Positions 1 to 41,442 of a stretch of 41,442 nucleotides of DNA are shown here, piece after piece. Under the pieces are notes generated by a model. It saw only the letters and a list, made by a program, of their open reading frames with translations. It ran no database searches and was not told the DNA's origin. The stretch is from Chloroflexota bacterium (lineage in GTDB: Bacteria; Chloroflexota; Dehalococcoidia; Lucifugimonadales; UBA2962), in the NCBI GenBank assembly GCA_002699485.1, contig PAAV01000058.1, positions 1 through 41,442 on the forward strand. The letters are read 5' to 3'. The first letter of the stretch is position 1. Each line of letters begins with the position of its first letter. Made by a program: the position numbers and the translations under genes.

Positions 1-1143
1 TCTATTTTACTCGGATCAATCAGTGATATTTCTATAATTAGTGATTTAGAGTTTGCTATAGATTTAAAAATTCCTGATGCTGACTTCATGCTAGGTTTGG
101 CAGATTCGAGATCCAGGATAATTCATACTGAATTAATTAACTCACAACAGAATACGAGCATAGGTACAGGACCTTGGCAAATTACAGATGAAGGGAATAG
201 AGGTGTTTATAAATTTGAAAAGAACTCTTTCTATTTCGACAAGTATCTTCCATATGCTGACAACTTAAATTTGCACATCATTTCTGACGAGATTACTCGA
301 CAGACAGCATTTGTTGTGGGGAGCTTGGATGCAATCCATTTAAATGATTCCCAGCTCAGAGAATTTGAATCTAATTTCGAAAAAAGGGAATATTTACGTG
401 TCCCAGAAACAGGTATTGGAATGGAGATATCTTTAAATCCTAATAAACCGCCTTTTGATGATATTAATGTTCGCAAAGCTTTTTATTTAGCAGCTGACCC
501 TTTGTCATATATAAATGAAATATGGCCTGAATCAGGATATATTTCCCTAGGGATTCCTTTAATTCATGCTGATTGGATAACTACTACACAAGACACATCA
601 AAGTATTTTACTGATATAACTAAATCGAAAGAACTTTTAAAAGGAGTCGATATTGACACATTTACCATTAAAGTGGGTCAATTTGGAGAGGGTTATATTG
701 AATATGCTAAGCGTTTACAAGAAGACTTAAGCAATGTCGGGTTACAGTCCAACATTGAGCAAGTCAGTAGAGTGGATTATGTGGATAATGTCTGGAAGGA
801 TGCCAATTATGACGTGTTTTTAGGACCTGCTCCGTACGTTAATTCACCCAACATATACCTATTTTCGGTTGTGCATTCTGGAGGATTATGGCATCACGGT
901 AACCCGTTAAGCAAGCAACTTGATGTTTTAATTGAAGATCAATCTGGAGAATATGATAAATCAAAACGAAAGTTACAATATCAGGAAATCCAAAATTTGA
1001 TATGGAAATCTTATACAAGATTCATGCCAGTTACAGTTAGCTCTACTTGGTTAGTAAATGATTGGCTAGAAAATTTCTATCCAACCTTAGCTGGTTTTGA
1101 ATATAACTATCTAAGTGAAGCTTGGCTAAATATGGAGCCGTGA
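1..1143 (+). CDS. ABC transporter solute-binding protein, family 5 (5' truncated)
   Basis: The reading frame is open from base 1 and ends at TGA 1141-1143, so the N-terminus, including any signal peptide, lies outside the window. About 380 residues of the C-terminal part are seen. The pattern fits the SBP_bac_5 family (oligopeptide/nickel/glycoside-binding periplasmic proteins): a GTGPW segment followed by a YKFEKNSFYF stretch, then 'NPNKPPFDDINVRKAFYLAAD', which is the typical hinge motif in which the substrate-binding lobe restarts, and a C-terminal HHGNP. It should deliver a peptide or similar solute to an ABC permease whose genes are not in the window. Its last 18 bases overlap the 3' end of the convergent sufU-like gene. 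The substrate cannot be told from sequence; family assignment is fairly sure. Confidence 0.85.
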   Translation, partial: SILLGSISDISIISDLEFAIDLKIPDADFMLGLADSRSRIIHTELINSQQNTSIGTGPWQITDEGNRGVYKFEKNSFYFDKYLPYADNLNLHIISDEITRQTAFVVGSLDAIHLNDSQLREFESNFEKREYLRVPETGIGMEISLNPNKPPFDDINVRKAFYLAADPLSYINEIWPESGYISLGIPLIHADWITTTQDTSKYFTDITKSKELLKGVDIDTFTIKVGQFGEGYIEYAKRLQEDLSNVGLQSNIEQVSRVDYVDNVWKDANYDVFLGPAPYVNSPNIYLFSVVHSGGLWHHGNPLSKQLDVLIEDQSGEYDKSKRKLQYQEIQNLIWKSYTRFMPVTVSSTWLVNDWLENFYPTLAGFEYNYLSEAWLNMEP

Positions 1144-1554
1144 TACTGCATCTTCAATAGCTTGCGTACCCAAAACAGCACATTTTATTCGGATAGGGAA
1201 AGCTTTCACACTCTCCATAACTTTCAGTGAACCGATATTTGTTTTATATTTACTCTCCAGCGTTTCTCTATTCATGAAAGATTTATAGTTGTCGATTAGG
1301 GTAGCAGCTTGTTTAGGATCTAGGTTTTTAATTTCTCCAGCCATTAATGATGATGAGGCAATATTAATTGAGCAACCTTTGCTATTAATATACACGTCAT
1401 TAATAACTCCCTCACTGAATGACAATTCTACGTCAACTTCATCTCCACAAAATTGATTCACAGCATGTCCTGTTGCAGCTACTTTTTTTACTTTAGAGGT
1501 AAATTGAGGAGTTTTTGCATGTTTCAGGATTTCCTCATTGTATAGTTTCTGCAT
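1126..1554 (-). CDS. SufU/IscU-like Fe-S scaffold protein, second copy
   Basis: 142 residues, NifU N-terminal/SufU family. The three cysteines and the aspartate that bind Zn or a nascent cluster in SufU/IscU are present: C36 and D38 in CGDEVDV, C61 in SKGCSI, and C125 in RIKCAVLG. It is the last gene of the suf operon, 19 bases after sufS. A second, better SufU-like protein lies at 3217-3690. This copy is shorter between C36 and C61, so that segment resembles IscU more than typical SufU. It may accept sulfur from SufS or act as an alternative scaffold. Its 3' end overlaps the convergent binding-protein gene by 18 bases. Family certain; division of labour with the other copy unknown. Confidence 0.88.
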   Translation of the reverse strand: MQKLYNEEILKHAKTPQFTSKVKKVAATGHAVNQFCGDEVDVELSFSEGVINDVYINSKGCSINIASSSLMAGEIKNLDPKQAATLIDNYKSFMNRETLESKYKTNIGSLKVMESVKAFPIRIKCAVLGTQAIEDAVSRLHI

Positions 1555-1573
1555 TTAAGACTTTTCTTCCAGA

Positions 1574-2818
1574 TTACTTTTTCCCTGCTGAAAAATATTT
1601 CAGTGTATATTCGATTGCATCGACTAAGCGATCAACTTCTTCTACAGTATTATAAATATAAAAACTAGCTCTTGCTGTCGCAGATATACCTAAAGACCGC
1701 ATCAGAGGCATAGTGCAATGGTGGCCTGTTCGTATAGCTATACCAGCTCGGTCTAACATAGTGCCAATATCGTGAGGGTGAACATATTCTGAATGGAATG
1801 GTAAGATGCCTCCTCGAATACTGGTATCAGTCGGCCCATAAACGTCTAATTCTTCGAACTGCTTAAATTTCTGCAATGCATAATCAGTTAGTTCTATCTC
1901 GTGGGCTCTAATATTATCCATGCCAATGTCTGTTAAATAATCTATCGCCGCACCTAATCCGATGGCATCGGCTACATTCGGTGTACCTGCCTCGAATTTA
2001 TTTGGAATTGAATTCCATGTTGCTTTATCATTCCATACTTCAAGCACCATATCTCCGCCACGCATAAACGGTTCCATTGATTCGAGTATTTCTTGTTTTG
2101 CGTATAGTACTCCTATACCCATTGGAGCTAACATTTTATGTCCTGAAAAAGTTAAGAAATCACAATCTAAATCAGCCACGTCAATGGGCATATGAGGCAC
2201 GCTCTGCGCACCGTCAACAAGGATCTTAGCTCCGACTGCATGAGCTTTACGGGCAATTTCTTTAACTGGGTTAATTGAACCTACTGAATTGGATGCATGA
2301 CAAATAGATACCAATTTAACTTTTTCATCTATTGAATCGGCTAATGCTTCCATATCTAAAGTTTGATTGTTAGTTAGAGGGACAACTCTTAATTCTGCTT
2401 TTTGCCTAGTCGCAACCAATTGCCACGTTACAAGATTTGAGTGATGTTCCATCTGGCTCACAACAATTGCATCTCCAGCACCAATGTTTTCAAACCCCCA
2501 GCTGAATGCAACCAGGTTTATAGCTTCAGTGGTTCCTCTAGTCCATACAATTGTGTTGGGTTCTTTAGCCTCAATGAAATTAGCGACCTTAGTCCTTGCC
2601 GTTTCATATAAATCAGTTGCCTCCATGCTTAGCGTGTGGACACCTCTGTGTACGTTCGAATTATAATTCTCATAGTAATCTACAAGGCATTGGATAACTT
2701 CCCTCGGTTTTTGAGAGCTTGATGCATTATCTAGATATGCCAGCTTATTCCCGTTAATTGTTCTATCTAAAATAGGGAAGTCCTGACGTATTTTATTTAC
2801 GTCGAAATCTTTAGACAT
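1574..2818 (-). CDS. sufS: Cysteine desulfurase SufS
   Basis: PLP-dependent group II cysteine desulfurase that takes sulfur from L-cysteine as a persulfide for Fe-S cluster assembly in the cytosol. With ATG at 2816-2818 it is 414 residues, the normal size. K228 in SGHKMLAP is the PLP lysine, H125 lies in SQMEHHSN, and C368 in RTGHHCTMPLM is the persulfide-forming cysteine. The frame is open 26 codons further upstream, but that extension would run into the Rieske gene and has no homology to the family, so I start at MSKDF. It follows the Rieske gene by 4 bases and precedes the second sufU-like gene, consistent with one suf transcript. Confidence 0.96.
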   Translation of the reverse strand: MSKDFDVNKIRQDFPILDRTINGNKLAYLDNASSSQKPREVIQCLVDYYENYNSNVHRGVHTLSMEATDLYETARTKVANFIEAKEPNTIVWTRGTTEAINLVAFSWGFENIGAGDAIVVSQMEHHSNLVTWQLVATRQKAELRVVPLTNNQTLDMEALADSIDEKVKLVSICHASNSVGSINPVKEIARKAHAVGAKILVDGAQSVPHMPIDVADLDCDFLTFSGHKMLAPMGIGVLYAKQEILESMEPFMRGGDMVLEVWNDKATWNSIPNKFEAGTPNVADAIGLGAAIDYLTDIGMDNIRAHEIELTDYALQKFKQFEELDVYGPTDTSIRGGILPFHSEYVHPHDIGTMLDRAGIAIRTGHHCTMPLMRSLGISATARASFYIYNTVEEVDRLVDAIEYTLKYFSAGKK

Positions 2819-2822
2819 ATCG

Positions 2823-3128
2823 TTAAATATCCACCTCAAAAGACCCTTTCTGTATACGTACGGGGAATGTATCGATAGGCAACACTGCAGGCCCACTACA
2901 TACTTTGCCTGTTCTTAAATCGAACCTTGCACCATGTGCATTGCATTCAATTTCATAGTTTTCCAATTCTCCTTCATGCAAATACGCTTCAGCATGGGAG
3001 CATATATCATCAATAGCTTTCAGTTCTCCATTAACTTTGAAGACCGATATCCAGCGGTCTTCTATTTCGTACATTTTTCCAGATCCTTCTGGAATGTCAG
3101 ACACTTTGCCCAGCTTAACAAATGGCAT
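2823..3128 (-). CDS. Rieske [2Fe-2S] ferredoxin in the suf operon
   Basis: 101 residues, a single Rieske domain of the soluble ferredoxin (NirD/BphF-like) type. Cluster ligands are visible: C43 and H45 in CSHAEAYL, and C62 and H65 in CNAHGARF. There is no membrane anchor or signal peptide, so it should be cytosolic. A strong Shine-Dalgarno (AAGGAGG) sits 5 bases before the ATG. It lies between sufU and sufS in the suf operon. By position it may donate electrons for cluster assembly or act as an Fe-S carrier, but the fold itself only shows a one-electron carrier; the role in Suf is inference. Confidence 0.9.
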   Translation of the reverse strand: MPFVKLGKVSDIPEGSGKMYEIEDRWISVFKVNGELKAIDDICSHAEAYLHEGELENYEIECNAHGARFDLRTGKVCSGPAVLPIDTFPVRIQKGSFEVDI

Positions 3129-3216
3129 TATCGCCTCCTTAATGTTTAATCTAAACAGTTTTTGATTAAATCAAATCAACTATTTTTATCCTACTAAAAC
3201 TCTACGTAATAGTATT

Positions 3217-3690
3217 TTATTCTGTCTTAACGGTGTTGGGGTCTCTTTTTATGGCTGCTATAAGTGTGTGCCAACCAAGCATTGCGCATTTAATTCTTGT
3301 TGGGTAGTTGGCGACTCCAGAGAGCACTTCTAAGTCTCCTAAATTTTCATAATCATCTATATCTTTACTCTTGTCAGTAATCATTGAATGAAAGTCTGCA
3401 AATATCTTGTTAGCTTGATCTACAGATTCTCCTATAACTGCCTCAGTCATCATAGATGCAGATGCGATTGAAATCGCACATCCTTTGCCATCAAAGCCTA
3501 TTTCAGTTATCGCCTCACGACCATGGTCTAATTTGCTGAAACTAATATCGACGTCGACTATGTCTCCGCAGAAGGGGTTAAATCCATGAGCAGTGCTGTT
3601 TGGATCATTGAGTCGATGCATGTTTCTAGGGTTGGACCCGTGATCCATAACCACTTCTTGATATAAGTCATCTAACCCAGAATCTACCAT
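3217..3690 (-). CDS. sufU: SufU, Zn-dependent sulfurtransferase/Fe-S scaffold
   Basis: 157 residues. Ligand residues of SufU are seen: C41 and D43 in FCGDIVDVD, C71 in GKGCAISIASASMM, and C134 in TRIKCAMLGWHTL. The distance between C71 and C134 is longer than in IscU, as in Gram-positive SufU proteins, which receive sulfur from SufS through a Zn site and pass it to SufBCD. It lies 21 bases after sufD and about 90 bases before the Rieske gene, which has its own strong ribosome-binding site. A second SufU-like gene ends the operon. Assignment is firm; whether it is scaffold, sulfur relay or both is not visible. Confidence 0.93.
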   Translation of the reverse strand: MVDSGLDDLYQEVVMDHGSNPRNMHRLNDPNSTAHGFNPFCGDIVDVDISFSKLDHGREAITEIGFDGKGCAISIASASMMTEAVIGESVDQANKIFADFHSMITDKSKDIDDYENLGDLEVLSGVANYPTRIKCAMLGWHTLIAAIKRDPNTVKTE

Positions 3691-3711
3691 ATTGATTTCC
3701 AGCTGATTATT

Positions 3712-5085
3712 TTAAACTCGCTCGACCGGTCCACCATAGACTTTACCCCTTCCAAATCCTTGGAAGCGGAATTTAGGTAAAGATGTATCAAAGTAATTAA
3801 GAAGATATTTCTGAAACTCATCTAGTTTTATTGAGTCTATTATTTCATTAGCGAAACCTTGGATCAGAAAAGACGTGGCTGTTTCCATATCCAAGCCCCT
3901 TGCAAGCATATACATAATTTGATCATCTGGAATTGCGCCCGCAGTAGCTCCATGAGCAGCTTGAATATCATCTGCATAGATTTCCAGGCTAGGTTTTGTA
4001 TTTACCCTAGCACCTTCGGACAAAAGTAAGTTTTTGTCTCCCTGAAAAGCCTCAGATTTTTGAGCGATTTGTCGTATCAGAGTTCTGCCACTAAAAACCG
4101 CTCTAGAAGCATCTGCAAGAATGCCTTTAAAGTATTGGTTACTATATGTGTGTGGAGCGGCATGATCTACGTTTATATGATTGTCTATATGATGGTCGCC
4201 TTCTGTAAAGTACAGACCACGGATATCACACCTGGCACCAGCTTGATTCAATCGAACTAAAAGGTCATTTCTCCCGACTTTTGATCCTTTTGAATAAGAC
4301 ACAGTGTTGAAAGACGAATCAGCGTTTTGATCAACTACCGTTGATCCAATATGAAACCCAGACGGGCTTTCTTGAAGGTATCTATAGTGGTTGAGCTGAG
4401 AACCTTCACCAACAGAAATTTCAGTCACAGCATTGGTGAATTGAGAATCTGAATTGATAGAAACGTAACTCTCTATTATTGAAGCTGAGCTATTGCTTTC
4501 CAGGATGATAAGTATTCGTGGATATGTTACTCGAGGAGCACTTTCGCCAGTACTTATGTGGACTATATTGATTGGAGCAGCAGCTTCATAATCCTTTGAG
4601 ACTAATATTTCGGCTCCATCGTTTATGAATGCAGTGTTTATAGCCACAAAACCATTAGCCTTTACGTCAGCATGAGTACCCAAAGAGCAGTTAGTATTTT
4701 TAGATCCTAAGGTTTTGATTACGATTCCTGTGTCGTGAGTTCTAGAAAGTGCTTTATTATAAATTCCATTGACTAGTGTTATAGTGTTCCATTCGTCAGA
4801 ATATGGACTAACTTCACTTATCATTTTTGAACTCAAAGCAGTATGGTTTTGCTTAAAATCAAAATCAAAATCATGATTGGCTATAGGATTTACATTAGTG
4901 AATTTCCATGCTTCATTTCCTCGTAAAGCGGTAGGAAATCCACTTTCCCGAAATTCATTCATTGCGTTGGATCTGAGGGAATTGTCTAATGAATTATCGA
5001 CTGTCGATAACCAGTCTGAAAACTCAGAATGTTGGTTTAGATATCTAGCATATTTGCTTGTTAATGAAGTTTCTTTGTTTGACAC
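3712..5085 (-). CDS. sufD: SufD, Fe-S assembly scaffold subunit
   Basis: 457 residues of the SufB/SufD beta-helix family. The N-terminal helical part carries FPTALRGNEAWKFTN, typical of SufD, and the C-terminal conserved part contains HGATAGAIPDDQIMYMLARG (SufD signature with the histidine used at the SufB-SufD interface). It forms the SufBC2D complex with neighbouring SufB and SufC. The start is GTG 5085-5083 preceded by GGAAA; the gene overlaps the sufC stop codon by one base, indicating translational coupling. No anomaly in length. Confidence 0.95.
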   Translation of the reverse strand: MSNKETSLTSKYARYLNQHSEFSDWLSTVDNSLDNSLRSNAMNEFRESGFPTALRGNEAWKFTNVNPIANHDFDFDFKQNHTALSSKMISEVSPYSDEWNTITLVNGIYNKALSRTHDTGIVIKTLGSKNTNCSLGTHADVKANGFVAINTAFINDGAEILVSKDYEAAAPINIVHISTGESAPRVTYPRILIILESNSSASIIESYVSINSDSQFTNAVTEISVGEGSQLNHYRYLQESPSGFHIGSTVVDQNADSSFNTVSYSKGSKVGRNDLLVRLNQAGARCDIRGLYFTEGDHHIDNHINVDHAAPHTYSNQYFKGILADASRAVFSGRTLIRQIAQKSEAFQGDKNLLLSEGARVNTKPSLEIYADDIQAAHGATAGAIPDDQIMYMLARGLDMETATSFLIQGFANEIIDSIKLDEFQKYLLNYFDTSLPKFRFQGFGRGKVYGGPVERV

Positions 5086-5864
5086 TACTTTGATTTTCCA
5101 TGATTGTTTTCGCCAGCCCCGTCTTTTATCCAGTCATATCCTTTGGATTCTAATTCCTTGGCAAGCTCTGGTCCGCCAGATCTCGCTATCTTGCCATTTA
5201 TCAGCACATGCACATAGTCTGGTTTTATGTAGTTTAAGAGACGCTGATAGTGGGTTACGAGTATTACTGCATTCTTTTCGTTGCGATGTCGATTTACACC
5301 TTGAGCAACAGTTTTTAGAGCATCAATATCCAACCCGGAGTCTGTTTCATCAAGCACAGCGAGTTCAGGAGATAACATCAACATCTGTATCATTTCTGAT
5401 CGTTTTTTCTCTCCACCCGAAAATCCTTCATTGACTGATCTCCGCATCAGGTCTTGACTCATATCCATGCTAGAAACTGTCTCTTTAAATATCTTGTCGA
5501 ATTCTCTGGCAGACAATTCTTTTTTATCACGATATCTTAACTTTGCATCTAGAGCCGCTTTGATAAATTGCCAGCTACGGACTCCTGGAAGTTCCATTGG
5601 ATATTGGAAGGCGAGAAATATCCCTTTAAGTGCACGCTCGTCAGGAGGTAATGACAAAAGATCGTCTTCCTTAAAGTTTATAACCCCTTCGGTTACTTCA
5701 TAATCCGGTTGTCCAGCAAGAACATTGGCTAAGGTACTCTTACCGCTACCATTAGGTCCCATTATTGCGTGTACTTCTCCCGCATTCACGGATAGATTGA
5801 TACCTTTAAGGATTTCGGTTTGATTTTCAGCTACTACTGCGTGTAGATCTTTTATTTCGAGCAT
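5085..5864 (-). CDS. sufC: SufC, ATPase of the SufBCD complex
   Basis: 259 residues, soluble ABC-type ATPase. Walker A is GPNGSGKST (residues 36-44), the ABC signature is SGGEKKRSEM, and Walker B runs into LDETDSGLD, the variant usual for SufC. Two SufC subunits drive conformational change of SufB-SufD to build the cluster. It sits between sufB (70-base gap) and sufD (1-base overlap), the canonical sufBCD order. Confidence 0.97.
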   Translation of the reverse strand: MLEIKDLHAVVAENQTEILKGINLSVNAGEVHAIMGPNGSGKSTLANVLAGQPDYEVTEGVINFKEDDLLSLPPDERALKGIFLAFQYPMELPGVRSWQFIKAALDAKLRYRDKKELSAREFDKIFKETVSSMDMSQDLMRRSVNEGFSGGEKKRSEMIQMLMLSPELAVLDETDSGLDIDALKTVAQGVNRHRNEKNAVILVTHYQRLLNYIKPDYVHVLINGKIARSGGPELAKELESKGYDWIKDGAGENNHGKSK

Positions 5865-5934
5865 ATATAGTGTACTTTTTGATCCTTAATTTAAATTAAT
5901 ATTTATACAGAAGGGTATTGTTAAACTAGGAAGT

Positions 5935-7422
5935 CTAGCCTACCGCACCTTCTAAACTAACTTTAAGTAATTGTGAAGCTTCCATCGCAAATTCAAAAGG
6001 AAGTTCCTTGAAAATGCCTCTGCAAAACCCATTTATTATCATGTAATGTGCTTCTTCTTCGCTCAAACCTCTTTGCATTGCATAAAATAGCTTAGCATCG
6101 CTCACTTTTGAAGTTGATGCTTCATGTTCCATCCTGGCTGTCGGATTTCTTACTTCAATGTAGGGAACTGTATGAGCTCCACAGTTATCTCCTATTAACA
6201 ACGAATCACATATGGTGAAATTAGTTGCATTCTCAGCTTTCGGCATGATTTGTACCATTCCGCGGTACGTATTTTGACCCTTACCTGCAGAGATACCTTT
6301 AGCTACGATCGTGCTCTTGGTATTTTTACCTAGATGAATCATTTTGGTGCCTGTATCTGCTTGTTGCTTGTTGGCAACTAAAGCGACAGAGTAAAACTCG
6401 CCAGTGGTATCATCACCTTGCAAGATTACAGAAGGGTACTTCCAAGTGATTGCAGACCCAGTTTCTACTTGAGTCCAAGATATTTTTGATCTATCACCTA
6501 ATGCTTTACCTCTTTTAGTAACGAAGTTGTATACACCACCTTTTCCATCTTTGTCTCCAGGGAACCAGTTTTGTAAAGTCGAGTACTTAATTTCTGCGTC
6601 TTCAAGAGCAACTAGTTCAACAACTGCAGCATGTAGTTGATTTGTTTTTCTAAATGGCGCGGTGCAGCCTTCCAAATAGCTTACATAACTTCCTTTGTCA
6701 GCGACTATTAAAGTCCGCTCAAATTGTCCCGATTCTTCGGTATTTATTCTGAAGTAAGTCATCAGCTCAATAGGGCATCTCACTCCTTCAGGGACGTATA
6801 CAAATGATCCATCGCTGAAAACGGCAGCATTTAAACTTGCATAAAAGTTATCTGTGTAAGGAACCACAGAACCTAAGTACTTCTCAATTAAATCCGGATA
6901 TTTTTGAACTGCCTCACTAACAGAACAAAAAATCACACCAGCTTTTTCAAGAGTTTCTTTGTACGTTGTTGCAACTGAAACAGAATCAAAAACGGCGTCA
7001 ACTGCTATATCTGACTTTTGCTCTTCTACTACTCCTGCAAGTTTTTTCTGTTCATGCAAAGGTATGCCTAGTTTATCAAAGGCTTCAACTAACTCAGGAT
7101 CAACTTCATCTAAACTTTTAGGACTATCCTGTTTAACCGGTGCTGAGTAGTAGTGCATGTCCTGGAAGTCAATTTTTGGGTACTCGATCATAGCCCAATC
7201 TGGCTCGCTCTCTGAATCCAATAGTTTCATAAAGTGATGGTATGCTTTTAATCGCCACTCGAGCATAAAATCAGGCTCACCTTTTTTACGTGATATAAAT
7301 TTAACTGTTTCTTCTGTTAAACCCTTTGGCAATGTTTCAGATTCAATATCTGTTGTGAAGCCCCACTTATAGTCGGTTTTAATTTCAGAAGTTCTTGAAA
7401 TTGTATTTGGATCGGTAGTCAT
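5935..7422 (-). CDS. sufB: SufB, Fe-S assembly scaffold subunit
   Basis: 495 residues, first gene of the suf operon. Conserved SufB segments are present: [41 protein letters not shown] (with the cysteine region implicated in cluster formation) and [12 protein letters not shown] near the C-terminus. SufB is the scaffold on which the [4Fe-4S] cluster forms with SufC and SufD. The preceding 163 bases separate it from the epimerase gene on the same strand and probably hold the suf promoter, but I could not find a convincing -35/-10 pair or a clear IscR/SufR site there. Confidence 0.97.
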
Positions 7423-7585
7423 TTTGATTTAATTAATCCACTTTGAAAAATGTTATTGTTGGCCAAATTTTTTGAACAAAAATATTACGAGTTTTGAGTC
7501 TCTTTAATTTTACAACAATCCTGATTAAACTGTCGTCCAATAAAACAGAGTGCTCTAGGAAGTTTGTAAAGAGATATTTGAGTAT

Positions 7586-8521
7586 TTAGGTTTTCTTATT
7601 GCAAAAGGTTTGCCAGGCGCTTTGAGTAGTGTGGTTAAATTGGTAGTCCAAGGATTTCTTTATCTTGTCAGTTGAGGCTGTCCACCTATACTTAATAAAG
7701 TCTAAACCCGCACTGTTTGAATCTGATTGTATTCTAAACTGCCATGCGATTTCAGTAATGGAAGATAACAAGAATGATGGTAGTTTTATCATTCTTGCTC
7801 GTATTGATGCGGCCATTTCTGACCAGGTTATTGTGCCGTCTCCTGCAATATTATAGGTGCCGGCAAATTCATTAAGGATGGAAATTTTAATTAAGTTTAC
7901 AACATCATCCTCGTGGATGAATTGCATAGGAGGATTATAATTCTTCAATCCTATAAGAATAGGCTTTTGAAAGGTCTGTGATATGAAGTTGTTTGCATTC
8001 GGACCCATAACTGGACATCCCCGTAAAATTAATATTTTCGTTGATGGATTATCAGATGCAAAACTGTTGATTAGCAATTCTGATTTCGCCTTGTCTACAG
8101 CATACTGAAACCGACTTGTTGGCCTTATAACCGAATTTTCATTTAACCATTTAGGATTGTCTGGGTGAGCTCCGTATATGGTTGTGCTACTAAAGTAGAT
8201 AAGTTGCTTGACTGTAGTTAGTTCAGCAGCTTTTAAGACATTTAAAGTCCCATCTAAATTTACTTTCTCAGTATGTTTTTTGTTGTGAGATGGTTTTAAA
8301 ACAAACGAAAGATGGATCAAGACATCAGGGTTGAATTTTCTTAGTAAATCATTAAAAGGGTTTGTTACATCATGTATCACATAGTTAGTTTTGGGATGTG
8401 ATGAGCGATGTGGTAGTTTTACGTCTAGGGAAAGAATTTCTTTGACCCATGATTCTTCCTCGAGTTTTTTTATTAAACATGAACCAACGTAACCAGATCC
8501 CCCAGTAATCGCTATTTTCAT
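7586..8521 (-). CDS. NAD-dependent epimerase/dehydratase (extended SDR)
   Basis: 311 residues. Rossmann motif GGSGYVG lies at residues 7-13, the active-site serine region is FSSTTIYG, and the catalytic pair is in YAVDK. These are the marks of nucleotide-sugar 4-epimerases and dehydratases; the substrate cannot be told. It is the last gene of the run that starts with the hopanoid genes, 14 bases after the small unknown gene. Hopanoid clusters elsewhere often carry an NAD-dependent epimerase (HpnA), so a role in hopanoid or lipid sugar headgroups is possible but unproven; I do not assign hpnA. Confidence 0.85.
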   Translation of the reverse strand: MKIAITGGSGYVGSCLIKKLEEESWVKEILSLDVKLPHRSSHPKTNYVIHDVTNPFNDLLRKFNPDVLIHLSFVLKPSHNKKHTEKVNLDGTLNVLKAAELTTVKQLIYFSSTTIYGAHPDNPKWLNENSVIRPTSRFQYAVDKAKSELLINSFASDNPSTKILILRGCPVMGPNANNFISQTFQKPILIGLKNYNPPMQFIHEDDVVNLIKISILNEFAGTYNIAGDGTITWSEMAASIRARMIKLPSFLLSSITEIAWQFRIQSDSNSAGLDFIKYRWTASTDKIKKSLDYQFNHTTQSAWQTFCNKKT

Positions 8522-8535
8522 ATTTGTTTTAATTT

Positions 8536-8907
8536 TTAACCCTCGCTCGTTTGATCCGTGAAATTAAATTTTAAATTTCCAAGTCCTGGAACATCGAAAG
8601 CCATTGTTATTTTATGCGGATTTGAGCCTAACTCTAGATTGTCGACTTGAATTGTTATATCGCTATTCATCGCAAGTGTAAAAGTATTGGATGTTGAAAC
8701 CTGATCAAAGCATTGGCGTTTTTCATTTTGCCAGAAAAAACAGTTGGTTATATCTAAAATTCTATCGTCTACTTCTAGCGGCATCATTTTATGAGCGTAT
8801 CCTGACCCTAAAGAGTTTCTTAATTGAAACTGAAATCCTTTATCAGTGTTTTTCAAGCTGCCTTTAACATATAGTTTTCTTAGTAGAAAACTTGGGACAC
8901 TTACCAT
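8536..8907 (-). CDS. Small protein of unknown function
   Basis: 123 residues, no signal peptide or membrane segment. I do not recognise a named domain. The sequence starts MVSVPSFLLRKLYVKGSLKN and alternates short beta-like stretches (GFQFQLRN, ITIQVDNLEL, KITMAFDVPGL, LKFNFTD), suggesting a small all-beta fold. It contains two cysteines near the middle (TNCFF and RQCFD). It sits 18 bases after the aldolase gene and 14 bases before the epimerase gene, so it is almost certainly translated from the same message. The orderly spacing and lack of frame disruption argue that it is a real gene. Confidence 0.75.
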   Translation of the reverse strand: MVSVPSFLLRKLYVKGSLKNTDKGFQFQLRNSLGSGYAHKMMPLEVDDRILDITNCFFWQNEKRQCFDQVSTSNTFTLAMNSDITIQVDNLELGSNPHKITMAFDVPGLGNLKFNFTDQTSEG

Positions 8908-8925
8908 TCTAATTCACTCCAGTAA

Positions 8926-9594
8926 TTATTGATTATTTGATTTCCTTTTCATTTCGAATATAGCTCTTTCTTTTTCTATTGCACTTGCTGGTAGAGGATT
9001 AATTTGATTACTGACACGCGAATAACAATAGATCTTAGCAATTCGTTCCATCAGAATACTAACATTCAATGCTTCTCGCAAATTAGTTCCCACAGCTACT
9101 GCACCATGATTACTAATAAGGGCTGCGTTTTTGTCTCCCAAAGCTTTGCATACGTTTTTTGCCAAGTCTTCTGAGCCTGGGAATGCATAATTTGATACTT
9201 CAATGGATCCTCCAATGTATATCACCATTTCATCTAAAATTGGTGGGATTCCATCAGAACTTAAGGCTGCGACAGAAGAAAATGTTGAGTGGGTATGAAC
9301 TACAGCATTAATATCTGGTCTGGTCTGGTAGATCCCTAGGTGTAGTAACGACTCTGATGAAGGAACTCCTGAGTCTTCAATACAATCTAATTCTTCATCA
9401 ACAACCACAATATTTTGATCTTGTAGCTCTGAGTAATGTAAACCCATAGGTGTAATAGCCATGTACCCAGGTTTATTATTTGGCATTCTCATGCTGACGT
9501 TTCCACTAGATCCAGATACTAAATCTAATTTAGCCATTTCCTTAGCAATATTTGCTACTTGAGATTTTTCATTTATAAACGATTCGTTGTTCAT
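8926..9594 (-). CDS. Class II aldolase/adducin-family protein (fuculose-phosphate aldolase-like)
   Basis: 222 residues. The Zn ligands of the family are visible as H100 and H102 in VVHTHSTFSS and H163 in SNHGAVAVG, and the likely catalytic glutamate is E81 in PSSESLLHLG. SGSSGNVSMR near residue 28 is the phosphate-binding loop. Such enzymes cleave or form sugar-1-phosphates by retro-aldol chemistry, or epimerise ribulose-5-phosphate. It follows an FGGY kinase by 13 bases, so a kinase-then-aldolase sequence on a sugar or sugar-like substrate is likely. Exact substrate unknown. Confidence 0.88.
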   Translation of the reverse strand: MNNESFINEKSQVANIAKEMAKLDLVSGSSGNVSMRMPNNKPGYMAITPMGLHYSELQDQNIVVVDEELDCIEDSGVPSSESLLHLGIYQTRPDINAVVHTHSTFSSVAALSSDGIPPILDEMVIYIGGSIEVSNYAFPGSEDLAKNVCKALGDKNAALISNHGAVAVGTNLREALNVSILMERIAKIYCYSRVSNQINPLPASAIEKERAIFEMKRKSNNQ

Positions 9595-9607
9595 TACTCC
9601 ACCAAGT

Positions 9608-11074
9608 TCAGTTGTTCATAAAATTCAATTTTGCTGACATAGTCTTCCATTCTTCATATAAGGCTTTATATTCCAGAGCTATTGATGGATTTGGGGATTT
9701 CATTTTAAGTTTTGATTTTGTTCGTATAGTTGCCGCTTCTAGAGATGGATATTCCTGTAAAGCAGTGAGTCCCGCTATAAATCCTCCCATAGCATTCGAG
9801 TTATAAGTATCAGCAATACATATTTCCCTGTCTAAAACGTTTGTAAGAATCTGTACAAAAGTATCAGATTTAGCCATTCCGCCACCTAAATACACATCCT
9901 CAGCTTTATCTGCCACAATAGTCTCGAGTTGAGACAACCTTGCTTTTATTGTGTAAGAAATTGATTCTAAAGCAGCACGTGCTAAATGACCATCTCCTCT
10001 TTCATTCATTGTGATAGGAGTAGGAAAAATAATGCCTCCTGTGGCCATACCAATTTCACTCATATTAATCTGGTCTTTAGCAAAAAATACAGAGGTTCCT
10101 TCGGCTCCGGGGACGACCTTGCTTGCAAAATTATCTAAATCAGTCAGGTTCTGGCGCAGGGTCTTTGCTAGCCAAGAGTAGGAGTTTCCAGTGTCACCCG
10201 CGGTTAATTCACTAACCCAGTATGAAGATAAGGCATGGCACCCAAACCAGCTGGATGCATCTTTAGATATGATCGGCTTTTTAGTAACCCATTGTATTGG
10301 GCTGCTCCACCCTGAAATAATTGCCACGTCATTGGGCTTCGTAGCGCCTATTCCTAATGACCCACATTGAGTATCTGCTCCAGCGGACGTGACTGTCGTC
10401 CCAACAGGAAGGTTAATGTTCTCAGATACATTTGCGGTGATTTTGCCAGCTAGCTCTCCTATATTCAAAAGCGGTACATTATTGTTGAGTGGTAGGTCCA
10501 GTAATTTAGATAATTCGGTAGCCCAGGTTTTGGTGGGGATATTTATTAACCCAGCTTCAGCAGCGGATGTTGTTTCAGAAACAACTTCCCCTGTTAACTT
10601 ACTTATTATCCAATCCCCTAGGGTGATAACTTTTGCTATCTGATGATATTTGTCTGGTGAATGCCTTTTTATCCATTCGAGTTTAGCGTTTGCAAATAAG
10701 AATGAAGGTAATCTTCCCGTAGTTTTATATATTTTCTCCCGATGCTTTGAATCTATCTCTGATCCTTCGAATATAGCACGCAAATCGATGTTTGGCCCCA
10801 TATATATTTCGCGATTGTTGCTATCTAGCACTGCGATAGCTTGCCTCATGCTAGTGACTGCAACCGCTTTCACTTCCAAATTAATACTTTCTGTTGTTTT
10901 TTTTATGACAGAGTATACGGAATTTGTTATTTGTACTGGATCAAATTCTCTTCCCAAAGGTAGTTGATCGTCCACGATGTTTTGGGGCCAATCAATTTGC
11001 TCGGTTTTCAAAATCACTCCATTGTTATCTACGAGATGACATCGTATGCAGCTGGTTCCGGCGTCTAAGACCAT
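9608..11074 (-). CDS. FGGY-family carbohydrate kinase
   Basis: 488 residues. The N-terminal phosphate-binding loop is LDAGTSCIRC (residues 3-12), the second domain opens with SAGADTQCGSLGIG, and the adenosine motif is VYLGGGMAKSD. Both actin-like domains are complete. The N-terminal half looks more like autoinducer-2 kinase/xylulokinase relatives than glycerol kinase, but the substrate cannot be fixed. It is 10 bases from both the dehydrogenase-like gene and, with a 13-base gap, the class II aldolase. Together they look like a phosphorylation and cleavage module for a C4-C6 sugar or sugar acid. It may instead act on the hopanoid side chain, given the neighbours; that is speculation. Confidence 0.88.
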   Translation of the reverse strand: MVLDAGTSCIRCHLVDNNGVILKTEQIDWPQNIVDDQLPLGREFDPVQITNSVYSVIKKTTESINLEVKAVAVTSMRQAIAVLDSNNREIYMGPNIDLRAIFEGSEIDSKHREKIYKTTGRLPSFLFANAKLEWIKRHSPDKYHQIAKVITLGDWIISKLTGEVVSETTSAAEAGLINIPTKTWATELSKLLDLPLNNNVPLLNIGELAGKITANVSENINLPVGTTVTSAGADTQCGSLGIGATKPNDVAIISGWSSPIQWVTKKPIISKDASSWFGCHALSSYWVSELTAGDTGNSYSWLAKTLRQNLTDLDNFASKVVPGAEGTSVFFAKDQINMSEIGMATGGIIFPTPITMNERGDGHLARAALESISYTIKARLSQLETIVADKAEDVYLGGGMAKSDTFVQILTNVLDREICIADTYNSNAMGGFIAGLTALQEYPSLEAATIRTKSKLKMKSPNPSIALEYKALYEEWKTMSAKLNFMNN

Positions 11075-11084
11075 TATAGAAAAA

Positions 11085-12077
11085 TTAGATATGATTCAAG
11101 ACCTCTGGGTTTATTATGTTGATCGGTTTTGAGTTGTCAGTAAAAAGGATTAAATCATTTGATATCATACTCGAGTATCTATCTATAGTTTCATGTGTAG
11201 CTCCGGCTATATGAGGAGTTAACAATAAATCTCTGCTTTGAAATAATGGGCTATCCGGTGCTATGGGATGAGTGTCAAAAACATCAATAGCAGCCCCAGA
11301 TAAATGACCAGAATTTATTGATTCAACTAACGCGTTTTGATCAACTATGGATACACCAGAAACAGTGATTATTGCAGAACCTTTTTTCATCTGTGACAAT
11401 CTTGTTCCATCGAGCAAACCAATTGTTTCTTGATTTAATGGGGCAACAGTTGCCAAAAAGTCTGAGGTTGTGAGTAGTTCATCCATATTTAAAAGCACCA
11501 CATTTTTGGGCACGGCTTTTAAATATGGGTCATGCGCCACAATTTCCATACCTAGATTATGCATTAGTTCGGCAATCTCCTGGCCAATCGCTCCCATACC
11601 GAGTAACCCCATTTTTTTACCTTTAAGCTCGCTGCCTCTAAACGCGATATAAGGATCAGTAGGGTTTTTCCACATTCCCGAGTGAACATAATTGTTTGCA
11701 GTCGTTGTTTTCCTTGCGATATTTAGCATTGCAGATAGAACATATTCAGCTACCGCTCGAGCATTACGTGCTGGCGAGTTTACAACGGCTATGTTGTGCG
11801 CCGTGGCAGACTCTATGTCAACATGATTAATAGCTGATCTACAGATACCAATAAACCTTAATGATTCAACTTGGTTTAAAGTTTCTTCAAAAATAAAATC
11901 TGATTCAATAATAACTCCAATAGACCGATGTTTATTGATCATGCTTGCCATTTCATCAGGGTCTCTGAGCTTCATACTATCGAGCCAGCTAGAATGAGTT
12001 ATATCAAAGCTTGAACTAAGTTGTTCGATCGAAGCCTTTGAAAATGGAGCCAGTATTAATACGTGTGGTCTAGGCAT
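11085..12077 (-). CDS. D-2-hydroxyacid dehydrogenase homologue with altered active site
   Basis: 330 residues, phosphoglycerate/D-2-hydroxyacid dehydrogenase family. NAD-binding motif GLLGMGAIGQEI is at residues 157-168. H289 in LLTPHIAGAT is the usual acid-base histidine. The arginine of the normal INxSRG motif is replaced: here the segment reads ITVSGVSIVD, placing G241 where the arginine belongs. The glutamate of the DVFxxEP motif is replaced by H270 (DVFDTHP). So two of three catalytic residues are missing although the fold and cofactor site look intact. It lies 10 bases after the squalene synthase gene and 10 before the FGGY kinase. It may have changed chemistry or be non-catalytic. Confidence 0.85.
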   Translation of the reverse strand: MPRPHVLILAPFSKASIEQLSSSFDITHSSWLDSMKLRDPDEMASMINKHRSIGVIIESDFIFEETLNQVESLRFIGICRSAINHVDIESATAHNIAVVNSPARNARAVAEYVLSAMLNIARKTTTANNYVHSGMWKNPTDPYIAFRGSELKGKKMGLLGMGAIGQEIAELMHNLGMEIVAHDPYLKAVPKNVVLLNMDELLTTSDFLATVAPLNQETIGLLDGTRLSQMKKGSAIITVSGVSIVDQNALVESINSGHLSGAAIDVFDTHPIAPDSPLFQSRDLLLTPHIAGATHETIDRYSSMISNDLILFTDNSKPINIINPEVLNHI

Positions 12078-12087
12078 TTTGAGCTTT

Positions 12088-12969
12088 TCAATTATGTTTG
12101 GTGATATTTATTTTATTCATAACAGAAATCAAGAAAAACTTTGTCATTATCGTTGTTTTTTCGAAACTGCTTAGAGAAATACGGCTAGAAAAAACGTCAT
12201 ATTCATGATCTTCAATCCTATCTAATATTCGTGAATACAAATTATGTAATATGTTTGTGCATCCTTTAGCATCTTCTTGCAAAAATTCTAATAAATTACT
12301 ACCTGAGTCAAAGTATGATCGCGCTCTATTAACTTGAAATTCCATTAAGTTTCTAAAGTTGTCATTTATCTGCCCGTTTAACATTTCTGTTTCTTTGTAC
12401 CTAAATCGATTCATTTCATCTTGAGGTATATATATTCGATCACGTTCAGCATCTTCTTTTAGATCTCGCATAATGTTTGTCAATTGCATTGCAATCCCTA
12501 AATCGATCGCATATTTATTGGCTTCCGCCCCTTTGTAGCCAAATATGTTGATACTAATCAAACCTACAATTGATGCTACTTTATAACAGTACTCCTTGAG
12601 CTCCTCGAACGTTAAAAATCTGGACTTTGTTAAATCCATCTCAACACCATCAATTAACTCATAAAAGTAACTATCGGGTATGCTGAATTTATTTATCGTG
12701 TCAATTAAAGCAGGCATTATAGGATTATTTGTTACACGACCTTCTATGCTTAGTTTCAATTCTTTTCTTAGGCTTGTAAATTGATCGAATTGATTCTGGG
12801 AATGTTTATCGTCTGATATGTCATCGCAATGTCTAGCGAAAGCGTATACAGCATATATGCCCATACGCTTGTACTCAGGTAGGGTTATAAACGCATAATA
12901 AAAATTCTTCGCCTCAGATTTAGTGATCTCAGTGCATATGTCATATGAATCTTGGAGTTGAGCTTGCAT
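12088..12969 (-). CDS. Squalene/phytoene synthase family (probable squalene or presqualene-diphosphate synthase)
   Basis: 293 residues from ATG 12969. A TTG 13 codons upstream is open in frame but neither start has a clear ribosome-binding site; the family normally begins near YDICTEITKSEAKNFYYAF, so the ATG is preferred. The first aspartate motif is CDDISDD and the second is NIMRDLKEDAERDR, both Mg-diphosphate binding sites for head-to-head joining of two prenyl diphosphates. With squalene-hopene cyclase nearby, the product is most likely squalene or its presqualene precursor (HpnD-like). No HpnC or HpnE partner is in the window. The gene is about 100 bases after yjbQ and 10 before the dehydrogenase-like gene. 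Confidence 0.9.
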   Translation of the reverse strand: MQAQLQDSYDICTEITKSEAKNFYYAFITLPEYKRMGIYAVYAFARHCDDISDDKHSQNQFDQFTSLRKELKLSIEGRVTNNPIMPALIDTINKFSIPDSYFYELIDGVEMDLTKSRFLTFEELKEYCYKVASIVGLISINIFGYKGAEANKYAIDLGIAMQLTNIMRDLKEDAERDRIYIPQDEMNRFRYKETEMLNGQINDNFRNLMEFQVNRARSYFDSGSNLLEFLQEDAKGCTNILHNLYSRILDRIEDHEYDVFSSRISLSSFEKTTIMTKFFLISVMNKINITKHN

Positions 12970-13073
12970 GATATTAAACCAATAAATTATCGGTAATCCG
13001 TGAGTCAAGGATTAAGCTATATTTGTACACTGGTTTATTGGATCAGCTATTAGATCAAATCATGCGGCAGCTT

Positions 13074-13565
13074 TTAAACGCCCATAATTTGCACAGCAAT
13101 ATTTCTGTGTGATATCTGATTGGCCTTATCTGAATCTAGTTCAATCACGAATATTCTTTGCCATTGTCCTAGAACCATTTTACTATTACTTATTGGTATC
13201 GATTCACTGGTTCCTAAAACCAGATTTTGACAATGTGAGTGACCATTTGGACATTCATCCTCATGCATGTGAACAGTCCTGACATGGAAGTCATTATGTC
13301 TATAATGCGCAGATTTCGGAGCCAATCGCTCTATAAATGATTCGAAGTCAGTCATTAATAATGGCTCGTCTTCTTGTATAACGACTGCAGCAGTGGTGTG
13401 CTGAGAGAATACACAGGCGATACCATTTGAAATCTTAGATACATTTACAAGTTCTATGACTTGATCAGTTATATCGAAAAACTTAGGCGAGCCTGATGTT
13501 TCCACCTTAAGCACTGAAAAATTAGTATTGAATATAGCTTTATCAACTTTAGTTTCAATATTCAT
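13074..13565 (-). CDS. YjbQ/UPF0047 family protein
   Basis: 163 residues. Conserved UPF0047 features are seen: FSQHTTAAVVIQEDEP, RHNDFHVRTVHMHEDECPN, GHSHCQNLVLGTSESIPI and GQWQRIFVIELD. The histidines form a probable metal-binding site. E. coli YjbQ can substitute weakly for thiamine-phosphate synthase, but the physiological function of the family is not settled. It lies between shc and the squalene synthase gene, in the same direction, with a 158-base upstream gap and GAGGA about 11 bases before the ATG. Nothing in the sequence ties it to hopanoids apart from position. Confidence 0.88.
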   Translation of the reverse strand: MNIETKVDKAIFNTNFSVLKVETSGSPKFFDITDQVIELVNVSKISNGIACVFSQHTTAAVVIQEDEPLLMTDFESFIERLAPKSAHYRHNDFHVRTVHMHEDECPNGHSHCQNLVLGTSESIPISNSKMVLGQWQRIFVIELDSDKANQISHRNIAVQIMGV

Positions 13566-13723
13566 TATTTTTTAATTCCTCAAGTATGTAATTTTCCGTG
13601 AGGTCATTGTATGGGAATATTCCTTTAGTACGAAGGTTGAAGCCTAACATATTGTTATTAATCGTTTCAATAATTATTACATAGTGTAACGAGGTATGTT
13701 GATTAACATTTCGGTAAAACATG

Positions 13724-15727
13724 TCAATCCTTTTTATTGTTCCATTCTCGAAACCTACCTAATGCACACAATGGCCAGTATATTCTATACATATGGTAAT
13801 TAATCATAAACCCTGCTGGCAAAGCAATATCTTGTTGTTTTTCATTAAATTGATCAGACCTATCTGGTCTCATTCCTATCCCATAGCCAGGGAAGCCTGT
13901 TCCAGTGAACTCCGGCTCGTCCCATGAACCATCTTCATTTTGATTTGATAATAGATAATTTATTCCCTTTAAGGCGTGGGGGCTACTTCCTTTATCCGCA
14001 GCAATAAGCGACATTAGAGACCAGGCAGTTTGAGAAGCAGTACTTGGTCCCTTGCCATGCAACGCTGGATCCACATATGAAGCAGGGGTTTCCCCCCAAC
14101 CGCCATCTTTATTTTGATGGTCTTCTAACCATTTAGTTGCCTTGTCCATTGCTTCGTGGCTTGGGTCAATGCCTATTGCCCGTAAGGCCGGTAGTACAGA
14201 ACCAATCCCATATATGTAGTTAACTCCCCATCTACCGAACCATGAACCATCTTGTTCTTGCTCCAACAGTACATAATCTAAAGCTTTTGCTATAATTTTG
14301 GCGTGCTTTTTTGCATCTAAAGTTCCAAGCAACTCAAGTACATGAGCAGTTACATCTACGCTGGGGGGATCAATTGTTTCCCCAAAATCAGAAAATGGTA
14401 TTCTAGCTATAAAAGAACGCATGTTGTCTTTGTCGAATGATGCCCAACCTCCATTCTTACTTTGCATACCTTCAATCCATTGAACGCACCTTTTTATAGA
14501 TTTAGATTTTCTATCTAACCCGCCATATTCGTCTGTCAGATCAATTTTATGTAACGCTGTTGCTACCACAGCAGCGTCATCGATATCGGGGTAATGCTCA
14601 TTTTCAAATTCAAAAGCCCATCCACCTGACCTCACATTGTTGGCTTTAACTTGCCAATCGCCCTCGCTTTTTATTTGCTTGTTGATCAACCATTGTCCTG
14701 CCTTTTGAACTCTGTCGTCATCGGCTTTAATCCCTGAGTCTAATAGAGAGATTATTGCCAATCCCGTATCCCAAATTGGGGATACACAAGCCTGAACTCT
14801 CAAACTAAACTGGTCTTCAATCTCAAATGCTTTAAATCCGTGCAAAGCTTTCTTTATTACCGGATCATCTAACCCATACCCAGCAGCATACAAAGCCATA
14901 ATTGAGTAGACCCATGGTGGTTGGATCCCACCCCAGCTTCCATCAGCCTCTTGATGCTCAAGTATCCATTCCTTACTTTTTTTCAAAGCTAAATCTCTGG
15001 TCGGTTTAATCGGTAATTTATCTAGTAATCTTAAAACTTGATCTGTGGCGTAAAAGAAATTCTCCCAACCCATTTGAATAGAAGGGAATTTAACCGAGTA
15101 ATCCACATTATCGAGACCATCACAGAAAAGTTCATCAACTCTAAGATTTTCGGGGAGAGGTCTCACAGGTTTCTTGTCCATTAGTATCAATAATGGGACG
15201 ATCGTTGATCTTGCCCAACTTGAAAACTCGTAAATGTTAATGGGTGACCAGTTAGGTAACAAGATTAACTCAGCTGGCATTATAGGAACACCTTCCCATT
15301 TCCACTGATCAACTAAAGAAAGCCAGATTTTTGTAAAAACTCTGGTGTTCTCGATACCACCTTTGCTAAGGATAAAATCTTTAGCTTTAATCATTGATTT
15401 TTCATTTTCGGAGTACCCAGCAATTTTAAGAGCTAAATAACACTCTACAGATGTGGATAAATCCCCTGGAGCTCCATAATATTGCCCCCAAGTGCCATCT
15501 TCGCGCTGCTGGCTTATTATGTGATTACTTAGTTTTGTAAACTTCTTGTTATCACGTATTCCTAAAAAGTAATGAAGTAATATGAATTCGGCTTCCATTG
15601 TTGGATTAGATTCTAGTTCACCCCACCAGTAACCCTCACTGTATTGCTCTCTGAACAAATAACCTTGAGTCCTCTCAATAGCATTATTGATGTTCTTATT
15701 AATTTGCTTTGAAACTTGTGGGTCCAT
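13724..15727 (-). CDS. shc: Squalene-hopene cyclase
   Basis: 667 residues, in the normal range. The catalytic DxDD motif is DIDD at residues 381-384, and the product-like terpene cyclase repeats (QW motifs) occur many times: QREDGTWG, QEADGSWGG, QSKNGGWAS, QEQDGSWFGRWG, QNKDGGWGE and QNEDGSWD. It cyclises squalene to hopene/hopanol at the cytoplasmic membrane. It starts 6 bases after the hpnG stop codon, so it belongs to the hpnH-hpnG-shc transcript. The motif set (DIDD with no oxidosqualene-type signatures) and hpnH/hpnG context support a hopane rather than sterol product. Confidence 0.97.
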   Translation of the reverse strand: MDPQVSKQINKNINNAIERTQGYLFREQYSEGYWWGELESNPTMEAEFILLHYFLGIRDNKKFTKLSNHIISQQREDGTWGQYYGAPGDLSTSVECYLALKIAGYSENEKSMIKAKDFILSKGGIENTRVFTKIWLSLVDQWKWEGVPIMPAELILLPNWSPINIYEFSSWARSTIVPLLILMDKKPVRPLPENLRVDELFCDGLDNVDYSVKFPSIQMGWENFFYATDQVLRLLDKLPIKPTRDLALKKSKEWILEHQEADGSWGGIQPPWVYSIMALYAAGYGLDDPVIKKALHGFKAFEIEDQFSLRVQACVSPIWDTGLAIISLLDSGIKADDDRVQKAGQWLINKQIKSEGDWQVKANNVRSGGWAFEFENEHYPDIDDAAVVATALHKIDLTDEYGGLDRKSKSIKRCVQWIEGMQSKNGGWASFDKDNMRSFIARIPFSDFGETIDPPSVDVTAHVLELLGTLDAKKHAKIIAKALDYVLLEQEQDGSWFGRWGVNYIYGIGSVLPALRAIGIDPSHEAMDKATKWLEDHQNKDGGWGETPASYVDPALHGKGPSTASQTAWSLMSLIAADKGSSPHALKGINYLLSNQNEDGSWDEPEFTGTGFPGYGIGMRPDRSDQFNEKQQDIALPAGFMINYHMYRIYWPLCALGRFREWNNKKD

Positions 15728-15733
15728 AAATTA

Positions 15734-16531
15734 CTAACCTGAGGTAGCGGTTATACTGCCTATCTGTCTTTCTGCGTTAACCACTAGATCTAAGTTAGAA
15801 GTTAAAATTCTTCTAGCTTTTCTAACTTGCATCGTTATTTCAAGGATTTTTTTGATATCCCCTGGGTTGATTGCAACATGCTTTAGTCCATTCAGCATGG
15901 TTCGCGACTTCTTGTTGTTCGCTGCCTCTACGATGAATGGTGGCAGTTTTTGCTCCATCGGATCTAACACCACTCTAACAACAAGAGGCTCAATGTTTTT
16001 TTCCCTTGCAGTTTGGCTGACCCAAAAACTTTCCATGTCGATTACATCAACCGAAAAATTTTCACCGATCCATGTTTTGAGGTCATGATTGTATATAAAT
16101 TGATCTACTGTCATACAGGAGCCCATGCTTACAGGTGATCCGGAGTCAGTTATCAATGAGTGAAGCCTCAATGCTTTATTCTCATCTAGGATTTGTACGT
16201 TTTCAGCGATTTGAGTTGACCAGAAAGCTGGTGAACCTGGCATAGACCAAATATCACTACAAATGTATGCAGTTCCTGACTGCGTGTTCTGTATAACAGA
16301 CCCAGCAAACCCTGCAGATATGATTAATTTTGGGTGATATGCTGCAATTAATGTACTTGTAGCATTTATTGCATTTTCCTTACCCATTCCGCTTTCTATT
16401 ATCACCACATCAGGCATTAAATGAGATGTATAAACAGGTTGATTTTCATCCTGTTGTTTATCTTTAACAAACTCATTTTTTGAGAAGAATTCTAGAAGTT
16501 CCTCTCTAATAGCAATCACAATTCCTATCAC
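15734..16531 (-). CDS. hpnG: Hopanoid-associated nucleoside phosphorylase HpnG
   Basis: 265 residues of the nucleoside phosphorylase superfamily: SGMGKENAINATSTLIAAY, IISAGFAGSV, and VIDMESFWVSQTARE, the last holding the conserved Met-Glu that contacts the ribose. HpnG removes adenine from adenosylhopane to give phosphoribosyl/ribosylhopane, the step after HpnH. GTG start at 16531-16529 overlaps the hpnH stop codon by one base, and shc follows at 6 bases, so translation is coupled. Family and context agree. Confidence 0.9.
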   Translation of the reverse strand: MIGIVIAIREELLEFFSKNEFVKDKQQDENQPVYTSHLMPDVVIIESGMGKENAINATSTLIAAYHPKLIISAGFAGSVIQNTQSGTAYICSDIWSMPGSPAFWSTQIAENVQILDENKALRLHSLITDSGSPVSMGSCMTVDQFIYNHDLKTWIGENFSVDVIDMESFWVSQTAREKNIEPLVVRVVLDPMEQKLPPFIVEAANNKKSRTMLNGLKHVAINPGDIKKILEITMQVRKARRILTSNLDLVVNAERQIGSITATSG

Positions 16532-17559
16532 TATCCTGCGCCAACTCCACTTTTAGTTATTGCGCCGCCAATAGCCATTTTGGCTGCTGAAACTGGGTTG
16601 TTGATGGCATCATATATCGATGCAGACTCAAATCCACAGTGCATTAAACAATTTGCACACCTTGGATCTTTTCCTGGCCCATATTTGTCCCAAAGCTCAT
16701 CAGACAACAATTCATTGAAGTTTTCTGTATGTCGGTCTCCTAATAGATAACACGGTTCTCTCCAGCCAGATACTGTGTAAGTAGGATTAGACCAAGCAGT
16801 ACAATTATATTCCTTCTCTCCCCTTAGGAAATCAAGATAGAGGGGGTTATTGTAGAATCGGATACCATGTTTTGGATCCAGTATCCTAGTGAAAACATTA
16901 CGAGCCTTTTTCCGTGATATAAATAAGTCTTGGTTTGGCACAGAATCGAATTGGTATCCGGGAGATACCATACAACCTTCCACTCCCATATCAGTTAGCA
17001 TTTTGAACATCTCGAGCATGTCATTTTCGTCTACGCCATTAAAGATAGTGGTATTCGAAGTAACCCTATATCCGTTTTCTATAGCTATCTTCATTGCGCG
17101 AGTCGCAATTTTCCATACTCCTTTCCTGTAGACCGATATGTCATGTGCCTCTTCCATTCCATCCATATGAACCACAAAACAAAAATACTTTGAAGGAGGT
17201 ATTTTTTTCATTATACGTTCCATTAGTAGAGCATTTGTACACATGTATACGAATCGTTTTTGGGCAATAATTTTAGCTACTATTTCATCTATATTAGGAT
17301 GCATTGTAGGTTCTCCACCTGCAATTGAAACAATAGGAGCATCTGATTCATTGACAGCTTTTAAACATTGGTCCACGGTCATCAATCTATCTATTACCGA
17401 TTCATATTCTCGAATTCTGCCGCAGCCTTCACATGCTAAGTTGCAGGCTTCTAGAGGTTCCAGCATAGTAACTAACGGGAATTTTTTTCTGCCCATCAGG
17501 TAGCGATTTTTTATCATATACCAGCCAAGCTTGACTGCTAGTTCGATAGGTCTAGACAT
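16531..17559 (-). CDS. hpnH: Adenosyl-hopene transferase HpnH (radical SAM)
   Basis: 342 residues. The radical-SAM cluster ligands are C39, C43 and C46 in CNLACEGCGR, and VSIAGGEPTMHPNIDEIV is the GGEP SAM-binding motif. A C-terminal cysteine cluster (RCANCLMHCGFESA) fits the HpnH family. HpnH adds the 5'-deoxyadenosyl group to hopene to extend the side chain to C35. GAGGA lies 8 bases before the ATG, and a good sigma70-like promoter lies about 105 bases upstream (17664-17692). The [4Fe-4S] cluster could be supplied by the Suf proteins encoded downstream on the same strand. Confidence 0.97.
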   Translation of the reverse strand: MSRPIELAVKLGWYMIKNRYLMGRKKFPLVTMLEPLEACNLACEGCGRIREYESVIDRLMTVDQCLKAVNESDAPIVSIAGGEPTMHPNIDEIVAKIIAQKRFVYMCTNALLMERIMKKIPPSKYFCFVVHMDGMEEAHDISVYRKGVWKIATRAMKIAIENGYRVTSNTTIFNGVDENDMLEMFKMLTDMGVEGCMVSPGYQFDSVPNQDLFISRKKARNVFTRILDPKHGIRFYNNPLYLDFLRGEKEYNCTAWSNPTYTVSGWREPCYLLGDRHTENFNELLSDELWDKYGPGKDPRCANCLMHCGFESASIYDAINNPVSAAKMAIGGAITKSGVGAG

Positions 17560-17663
17560 TTTGTTTTATCCTCAACGTATTTTTCAAAACATTTTTCATT
17601 AAGAGTTTGATCTAAGATATCTAAAAGTTCTAGTAATGGTTAGATATTAATCTGTAATAAGAC

Positions 17664-17692
17664 AATATAATAACCCTTAACTCAGAATTCAA
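17664..17692 (-). promoter_or_regulatory. Predicted promoter of hpnH-hpnG-shc
   Basis: On the minus strand TTGAAT (17692-17687) and TATATT (17669-17664) are separated by exactly 17 bases. The site lies just after the stop codon of the prenyl synthase gene and about 105 bases before the hpnH ATG, which suggests that hpnH-hpnG-shc can be expressed independently of the prenyl synthase. Assigned by eye from the consensus only. Confidence 0.5.
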
Positions 17693-17700
17693 CACGCTTT

Positions 17701-18756
17701 TTAATGGTTCCGTGTAAGTAAAAATTGAACTACCTCTTCAAACTTGCCTATAAATTTGCTTTCAACTTTTGCAGAATAAAATGATTTTAAAGCAGAGTTT
17801 GCATATTTATCAGCCAAACTCCCGATGTAATTTTTAGTGCCAATTGTATTCATTATATTAAGCACTGTATCTACATCATTTTGATCCAAGTTTTGCTTAG
17901 AATAAATATTTTTTAACAGTGCGGATTGCTTTCTGTTAGATTTGGACATAGCGTGAACAGCGGGCAAAGAATTTTTTTTCCGCGCGATATCTTGACCGAC
18001 AGGTTTTCCAGTCTTTTGCTTGTCTCCCCAAATACCTAACACATCATCCGTGATTTGAAATAAATACCCCAAAGCTCTACCAGATTCTCGAAAAGCCTTT
18101 ATCACTCTTTGGTCACCAGAACCAATATGTGCGCCCAATTCCATCGAACACCGGATGAGAGCTCCTGTTTTATGACTGATCATATCTAAGTACTCTTCAA
18201 CGCTAATGTCATGTCTGCTCTCGTATGAAAGGTCTAAGAATTGTCCTTCTATCATTTCTAGATACCCAGTTGTCATAGTTTTACTTATCATTACAGCATC
18301 ACTATCTCCAATGTTTGGATTAAGAAGTTCAGTCAGGGTGACATCAGCAATTGAACGAAGTACATTGCCCGCAACAATTGCCTTAGGTTCACCCCAAACA
18401 TACCAAATTGTGGGTCGGTGATGTCTTATCTCATCTTGGTCTTGAATATCATCATGGAATAATGAGAAATTATGTATGTATTCAAGGGCAATCGCGGTTT
18501 TGATCGCTTTATCTGCTCTGCCACCTGAAGCTTCTGCGGCAAATAAACATAGCGTCGGCCTAAGTAACTTTCCACCGCTAATAGTTACTGGTTTTCCTAA
18601 TTTATCCGTCCAACCCATGCCGTAGGTTAATATTTGATACAAATTCTCTTTATATCGATTTAATCGAGGGTCAGCTTTTTGTTCTAACCCCGATTTTAAA
18701 TAGGCGTTGATATCGGATTTATATTGGTCAAATATAGATGGTAATTGATCAACCAT
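17701..18756 (-). CDS. Trans-isoprenyl diphosphate synthase (polyprenyl synthetase)
   Basis: 351 residues. The first aspartate-rich motif is DDIQDQDE (from D102), the second is DDVLGIWGD (from D237), and SGGKLLRPTL near residue 60 is the isopentenyl diphosphate binding loop. It makes FPP, GGPP or longer prenyl diphosphates. In front of a hopanoid operon the simplest role is FPP supply to the squalene synthase, but a quinone or other chain cannot be excluded. The gene is first of the long minus-strand run and faces nuoA across a 274-base divergent region. Confidence 0.92.
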   Translation of the reverse strand: MVDQLPSIFDQYKSDINAYLKSGLEQKADPRLNRYKENLYQILTYGMGWTDKLGKPVTISGGKLLRPTLCLFAAEASGGRADKAIKTAIALEYIHNFSLFHDDIQDQDEIRHHRPTIWYVWGEPKAIVAGNVLRSIADVTLTELLNPNIGDSDAVMISKTMTTGYLEMIEGQFLDLSYESRHDISVEEYLDMISHKTGALIRCSMELGAHIGSGDQRVIKAFRESGRALGYLFQITDDVLGIWGDKQKTGKPVGQDIARKKNSLPAVHAMSKSNRKQSALLKNIYSKQNLDQNDVDTVLNIMNTIGTKNYIGSLADKYANSALKSFYSAKVESKFIGKFEEVVQFLLTRNH

Positions 18757-18803
18757 TTGAAGTTCTTCATCTCAATTTTTTTATCGCTGAAACTCGTATA
18801 CTT

Positions 18804-18828
18804 TTAGAGGGCATAAATAGCTCTCTAA
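18804..18828. repeat. Inverted repeat in the leader of the prenyl synthase gene
   Basis: Arms TTAGAGGGC (18804-18812) and GCTCTCTAA (18820-18828) are complementary over 9 positions with one G-T mismatch that becomes a G-U pair in RNA; the 7-base centre is ATAAATA. It lies 48 bases upstream of the prenyl synthase ATG, so it could be an operator or a leader hairpin for that gene. No regulator gene is nearby. Confidence 0.4.
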
Positions 18829-18959
18829 TCTTTAAGTTTTCTGGTGATACAGCCGTCAAAACGACTGTGAATGCAATAAGATTTCCTGAAAAATGCTAGC
18901 ATTGACTTTTAGAAAGTGTCAATCTGACTTATGAATACAATAATTGTGTTTTTTTTCAC

Positions 18960-18989
18960 TTGTCAACATTTTTCTGATTGTGCTATAGT
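18960..18989 (+). promoter_or_regulatory. Predicted sigma70-type promoter of the nuo operon
   Basis: TTGTCA (18960-18965) and TATAGT (18984-18989) are 18 bases apart, and a TG at 18981-18982 gives an extended -10 element. Transcription would start near 18996, giving a leader of about 35 bases before nuoA. Just upstream, ATTGAC (18901-18906) and GTCAAT (18918-18923) form a 6-base inverted repeat separated by 11 bases that could bind a regulator. Judged by eye against the consensus. Confidence 0.6.
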
Positions 18990-19030
18990 CGCCAGACGCT
19001 CACACTATATATCAACGGTTAAAACGCGTA

Positions 19031-19426
19031 ATGCTTGACGACTATTTTCGCCAATACGGACTTATAACAATTTTCGCTTTAATAGCGGTAGCTATACCTG
19101 TAGGTATGCTATTAGTGTCTACAACTTTGTCTATTGTTGGAATTCGACCAGATAAGCCGGATGAAGTGAAAAAATCTATATATGAATGCGGCTTCGAAAC
19201 GTTATCAAAAAGGTGGTCTGGGTTTAATAGCAGATTTTACGCAATCGCTTTGGTGTTTGTTGTGTTTGATGTTGAAGTCGTATTTCTCTTTCCTTGGGCG
19301 TCAGAGTTCGGGTATATGTCATCGAAATTTGGGGCATTTGTATTGATAGAAATGGCTATATTTGTAGGAATATTATTAGTGGGATGGCTTTATGCTTATC
19401 GTAAAGGTGATTTGGAATGGACTTAA
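19031..19426 (+). CDS. nuoA: NADH-quinone oxidoreductase subunit A
   Basis: 131 residues with three hydrophobic helices (about 13-33, 75-95, 102-125) and the conserved YECGFET segment in the loop after the first. It is a small membrane-arm subunit at the quinone-module junction of complex I. First gene of the nuo operon, behind a good promoter; the ATG has no strong Shine-Dalgarno. Its 3' end overlaps nuoB by 10 bases. Confidence 0.96.
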
Positions 19427-20076
19427 CGTCAAACGGAATTGAGCCTGCAATGAACTCAGACGAATTTGACCTGCAGAATGGACAAATCCCTCTACACAGC
19501 GCTACTTGGCAATTAGACGCTAAAGAGGGCGATTATATAAATCAGTTGAAGGCCTCTAGCAATGCTCCACTACAAGAGCCATTAATAGAAGTTCCTGACG
19601 ATTTGAAACGAAATTTAGCCATAACGTCTGTGGATGCGTTGATAAATTGGGGACGTAAATCATCAGTTTGGCCATTGTCTTTTGGACTGGCATGCTGTGC
19701 TTTCGAGATGATGGCGAGTGCCATGTCTAGATTTGATTTAGCTAGATTTGGCATGGAGGTTTTTAGGGCGTCTCCACGGCAAGCAGATCTTATGATCGTA
19801 GCAGGTACAGTAACTTGGAAAATGGCTCCTGCGATCGAACGGGTATACAAACAAATGGCTGAACCAAGATGGGTTATCTCAATGGGGGTTTGTGCAACTA
19901 GCGGAGGCCCGTACTATGAGTCATACAGTGTTGTGCCCGGAGTAAATCATATTATTCCTGTAGATGTTTATGTGCCTGGGTGCCCACCAAGACCAGATGC
20001 TTTGGTGTATGGGATCATGCAGCTACATGAAAAGATAAAGAGATATTCAATATCTGATCCGTCATTGAGGCCTTAA
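19417..20076 (+). CDS. nuoB: NADH-quinone oxidoreductase subunit B
   Basis: 219 residues. The four cysteines of the N2 [4Fe-4S] cluster are C93 and C94 (GLACCAFEM), C159 (SMGVCATS) and C189 (VPGCPPRPD). It lies next to the quinone site. The start overlaps nuoA by 10 bases. There are about 65 residues before the conserved core ([18 protein letters not shown]), longer than the usual short N-terminus; M12 is an alternative start but would still leave an extension. Core assignment is certain. Confidence 0.97.
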
Positions 20077-20519
20077 TGTCTATTCCTGTAACTGGTGATT
20101 ACGCTGCATCAAAAATTCAACAGAACATCCCGAATTCTGTAGTATCTTCTGATGACACCAACGTATGGATAAAGGCAGAGAACTTAGTTGATGTATTTTC
20201 ATACCTTAAAGATGATGCTGAGTTGGATATGCAGTTTTTGAATAGCATATCTGCAGTCGATTACATTGAATATTTTGAATTGGTGTACCACCTTCGATCC
20301 TTGCGTAATAACACCACCCTAATAATTAAAACTAAATGTTTTGGTAGAGAAGAGATCACGGTTCCAAGTATCACTTCAGTCTGGAGGGGGGCAGAGCTGC
20401 AGGAACGTGAAATATGGGATTTGATGGGTATAAATTTTTCTGATCACCCCAATATGAAGCGTATTTTATTATGGGAAGGATTTCCTGGGCACCCTTTGCG
20501 AAAGGATTTTATTCGATGA
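20076..20519 (+). CDS. nuoC: NADH-quinone oxidoreductase subunit C
   Basis: 147 residues, the 30 kDa subunit family. The signature near the C-terminus is seen as ERE(I)WDLMGINFSDHPNMKR followed by EGFPGHPLRKDF. It packs against NuoD in the connecting module. The start overlaps the nuoB stop by one base. It is separate from NuoD here (not fused as in E. coli), with a 63-base gap to nuoD that holds nothing recognisable. Confidence 0.96.
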   Translation: MSIPVTGDYAASKIQQNIPNSVVSSDDTNVWIKAENLVDVFSYLKDDAELDMQFLNSISAVDYIEYFELVYHLRSLRNNTTLIIKTKCFGREEITVPSITSVWRGAELQEREIWDLMGINFSDHPNMKRILLWEGFPGHPLRKDFIR

Positions 20520-20582
20520 AACTCATCCTTGCTATTCCCTCAAAATATATCGTTAGCAAACTGAATTCGTGAAATAAAACAA

Positions 20583-21686
20583 ATGTCAATTAACACGCAG
20601 CCTGTAACAATTAATTTGGGACCGCAACACCCTTCAACACATGGAGTCTTTCGGCTAAGAGTAACATTTGATGGAGAGCAGGTGATTGATGTTGAGCCAG
20701 TATTTGGTTATCTTCATAGAGGGACTGAAAAATTAGCTGAAGAGCGCAATTATGTACAGATAGTTACGTTGACTGATCGTCTGGATTATGTTGCCGCGAT
20801 GACGAACAACCTTGCTTATGTTAGGGCTGTTGAATCTCTAGCAAGTATAGAAGTGCCTGATCGTGGTATGTATCTGCGGGTAATAAGCGCAGAATTACAA
20901 AGAATTGCTAGCCATTTAATAGCAACAGGATTTTTACTTGACGAGCTTGGCGCATTTCACACACCGTTGATTTATTGTTTCAGAGAACGTGAACGTATCC
21001 TCGAGTTATTTGAAATGCTATGTGGAGCTAGAATCACAGTTAGCTATATGAGGCCTGGTGGAGTATTTCAAGATGCTCCTGTAGATTTCTGGCCGAGGTT
21101 AGATGACTTTTTAACCTCAATGCCAGGTTATTTAGATGAACTAGAGGCTTTGATTACTGAAAATGAAGTAGTGTTGGCGCGTACAAGAGATTTAGGAATA
21201 TTGTCCGCTCAAGATGCAATAGATGCATCAATCACTGGACCGGTGCTAAGGGCAACTGGAGTTCAATGGGACCTGCGCAAAGCCGAGCCGCATGAGGTAT
21301 ATGACAGGTTAGATTTTGATGTTCCAATTGGATCTGTTGGAGATACTTTTGACCGATATTATGTTCGTGTTCAAGAAATGAGACAGAGTTTGCGTATAGT
21401 TCAACAATGTGTTGAACAAATTGAGCCTGGCCCTGTTCGTTCTGAGACTCCTTATTTTATTCGCCCTGATTCTGTGGATACTTATGTCGGGACTGAGTCG
21501 CCAAAAGGTGAATTAGGTTTTTATATAGTAAGTGATGGGGGAATATCCCCTTACAGAATGCACATCAGAGCACCGTCGTTTATTAACTTAACTACTTTGA
21601 GAGATCTTCTGATTGGTTGGAAGATGGCTGATCTTATTGTTATATTTGGCAGTATAGATATAGTGGTTGGAGAGGTGGACAGATGA
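20583..21686 (+). CDS. nuoD: NADH-quinone oxidoreductase subunit D
   Basis: 367 residues, 49 kDa subunit family. The N-terminal GPQHPSTHGVFRL motif carries the histidine lining the quinone pocket, followed by EPVFGYLHRGTEKLAEER, and the C-terminal part has SPKGELGFYIVSDGG and APSF. It forms the quinone-reduction chamber with NuoB. The stop overlaps the nuoH start by 4 bases (ATGA). Confidence 0.97.
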   Translation: MSINTQPVTINLGPQHPSTHGVFRLRVTFDGEQVIDVEPVFGYLHRGTEKLAEERNYVQIVTLTDRLDYVAAMTNNLAYVRAVESLASIEVPDRGMYLRVISAELQRIASHLIATGFLLDELGAFHTPLIYCFRERERILELFEMLCGARITVSYMRPGGVFQDAPVDFWPRLDDFLTSMPGYLDELEALITENEVVLARTRDLGILSAQDAIDASITGPVLRATGVQWDLRKAEPHEVYDRLDFDVPIGSVGDTFDRYYVRVQEMRQSLRIVQQCVEQIEPGPVRSETPYFIRPDSVDTYVGTESPKGELGFYIVSDGGISPYRMHIRAPSFINLTTLRDLLIGWKMADLIVIFGSIDIVVGEVDR

Positions 21687-22930
21687 TAGAAACAGAGGTT
21701 CTCAGAAGTGGATTTGACTTTCTTGGAATATATGGGTTTTTTGACGGATTCATGCCTGACAACCTTGATTGGCTTGTATTTTTAATAACTTCTTTAATTC
21801 TCGCCATGGTAATAATAAACGCCTTAGTCATGTCCACTGCTCTGTTGACTTGGTTTGAAAGAAGAATGTTAGGAAGGTTTCAATCTAGATTAGGCCCTAA
21901 TAGGTGGGGACCTTTTGGACTACTGCAGCCGGTAGCAGATTTAATTAGTTTGTTAACCAAAGAAGATACGATCCCAGAAGGGGCAGATAAACCTGTATTT
22001 ACACTTGCGCCTATAGTGTTTCTTGTTCCAGCGCTTATAGTTTTTGCTGTAATACCATTGCATGGGAGCAGTTTTTTAGGCCGTCTCAATATCGGACTTA
22101 TTTTCGTGATTGCTATCACTTCGGTGAATACTTTAGCCGTATTTATGGCTGGTTGGTCATCTCTTAACAAATACGCGATGTTTGGTGCTATGAGGGCGGT
22201 AGCTATGTTAGTTAGTTATGAAATCCCAATGGGGATAAGTGTAGTTGCTGTAGCAGTAGCTGCACAGACCCTTGGATTAAGTAACGTAGTTCTGGCACAA
22301 GATATTCCATATGTGTTAGTTATGCCTCTAGGATTTATAGTTTTTATTACAGCTGCTTCTGCTGAAATGAGTAGAACTCCTTTTGATTTAATCGAGTCTG
22401 ATTCGGAATTAGGTGCCGGCTACCATACTGAATATAGCGGAGCAAAATTTGCACTTTTACAGTTAACCGAGTTTATGGCACCCGTTATAGTAGCCGCTTT
22501 AGTGACAACATTGTTCCTGAGTGGTTGGCGCGGATATGGACCGATTCCAGGTCCAATTTGGTTTATCTTAAAAACTTTTGTTGTGTTATTCGGGTTTGTA
22601 TGGATCAGGGCAAGTTGGCCTCGGTTAAGAGTGGATCAGATAATGAGCCTGGCTTGGAAGGCATTATTACCATTGTCTGTTTTAAATTTATTTGTAATTG
22701 CAATAGAGGTTTTTATATTTAATCCTGGTGATGGCGGTTTATCGACATCTGAGTTATGGATAATGACTGGTATTAATTGGGGTATCACAATAATCGCGAT
22801 TGTTGCGATTTTTAACCTTGCAGGTCAGCGCAAATTGAAGCGACCTGATCCAGTAGTATCACCGTTGGCGAATATGTATGCAAATACAAATGTGGCAAAA
22901 AAAGCAACCGAGATAGCGGAGGCTGACTAA
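21683..22930 (+). CDS. nuoH: NADH-quinone oxidoreductase subunit H
   Basis: 415 residues, about eight or more membrane helices. Conserved loops are FERRMLGRFQSRLGPNR, LLQPVADLISLLTKED, MRAVAMLVSYEIPMG and ETNRTPFDL-like AEMSRTPFDLIESDSELGAG with the carboxylates of the E-channel. It anchors the quinone module to the membrane arm. Both ends are longer than in E. coli NuoH (325 residues); the C-terminal tail after residue 380 is polar. It overlaps nuoD by 4 bases. Confidence 0.97.
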   Translation: MIETEVLRSGFDFLGIYGFFDGFMPDNLDWLVFLITSLILAMVIINALVMSTALLTWFERRMLGRFQSRLGPNRWGPFGLLQPVADLISLLTKEDTIPEGADKPVFTLAPIVFLVPALIVFAVIPLHGSSFLGRLNIGLIFVIAITSVNTLAVFMAGWSSLNKYAMFGAMRAVAMLVSYEIPMGISVVAVAVAAQTLGLSNVVLAQDIPYVLVMPLGFIVFITAASAEMSRTPFDLIESDSELGAGYHTEYSGAKFALLQLTEFMAPVIVAALVTTLFLSGWRGYGPIPGPIWFILKTFVVLFGFVWIRASWPRLRVDQIMSLAWKALLPLSVLNLFVIAIEVFIFNPGDGGLSTSELWIMTGINWGITIIAIVAIFNLAGQRKLKRPDPVVSPLANMYANTNVAKKATEIAEAD

Positions 22931-22931
22931 T

Positions 22932-23600
22932 ATGTATGGAATGGGATTAGCAAAAGGTTTAGTGGTAACGGCGAAGAATTTGATATTGCCTTCAAGGATG
23001 ATGACAGTTCAATATCCCGATCGTAAAGTTGGCTTGTTGGGTTTAGCAAAAGCTACAGGCGAACCAATTACAGACATAATTCGAAAAGACCCGCTCACTG
23101 CGGTTAAGGCATTACTAGGTTTGGCTGAAGTGAAAGCAAGTCTTCCGCAACACCCTCGGTTTCGTGGAGAGGAATTTAGTTGGTATGAGCAGAGGTGCAC
23201 CGGTTGTGCATCTTGTGCCAAATATTGTCCGCTTGGAATTATTGAAATTGTTACGAGTGAAAGTGGCGATCAGATGCAGGAAGGACAAAAATATCATTTA
23301 GATAAATTTGATATAGATATAGGAAGATGTATGTTCTGCGGATTATGCGTTGAAGCCTGTCCGTACGACGCGCTCCACATGGGAAGTGGTTTTGAGGAAG
23401 GCCAATATAGAAGACAGGATTTGGTGATTGATAAACGCAGACTGGTAAGCTCAAAGAAGACACCAAGCACTTGGTTTAGACCTCAATTGGCTTCCAAGAA
23501 TTATGACCCTCATGATGGTAAGAATGTTAAATGGGACAAGGCAGGCAGGCATGAGAAACCGTCCTTAAAAGAACAACAAGAGAAATGGGCTAAACGTTGA
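22932..23600 (+). CDS. nuoI: NADH-quinone oxidoreductase subunit I
   Basis: 222 residues, ferredoxin-like subunit with two [4Fe-4S] clusters: C89, C92, C95, C99 (CTGCASCAKYCP) and C133, C136, C139, C143 (CMFCGLCVEACP). It carries electrons toward N2 in NuoB. Between the normal VQYPD segment (about residue 26-30) and the HPRFRG segment (about residue 74) there is an insertion of roughly 37 residues containing GLAKATGEPITDIIRKDP, absent from usual NuoI. It starts one base after the nuoH stop. Confidence 0.96.
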   Translation: MYGMGLAKGLVVTAKNLILPSRMMTVQYPDRKVGLLGLAKATGEPITDIIRKDPLTAVKALLGLAEVKASLPQHPRFRGEEFSWYEQRCTGCASCAKYCPLGIIEIVTSESGDQMQEGQKYHLDKFDIDIGRCMFCGLCVEACPYDALHMGSGFEEGQYRRQDLVIDKRRLVSSKKTPSTWFRPQLASKNYDPHDGKNVKWDKAGRHEKPSLKEQQEKWAKR

Positions 23601-23637
23601 TTCATAAACATAAAAACACTAATCTGGCAGAAAAATA

Positions 23638-24168
23638 ATGGAAAGCGATACAGTATTAATAATCGATATCGTATTTTGGATTATTGCAATAAGTACAATT
23701 TTGTCAGCAATTGCGGTAGTGCTCTTGAAAGATGTTTTCAGATCAGCATTATTTTTAGTTGTGACTTTTATTGGGATCGCCGGTATGTTTTTGCTTCTTA
23801 GGGCTGAGTTTCTAGCCATGGTTCAAATCTTGCTGTATGTCGGTGCAATTGCCGTTCTAATTTTGTTTGCTGTCGTTCTTACTCGGGACGTGGAGCAGGG
23901 AAGTCCCTTTAACCGATACGTTATTCCGGTTTTGGTTATATCTGGATTAATACTTGCTGGTGTAATTTTTGTTATAACAAATACTGAATGGAATGTTAAT
24001 TCAGCTGATGTAACTAGTGAGCAAATGACTGCTACTTTCGTCGAGACCAGTGTGTTAGGTAATATAGCCGAACTTTTAATTAGAAACTATGTACTTGCAT
24101 TTGAGGCTGTATCTGTAGTGCTCTTAGGAGCTGTAATCGGAGCGTTAGCTTTGGTGAGGAGGAGATGA
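23638..24168 (+). CDS. nuoJ: NADH-quinone oxidoreductase subunit J
   Basis: 176 residues with five hydrophobic helices and the conserved AMVQILLYVGAIAVLILFAV segment (helix 3 with the pi-bulge in this subunit). It is a small membrane-arm subunit coupling the quinone module to the pump subunits. It is followed one base later by nuoK, preceded by GGAGG-like sequence at its own 3' end. Confidence 0.95.
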   Translation: MESDTVLIIDIVFWIIAISTILSAIAVVLLKDVFRSALFLVVTFIGIAGMFLLLRAEFLAMVQILLYVGAIAVLILFAVVLTRDVEQGSPFNRYVIPVLVISGLILAGVIFVITNTEWNVNSADVTSEQMTATFVETSVLGNIAELLIRNYVLAFEAVSVVLLGAVIGALALVRRR

Positions 24169-24169
24169 T

Positions 24170-24508
24170 ATGGATTTACAGCAGTTTTTAATAATTGGAG
24201 CGATACTATTTTTCATCGGTCTATTCGGCTCATTTACCAAAAAGAATACGATTGTGGTGTTAATGTGTATCGAATTAATGTTCAATGCGGTGAATTTGAC
24301 GGCTGTTGCGATGTCTCGATATTTAGTTCCATATTCTAGTGGCAATGGTTCGTCAATTGTAGAAAGTGTTTTGACTGGCCAGATATTTGCCATATTTATA
24401 ATAACTATTGCTGCAGCTGAGATCACAATCGGCCTGGCGATTGTGATCGTACTCGTTAGAAACTATAAAAGCATTTTTATAAGTGATGCGAAAGAGCTAA
24501 AACACTGA
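24170..24508 (+). CDS. nuoK: NADH-quinone oxidoreductase subunit K
   Basis: 112 residues, three helices. Conserved membrane glutamates are in CIELMFNAVNL and AAAEITIGLAIVI, part of the proton path. Slightly longer at the C-terminus than usual (about 100). GGAGATGAT just upstream serves as ribosome-binding site. Its stop codon overlaps the start of the next small gene by one base. Confidence 0.96.
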   Translation: MDLQQFLIIGAILFFIGLFGSFTKKNTIVVLMCIELMFNAVNLTAVAMSRYLVPYSSGNGSSIVESVLTGQIFAIFIITIAAAEITIGLAIVIVLVRNYKSIFISDAKELKH

Positions 24509-24702
24509 TGTTTACTGATTACCGTAAAGCTCCCAATCTAATCACGGCTGAGATGTGGAAATCAGCGATCGAGGCAGAAGGATTGCCTGTAAAAATACTT
24601 CCTGCTGGTAACATCCTCGATTGGGGTGAGAGAGTGGAATATAGGATTATGGTTCCAAAAGGACGTGAACACGTAGCCGACGAAATATTGAGGAAATTGT
24701 AG
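24508..24702 (+). CDS. DUF2007-like small protein embedded in the nuo operon
   Basis: 64 residues, soluble. The pattern fits small DUF2007 ('putative signal transducing protein') domains: an N-terminal strand, a helix with AEMWKSAIEAEGLPVKIL, a central gap, then the strand YRIMVPKG followed by a final helix HVADEILRKL. Its ATG overlaps the nuoK stop by one base and its stop is directly followed by the nuoL ATG, so it is translated as part of the complex I message. Function unknown; position suggests an accessory or assembly factor, or regulation of complex I. Confidence 0.8.
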   Translation: MFTDYRKAPNLITAEMWKSAIEAEGLPVKILPAGNILDWGERVEYRIMVPKGREHVADEILRKL

Positions 24703-26670
24703 ATGATCAATGAGCTAGGTGCATGGTTTATTTTCTTTTGTCCACTATTGGCTTTTGTCGTCATAGGAGTTTTTGTATGGCCTTTTATAGGTAAGAAAAG
24801 CAAACTTTCCGGTTATATCACAATAGCAGCAATTTCATGTTCAACTATACTTTCTTTTTGGGCTCTGGGTAGCGTTATACATAATGGACACTCAATAGAA
24901 TTCGATTCGCATAATTGGGTCAAAATTCAAAATATAGAAATAAATATCGGCATAATGTTGGATGGATTAACCACAATAATGTTGGTGGTCGTTTCTTCAG
25001 TAAGTTTACTTGTGCAGATTTATTCAACTGGATATATGAAAAATGATGGCGGATACTCTCGCTATTTCACATATATGTCTCTTTTCACTGCCTCAATGAT
25101 TGGACTGGTATTAGCAAGTAATTTAATTCAAATGTTCGTATTTTGGGAGCTTGTTGGAGCGTCTTCATATCTATTAATCGGATTCTGGTTTAACAAGCCT
25201 GCTGCAGCCGCGGCTGCCAAAAAAGCGTTCATAGTGACGCGCTTGGGAGATTTCGGCTTTTTGCTAGCGATACTATACTTGTTCTTTAATTCTGGAAGTT
25301 TTCTTGCAAATGGACTCAACCCATTCGAGGTGTCAGATATTAATAATGCGATTGCATTAGGAGTCATCTCTTCCAGTGTTGCAGGATGGGTTGCAGTTGG
25401 TATGTTCGCTGGAGCTATGGGTAAATCAGCACAATTCCCTTTTCATACCTGGTTACCTGATGCTATGGAGGGTCCTACACCTGTAAGTGCGCTGATTCAC
25501 GCTGCTACTATGGTGGCAGCTGGCATTTTCCTTGTGGCTCGATTTTTCCCTCTCTTCGAGGCATCTAAAGAGGCTATGATGGTAGTCGCTTTGGTGGGTG
25601 GGGTAACTGCAATATTCGCGGCGTCAATTGGACTGGTTCAGAATGATATCAAAAGAGTGTTGGCATATTCTACGATTAGCCAATTAGGCTATATGATGTT
25701 GGCATTGGGTGTAGGAGCATATAGTGCTGCTATATTTCATTTGTTTACACATGCATTCTTTAAAGCGTTGTTATTTTTGACTGCAGGTAGTGTTAGTCAT
25801 TCGGTTGGAGGAACCTTCGATATGAGATATATGGGTGGTTTGAGGCGTCTGATGCCATGGACTTACGCAGCCGTCATGATAGGAGGATTGAGTCTTTCCG
25901 GTATTTTCCCTATGGCTGGCTTCTGGAGCAAGGATGAAATATTAAATCATGCTTGGCACTCTTCATCAGTTGTTTCTGATGTCGTTTTTTGGCTCGCAAT
26001 TATTGCTGCATTTATGACATCATTTTATATGTTTAGAGCTATATTTATGACATTCGAAGGAAAGTATAAAGGCGGAGCCAAATCGGACCCAAGTATGGAC
26101 GTATCAGAGGAAACTACCCCTCATGAATCGCCAAGGGTAATGATAGTTCCTCTAATACTTCTATCCATTGCTACTCTGACAGTAGGTTGGTTAGTAAATC
26201 CACTCACGAATATAGGTTCCATACCGATACATTGGTTTGCAGATTTCATTCATATCGGAGATGGCCACGAGAAGGTATTAGCTTTCAATAAGATCCTGGC
26301 CGTAATAGCCAGCTTAGTAGCTGTATCGGGAATATTGCTGGCATATCTAATGTATGTTTCTAAATTTAGAATTTTCGACAGTCTCCAAAACAAGACAAAT
26401 AAAGTCTATAAATTATTAATTTCCAAATATTACTTTGATGAGTTTTATGAAGATGTTATTACAAGGCAGGTTTTCTACTCCCGATTTGCAGCATATTTAG
26501 ATGCCATAGATAAAAGTTTTATTGATGGTATTGTTCGAACTATTGACAGAGTTAGCAGAAATATAGGTAGGTTGATCGCTCAACTTCAAACTGGACAATT
26601 GCAAGGTTATGGAGTAGTGACATCCTTCGGGGTGCTATTACTATTTGGGATTTATCTTATATTTAGGTGA
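24703..26670 (+). CDS. nuoL: NADH-quinone oxidoreductase subunit L
   Basis: 655 residues, antiporter-like pump subunit with about 16 membrane helices. Conserved segments are MGKSAQFPFHTWLPDAMEGP, SALIHAATMVAAG and NDIKRVLAYSTISQLGYM. The last third (from about residue 520) holds the amphipathic lateral helix that lies along the membrane arm. It starts immediately after the DUF2007-like gene, with no spacer. Confidence 0.97.
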   Translation: MINELGAWFIFFCPLLAFVVIGVFVWPFIGKKSKLSGYITIAAISCSTILSFWALGSVIHNGHSIEFDSHNWVKIQNIEINIGIMLDGLTTIMLVVVSSVSLLVQIYSTGYMKNDGGYSRYFTYMSLFTASMIGLVLASNLIQMFVFWELVGASSYLLIGFWFNKPAAAAAAKKAFIVTRLGDFGFLLAILYLFFNSGSFLANGLNPFEVSDINNAIALGVISSSVAGWVAVGMFAGAMGKSAQFPFHTWLPDAMEGPTPVSALIHAATMVAAGIFLVARFFPLFEASKEAMMVVALVGGVTAIFAASIGLVQNDIKRVLAYSTISQLGYMMLALGVGAYSAAIFHLFTHAFFKALLFLTAGSVSHSVGGTFDMRYMGGLRRLMPWTYAAVMIGGLSLSGIFPMAGFWSKDEILNHAWHSSSVVSDVVFWLAIIAAFMTSFYMFRAIFMTFEGKYKGGAKSDPSMDVSEETTPHESPRVMIVPLILLSIATLTVGWLVNPLTNIGSIPIHWFADFIHIGDGHEKVLAFNKILAVIASLVAVSGILLAYLMYVSKFRIFDSLQNKTNKVYKLLISKYYFDEFYEDVITRQVFYSRFAAYLDAIDKSFIDGIVRTIDRVSRNIGRLIAQLQTGQLQGYGVVTSFGVLLLFGIYLIFR

Positions 26671-26677
26671 TGTTTAA

Positions 26678-28219
26678 TTGGACGTATTAACAGACAATAC
26701 AGGATTTAACGGCTTGCTGACAGCCGTAGTTTTCTTGCCATTTCTCTTTGCATTGGCAATCCTGATTATTGCAAGGAATGATAATCATGTTAGAGCTATA
26801 GCTGTTTTAGGTGGGTTAGTTGAATTGGTGCTGAGCATCGTTGTATTCATTGCATACCAAAAAGGTGAATCTGGAGTTCAATTAATTGACCGATTTAACA
26901 GCTGGATTCCGATAGATGCATTTAGAGTTGAATACTTCCTAGGCGTAGATGGTTTGAGTGTGCCTATGGTTTTATTAACTGGGTTGTTAGGTTTGGTTGC
27001 AATATTGGCTTCAATGGGAATAACGCATCGCGTCAAACAATATTTCATTTGGATCCTTATCTTGCAGGGAGCTGTCTTTGGAGTTTTTACCGCATTAGAT
27101 TTCATAATGTTCTTTTTGTTCTGGGAGCTTGAATTAATCCCAATGTTTTTCTTAATATCGATCTGGGGGACTGGCAGGAAAGATTACTCAGCGATGAAGT
27201 TTATAATCTTCACTTTCTTGGGAAGTGCTTTTATGTTAGTCGGAATACTGGCTTTATACATATCGGTCGGTACGTTTGATATGACTGCTCTTCCAGCACT
27301 CGTTCAAGGCGGTATAAAACTCATTATCCCTGCAGGCGCTATATTTGGACTACTGTTCGTTGGGTTTGCTGTTAAGCTGCCAGTTTGGCCGTTGCATACT
27401 TGGCTCCCTGATGCGCATACAGATGCGCCAACTGCAGTAAGCGTTTTGTTAGCAGGTGTCTTATTGAAAATGGGTGGATATGGAATGATAAGAGTAACAG
27501 CATCGATTATGCCTGATGTGATGGCTGACATGGCCTGGCTGTTAGTGGCTGCAGGAGTGATAAACGTGTTATATGGAGCTGTAGTGACTGTACGCCAAAC
27601 CGATCTGAAACGACTTGTTGCTTTCAGTTCTATTAGTCACATGGGCTATGTATTAATTGGACTTTCTGCTATCGCCTCAAAAGGAGTTGATGCGGCCGCG
27701 ATTGGCTTAACTGGAGCATCAATGCAGATGTTTACGCATGGCACCATTACTGGTTTAATGTTTCTGACGGTTGGCATGATTTATGACCGTACCCATACAA
27801 GATATATACCAGATTTAGGAGGTTTGTCTAAACGTATTCCGATAATCGGTGTAGCATTTTTGATAGCTGGACTAGCATCATTAGGGTTGCCAGGAACAAG
27901 TGGGTTTGCAGCAGAGATTTTAGTTTTCTTAGGCGCTTTCCCTGTTTGGGCATGGCCTACTGCACTCGCTGTTTTTGGCGTTGTAATCACAGCTGGTTAT
28001 ATTCTGTGGATGGCACAGAGAACTTTATTTGGACACATGGATGATAGATGGGCCAAATTGACCGATGCGAGCAGAGTGGAACTTATTCCTATCGTAATGC
28101 TTGTTGTGGCTATTCTCGTTTTTGGGATATACCCAGCGTTTTTGACAGATTTATTTAAGATGGGTGTAGAGCCTATAGTGGCGGCGGTGAATTCTTCACC
28201 AGAAATTTTAAGCAGGTAA
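26678..28219 (+). CDS. nuoM: NADH-quinone oxidoreductase subunit M
   Basis: 513 residues, pump subunit with about 14 helices. KLPVWPLHTWLPDAHTDAP and RQTDLKRLVAFSSISHMGYV are the proton-channel segments. The start is TTG 26678-26680: a stop codon lies directly upstream in frame, no ATG exists before the first conserved helix, and AGGTGA sits 7 bases upstream, made partly from the nuoL stop codon. Confidence 0.96.
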   Translation: MDVLTDNTGFNGLLTAVVFLPFLFALAILIIARNDNHVRAIAVLGGLVELVLSIVVFIAYQKGESGVQLIDRFNSWIPIDAFRVEYFLGVDGLSVPMVLLTGLLGLVAILASMGITHRVKQYFIWILILQGAVFGVFTALDFIMFFLFWELELIPMFFLISIWGTGRKDYSAMKFIIFTFLGSAFMLVGILALYISVGTFDMTALPALVQGGIKLIIPAGAIFGLLFVGFAVKLPVWPLHTWLPDAHTDAPTAVSVLLAGVLLKMGGYGMIRVTASIMPDVMADMAWLLVAAGVINVLYGAVVTVRQTDLKRLVAFSSISHMGYVLIGLSAIASKGVDAAAIGLTGASMQMFTHGTITGLMFLTVGMIYDRTHTRYIPDLGGLSKRIPIIGVAFLIAGLASLGLPGTSGFAAEILVFLGAFPVWAWPTALAVFGVVITAGYILWMAQRTLFGHMDDRWAKLTDASRVELIPIVMLVVAILVFGIYPAFLTDLFKMGVEPIVAAVNSSPEILSR

Positions 28220-28224
28220 AAACT

Positions 28225-29742
28225 TTGACTTTACATGACATATATTTACTGTCACCGGAAATCAGCTTGACTGGTTTAGCCTTGATTATTGTAGTGCTAG
28301 ATGTCTTTATTAAAAACAGAGTTTTGATTCAATCGACTATTGCATTAGGTCTATTAGTACCGGTGATCCTTTCTGTACTACTTTGGAATGGTGTTGGAAT
28401 ATCAGAAGAATTAAATTCTAACAATCAAGCATTTGGGATTTTCGATACGCTTGTTGTAGATAAGTTCACGCTATTATTCAAGTTTGTATTCTTGGGCATT
28501 CTGTCGATAGTCATGCTTAGCTCTGTAAGTTATGCTCATCGTTTCGAAAAAACAAAAATCGAATACTTTAGCCTGTTAATTTTTGCAACGGTTGGAATGA
28601 TGTTGTTAGCTTCAACTCGTGAGTTAATAACAATTTACATCGCATTAGAACTTACCGCTTTGCCTATGGCCGCATTGATTGCAATTTCAGGTAATAAATT
28701 GTCATCAGAGGCTGGAATTAAATTCTTGATTTTAAGTGCTATTAGCTCTGCTTTGCTACTATACGGCATGGTATGGGTTTACGGACTAACCGGCACTACA
28801 GACGTAGCTGAGATATTTCAGTCTATTGAGAATATAAACCAGCAGAATACAACAGGATCGACGTCAGCTTTCGGTAACTACGGCCTTCTATTGGGCTTAA
28901 TCTTGATTGTGGCCGGCTTTGGTTTCAAGATATCTAGTGTTCCATTTCATATGTGGGTGCCAGACGTATATCAAGGTGCGCCAACACCAATAACAGCTTT
29001 CCTTTCTGTTGCAAGTAAAGCTGCTGGCTTTGCTGTGATCTTACGAGTGTTTTATGGATCATTTTCAAGTGAAATCCTTTCTATTGAATGGAGCATGATA
29101 TTCGCCATTATGGCCGTGTTATCAATGGCGATTGGTAACTTTGTTGCGATTGCACAGAAAAACATGAAGCGCTTACTAGCCTATAGCACCATTGCACATG
29201 CAGGTTACATTATGATGGGCCTCACAGTCGTTTCAAGTAGAATGGACAATTTTACGCTTGACGGTCCGGCTGGTGTGGTTTTTTATTTAATCGGATATGC
29301 CGCAACAAATCTCGCAGCATTTGTCGCTGTAATAGCAATTTCTAATAAGACAGGAAGTGATTCTATAGAGGATTTTGCAGGTATGGGGAAACGGTCACCT
29401 GCGTTAGCAATTTGCCTGGCCATCGCGCTAGTGTCATTAACTGGAATACCTCCCACTGTTGGCTTTATGGCTAAGCTAAATGTGTTCACAAGTGCGTTGA
29501 ATGGCGGTCTATGGTGGTTGGTTCTTGCCGGGACGATAAGCAGTGTGGTTTCTGCCTATTATTATTTTAGGGTTATTAAAGTTATGTATCTTTCTGACCC
29601 ATTGGAAAATGTGCGTATCAAAGCGGATCCTATGACTTCAATAGCCTTAGCTATAACAGTACTTGCTGTTGTTGTATTTGGTTTCTACCCGACGCCTGTA
29701 ATCAAAGCTGCACGAGTTGCTGTAGAATTCTTAATGATCTAA
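28225..29742 (+). CDS. nuoN: NADH-quinone oxidoreductase subunit N
   Basis: 505 residues, pump subunit with about 14 helices. Conserved segments are FKISSVPFHMWVPDVYQGAP, FLSVASKAAGFAV and QKNMKRLLAYSTIAHAGYIM. The start is TTG 28225-28227, five bases after the nuoM stop, with AGGTAA upstream; no in-frame ATG precedes the conserved N-terminus. Last nuo gene here; nuoE, nuoF and nuoG are not in the window. Confidence 0.96.
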   Translation: MTLHDIYLLSPEISLTGLALIIVVLDVFIKNRVLIQSTIALGLLVPVILSVLLWNGVGISEELNSNNQAFGIFDTLVVDKFTLLFKFVFLGILSIVMLSSVSYAHRFEKTKIEYFSLLIFATVGMMLLASTRELITIYIALELTALPMAALIAISGNKLSSEAGIKFLILSAISSALLLYGMVWVYGLTGTTDVAEIFQSIENINQQNTTGSTSAFGNYGLLLGLILIVAGFGFKISSVPFHMWVPDVYQGAPTPITAFLSVASKAAGFAVILRVFYGSFSSEILSIEWSMIFAIMAVLSMAIGNFVAIAQKNMKRLLAYSTIAHAGYIMMGLTVVSSRMDNFTLDGPAGVVFYLIGYAATNLAAFVAVIAISNKTGSDSIEDFAGMGKRSPALAICLAIALVSLTGIPPTVGFMAKLNVFTSALNGGLWWLVLAGTISSVVSAYYYFRVIKVMYLSDPLENVRIKADPMTSIALAITVLAVVVFGFYPTPVIKAARVAVEFLMI

Positions 29743-29755
29743 TTAACTAATTAGA
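29738..29755. repeat. AT-rich palindrome at the nuoN stop codon
   Basis: TCTAATTA (29738-29745) and TAATTAGA (29748-29755) are perfect inverted arms around AC, spanning the nuoN stop. There is no GC-rich stem or T-run, so it is a poor rho-independent terminator; it may be a processing or binding site or simply chance in AT-rich DNA. Confidence 0.25.
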
Positions 29756-29803
29756 GTTATAAATAATAGGATTAGCTAAGAGGTATTATAGGTATAAAGT
29801 AAT

Positions 29804-30664
29804 ATGAAATCCTCAATACAGCAGATTGGATTTGTATATAATGCTCAACTTCCTGAGGCAATTGAACTATGTAATTCTTTAATTAAAGACCTTAAGCTAT
29901 CTGATAGCTCTTGGTCCAGTTCAGCTGAACTTCTAGTTGAAAAGGAAAAGGAATTTAGCCACACCTCATTAATCATTGTTTTAGGAGGAGACGGCACTAT
30001 ATTGAGAACGCTCAGGGTATTAGCGTTTCATAAAATCCCTATGCTCAGCATCAACCTTGGCCGAGTAGGTTTTATGTCAGAATTAGAGGTAAGTTCAGCT
30101 CGCACGGGTATAAAAAAATATATGAATGTCGAGGATTCTGAACACTGGCTAGATGAACGCATGATGATTGACGCAGCTGTTTTTCACGAAAATGATGAAA
30201 AATATGCTGAGACATTCGCGTTAAATGAAATTGTTATTAGCAGGGGGCAAAATGCCCGACTTTTGCATGTGGAAGCAATAGTTGATAATGCTAAGTTAAC
30301 TACATACAGAGCTGACGGAGTATTGGCATCTACAGCCACAGGAAGTACGGGATATGCTATGGCAGCAGGCGGGCCTATTATTACTCCGAGATCTGAGAGT
30401 ATGGTTCTGCTACCTATTGCAGGTCATATGTGCCTCGATACTGGATTAGTCCTTTCTGGAGAGTCAAAGATTAGGTTGAATATATTAAATGATGCGCAGG
30501 CATTTATAAGTGGAGATGGGTTCGCTATAGATGAATCACTACAGCCAGGTGACTATGTTTTGATTAACCAAAGTGCTTGTAAGGCAAGCTTTGTCAGGTT
30601 TGGGTCCAAAGAAGCATTCTACTCTACTTTAACCTCTCGTCTGGGTATTTTAGATAGGTCTTAA
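29804..30664 (+). CDS. nadK: NAD kinase
   Basis: 286 residues of the ATP-NAD kinase family. GGDGT (residues 61-65) is the diagnostic catalytic motif, FALNEIVISRG is the NE motif binding NAD, and STATGSTGYAMAAGGPII is the glycine-rich loop. It phosphorylates NAD to NADP in the cytosol. It lies 61 bases after nuoN on the same strand and overlaps the next gene by one base. Co-expression with complex I is possible but no promoter decides it. Confidence 0.95.
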   Translation: MKSSIQQIGFVYNAQLPEAIELCNSLIKDLKLSDSSWSSSAELLVEKEKEFSHTSLIIVLGGDGTILRTLRVLAFHKIPMLSINLGRVGFMSELEVSSARTGIKKYMNVEDSEHWLDERMMIDAAVFHENDEKYAETFALNEIVISRGQNARLLHVEAIVDNAKLTTYRADGVLASTATGSTGYAMAAGGPIITPRSESMVLLPIAGHMCLDTGLVLSGESKIRLNILNDAQAFISGDGFAIDESLQPGDYVLINQSACKASFVRFGSKEAFYSTLTSRLGILDRS

Positions 30665-31236
30665 TGACTTTGAAAAAATCCAATTCAAAATCACCTGATA
30701 CGGAGTACAAAATCGATTCAAAAACAATCTTTAATGGCCAAATTATTGATGTAAAAGTCGACCTAGTTGTTTTGCCCAATGGTAATCAGGCAACTCGTGA
30801 AATAGTTGCTCACTCTCCTGCAGTTGTAATAGTACCGGTTGACTCGCAAGGTAATTTAATTATGGTTAGTCAGTTCAGGTATGCAGTAGATATGCAGATG
30901 CTGGAATTTCCAGCAGGAGGATTAGATAAAGGTGAAACGCCTGAAGAGTGCGCGCAAAGAGAATTAAGAGAAGAAACAGGATATGGGTCTGCAAATCTTT
31001 TAAGCATAGGTGGTTTTTGGTCAGCTCCAGGGTTCTTAACTGAATATTTGCATGCGTTCTTAGCACTGGATTTATACAAAAGTAAACTTGAACCTGATGA
31101 TGACGAATTGATTACCACATGTGAATTTCCACTAGGTACAGTTAAATCCATGATTGCCAGAGGTGAAATTCAAGATTCTAAAACTATTGCCGCTCTATAT
31201 CTTGCAATGACCAATTATGACTTTTCATCCGTGTAA
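30664..31236 (+). CDS. Nudix hydrolase, ADP-ribose pyrophosphatase-like
   Basis: 190 residues. The complete Nudix box runs from G85 to Y107 with E91, R99, E100, E103 and E104 in place (GGLDKGETPEECAQRE then LREETGYG). FPAGGLDKGE just before it is typical of ADP-ribose/NDP-sugar pyrophosphatases of the NudF type. The start overlaps the NAD kinase stop by one base, so a role in NAD(P)/ADP-ribose turnover fits. Substrate not proven. Confidence 0.9.
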   Translation: MTLKKSNSKSPDTEYKIDSKTIFNGQIIDVKVDLVVLPNGNQATREIVAHSPAVVIVPVDSQGNLIMVSQFRYAVDMQMLEFPAGGLDKGETPEECAQRELREETGYGSANLLSIGGFWSAPGFLTEYLHAFLALDLYKSKLEPDDDELITTCEFPLGTVKSMIARGEIQDSKTIAALYLAMTNYDFSSV

Positions 31237-31275
31237 AAAATTATAATCGTAGATTATTGAAAACCTGGGAATTAT

Positions 31276-31305
31276 TTGCAATAAACACCCCACATGTGAC
31301 AATAT
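31276..31305 (+). promoter_or_regulatory. Possible promoter of the lipoprotein gene
   Basis: TTGCAA (31276-31281) and CAATAT (31300-31305) are 18 bases apart in the 118-base gap after the Nudix gene, about 50 bases before the lipoprotein ATG. Moderate match to a sigma70 consensus, judged by eye. Confidence 0.35.
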
Positions 31306-31354
31306 CAAGAGGATTTCTTAGAAAACAAGAATCTTAATTTCTGCTGGAGTAAAC

Positions 31355-32014
31355 ATGAAGCAAAAATCAATCAGTATTTTTATTGTAAGTGCAATTTTAG
31401 TTTTCGTTTTAATTGCGTGTGGCGATTCTGAATCTGAGGGCACGGTCGTCGAAACAAATGACGCTGAGGCCAATATTACTGAGCAAGCTGTAAACGAGAC
31501 AGCAGAAGAATCTACATCAAGCGTGCATTCGATTGCCGACTCATCCGAAGCTTATTTTGACGAAGAGGGCAATATGATATCGCAAGATGAAGCAGATGAG
31601 GAACCAGAAACACAACCGCAGATTGAGTTTCTGGATATAGTTATTGCTGATGAAGGCCGAACTACTGAAAGACCCTTGTTTACTCCTGTGGCACTTAAAG
31701 TTGGGCAAAAGATTGCAAGTCCTACGTTGCCAGGTGGACTGACAGTGCTTTTTGCTGAAGTATTAGAAGATTCAAGGTGTCCAATTGGATCTGAGTGTCC
31801 TGCTGCAGGTAAAGTAGTAATTCGAACAGAATTGGCATCTAATGTTACTCCATTAGGTGAATTAGTTTTGACTATTGAGGACGGACAGGAAGGACCGACT
31901 ATTAAAAAGGTTAGCCGGTATTCTGCGGTTTTTATTTCACTTGAGCCACATCCCGTTGAAGGAGAAACAATAGACCCTTCGGAATATGTGGCTGTAATTG
32001 CTGTGATTAAATAA
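31355..32014 (+). CDS. Putative lipoprotein with acidic linker and Cys-rich C-terminal domain
   Basis: 219 residues. A signal peptide ends in lipobox LIAC with C22 as the lipidated residue, so the protein should be membrane-anchored on the outer face. Residues 23-90 are a low-complexity linker rich in Glu, Asp, Ser and Thr. The C-terminal domain (about 90-219) is beta-rich and contains LEDSRCPIGSECPAAGKVV, a two-cysteine motif seen in other secreted proteins (RCPxxxxCxxAG), which may form a disulfide. GGAG sits 7 bases before the ATG. Function unknown. Confidence 0.82.
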   Translation: MKQKSISIFIVSAILVFVLIACGDSESEGTVVETNDAEANITEQAVNETAEESTSSVHSIADSSEAYFDEEGNMISQDEADEEPETQPQIEFLDIVIADEGRTTERPLFTPVALKVGQKIASPTLPGGLTVLFAEVLEDSRCPIGSECPAAGKVVIRTELASNVTPLGELVLTIEDGQEGPTIKKVSRYSAVFISLEPHPVEGETIDPSEYVAVIAVIK

Positions 32015-32092
32015 TTTATTAACCGAGCTTAATGTTTCGTGTAAACGGATAAGCAAGCATTAGGGGAATCATTAAAGGTTTTAAGGATCTGA

Positions 32093-32116
32093 ATAATCAT
32101 CTACGGAGATGATTAT
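32093..32116. terminator. Stem-loop between convergent genes, possible bidirectional terminator
   Basis: ATAATCATCT (32093-32102) and AGATGATTAT (32107-32116) are perfectly complementary around loop ACGG, a 10-bp stem. It lies between the 3' ends of the lipoprotein gene (plus) and the 88-residue gene (minus), where a shared terminator would be expected. No clear T-run follows on either strand, so intrinsic termination is uncertain. Confidence 0.4.
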
Positions 32117-32187
32117 GTTGTAATCTTTACAGTAATAGAATAAATATAAGCTGTAATTTTAGGCTTCGCAGGCCAACTGGCTAGGTT

Positions 32188-32454
32188 CTATGCAGCACTT
32201 TTTGGAGAACCTAATAGGTAATATGGAATATGCCATCTCTTAGACTCATATCCCACGAATGGTTTGATTTCCACGACAGCCTTTCGACTTCGGATTTCGA
32301 TTACATTACCCACTGAACCATATCCTGGTCCGCCATCAATCCTGCCTACATAAACAACTTTTTGTCCGGGCAGCACTGTTCTGGGAGATATGTTGTCATA
32401 TCTGACATTAGTTATGCCCGGTAACTGTAACTGGTCTGTATGTTTATTATTCAT
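32188..32454 (-). CDS. Small orphan protein of unknown function
   Basis: 88 residues, no signal peptide or membrane segment. I do not recognise a family. The centre (KVVYVGRIDGGPGYGSVGNVI... ending RKAVVEI) has glycine-flanked short strands like a KOW/SH3-type small barrel, which is only an impression. AGGAA lies 7 bases before the ATG, a proper ribosome-binding site, and a perfect operator-like inverted repeat lies 36 bases upstream (32490-32507). These support a real, regulated gene. Confidence 0.65.
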   Translation of the reverse strand: MNNKHTDQLQLPGITNVRYDNISPRTVLPGQKVVYVGRIDGGPGYGSVGNVIEIRSRKAVVEIKPFVGYESKRWHIPYYLLGSPKSAA

Positions 32455-32489
32455 AACTAAATTCCTGCGGTAATTAGAACAATTTTAGA

Positions 32490-32507
32490 ACAGAACGGAC
32501 GTTCTGT
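32490..32507. promoter_or_regulatory. Operator-like perfect inverted repeat upstream of the 88-residue gene
   Basis: ACAGAACG (32490-32497) and CGTTCTGT (32500-32507) are perfect inverted arms separated by GA. The core reads GAAC-N4-GTTC and fits the Gram-positive LexA core GAACRNRYGTTY, though the outermost consensus C on each side is not matched. It equally resembles a TetR-family operator (AACG-N2-CGTT). It lies between the minus-strand 88-residue gene and the plus-strand SDR gene, closer to the former. The regulator is not encoded in the window. Confidence 0.55.
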
Positions 32508-32673
32508 CAATAAATAAAACAGATGATAATAAATTCTAGCCATAATTAGAGATTATAACTCTGTTGCAAAAAGTTAATATAAATTATTATTTAAACCAAA
32601 TATATGAGCTTATTGTTAGACACAAAATTTTGCCTGCTAGGATATTTCAGTAATAGGGAGGGCTATTATAGTT

Positions 32674-33423
32674 ATGAGGCTTTTAAATGAAGTAGTAATT
32701 GTAACTGGAGCTACTGGAGGTATTGGAGACGCACAAGTTCGTTTATTTGCCAGAGAACGGGCGAAAGTGGTGGTTGCTGATATTAACGAAGATAAAGGCT
32801 TGAAGCTAGCCAATGAAATATCTGGAGGAGGAGGATCGGCTTTATTTGTAAATTTAGACGTGTCTTCGGGATCAGACTGGAATTCATTGGTAGAAATAAC
32901 CTTAGATAGATTTAGTAAAATCGACGTATTAGTTAATAATGCAGGGATTTATAGAACGGAATCCATCCAAGAGGAAAACACCGATGATTGGGATCGAGTA
33001 ATGTCTATAAATTCAAAAGGAGCTTTTCTGGGAACACAGGCCGTGATCAATTCAATGCGGGCAAAAAAGAAGGGCTCTATAATTAATGTTTCTTCAACAA
33101 CAGCATTAGTTGGTAGTTGGAGAGGAGGCGCATACGGAGCGTCAAAAGCGGCATTACTTTCTTTAACGAAACATTCATCGATTCAGAATGCAAAATATGG
33201 TATTAGGATAAATGCTGTTGTTCCTGGCCCTATCGAAACTGAAATGATTTCCAAAAATATTTCTGATCCAGAAGGCAGGGCTTTATCAGAATCACGAATA
33301 TTGTTAGGAAGATTAGGTTCTCCTAGTGAAGTAGCTTACGCGATACTATATTTGGCTTCTGACGACTCACGCTATGTTACTGGAACCGAATTGCTTGTTG
33401 ACGGTGGTTTAACAGCTCAGTAA
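32674..33423 (+). CDS. Short-chain dehydrogenase/reductase
   Basis: 249 residues, classical SDR. Cofactor motif TGATGGIG is at residues 11-18, NNAG at about 88-91, and the catalytic set is S140/S141 (INVSSTTA) with Y154 and K158 (YGASK). D36 after the second strand (VVVADINED) favours NAD(H) over NADP(H). Substrate unknown; many similar enzymes act on secondary alcohols, sugars or fatty acyl compounds. GGAGGG lies upstream of the ATG. Possible promoter elements TTGTTA (32613-32618) and TAGGAT (32638-32643) are weak. Convergent with the cyclase-family gene, with a 2-base gap. Confidence 0.9.
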   Translation: MRLLNEVVIVTGATGGIGDAQVRLFARERAKVVVADINEDKGLKLANEISGGGGSALFVNLDVSSGSDWNSLVEITLDRFSKIDVLVNNAGIYRTESIQEENTDDWDRVMSINSKGAFLGTQAVINSMRAKKKGSIINVSSTTALVGSWRGGAYGASKAALLSLTKHSSIQNAKYGIRINAVVPGPIETEMISKNISDPEGRALSESRILLGRLGSPSEVAYAILYLASDDSRYVTGTELLVDGGLTAQ

Positions 33424-33425
33424 AA

Positions 33426-34379
33426 CTAAAATATTGCAATCGGATTAACTGGACTACCTGTTCCTCCAACAATTCTCAGTGGTCCAATATTTATCATGAA
33501 TTCCCAACGATTTTTTTCTTTGCACGTCTCACTTAGTTCTTCGAGATTTGCGTTATCAATTATCCACATTCCCATTTGCACTAAACCAATTTGGTGGATT
33601 GGGTTGGTTACAGTTTTATATCCACTGGGTATCAAATCATTTGAGGTGTCAGTTCCTAGAACTGATATATCGCGTTCTCTAAATATAGGCAGACATGCGG
33701 CCTGACATGCTGTAGATCCATCATCTGGAGGGCTAAATGGCCCTTCAGTCAATGTTCTTCTTAATTGTCCTGTTCGTATAAAGAGAATATCTCCGGACTT
33801 TATTTCAAATCCACATTGTTTTTCCGCTTCCAGTATGTCTAGTGGCATTACACCTTCATGTCTGTCTAGCCAATCGATACCTTTAATTAACGGAACATCC
33901 ACAAGTATTCCGCGACCTACTATTCCATCTTTAGCTGTATCAACTGAATTTACCGTAGCGCCCTTGTTTGTTGTTACTAGATAAGAAGGTCTGTCATTGT
34001 ACATTTTGCCATTCCAAAAGAAATGAGCAGGCGAATCAATATGGGTGATGTGGTATCCGTGGTAAACCATTGATAAATGTTCTAAGGCAGCTTGGATTTC
34101 AAAGTCAGTATTTTTTTCATGGAACTGCCACCCTTCTCCGCTTTCTAACATTAATCTTTGTGTAGGCCGATATACTTCGGCGTCAATGTTGTTGTCTAGT
34201 GGCCTGGCACAGCTTACAGAAACCCCATCAGTTACTAGTGAGGCAGACTGCTTTATCAATTCAGGTGTTATTAAGTTAAGTGCTCCAATCTGATCATCTT
34301 TGCCCCATCTTTTCCAATTGCTCAATTCGCTCATCCATTTAATTACTTCCTGTTCTGTAGGGATTGAATTAGTACTCAA
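33426..34379 (-). CDS. Cyclase-family metal-dependent hydrolase (kynurenine formamidase-like)
   Basis: 317 residues, PF04199 family. The metal-binding motif normally written HxGTHxDxPxHF appears as HITHIDSPAHFF (H110, H113, D115, H119). Family members hydrolyse N-formylkynurenine, isatin or related amides and lactones; the longer ~310-residue branch, like this one, has mostly unknown substrates. The start is TTG 34379-34377 with GGAG 7 bases upstream (no in-frame ATG at the N-terminus). It is the last gene of the minus-strand run that begins with pxpA. Confidence 0.87.
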   Translation of the reverse strand: MSTNSIPTEQEVIKWMSELSNWKRWGKDDQIGALNLITPELIKQSASLVTDGVSVSCARPLDNNIDAEVYRPTQRLMLESGEGWQFHEKNTDFEIQAALEHLSMVYHGYHITHIDSPAHFFWNGKMYNDRPSYLVTTNKGATVNSVDTAKDGIVGRGILVDVPLIKGIDWLDRHEGVMPLDILEAEKQCGFEIKSGDILFIRTGQLRRTLTEGPFSPPDDGSTACQAACLPIFRERDISVLGTDTSNDLIPSGYKTVTNPIHQIGLVQMGMWIIDNANLEELSETCKEKNRWEFMINIGPLRIVGGTGSPVNPIAIF

Positions 34380-34409
34380 TGGTCACTCCTTTTACTTTAA
34401 TAATACCCA

Positions 34410-35030
34410 TCATTTTCTTGTTCGTTTAAATATAAACACTCGGTAAGCAATTAAGCAAACAATTAATGTTAACAAACAACCTGCAGCTATCCATGTAATT
34501 AATCCCAGGTAATCATTAATAAATTGATTGATTTGTTCCCCAAAAAAGAAGATAAAAATCCCTATTAACATGAACCTGCAGGTTCTGCCGATTAACGATG
34601 CAATCAAAAAGACTTTCCGATCAAAATTTAATACGCCTGCTCCGATTGCAATGAGTTTGTATGGAATAGGGCTGAATGCTGCTATCAGAACTGCCCAAAC
34701 TCCATATCTATCAAATAATTGATCAGCTTTTGTAATCATATTGTCTGAAATCAGACGATTACCTTTAAATGTCATTTGCAGGATCGGTCTTCCAAATTTT
34801 TTGCCAATAAAATGCCCAACTAATGCCCCAGATACTGATGTCAAAATAACTAGGGTTGCAAACCATATTGAATGTTGCGTTTTTAGCAAGCTTATAGCGA
34901 TAAGTAATGCATCCGGAGGGATAGGGTTAAAAATAGATTCTGTAAAAGATGAAATAGCCAGTATTACTAGCGCCCATGGACTGTCAGCAAAACTAAGAAT
35001 CCACTGGGCTAAATCATGTTGCAATTCCAA
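34410..35030 (-). CDS. DedA/SNARE-associated (VTT) family membrane protein
   Basis: 206 residues with about five hydrophobic segments. The conserved region contains SFTESIFNPIPPDALLIAIS near the N-terminus, GHFIGKKFGRPIL in the middle, and FDRYGVWAVLIAAFSPIPYK, typical of the YqaA subgroup of DedA proteins implicated in lipid scrambling/undecaprenyl phosphate recycling. Start TTG 35030-35028, five bases after the pxpC stop, with no obvious ribosome-binding site, so it may depend on translational coupling. Precise function unknown. Confidence 0.85.
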   Translation of the reverse strand: MELQHDLAQWILSFADSPWALVILAISSFTESIFNPIPPDALLIAISLLKTQHSIWFATLVILTSVSGALVGHFIGKKFGRPILQMTFKGNRLISDNMITKADQLFDRYGVWAVLIAAFSPIPYKLIAIGAGVLNFDRKVFLIASLIGRTCRFMLIGIFIFFFGEQINQFINDYLGLITWIAAGCLLTLIVCLIAYRVFIFKRTRK

Positions 35031-35035
35031 TTGGT

Positions 35036-36145
35036 CTAATTGCTCTCAATCGAAATGCCAAAAGTGAAAGTTTTGCCTTTTATTTTGACTGTTGCATTCC
35101 TTTGGACTTTTTTAGAGCCTTCGTGTAGGAATGGTGATAGCGAAGAACTGGTTTCCGACAGGGCGAATTTAACTTTATTTGAAGCATTTTTAAATAGAGT
35201 TGGATCCATGGAATAAAGGATAGATTCTTGTTCAAAGAAAGCGGCCTCAGCTTCTTCAACACTTACTTGCCTGAAAACTATGTTGTCATCTGGACGTGAC
35301 TGAGCAATCAAGCCTAAGTCTGTGGAGATTACCGTGCCTATTTTTGCATAACCACCTGTTGGGCCTCTGTCTGACATTAATATAATTGGATTACCATCTG
35401 CGGGTACCTGGATGCTTCCAATTTGGGTTCCATCTGAGATGATGTCTGCGCTTGTTTTATGTTGCAGGATTGGCCCATTAAGCCGATAGCCAGTTCTGTC
35501 GCAATTGTTAGATACGATATATCTACTGTCGAAAAAGGTGTTTACAGCGGGAGAAGTAAAATTGGTATTTTGTGGACCTAATACAACTCTTATGATGTGT
35601 GAATGTCCATAATGTACTGGCTCTAAATCTTCAGGGAGAGTTCTCTCTTCGTGCTTTGTTGTTGGATTAGGCTCACCGACCAGCAATGTATCTCCTGCCA
35701 TTAATGGTCTGCCTTTATATCCTCCAAAACCTGCTGGAATATATGTGGATCGACTACCCATAATAATGGGTACATTAATACCTCCACTGATTGCCAGGTA
35801 AGCCCGCATTCCATCTTGAATTCCATCAGACGTTAATATAGAGCCTGTTTCAACCTGAATGGCAGACCAACGATCAACTTTTTGCCCATCTAGTTTTATA
35901 GATAAATCCCCTCCGGTGATCGATATTAAGGATGGATAGTTAAATTTTATCGAAGGGCCAATTACCGTCATTTCTATACATGCAGCATTCATTTTATTGC
36001 CTACCAATACGTTGGCTGCACGCAAAGCGAAGTTGTCCATTGCTCCTGATACCGGCACACCATATCTCTGGAATCCGTATCTTCCCATGTCCTGTATGCT
36101 AGATAGTAAACCTGGCTCTAATATAGTTATCGATTTTTCATTCAT
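35036..36145 (-). CDS. pxpC: 5-oxoprolinase subunit PxpC (KipA/biotin-dependent carboxyltransferase-like)
   Basis: 369 residues. Family marks are ILEPGLLSSIQDMGRYGFQR at the N-terminus, SGAMDNFALRAANVLVG, and SDRGPTGGYAKIGTVISTD. With PxpA and PxpB it forms the ATP-dependent enzyme that opens 5-oxoproline (pyroglutamate) to glutamate. It overlaps pxpB by 8 bases. It is longer than usual (about 310-330): some 40 extra residues at the C-terminus (SSSLSPFLHEGSKKV onward) look like an added tail. Confidence 0.92.
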   Translation of the reverse strand: MNEKSITILEPGLLSSIQDMGRYGFQRYGVPVSGAMDNFALRAANVLVGNKMNAACIEMTVIGPSIKFNYPSLISITGGDLSIKLDGQKVDRWSAIQVETGSILTSDGIQDGMRAYLAISGGINVPIIMGSRSTYIPAGFGGYKGRPLMAGDTLLVGEPNPTTKHEERTLPEDLEPVHYGHSHIIRVVLGPQNTNFTSPAVNTFFDSRYIVSNNCDRTGYRLNGPILQHKTSADIISDGTQIGSIQVPADGNPIILMSDRGPTGGYAKIGTVISTDLGLIAQSRPDDNIVFRQVSVEEAEAAFFEQESILYSMDPTLFKNASNKVKFALSETSSSLSPFLHEGSKKVQRNATVKIKGKTFTFGISIESN

Positions 36146-36902
36146 GACGATCTGACTGGCTATTCTCTCGATTATCTAACTGATTAATTTCAAGCTTGTA
36201 ATTATTTGATTCGATATCAGTCTTGATATCAGAGTATTCTTCTAGACTTTCTAATGGTTCGAATTTAATGTAGTCACCAGCAACTAGTAGTGACGGTTGT
36301 TCTCTATTGGGATCGAATAGGCTTAAAGGTGTACGGCCAATTAGCTGCCATCCTCCAGGACTATCATTTGGATATATACCGGTCTGTGATTCAGCGATGC
36401 CAACTGAGCCAGATGGGATCTTAATTCTAGGAGTATCTAGTCTCGGAGTGGACAGTTTTTTGTTAAGACCACCTAGATAAGGGAAACCCGGAGCGAAACC
36501 TATCATATAAACTCTATAGTTTGGTTCTGAATGGAGTGAAATTACTTCTTCAATACTTAGCTTTGAGTTTTCAGCCACGAAATTCAAATCCAGTCCAAAA
36601 TCTACCCCATATAGAGTTGGTATTTTTATTAAACGATCGTCAGATTTAGATTTCTCTCCAATATTTGACACAAGGTTTAGTATGTATGATTCAATATGTT
36701 TTCTTGTTGAAAGCGTCGGATCAAATATTACTAGCAATGATTTATAAGTTGGTACTAAGTCAATTATCCAGTCTTCTTTGCTTTCCTCAAGCTGAAACAT
36801 TAGGTTTCTAACTCTATCGTTGAGTTCAATGTCTATTGAATCTCCAAATTCAACTAATAATGCTTGGTCACCTGCGTAATTAAGATTGGGCATTTTAATC
36901 AT
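36138..36902 (-). CDS. pxpB: 5-oxoprolinase subunit PxpB (KipI-like)
   Basis: 254 residues. The KipI/AHS1 domain is clear: GDQALLVEFGD near residue 12, YMIGFAPGFPYLGGL, LDTPRIKIPSGSVGIAESQT, GIYPNDSPGGWQLIGRTP and LSLFDP. It pairs with PxpC; the pair resembles the two halves of allophanate/oxoprolinase-type ATP-dependent enzymes. The gene lies 4 bases after pxpA and overlaps pxpC by 8 bases, the canonical pxpABC arrangement. Confidence 0.93.
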   Translation of the reverse strand: MIKMPNLNYAGDQALLVEFGDSIDIELNDRVRNLMFQLEESKEDWIIDLVPTYKSLLVIFDPTLSTRKHIESYILNLVSNIGEKSKSDDRLIKIPTLYGVDFGLDLNFVAENSKLSIEEVISLHSEPNYRVYMIGFAPGFPYLGGLNKKLSTPRLDTPRIKIPSGSVGIAESQTGIYPNDSPGGWQLIGRTPLSLFDPNREQPSLLVAGDYIKFEPLESLEEYSDIKTDIESNNYKLEINQLDNRENSQSDRHE

Positions 36903-36906
36903 ATTT

Positions 36907-37674
36907 TTATATCAACTCTGATAAAGGTGTTATTTCAACTCCTGCACTTTCCAATGCAGACTTAACCTGTTTCGCAATTCCCACGGCAACTGGGTTGTCT
37001 CCGTGCATACATACACTGTCTGCATCGACAGGGACGTATTCACCGCTAATTGAAGTTATATAACCTTCAGTAACCATCTTTAAAGTTCTTTCCGCGATTA
37101 CATCAGGATCATGTATAACCGCCCCTTCGATTGCTCTGGATACTAAAGATCCATCAGCGTTAATTGCTCGATCTGCAAAAACCTCCTGAGCGACCTTTAA
37201 TCCCATGTCTTTAGCTATTGAGACCCAACGTGATCCCGTTAGTGCCAGTAAGATTAAATCTGAATCAACCTCAATAATTGCATCACAAATAGCTTTGGCA
37301 ATATTTTCATCATTTACAGCATTGTTATACATCGCTCCGTGAGGTTTCACGTGTTGTAGCTTTTTATCTGCAGTAAACGCAGTTAACGCTCCAATTTGAT
37401 ATATAACGTCATTTTTAATTTCCTGTGGATCGATACTCATATTTCGCCTGCCAAAACCTCGTAGATCGGGGTAAGAAGGGTGAGCTCCAATTCCTACTCC
37501 ATGCTTTTCAGCCAGCTGGACGGTTTTATGCATCCACATAGGGTCACCCGCATGAAAACCGCAAGCAATATTAGCAGAACTCACATTTCCAATAATTTCC
37601 TCATCGAGCCCTAGCTTGTATTGGCCAAAGCTTTCTCCGATATCACTGTTGAAATCGACTTTAGTTTTTGCCAT
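36907..37674 (-). CDS. pxpA: 5-oxoprolinase subunit PxpA (LamB/YcsF family)
   Basis: 255 residues. Conserved segments are VDFNSDIGESFGQYK at the start, NIACGFHAGDP, GIGAHPSYPDLRGFGRR, HVKPHGAMYNNA and DSVCMHGDNP. It is the catalytic partner in pyroglutamate hydrolysis to glutamate. First gene of the minus-strand pxpABC-dedA-cyclase run. The ATG is preceded by GGAG, but at about 15 bases, which is longer than ideal. Its promoter region is shared with the divergent Na+ decarboxylase genes and carries a long palindrome. Confidence 0.95.
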   Translation of the reverse strand: MAKTKVDFNSDIGESFGQYKLGLDEEIIGNVSSANIACGFHAGDPMWMHKTVQLAEKHGVGIGAHPSYPDLRGFGRRNMSIDPQEIKNDVIYQIGALTAFTADKKLQHVKPHGAMYNNAVNDENIAKAICDAIIEVDSDLILLALTGSRWVSIAKDMGLKVAQEVFADRAINADGSLVSRAIEGAVIHDPDVIAERTLKMVTEGYITSISGEYVPVDADSVCMHGDNPVAVGIAKQVKSALESAGVEITPLSELI

Positions 37675-37706
37675 AGTGTGTTATCTGATCTCCTGTTAGT
37701 TACCAA

Positions 37707-37736
37707 ATTATATTGCTGATCAGCTGCCTATGCCAG
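37707..37736 (-). promoter_or_regulatory. Predicted promoter of pxpABC, overlapping the palindrome
   Basis: On the minus strand CTGGCA (37736-37731) and TATAAT (37712-37707) are 18 bases apart, about 33 bases before the pxpA start. The -10 is a perfect consensus; the -35 matches four of six positions and lies inside the left arm of the palindrome at 37729-37762, so a protein bound there would block it. A second small palindrome, GCTGATCAGC (37715-37724), lies in the spacer. Confidence 0.45.
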
Positions 37737-37762
37737 ATTTATATACATATAAATCTGGCATA
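37729..37762. promoter_or_regulatory. 34-base palindrome in the pxpA/oadG divergent control region
   Basis: Arms TATGCCAGATTTATAT (37729-37744) and ATATAAATCTGGCATA (37747-37762) are perfect reverse complements separated by AC. It lies between the divergent pxpA and decarboxylase genes, overlapping the likely -35 of pxpA and lying 7 bases upstream of the likely -35 of the decarboxylase operon. Length, symmetry and position suggest an operator for a dimeric (or double-dimeric) regulator coordinating both operons. As RNA it could also form a very stable hairpin, but it is upstream of both predicted transcription starts. Confidence 0.7.
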
Positions 37763-37768
37763 ATATGA

Positions 37769-37796
37769 TTGCTAATAACTGGATACTGTTTATATT
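37769..37796 (+). promoter_or_regulatory. Predicted promoter of the Na+ decarboxylase genes
   Basis: TTGCTA (37769-37774) and TATATT (37791-37796) are 16 bases apart, giving a start near 37803 and a leader of about 75 bases. Near the end of that leader CGGCG (37851-37855) and CGCCG (37861-37865) can form a 5-bp GC stem around CTTGT, 13 bases before the TTG start of the first gene, which may affect translation. Confidence 0.45.
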
Positions 37797-37878
37797 ACTG
37801 GTGTAAAATCGACTTTACTTCATTAATGATGAAACTTCACTTTGATTTATCGGCGCTTGTCGCCGGAATCCTAGCAAT

Positions 37879-38157
37879 TTGAAATTTGGGAGTAGACACA
37901 CTATTTCAGAAGCACTTATTAATCAATCACTAATTACTACTGCGATTGGTGCAGGTACCACCGTATGCCTTTTAATTATACTAATGATGACTTCGTTCTT
38001 TATGGGATGGATCTCGATAAGATTGGCAGACCGTGGTAGTAGATCATTCCAAGAAGATGGTACTGAAGAAGGTGACAAAAATCGTGCTAAAGCAGCTGTG
38101 ATAGCGGCATCTATTTTAAAATCCTCGGAAGAATATGATCGGAGCCACTCAAATTGA
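37879..38157 (+). CDS. Na+-pumping decarboxylase gamma-like (OadG-like) subunit
   Basis: 92 residues. One membrane helix (about residues 16-40) followed by a charged cytoplasmic tail with many Asp/Glu/Arg/Lys, the pattern of OadG/MmdD small subunits that hold the decarboxylase together. The start is TTG 37879-37881: a stop lies 11 codons upstream in frame and no ATG precedes the helix. No good Shine-Dalgarno. It overlaps oadB by 4 bases. Identification rests on size, topology and position in front of the beta subunit rather than on a sharp motif. Confidence 0.75.
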   Translation: MKFGSRHTISEALINQSLITTAIGAGTTVCLLIILMMTSFFMGWISIRLADRGSRSFQEDGTEEGDKNRAKAAVIAASILKSSEEYDRSHSN

Positions 38158-39314
38158 GTGAATTAGTAAGCTTCTTAGAGTCGACAGGGATCTTAAATAT
38201 AGATTGGCGTGATGCGATTATGCTGATGGTGGGGCTGGTTCTTGTATTTCTCGCGATTACAAAACAATGGGAGCCCTATGAACTATTACCGATAGGCTTG
38301 GGAATACTAATTGTTAATTTACCTTTAACTGGTGTTGCTATCTCGCCATCCGAAGCTGGAGGCACCCAAGGCGCTGGCATATTTGGGGTAATATTTCATT
38401 ATGGACTTTCGTTTTGGAATATTCTTCCACCCGTAATTTTTCTTGGTATAGGGGCGCTGACTGACTTTGGTCCATTGATCTCCAATCCAAAAACATTATT
38501 ACTGGGAGCAGCAGCGCAGATCGGAATATTTGTTGCTTTCTGGGGAGCTTTAGGATTGAACTTTGTTGCAGCGGATACATTTTCGTTGGGAGAGGCTGCA
38601 TCAATTGGAATTATTGGAGGAGCTGACGGTCCTACCACTATATTTTTATCTGCAAATTTAGCTCCTGACATATTAGGTATAACAGCAGTGATCGCATATA
38701 CGTATATGGCAGCCGTACCATTTATACAGCCGCCGATAATGAAACTCTTAACCACAAAGAAAGAGAGATCTATTGTGATGAAGCCGGTAAGAGAAGTTTC
38801 AAAAACTGAAAAAATGATATTTCCGATCATAGCACTGATCATAATATTATTAGTTGTCCCTCGCGCTGCGCCTTTGATCTCGATGTTAGTTGTCGGAAAT
38901 CTTTTTAAAGAAAGTGGAGTTGTCCCTCGGCTCACTAGTGCCGCGTCAAATGAATTATTAAATATAGCCACAATACTATTAATGCTCACTGTTGGAACAC
39001 AGCTACAAGCTGATCTGGTTTTTAGACTAGAAACCGTTCTTATACTAGTATTGGGGCTAGTTGCATTTGCGGCGGGAACTACTGGAGGCATATTATTTGC
39101 TAAGTTCATGAACTTATTCTTGAAGGATAAAATTAATCCACTAATAGGTTCTGCGGGTGTATCCGCTGTACCAATGGCAGCTAGAATTTCTCATCATATG
39201 GGACAACAAGAGAATCCTAACAACTTTTTATTACATCATGCATTAGGGCCGAATGTTGCGGGTGTTATTGGCTCAGCCGTTGTTGCTGGTGTATTCCTTA
39301 GTTTAATCGGGTAG
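38154..39314 (+). CDS. oadB: Na+-translocating decarboxylase beta subunit (OadB/MmdB/GcdB family)
   Basis: 386 residues, about ten membrane helices. IGIIGGADGPTTIFLSANLA contains the essential aspartate (D158) of the Na+ channel, and the C-terminal part has GVSAVPMAARISHHMGQQ and ALGPNVAGVIGSAVVAG. The subunit decarboxylates carboxybiotin and exports Na+, making a sodium gradient. TTG start (38154-38156) overlaps the upstream stop, with GGAG 9 bases before it. The alpha (carboxyltransferase) subunit is not in the window, so the acid decarboxylated (oxaloacetate, methylmalonyl-CoA, glutaconyl-CoA or malonate) is unknown. Confidence 0.93.
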   Translation: MSELVSFLESTGILNIDWRDAIMLMVGLVLVFLAITKQWEPYELLPIGLGILIVNLPLTGVAISPSEAGGTQGAGIFGVIFHYGLSFWNILPPVIFLGIGALTDFGPLISNPKTLLLGAAAQIGIFVAFWGALGLNFVAADTFSLGEAASIGIIGGADGPTTIFLSANLAPDILGITAVIAYTYMAAVPFIQPPIMKLLTTKKERSIVMKPVREVSKTEKMIFPIIALIIILLVVPRAAPLISMLVVGNLFKESGVVPRLTSAASNELLNIATILLMLTVGTQLQADLVFRLETVLILVLGLVAFAAGTTGGILFAKFMNLFLKDKINPLIGSAGVSAVPMAARISHHMGQQENPNNFLLHHALGPNVAGVIGSAVVAGVFLSLIG

Positions 39315-39322
39315 ATCAATAA

Positions 39323-39775
39323 ATGACACGCAAAATAAAAATAACAATAGATGGCACTGCTTATTTAGTTGAAGTTAAAGACATAAATGCCGACCCTATT
39401 GAAATGACCGTAGATGGAGAAAAAGTTTCTGTCACTTTTGGAGCCGAAGATACAGCTACACCAATACAGAGAATTGAAACTAAAGACGTTGAGGTGGATG
39501 AAGTATCAAAAGATGATCTAAAAGTTTCTGAAACTCCTAAAACAGTTAGTGCAGTTGGACCTATAAAAGACTTCACCGCTCCGATGCCAGGCATGATTAT
39601 ATCTATTGCTGTAAAGGTAGGAGATCAAGTAGTGCCTGGAGATGAGATATGTGTTTTAGAGGCTATGAAAATGCAACAGACTCTTCGTGCCGAATGGACA
39701 GGAATTGTCGATGAAATTCATGTCGAAACTGGCCAGCAGATTCAGGGTGGAGACAAAATATTGGGTTTAGCTTAA
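39323..39775 (+). CDS. Biotin carboxyl carrier protein of the Na+-pumping decarboxylase
   Basis: 150 residues. The C-terminal biotinyl domain has VLEAMKMQQT with K116 as the biotinylated lysine and PMPGMIISIAVKVGDQV before it. The N-terminal ~60 residues form a separate beta-rich part (IKITIDGTAYLVEVKD), and a Val/Glu/Lys/Thr-rich linker joins them, as in MmdC/GcdC or the C-terminus of OadA. It lies 8 bases after oadB. Here the carrier is a separate polypeptide, as in methylmalonyl-CoA and glutaconyl-CoA decarboxylases. Confidence 0.92.
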   Translation: MTRKIKITIDGTAYLVEVKDINADPIEMTVDGEKVSVTFGAEDTATPIQRIETKDVEVDEVSKDDLKVSETPKTVSAVGPIKDFTAPMPGMIISIAVKVGDQVVPGDEICVLEAMKMQQTLRAEWTGIVDEIHVETGQQIQGGDKILGLA

Positions 39776-39786
39776 CTTAAGTATGG

Positions 39787-40884
39787 TTAGGACCTAACTC
39801 GGGGTATTTCCGGCAACGTGTCTAGTGACTCATAAATAAGCTTTCTCACAGGGTAATTTATTTCAATATTTTGTTTAGTGAATTCTGCATGGATTGCTTT
39901 AATAAGTTCACTTGTTAACTTAAATGATGCTCCACGATCTATTGCACGGGCGAATACGTAGAAGTCTATATTAGAATCACCGAAGCTTTTAAAGTTTACA
40001 ATTGGGTCAAAATCAGCAGCATGTGAACTAGATGAGACAACACTTCTTGCAGTTTCTAGAGCCAATGATTCAACTTGTGTTAGATCACTATCATAACTGA
40101 CTCCGCATCCAACGATTACACTCATGGCGTCATTTGGTGATTGGTAATTTGTTACTATAGTGTCTGCTAATACAGAGTTGGGTATTACTACAAGATTATT
40201 ATAGATAGTCCGAATTTTAGTGCTTCGCCAACCTACTTCAATTACGTTGCCTGCCGGTCCTCCATTTAATTCTATAAAATCGCCGATATTGATAGCGCCA
40301 TCAGCTGTTACATATGTTCCAGCAAAAAAGTTGCCTAGCGTTGGTTGCAATGCTAGCGCGACTGCCAGTCCAGTAATACCTAATCCACCTAAAAGGGGGC
40401 TGATGGAGACTCCTAATGTATCCAATATAATTAATAGGCCAATGGCGTATAGGAGTATTAGAACAATGCGTCTGATTTGGGGCAGTAATTTATCATCTAA
40501 TGGAGTAGCAGTTTTCGGGGCAACAACTTTTAAATACCAATTTATAAAGAATCTAGTTCCGCTAACTGCAGCTTGTACAAGAGATAAAACCACACCGATT
40601 GTCCATGCTTTAGTAACTCCTTGTCTCCACTCAATTCCTTCAATAGGTAAAGATAGGATCGAAAGATATAAACCAAGAATTATAGCGAAAAGGAGGGCAG
40701 GTCCCCGGGCAGCTTTAAGCATTTGAGGAACTATGTGGTCGGGCGATTTTTTCTCAACATGATTAGCTGTTGTTTTGATGATTAACCTGAGTATAAATGC
40801 ACCAACCAAAAAAGCAACAAATATCGCTACAGCAATTAATGACTCCCATGCAACCAAGTCGTTAAAGATTTCTCGAAATTCCAC
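39787..40884 (-). CDS. MscS-family mechanosensitive ion channel
   Basis: 365 residues with about four N-terminal hydrophobic helices. The pore-lining helix is LGGLGITGLAVALALQPTLG, followed by the beta domain with GDFIELNGGPAGNVIEVGWRS and the MscS signature IPNSVLADTIVTNYQSP. The channel releases solutes on hypo-osmotic shock. The start is GTG 40884-40882 with AGGTGA just upstream. It converges with the biotin carrier gene, leaving an 11-base gap. Confidence 0.93.
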   Translation of the reverse strand: MEFREIFNDLVAWESLIAVAIFVAFLVGAFILRLIIKTTANHVEKKSPDHIVPQMLKAARGPALLFAIILGLYLSILSLPIEGIEWRQGVTKAWTIGVVLSLVQAAVSGTRFFINWYLKVVAPKTATPLDDKLLPQIRRIVLILLYAIGLLIILDTLGVSISPLLGGLGITGLAVALALQPTLGNFFAGTYVTADGAINIGDFIELNGGPAGNVIEVGWRSTKIRTIYNNLVVIPNSVLADTIVTNYQSPNDAMSVIVGCGVSYDSDLTQVESLALETARSVVSSSSHAADFDPIVNFKSFGDSNIDFYVFARAIDRGASFKLTSELIKAIHAEFTKQNIEINYPVRKLIYESLDTLPEIPRVRS

Positions 40885-40913
40885 TTATTCACCTGTGTTA
40901 AGCTACGTTTATA

Positions 40914-40942
40914 TTGCAGTACATTCAGTATTACTCTATAAC
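40914..40942 (+). promoter_or_regulatory. Predicted promoter for the small ORF and the aldo/keto reductase
   Basis: TTGCAG (40914-40919) and TATAAC (40937-40942) are 17 bases apart on the plus strand, giving a transcription start near 40949. It is within the 238-base region between the divergent MscS and aldo/keto reductase genes. Matched by eye. Confidence 0.45.
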
Positions 40943-41025
40943 AAAGACTAAGCAAGCATATTTGAGGTTTGTTTCTATATAGAGACTGGGAAAATTTAAA
41001 CAAGTTAAATGCCAGGAGACGCATA

Positions 41026-41106
41026 ATGTATGGAATAATGTTTAGGTTAAAGTTTAAGCCAGGACTGATGGAGAATTTATTTCAGGAGCTGTGGCTTAGG
41101 ATTTGA
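41026..41106 (+). CDS. Possible 26-codon leader peptide or remnant of a small monooxygenase-like gene
   Basis: ATG 41026 to TGA 41104-41106 encodes 26 residues beginning MYGIMFRLKFKPGLMENLFQ. AGGAG lies 8 bases before the ATG, a good ribosome-binding site. The start resembles the first strand and helix of small antibiotic-biosynthesis-monooxygenase (ABM)-type proteins, which usually run about 100 residues, so this may be a decayed fragment. It could instead be a leader peptide ahead of the aldo/keto reductase, whose ATG is 16 bases downstream. Both readings are tentative. Confidence 0.3.
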   Translation: MYGIMFRLKFKPGLMENLFQELWLRI

Positions 41107-41122
41107 TTAGGAGTAGGGATTA

Positions 41123-41442
41123 ATGGATATAGTTCAACTTGGTAAGACAGACCTTAAAGTTAGTAGGTTAGGAGTAGGGTTAGTAGAGATCGGACTTCAA
41201 CTGACTGAAGATGATAAAAATCAAGCATATAATGTGTTAAATACAGCCCTAGACGGCGGTATAAACTTTTTTGATACCGCTGAATGTTATGGAATTAGTG
41301 AAGATCTGATTGGAGAAGCTTTGTCTCATCGGAGAGATGAATTCGTCCTCGCCACAAAAGCTGGACATCCGTCTTATGGGACAAAAGGGGTGAGGTGGCA
41401 TGTTAGCACTATAAAAGAAAGTATTGATAGGAGCTTAAAGCG
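41123..41442 (+). CDS. Aldo/keto reductase (3' truncated)
   Basis: 106 complete codons are seen before the window ends. The N-terminus MDIVQLGKTDLKVSRLGVGL and the catalytic region INFFDTAECYG (conserved aspartate and tyrosine) followed by LATKAGH (lysine) are the hallmarks of the aldo/keto reductase fold; the histidine that completes the tetrad lies beyond residue 106. It reduces an aldehyde, ketone or sugar with NAD(P)H. ATG 41123 is preceded by AGGAG/AGGG. Class within the superfamily cannot be told from this part. Confidence 0.88.
   Translation, partial: MDIVQLGKTDLKVSRLGVGLVEIGLQLTEDDKNQAYNVLNTALDGGINFFDTAECYGISEDLIGEALSHRRDEFVLATKAGHPSYGTKGVRWHVSTIKESIDRSLK

Follow-up and report, generated by a model that had tools for sequence, protein, structure and literature searches.

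A long palindrome between the divergent pxpABC and decarboxylase operons of a marine SAR202 bacterium as a putative operator

The promoter region between the pxpABC operon and a divergent operon of a Na+-translocating decarboxylase, found in the 1.9 Mb metagenome-assembled genome (MAG) of a marine SAR202 bacterium (Chloroflexota), contains an inverted repeat beyond chance. Judging from its sequence and setting, we consider it more probable than other readings, with moderate confidence, that this palindrome is a DNA operator of pxpABC for a putative regulator, perhaps common to the decarboxylase operon. The observations behind this proposal are the symmetry of the element, its single copy, the conservation of its arms around a free spacer in three species and its place between two predicted promoters.

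The palindrome and its promoter setting

The palindrome spans 34 bases at 37729-37762 of the window, i.e. of the whole stretch of 41,442 nucleotides analysed, and is assigned to neither strand. Its 16-base arms, TATGCCAGATTTATAT on the left (37729-37744) and ATATAAATCTGGCATA on the right (37747-37762), are 100% complementary and enclose an AC centre. These arms and positions, given in a preliminary description of this DNA, are all exact, and its judgement that such symmetry is very unlikely by chance holds as well: with a pairing probability p(pair)=0.263 at 38.5% GC and loops of 0-8 bases, perfect 16-base arms are expected 2e-4 times per window and 0.009 times per 1.9 Mb genome. Across 268 kb of this genome (G000; the window plus a sample), arms of 16 bases or longer occur in only three palindromes, this dyad included. 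The other two bear the T runs typical of terminators, and among the remaining long palindromes as a whole several resemble terminators, which the dyad at 37729-37762 does not. Comparison of five genomes of the genus delimits a conserved core, TGCCAGATTTATA-N4-TATAAATCTGGCA, made up of the half-site TGCCAGATTTATA on the plus strand (37731-37743), a 4-base spacer (37744-37747, no strand) and the same half-site TGCCAGATTTATA on the minus strand (37748-37760).

The genes to the left of the palindrome, all on the minus strand, are pxpA (LamB/YcsF; 36907-37674; PF03746, NF003814), pxpB (36138-36902; TIGR00370) and a pxpC-like gene (35036-36145), which scores above cut-off for PF02626 and TIGR00724 and below cut-off for NF045499 (PxpC). 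On its right, the plus strand first encodes a small protein of membrane type in the OadG position (37879-38157; no family matches, conserved in the genus, real start uncertain), then the beta subunit of a Na+-translocating decarboxylase of the OadB type (38154-39314; PF03977, TIGR01109) and lastly the biotin carboxyl carrier protein (BCCP) of the decarboxylase (39323-39775; PF00364). In five of five species, the frame conserved for the OadG-position protein opens with ATT-TCA-GAR (ATT at 37903) after a GGAG motif, and none of the five has an in-frame ATG further upstream; the ATT at 37903 is a possible start codon. Alpha subunits are encoded apart from the beta/carrier operon: on contig C55 (L099:10141-13716), an mmdA-like gene adjoins an oadA-like one; both score high, yet below the curated equivalog/subfamily cut-offs. 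Since this genome carries the two alpha genes next to each other on a different contig, the idea that PxpBC serves as the missing carboxyltransferase alpha subunit is weakened. Downstream of the oad promoter, MMKLHFDLSALVAGILAI was considered as a leader peptide and rejected, its frame being broken in G002 and unconvincing as coding sequence.

The promoter scan returned CTGGCA-18-TATAAT (10/12) as the best minus-strand match of the sigma-70 type, with the predicted -35 of pxpABC at 37731-37736, within the left half-site, and the predicted -10 at 37707-37712. The best plus-strand match, TGGATA-18-TAAAAT (9/12), has its predicted -35 at 37780-37785 and its predicted -10 at 37804-37809, where it ends. 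In agreement with the preliminary description, the palindrome thus overlaps the putative -35 of pxpABC and lies just upstream of that of the decarboxylase operon, ending 17 bases before TGGATA. Both -10 boxes are also seen in SAR202 families beyond this one that share the arrangement: of 17 regions inspected outside the genus, 14 have ATTATA upstream of pxpA, and in 10 TGTANAAT or GTACAAT (a TACAAT/TAGAAT box) precedes oadG. With the two predicted promoters and -10 boxes that are common to other families, the dyad would therefore lie between both putative start sites and outside both predicted transcripts; counted from these start sites, which we infer from the promoter matches, its centre would be at about -45 for pxpA and at about -70 for the oad operon.

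It is hence improbable that the palindrome acts as RNA, namely as a leader-transcript hairpin serving as attenuator, terminator or stability element. If transcribed, the palindrome could fold into a stem of 15 pairs closed by a 4-base loop, but both predicted promoters point away from it, a T run is absent, the scan found no terminator-like sites, the base changes in G001 and G003 are non-compensatory, and Rfam gave weak matches, each well short of its gathering score. No covariation was seen in the 5' leader of the oad operon.

When up to 3 mismatches are allowed, the full dyad is still single-copy in the genome. The half-site search proposed in the preliminary description gave 8 further 13-mers at one mismatch in G000, nearly all of them within genes and none in a dyad, and a genome-wide regulon of half-sites was rejected on these counts. 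A looser dyad pattern (18 fixed bases, at most 3 mismatches) occurs 4 more times in G000, 3 times in open frames and once in an intergenic place without clear meaning. Dispersed palindromic repeats of the REP/MITE type and recombination sites such as dif would, like the dyad, be palindromic and intergenic; the chance that the dyad is one of these is nevertheless very slight, because many copies per genome are expected of such repeats and, as to dif, a sharp GC-skew switch is absent at the palindrome.

Conservation within the genus

The divergent pxpA / oadG-oadB-BCCP locus is kept in four further genomes of the same genus (G001-G004). Between G004 and G000, 26/26 arm bases are identical and 4/4 centre bases differ, with 24/34 matches over centre plus flanks (arms versus rest, one-sided Fisher p=0.002); for G001, the arms match at 25/26 bases against 23/34 for centre plus flanks (Fisher p=0.006), the sites in these comparisons being not fully independent. 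The left half-site is identical in G000, G001 and G004 and matches at 12/13 bases in G003, and the right one is identical in G000 and G004, with 12/13 in G001 and 10/13 in G003, while the spacer varies by lineage, none of its columns being invariant across the five genomes. Dyad symmetry declines from 13/13 in G004 and 12/13 in G001 to 9/13 in G003 and 6/13 in G002, in which it is lost. The half-sites are more conserved than spacer and flanks in G004 and G001, which is not seen for G003 and G002. Altogether, the arms are favoured over the spacer in three species, and G003 and G002, in which both operons are present, keep the dyad poorly. Conservation in close relatives with both operons, the test named in the preliminary description, thus comes out in favour of the palindrome in G004 and G001 and against it in G003 and G002. 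The weak dyad of the one and the lost dyad of the other, together with its absence from the other families inspected, count against an operator.

Such a pattern could also arise if the palindrome were a non-functional product of local mutation, e.g. the perfection of a weak inverted repeat by template switching, that is kept by shared ancestry. Its restriction to the genus, its varying symmetry and its loss in G002 would fit, as would a different weak dyad that G002 bears at the same place, as good as which were 7 of 100 shuffles. However, arms that are identical throughout between G000 and G004, around a centre that differs at every base, speak against it, and we regard this explanation as unlikely. 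The weak dyad of G002 (L018) reads AGCTACCTATA-N7-TATAGGTGGCT and lies upstream of pxpA at about the position of the palindrome.

The oad promoter is embedded in a block (37773-37812, plus strand) that is identical at 40/40 bases in G000, G001, G003 and G004. It surpasses in conservation the dyad, which is degraded in G003, and the decarboxylase operon may therefore have a control of its own. Accordingly, one alternative holds that the operator serves pxpABC alone and that the decarboxylase promoter is independent, relying on its 40-base block. That the pxpA -35 falls within the dyad and the oad -35 lies 17 bases beyond it, and that the block is intact even where the dyad is degraded, argue for this alternative; the retention of the divergent pair across 15 families argues against it, favouring some shared control. 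We consider it a tenable possibility, if one that falls short of even odds. The block also exceeds nearby coding sequence in conservation and contains TACTG twice at 12-base spacing, and no second copy of it was found in the sampled sequence.

Putative operator function and candidate regulators

If the palindrome is an operator, its two TGCCAGATTTATA half-sites, facing each other across the 4-base spacer, would be recognised by a transcription factor acting as a homodimer (or dimer of dimers). Most simply, the bound factor would repress pxpABC, because one half-site contains the pxpABC -35 box; alternatively, it could be an activator that contacts the polymerase from about -45 of pxpABC. From about -70 of the oadG-oadB-BCCP start, the site could act on the oad promoter too. 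We infer the binding of a protein, the direction of its control and its joint action on both operons. The proposal of the preliminary description that one regulator serves both operons is in line with the dyad's location between the promoters and with the pairing of the genes in 15 families, and is at odds with its degradation in G003 and its absence from G002 and the other families inspected; joint control is plausible from geometry. The palindrome is probably a functional operator, a role most secure for pxpABC and plausible for both operons.

Operators are an ordinary sort of switch. Should the palindrome be bound as proposed, it would open a concrete way into the gene regulation of SAR202, a marine group of which MAGs alone turned up here and whose genomes, in the searches made, are without several common regulator families. 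These searches covered the five genus genomes (G000-G004; MAGs 77-91% complete) and the TetR, IclR, CRP, GntR, LysR and Lrp/AsnC families. TetR-family, IclR-family and CRP-type (CRP/FNR) HTH regulators were not found in any of the five, and GntR regulators are limited to one in G002, which is without the dyad, with none in G000, G001, G003 and G004. LysR genes number two per genome, and matches to the RAM domain (Lrp/AsnC) occur in 5/5 genomes, the open frames in G000, G001 and G004 measuring 146-148 aa; the LysR and Lrp-type genes are the candidates left by these searches. When compared by eye with the Escherichia coli Lrp consensus, the dyad gave no convincing match. By the families searched, the regulator repertoire of the five genomes is small, with GntR nearly absent and TetR, IclR and CRP-type regulators not found. 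Also within the window no regulator gene was seen among the listed ORFs, as had been noted before, a DNA-binding-domain scan having covered part of these ORFs. That no cognate regulator emerged from the searches made, and that a regulator with one site and no gene next to it is unusual, count against the operator reading.

Known operators offer partial likenesses. In Corynebacterium glutamicum, the GntR-family regulator PxpR binds a 17-base operator of pxpTABC, AGATTGTTCAACAATCT, and pxpR lies divergently next door (PMC13274462). Like that operator, the dyad is an inverted-repeat site in an intergenic region beside a pxp operon; unlike it, the dyad measures 30-34 bases, differs in sequence, has no adjacent regulator and occurs in genomes (G000, G001, G003 and G004) where GntR was not found. 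Given the different 17-base site and the regulator beside its target in C. glutamicum, the dyad does not qualify as a PxpR site on the features tested.

The Bacillus kip operon, with its pxp homologues, is controlled by KipR of the IclR family, a family of which no gene was found in the five genus genomes. TetR-type repressors such as QacR use long, even-centred dyads of about 28-30 bases that overlap a promoter, much as the dyad does, but a TetR-family gene was likewise not found in the five genomes. LysR-type (LTTR) sites are often common to divergent genes; they have odd-centred T-N11-A boxes and, as a rule, a LysR gene beside them. The position between divergent promoters and the presence of LysR genes match this type, whereas the even centre of the dyad and the lack of an adjacent LysR gene do not. 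A bolder version, to which we give a low probability, is that a SAR202-specific regulator of a class outside those searched senses pyroglutamate or a related metabolite and, through one operator, controls both pyroglutamate hydrolysis and the Na+-pumping decarboxylase, the beta and carrier genes of which pair with pxpABC and not with the alpha subunits. If true, pyroglutamate use would be coupled to sodium energetics.

Pairing of pxpA and decarboxylase genes beyond the genus

The divergent pairing of pxpA with a decarboxylase operon of the Na+-pump type is order-wide and is a more general lead than the palindrome. In 29 genomes from 15 SAR202 families, pxpA and a decarboxylase-type carrier gene lie divergently within 4 kb. 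None of the inspected inter-promoter regions outside the genus, with the same gene order, has a dyad clearly above shuffles, and the palindrome is confined to one genus. As the palindrome is genus-confined and the pairing extends to 15 families, the palindrome is not what holds the gene pair together; with clear dyads absent from the regions inspected outside the genus, the pairing is old and the palindrome young. Judging from the pairing, pyroglutamate hydrolysis and biotin-dependent decarboxylation may be metabolically linked, and a joint search of the literature available on pxpA/decarboxylase pairing turned up no paper. In two of the 29 genomes (G034 and G053), the carrier gene is too near for an oadB in between; most of the others inspected have oadG/oadB-like frames between pxpA and the carrier gene. 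In nine genomes of family f28, the two genes are codirectional and 3.2-3.6 kb apart.
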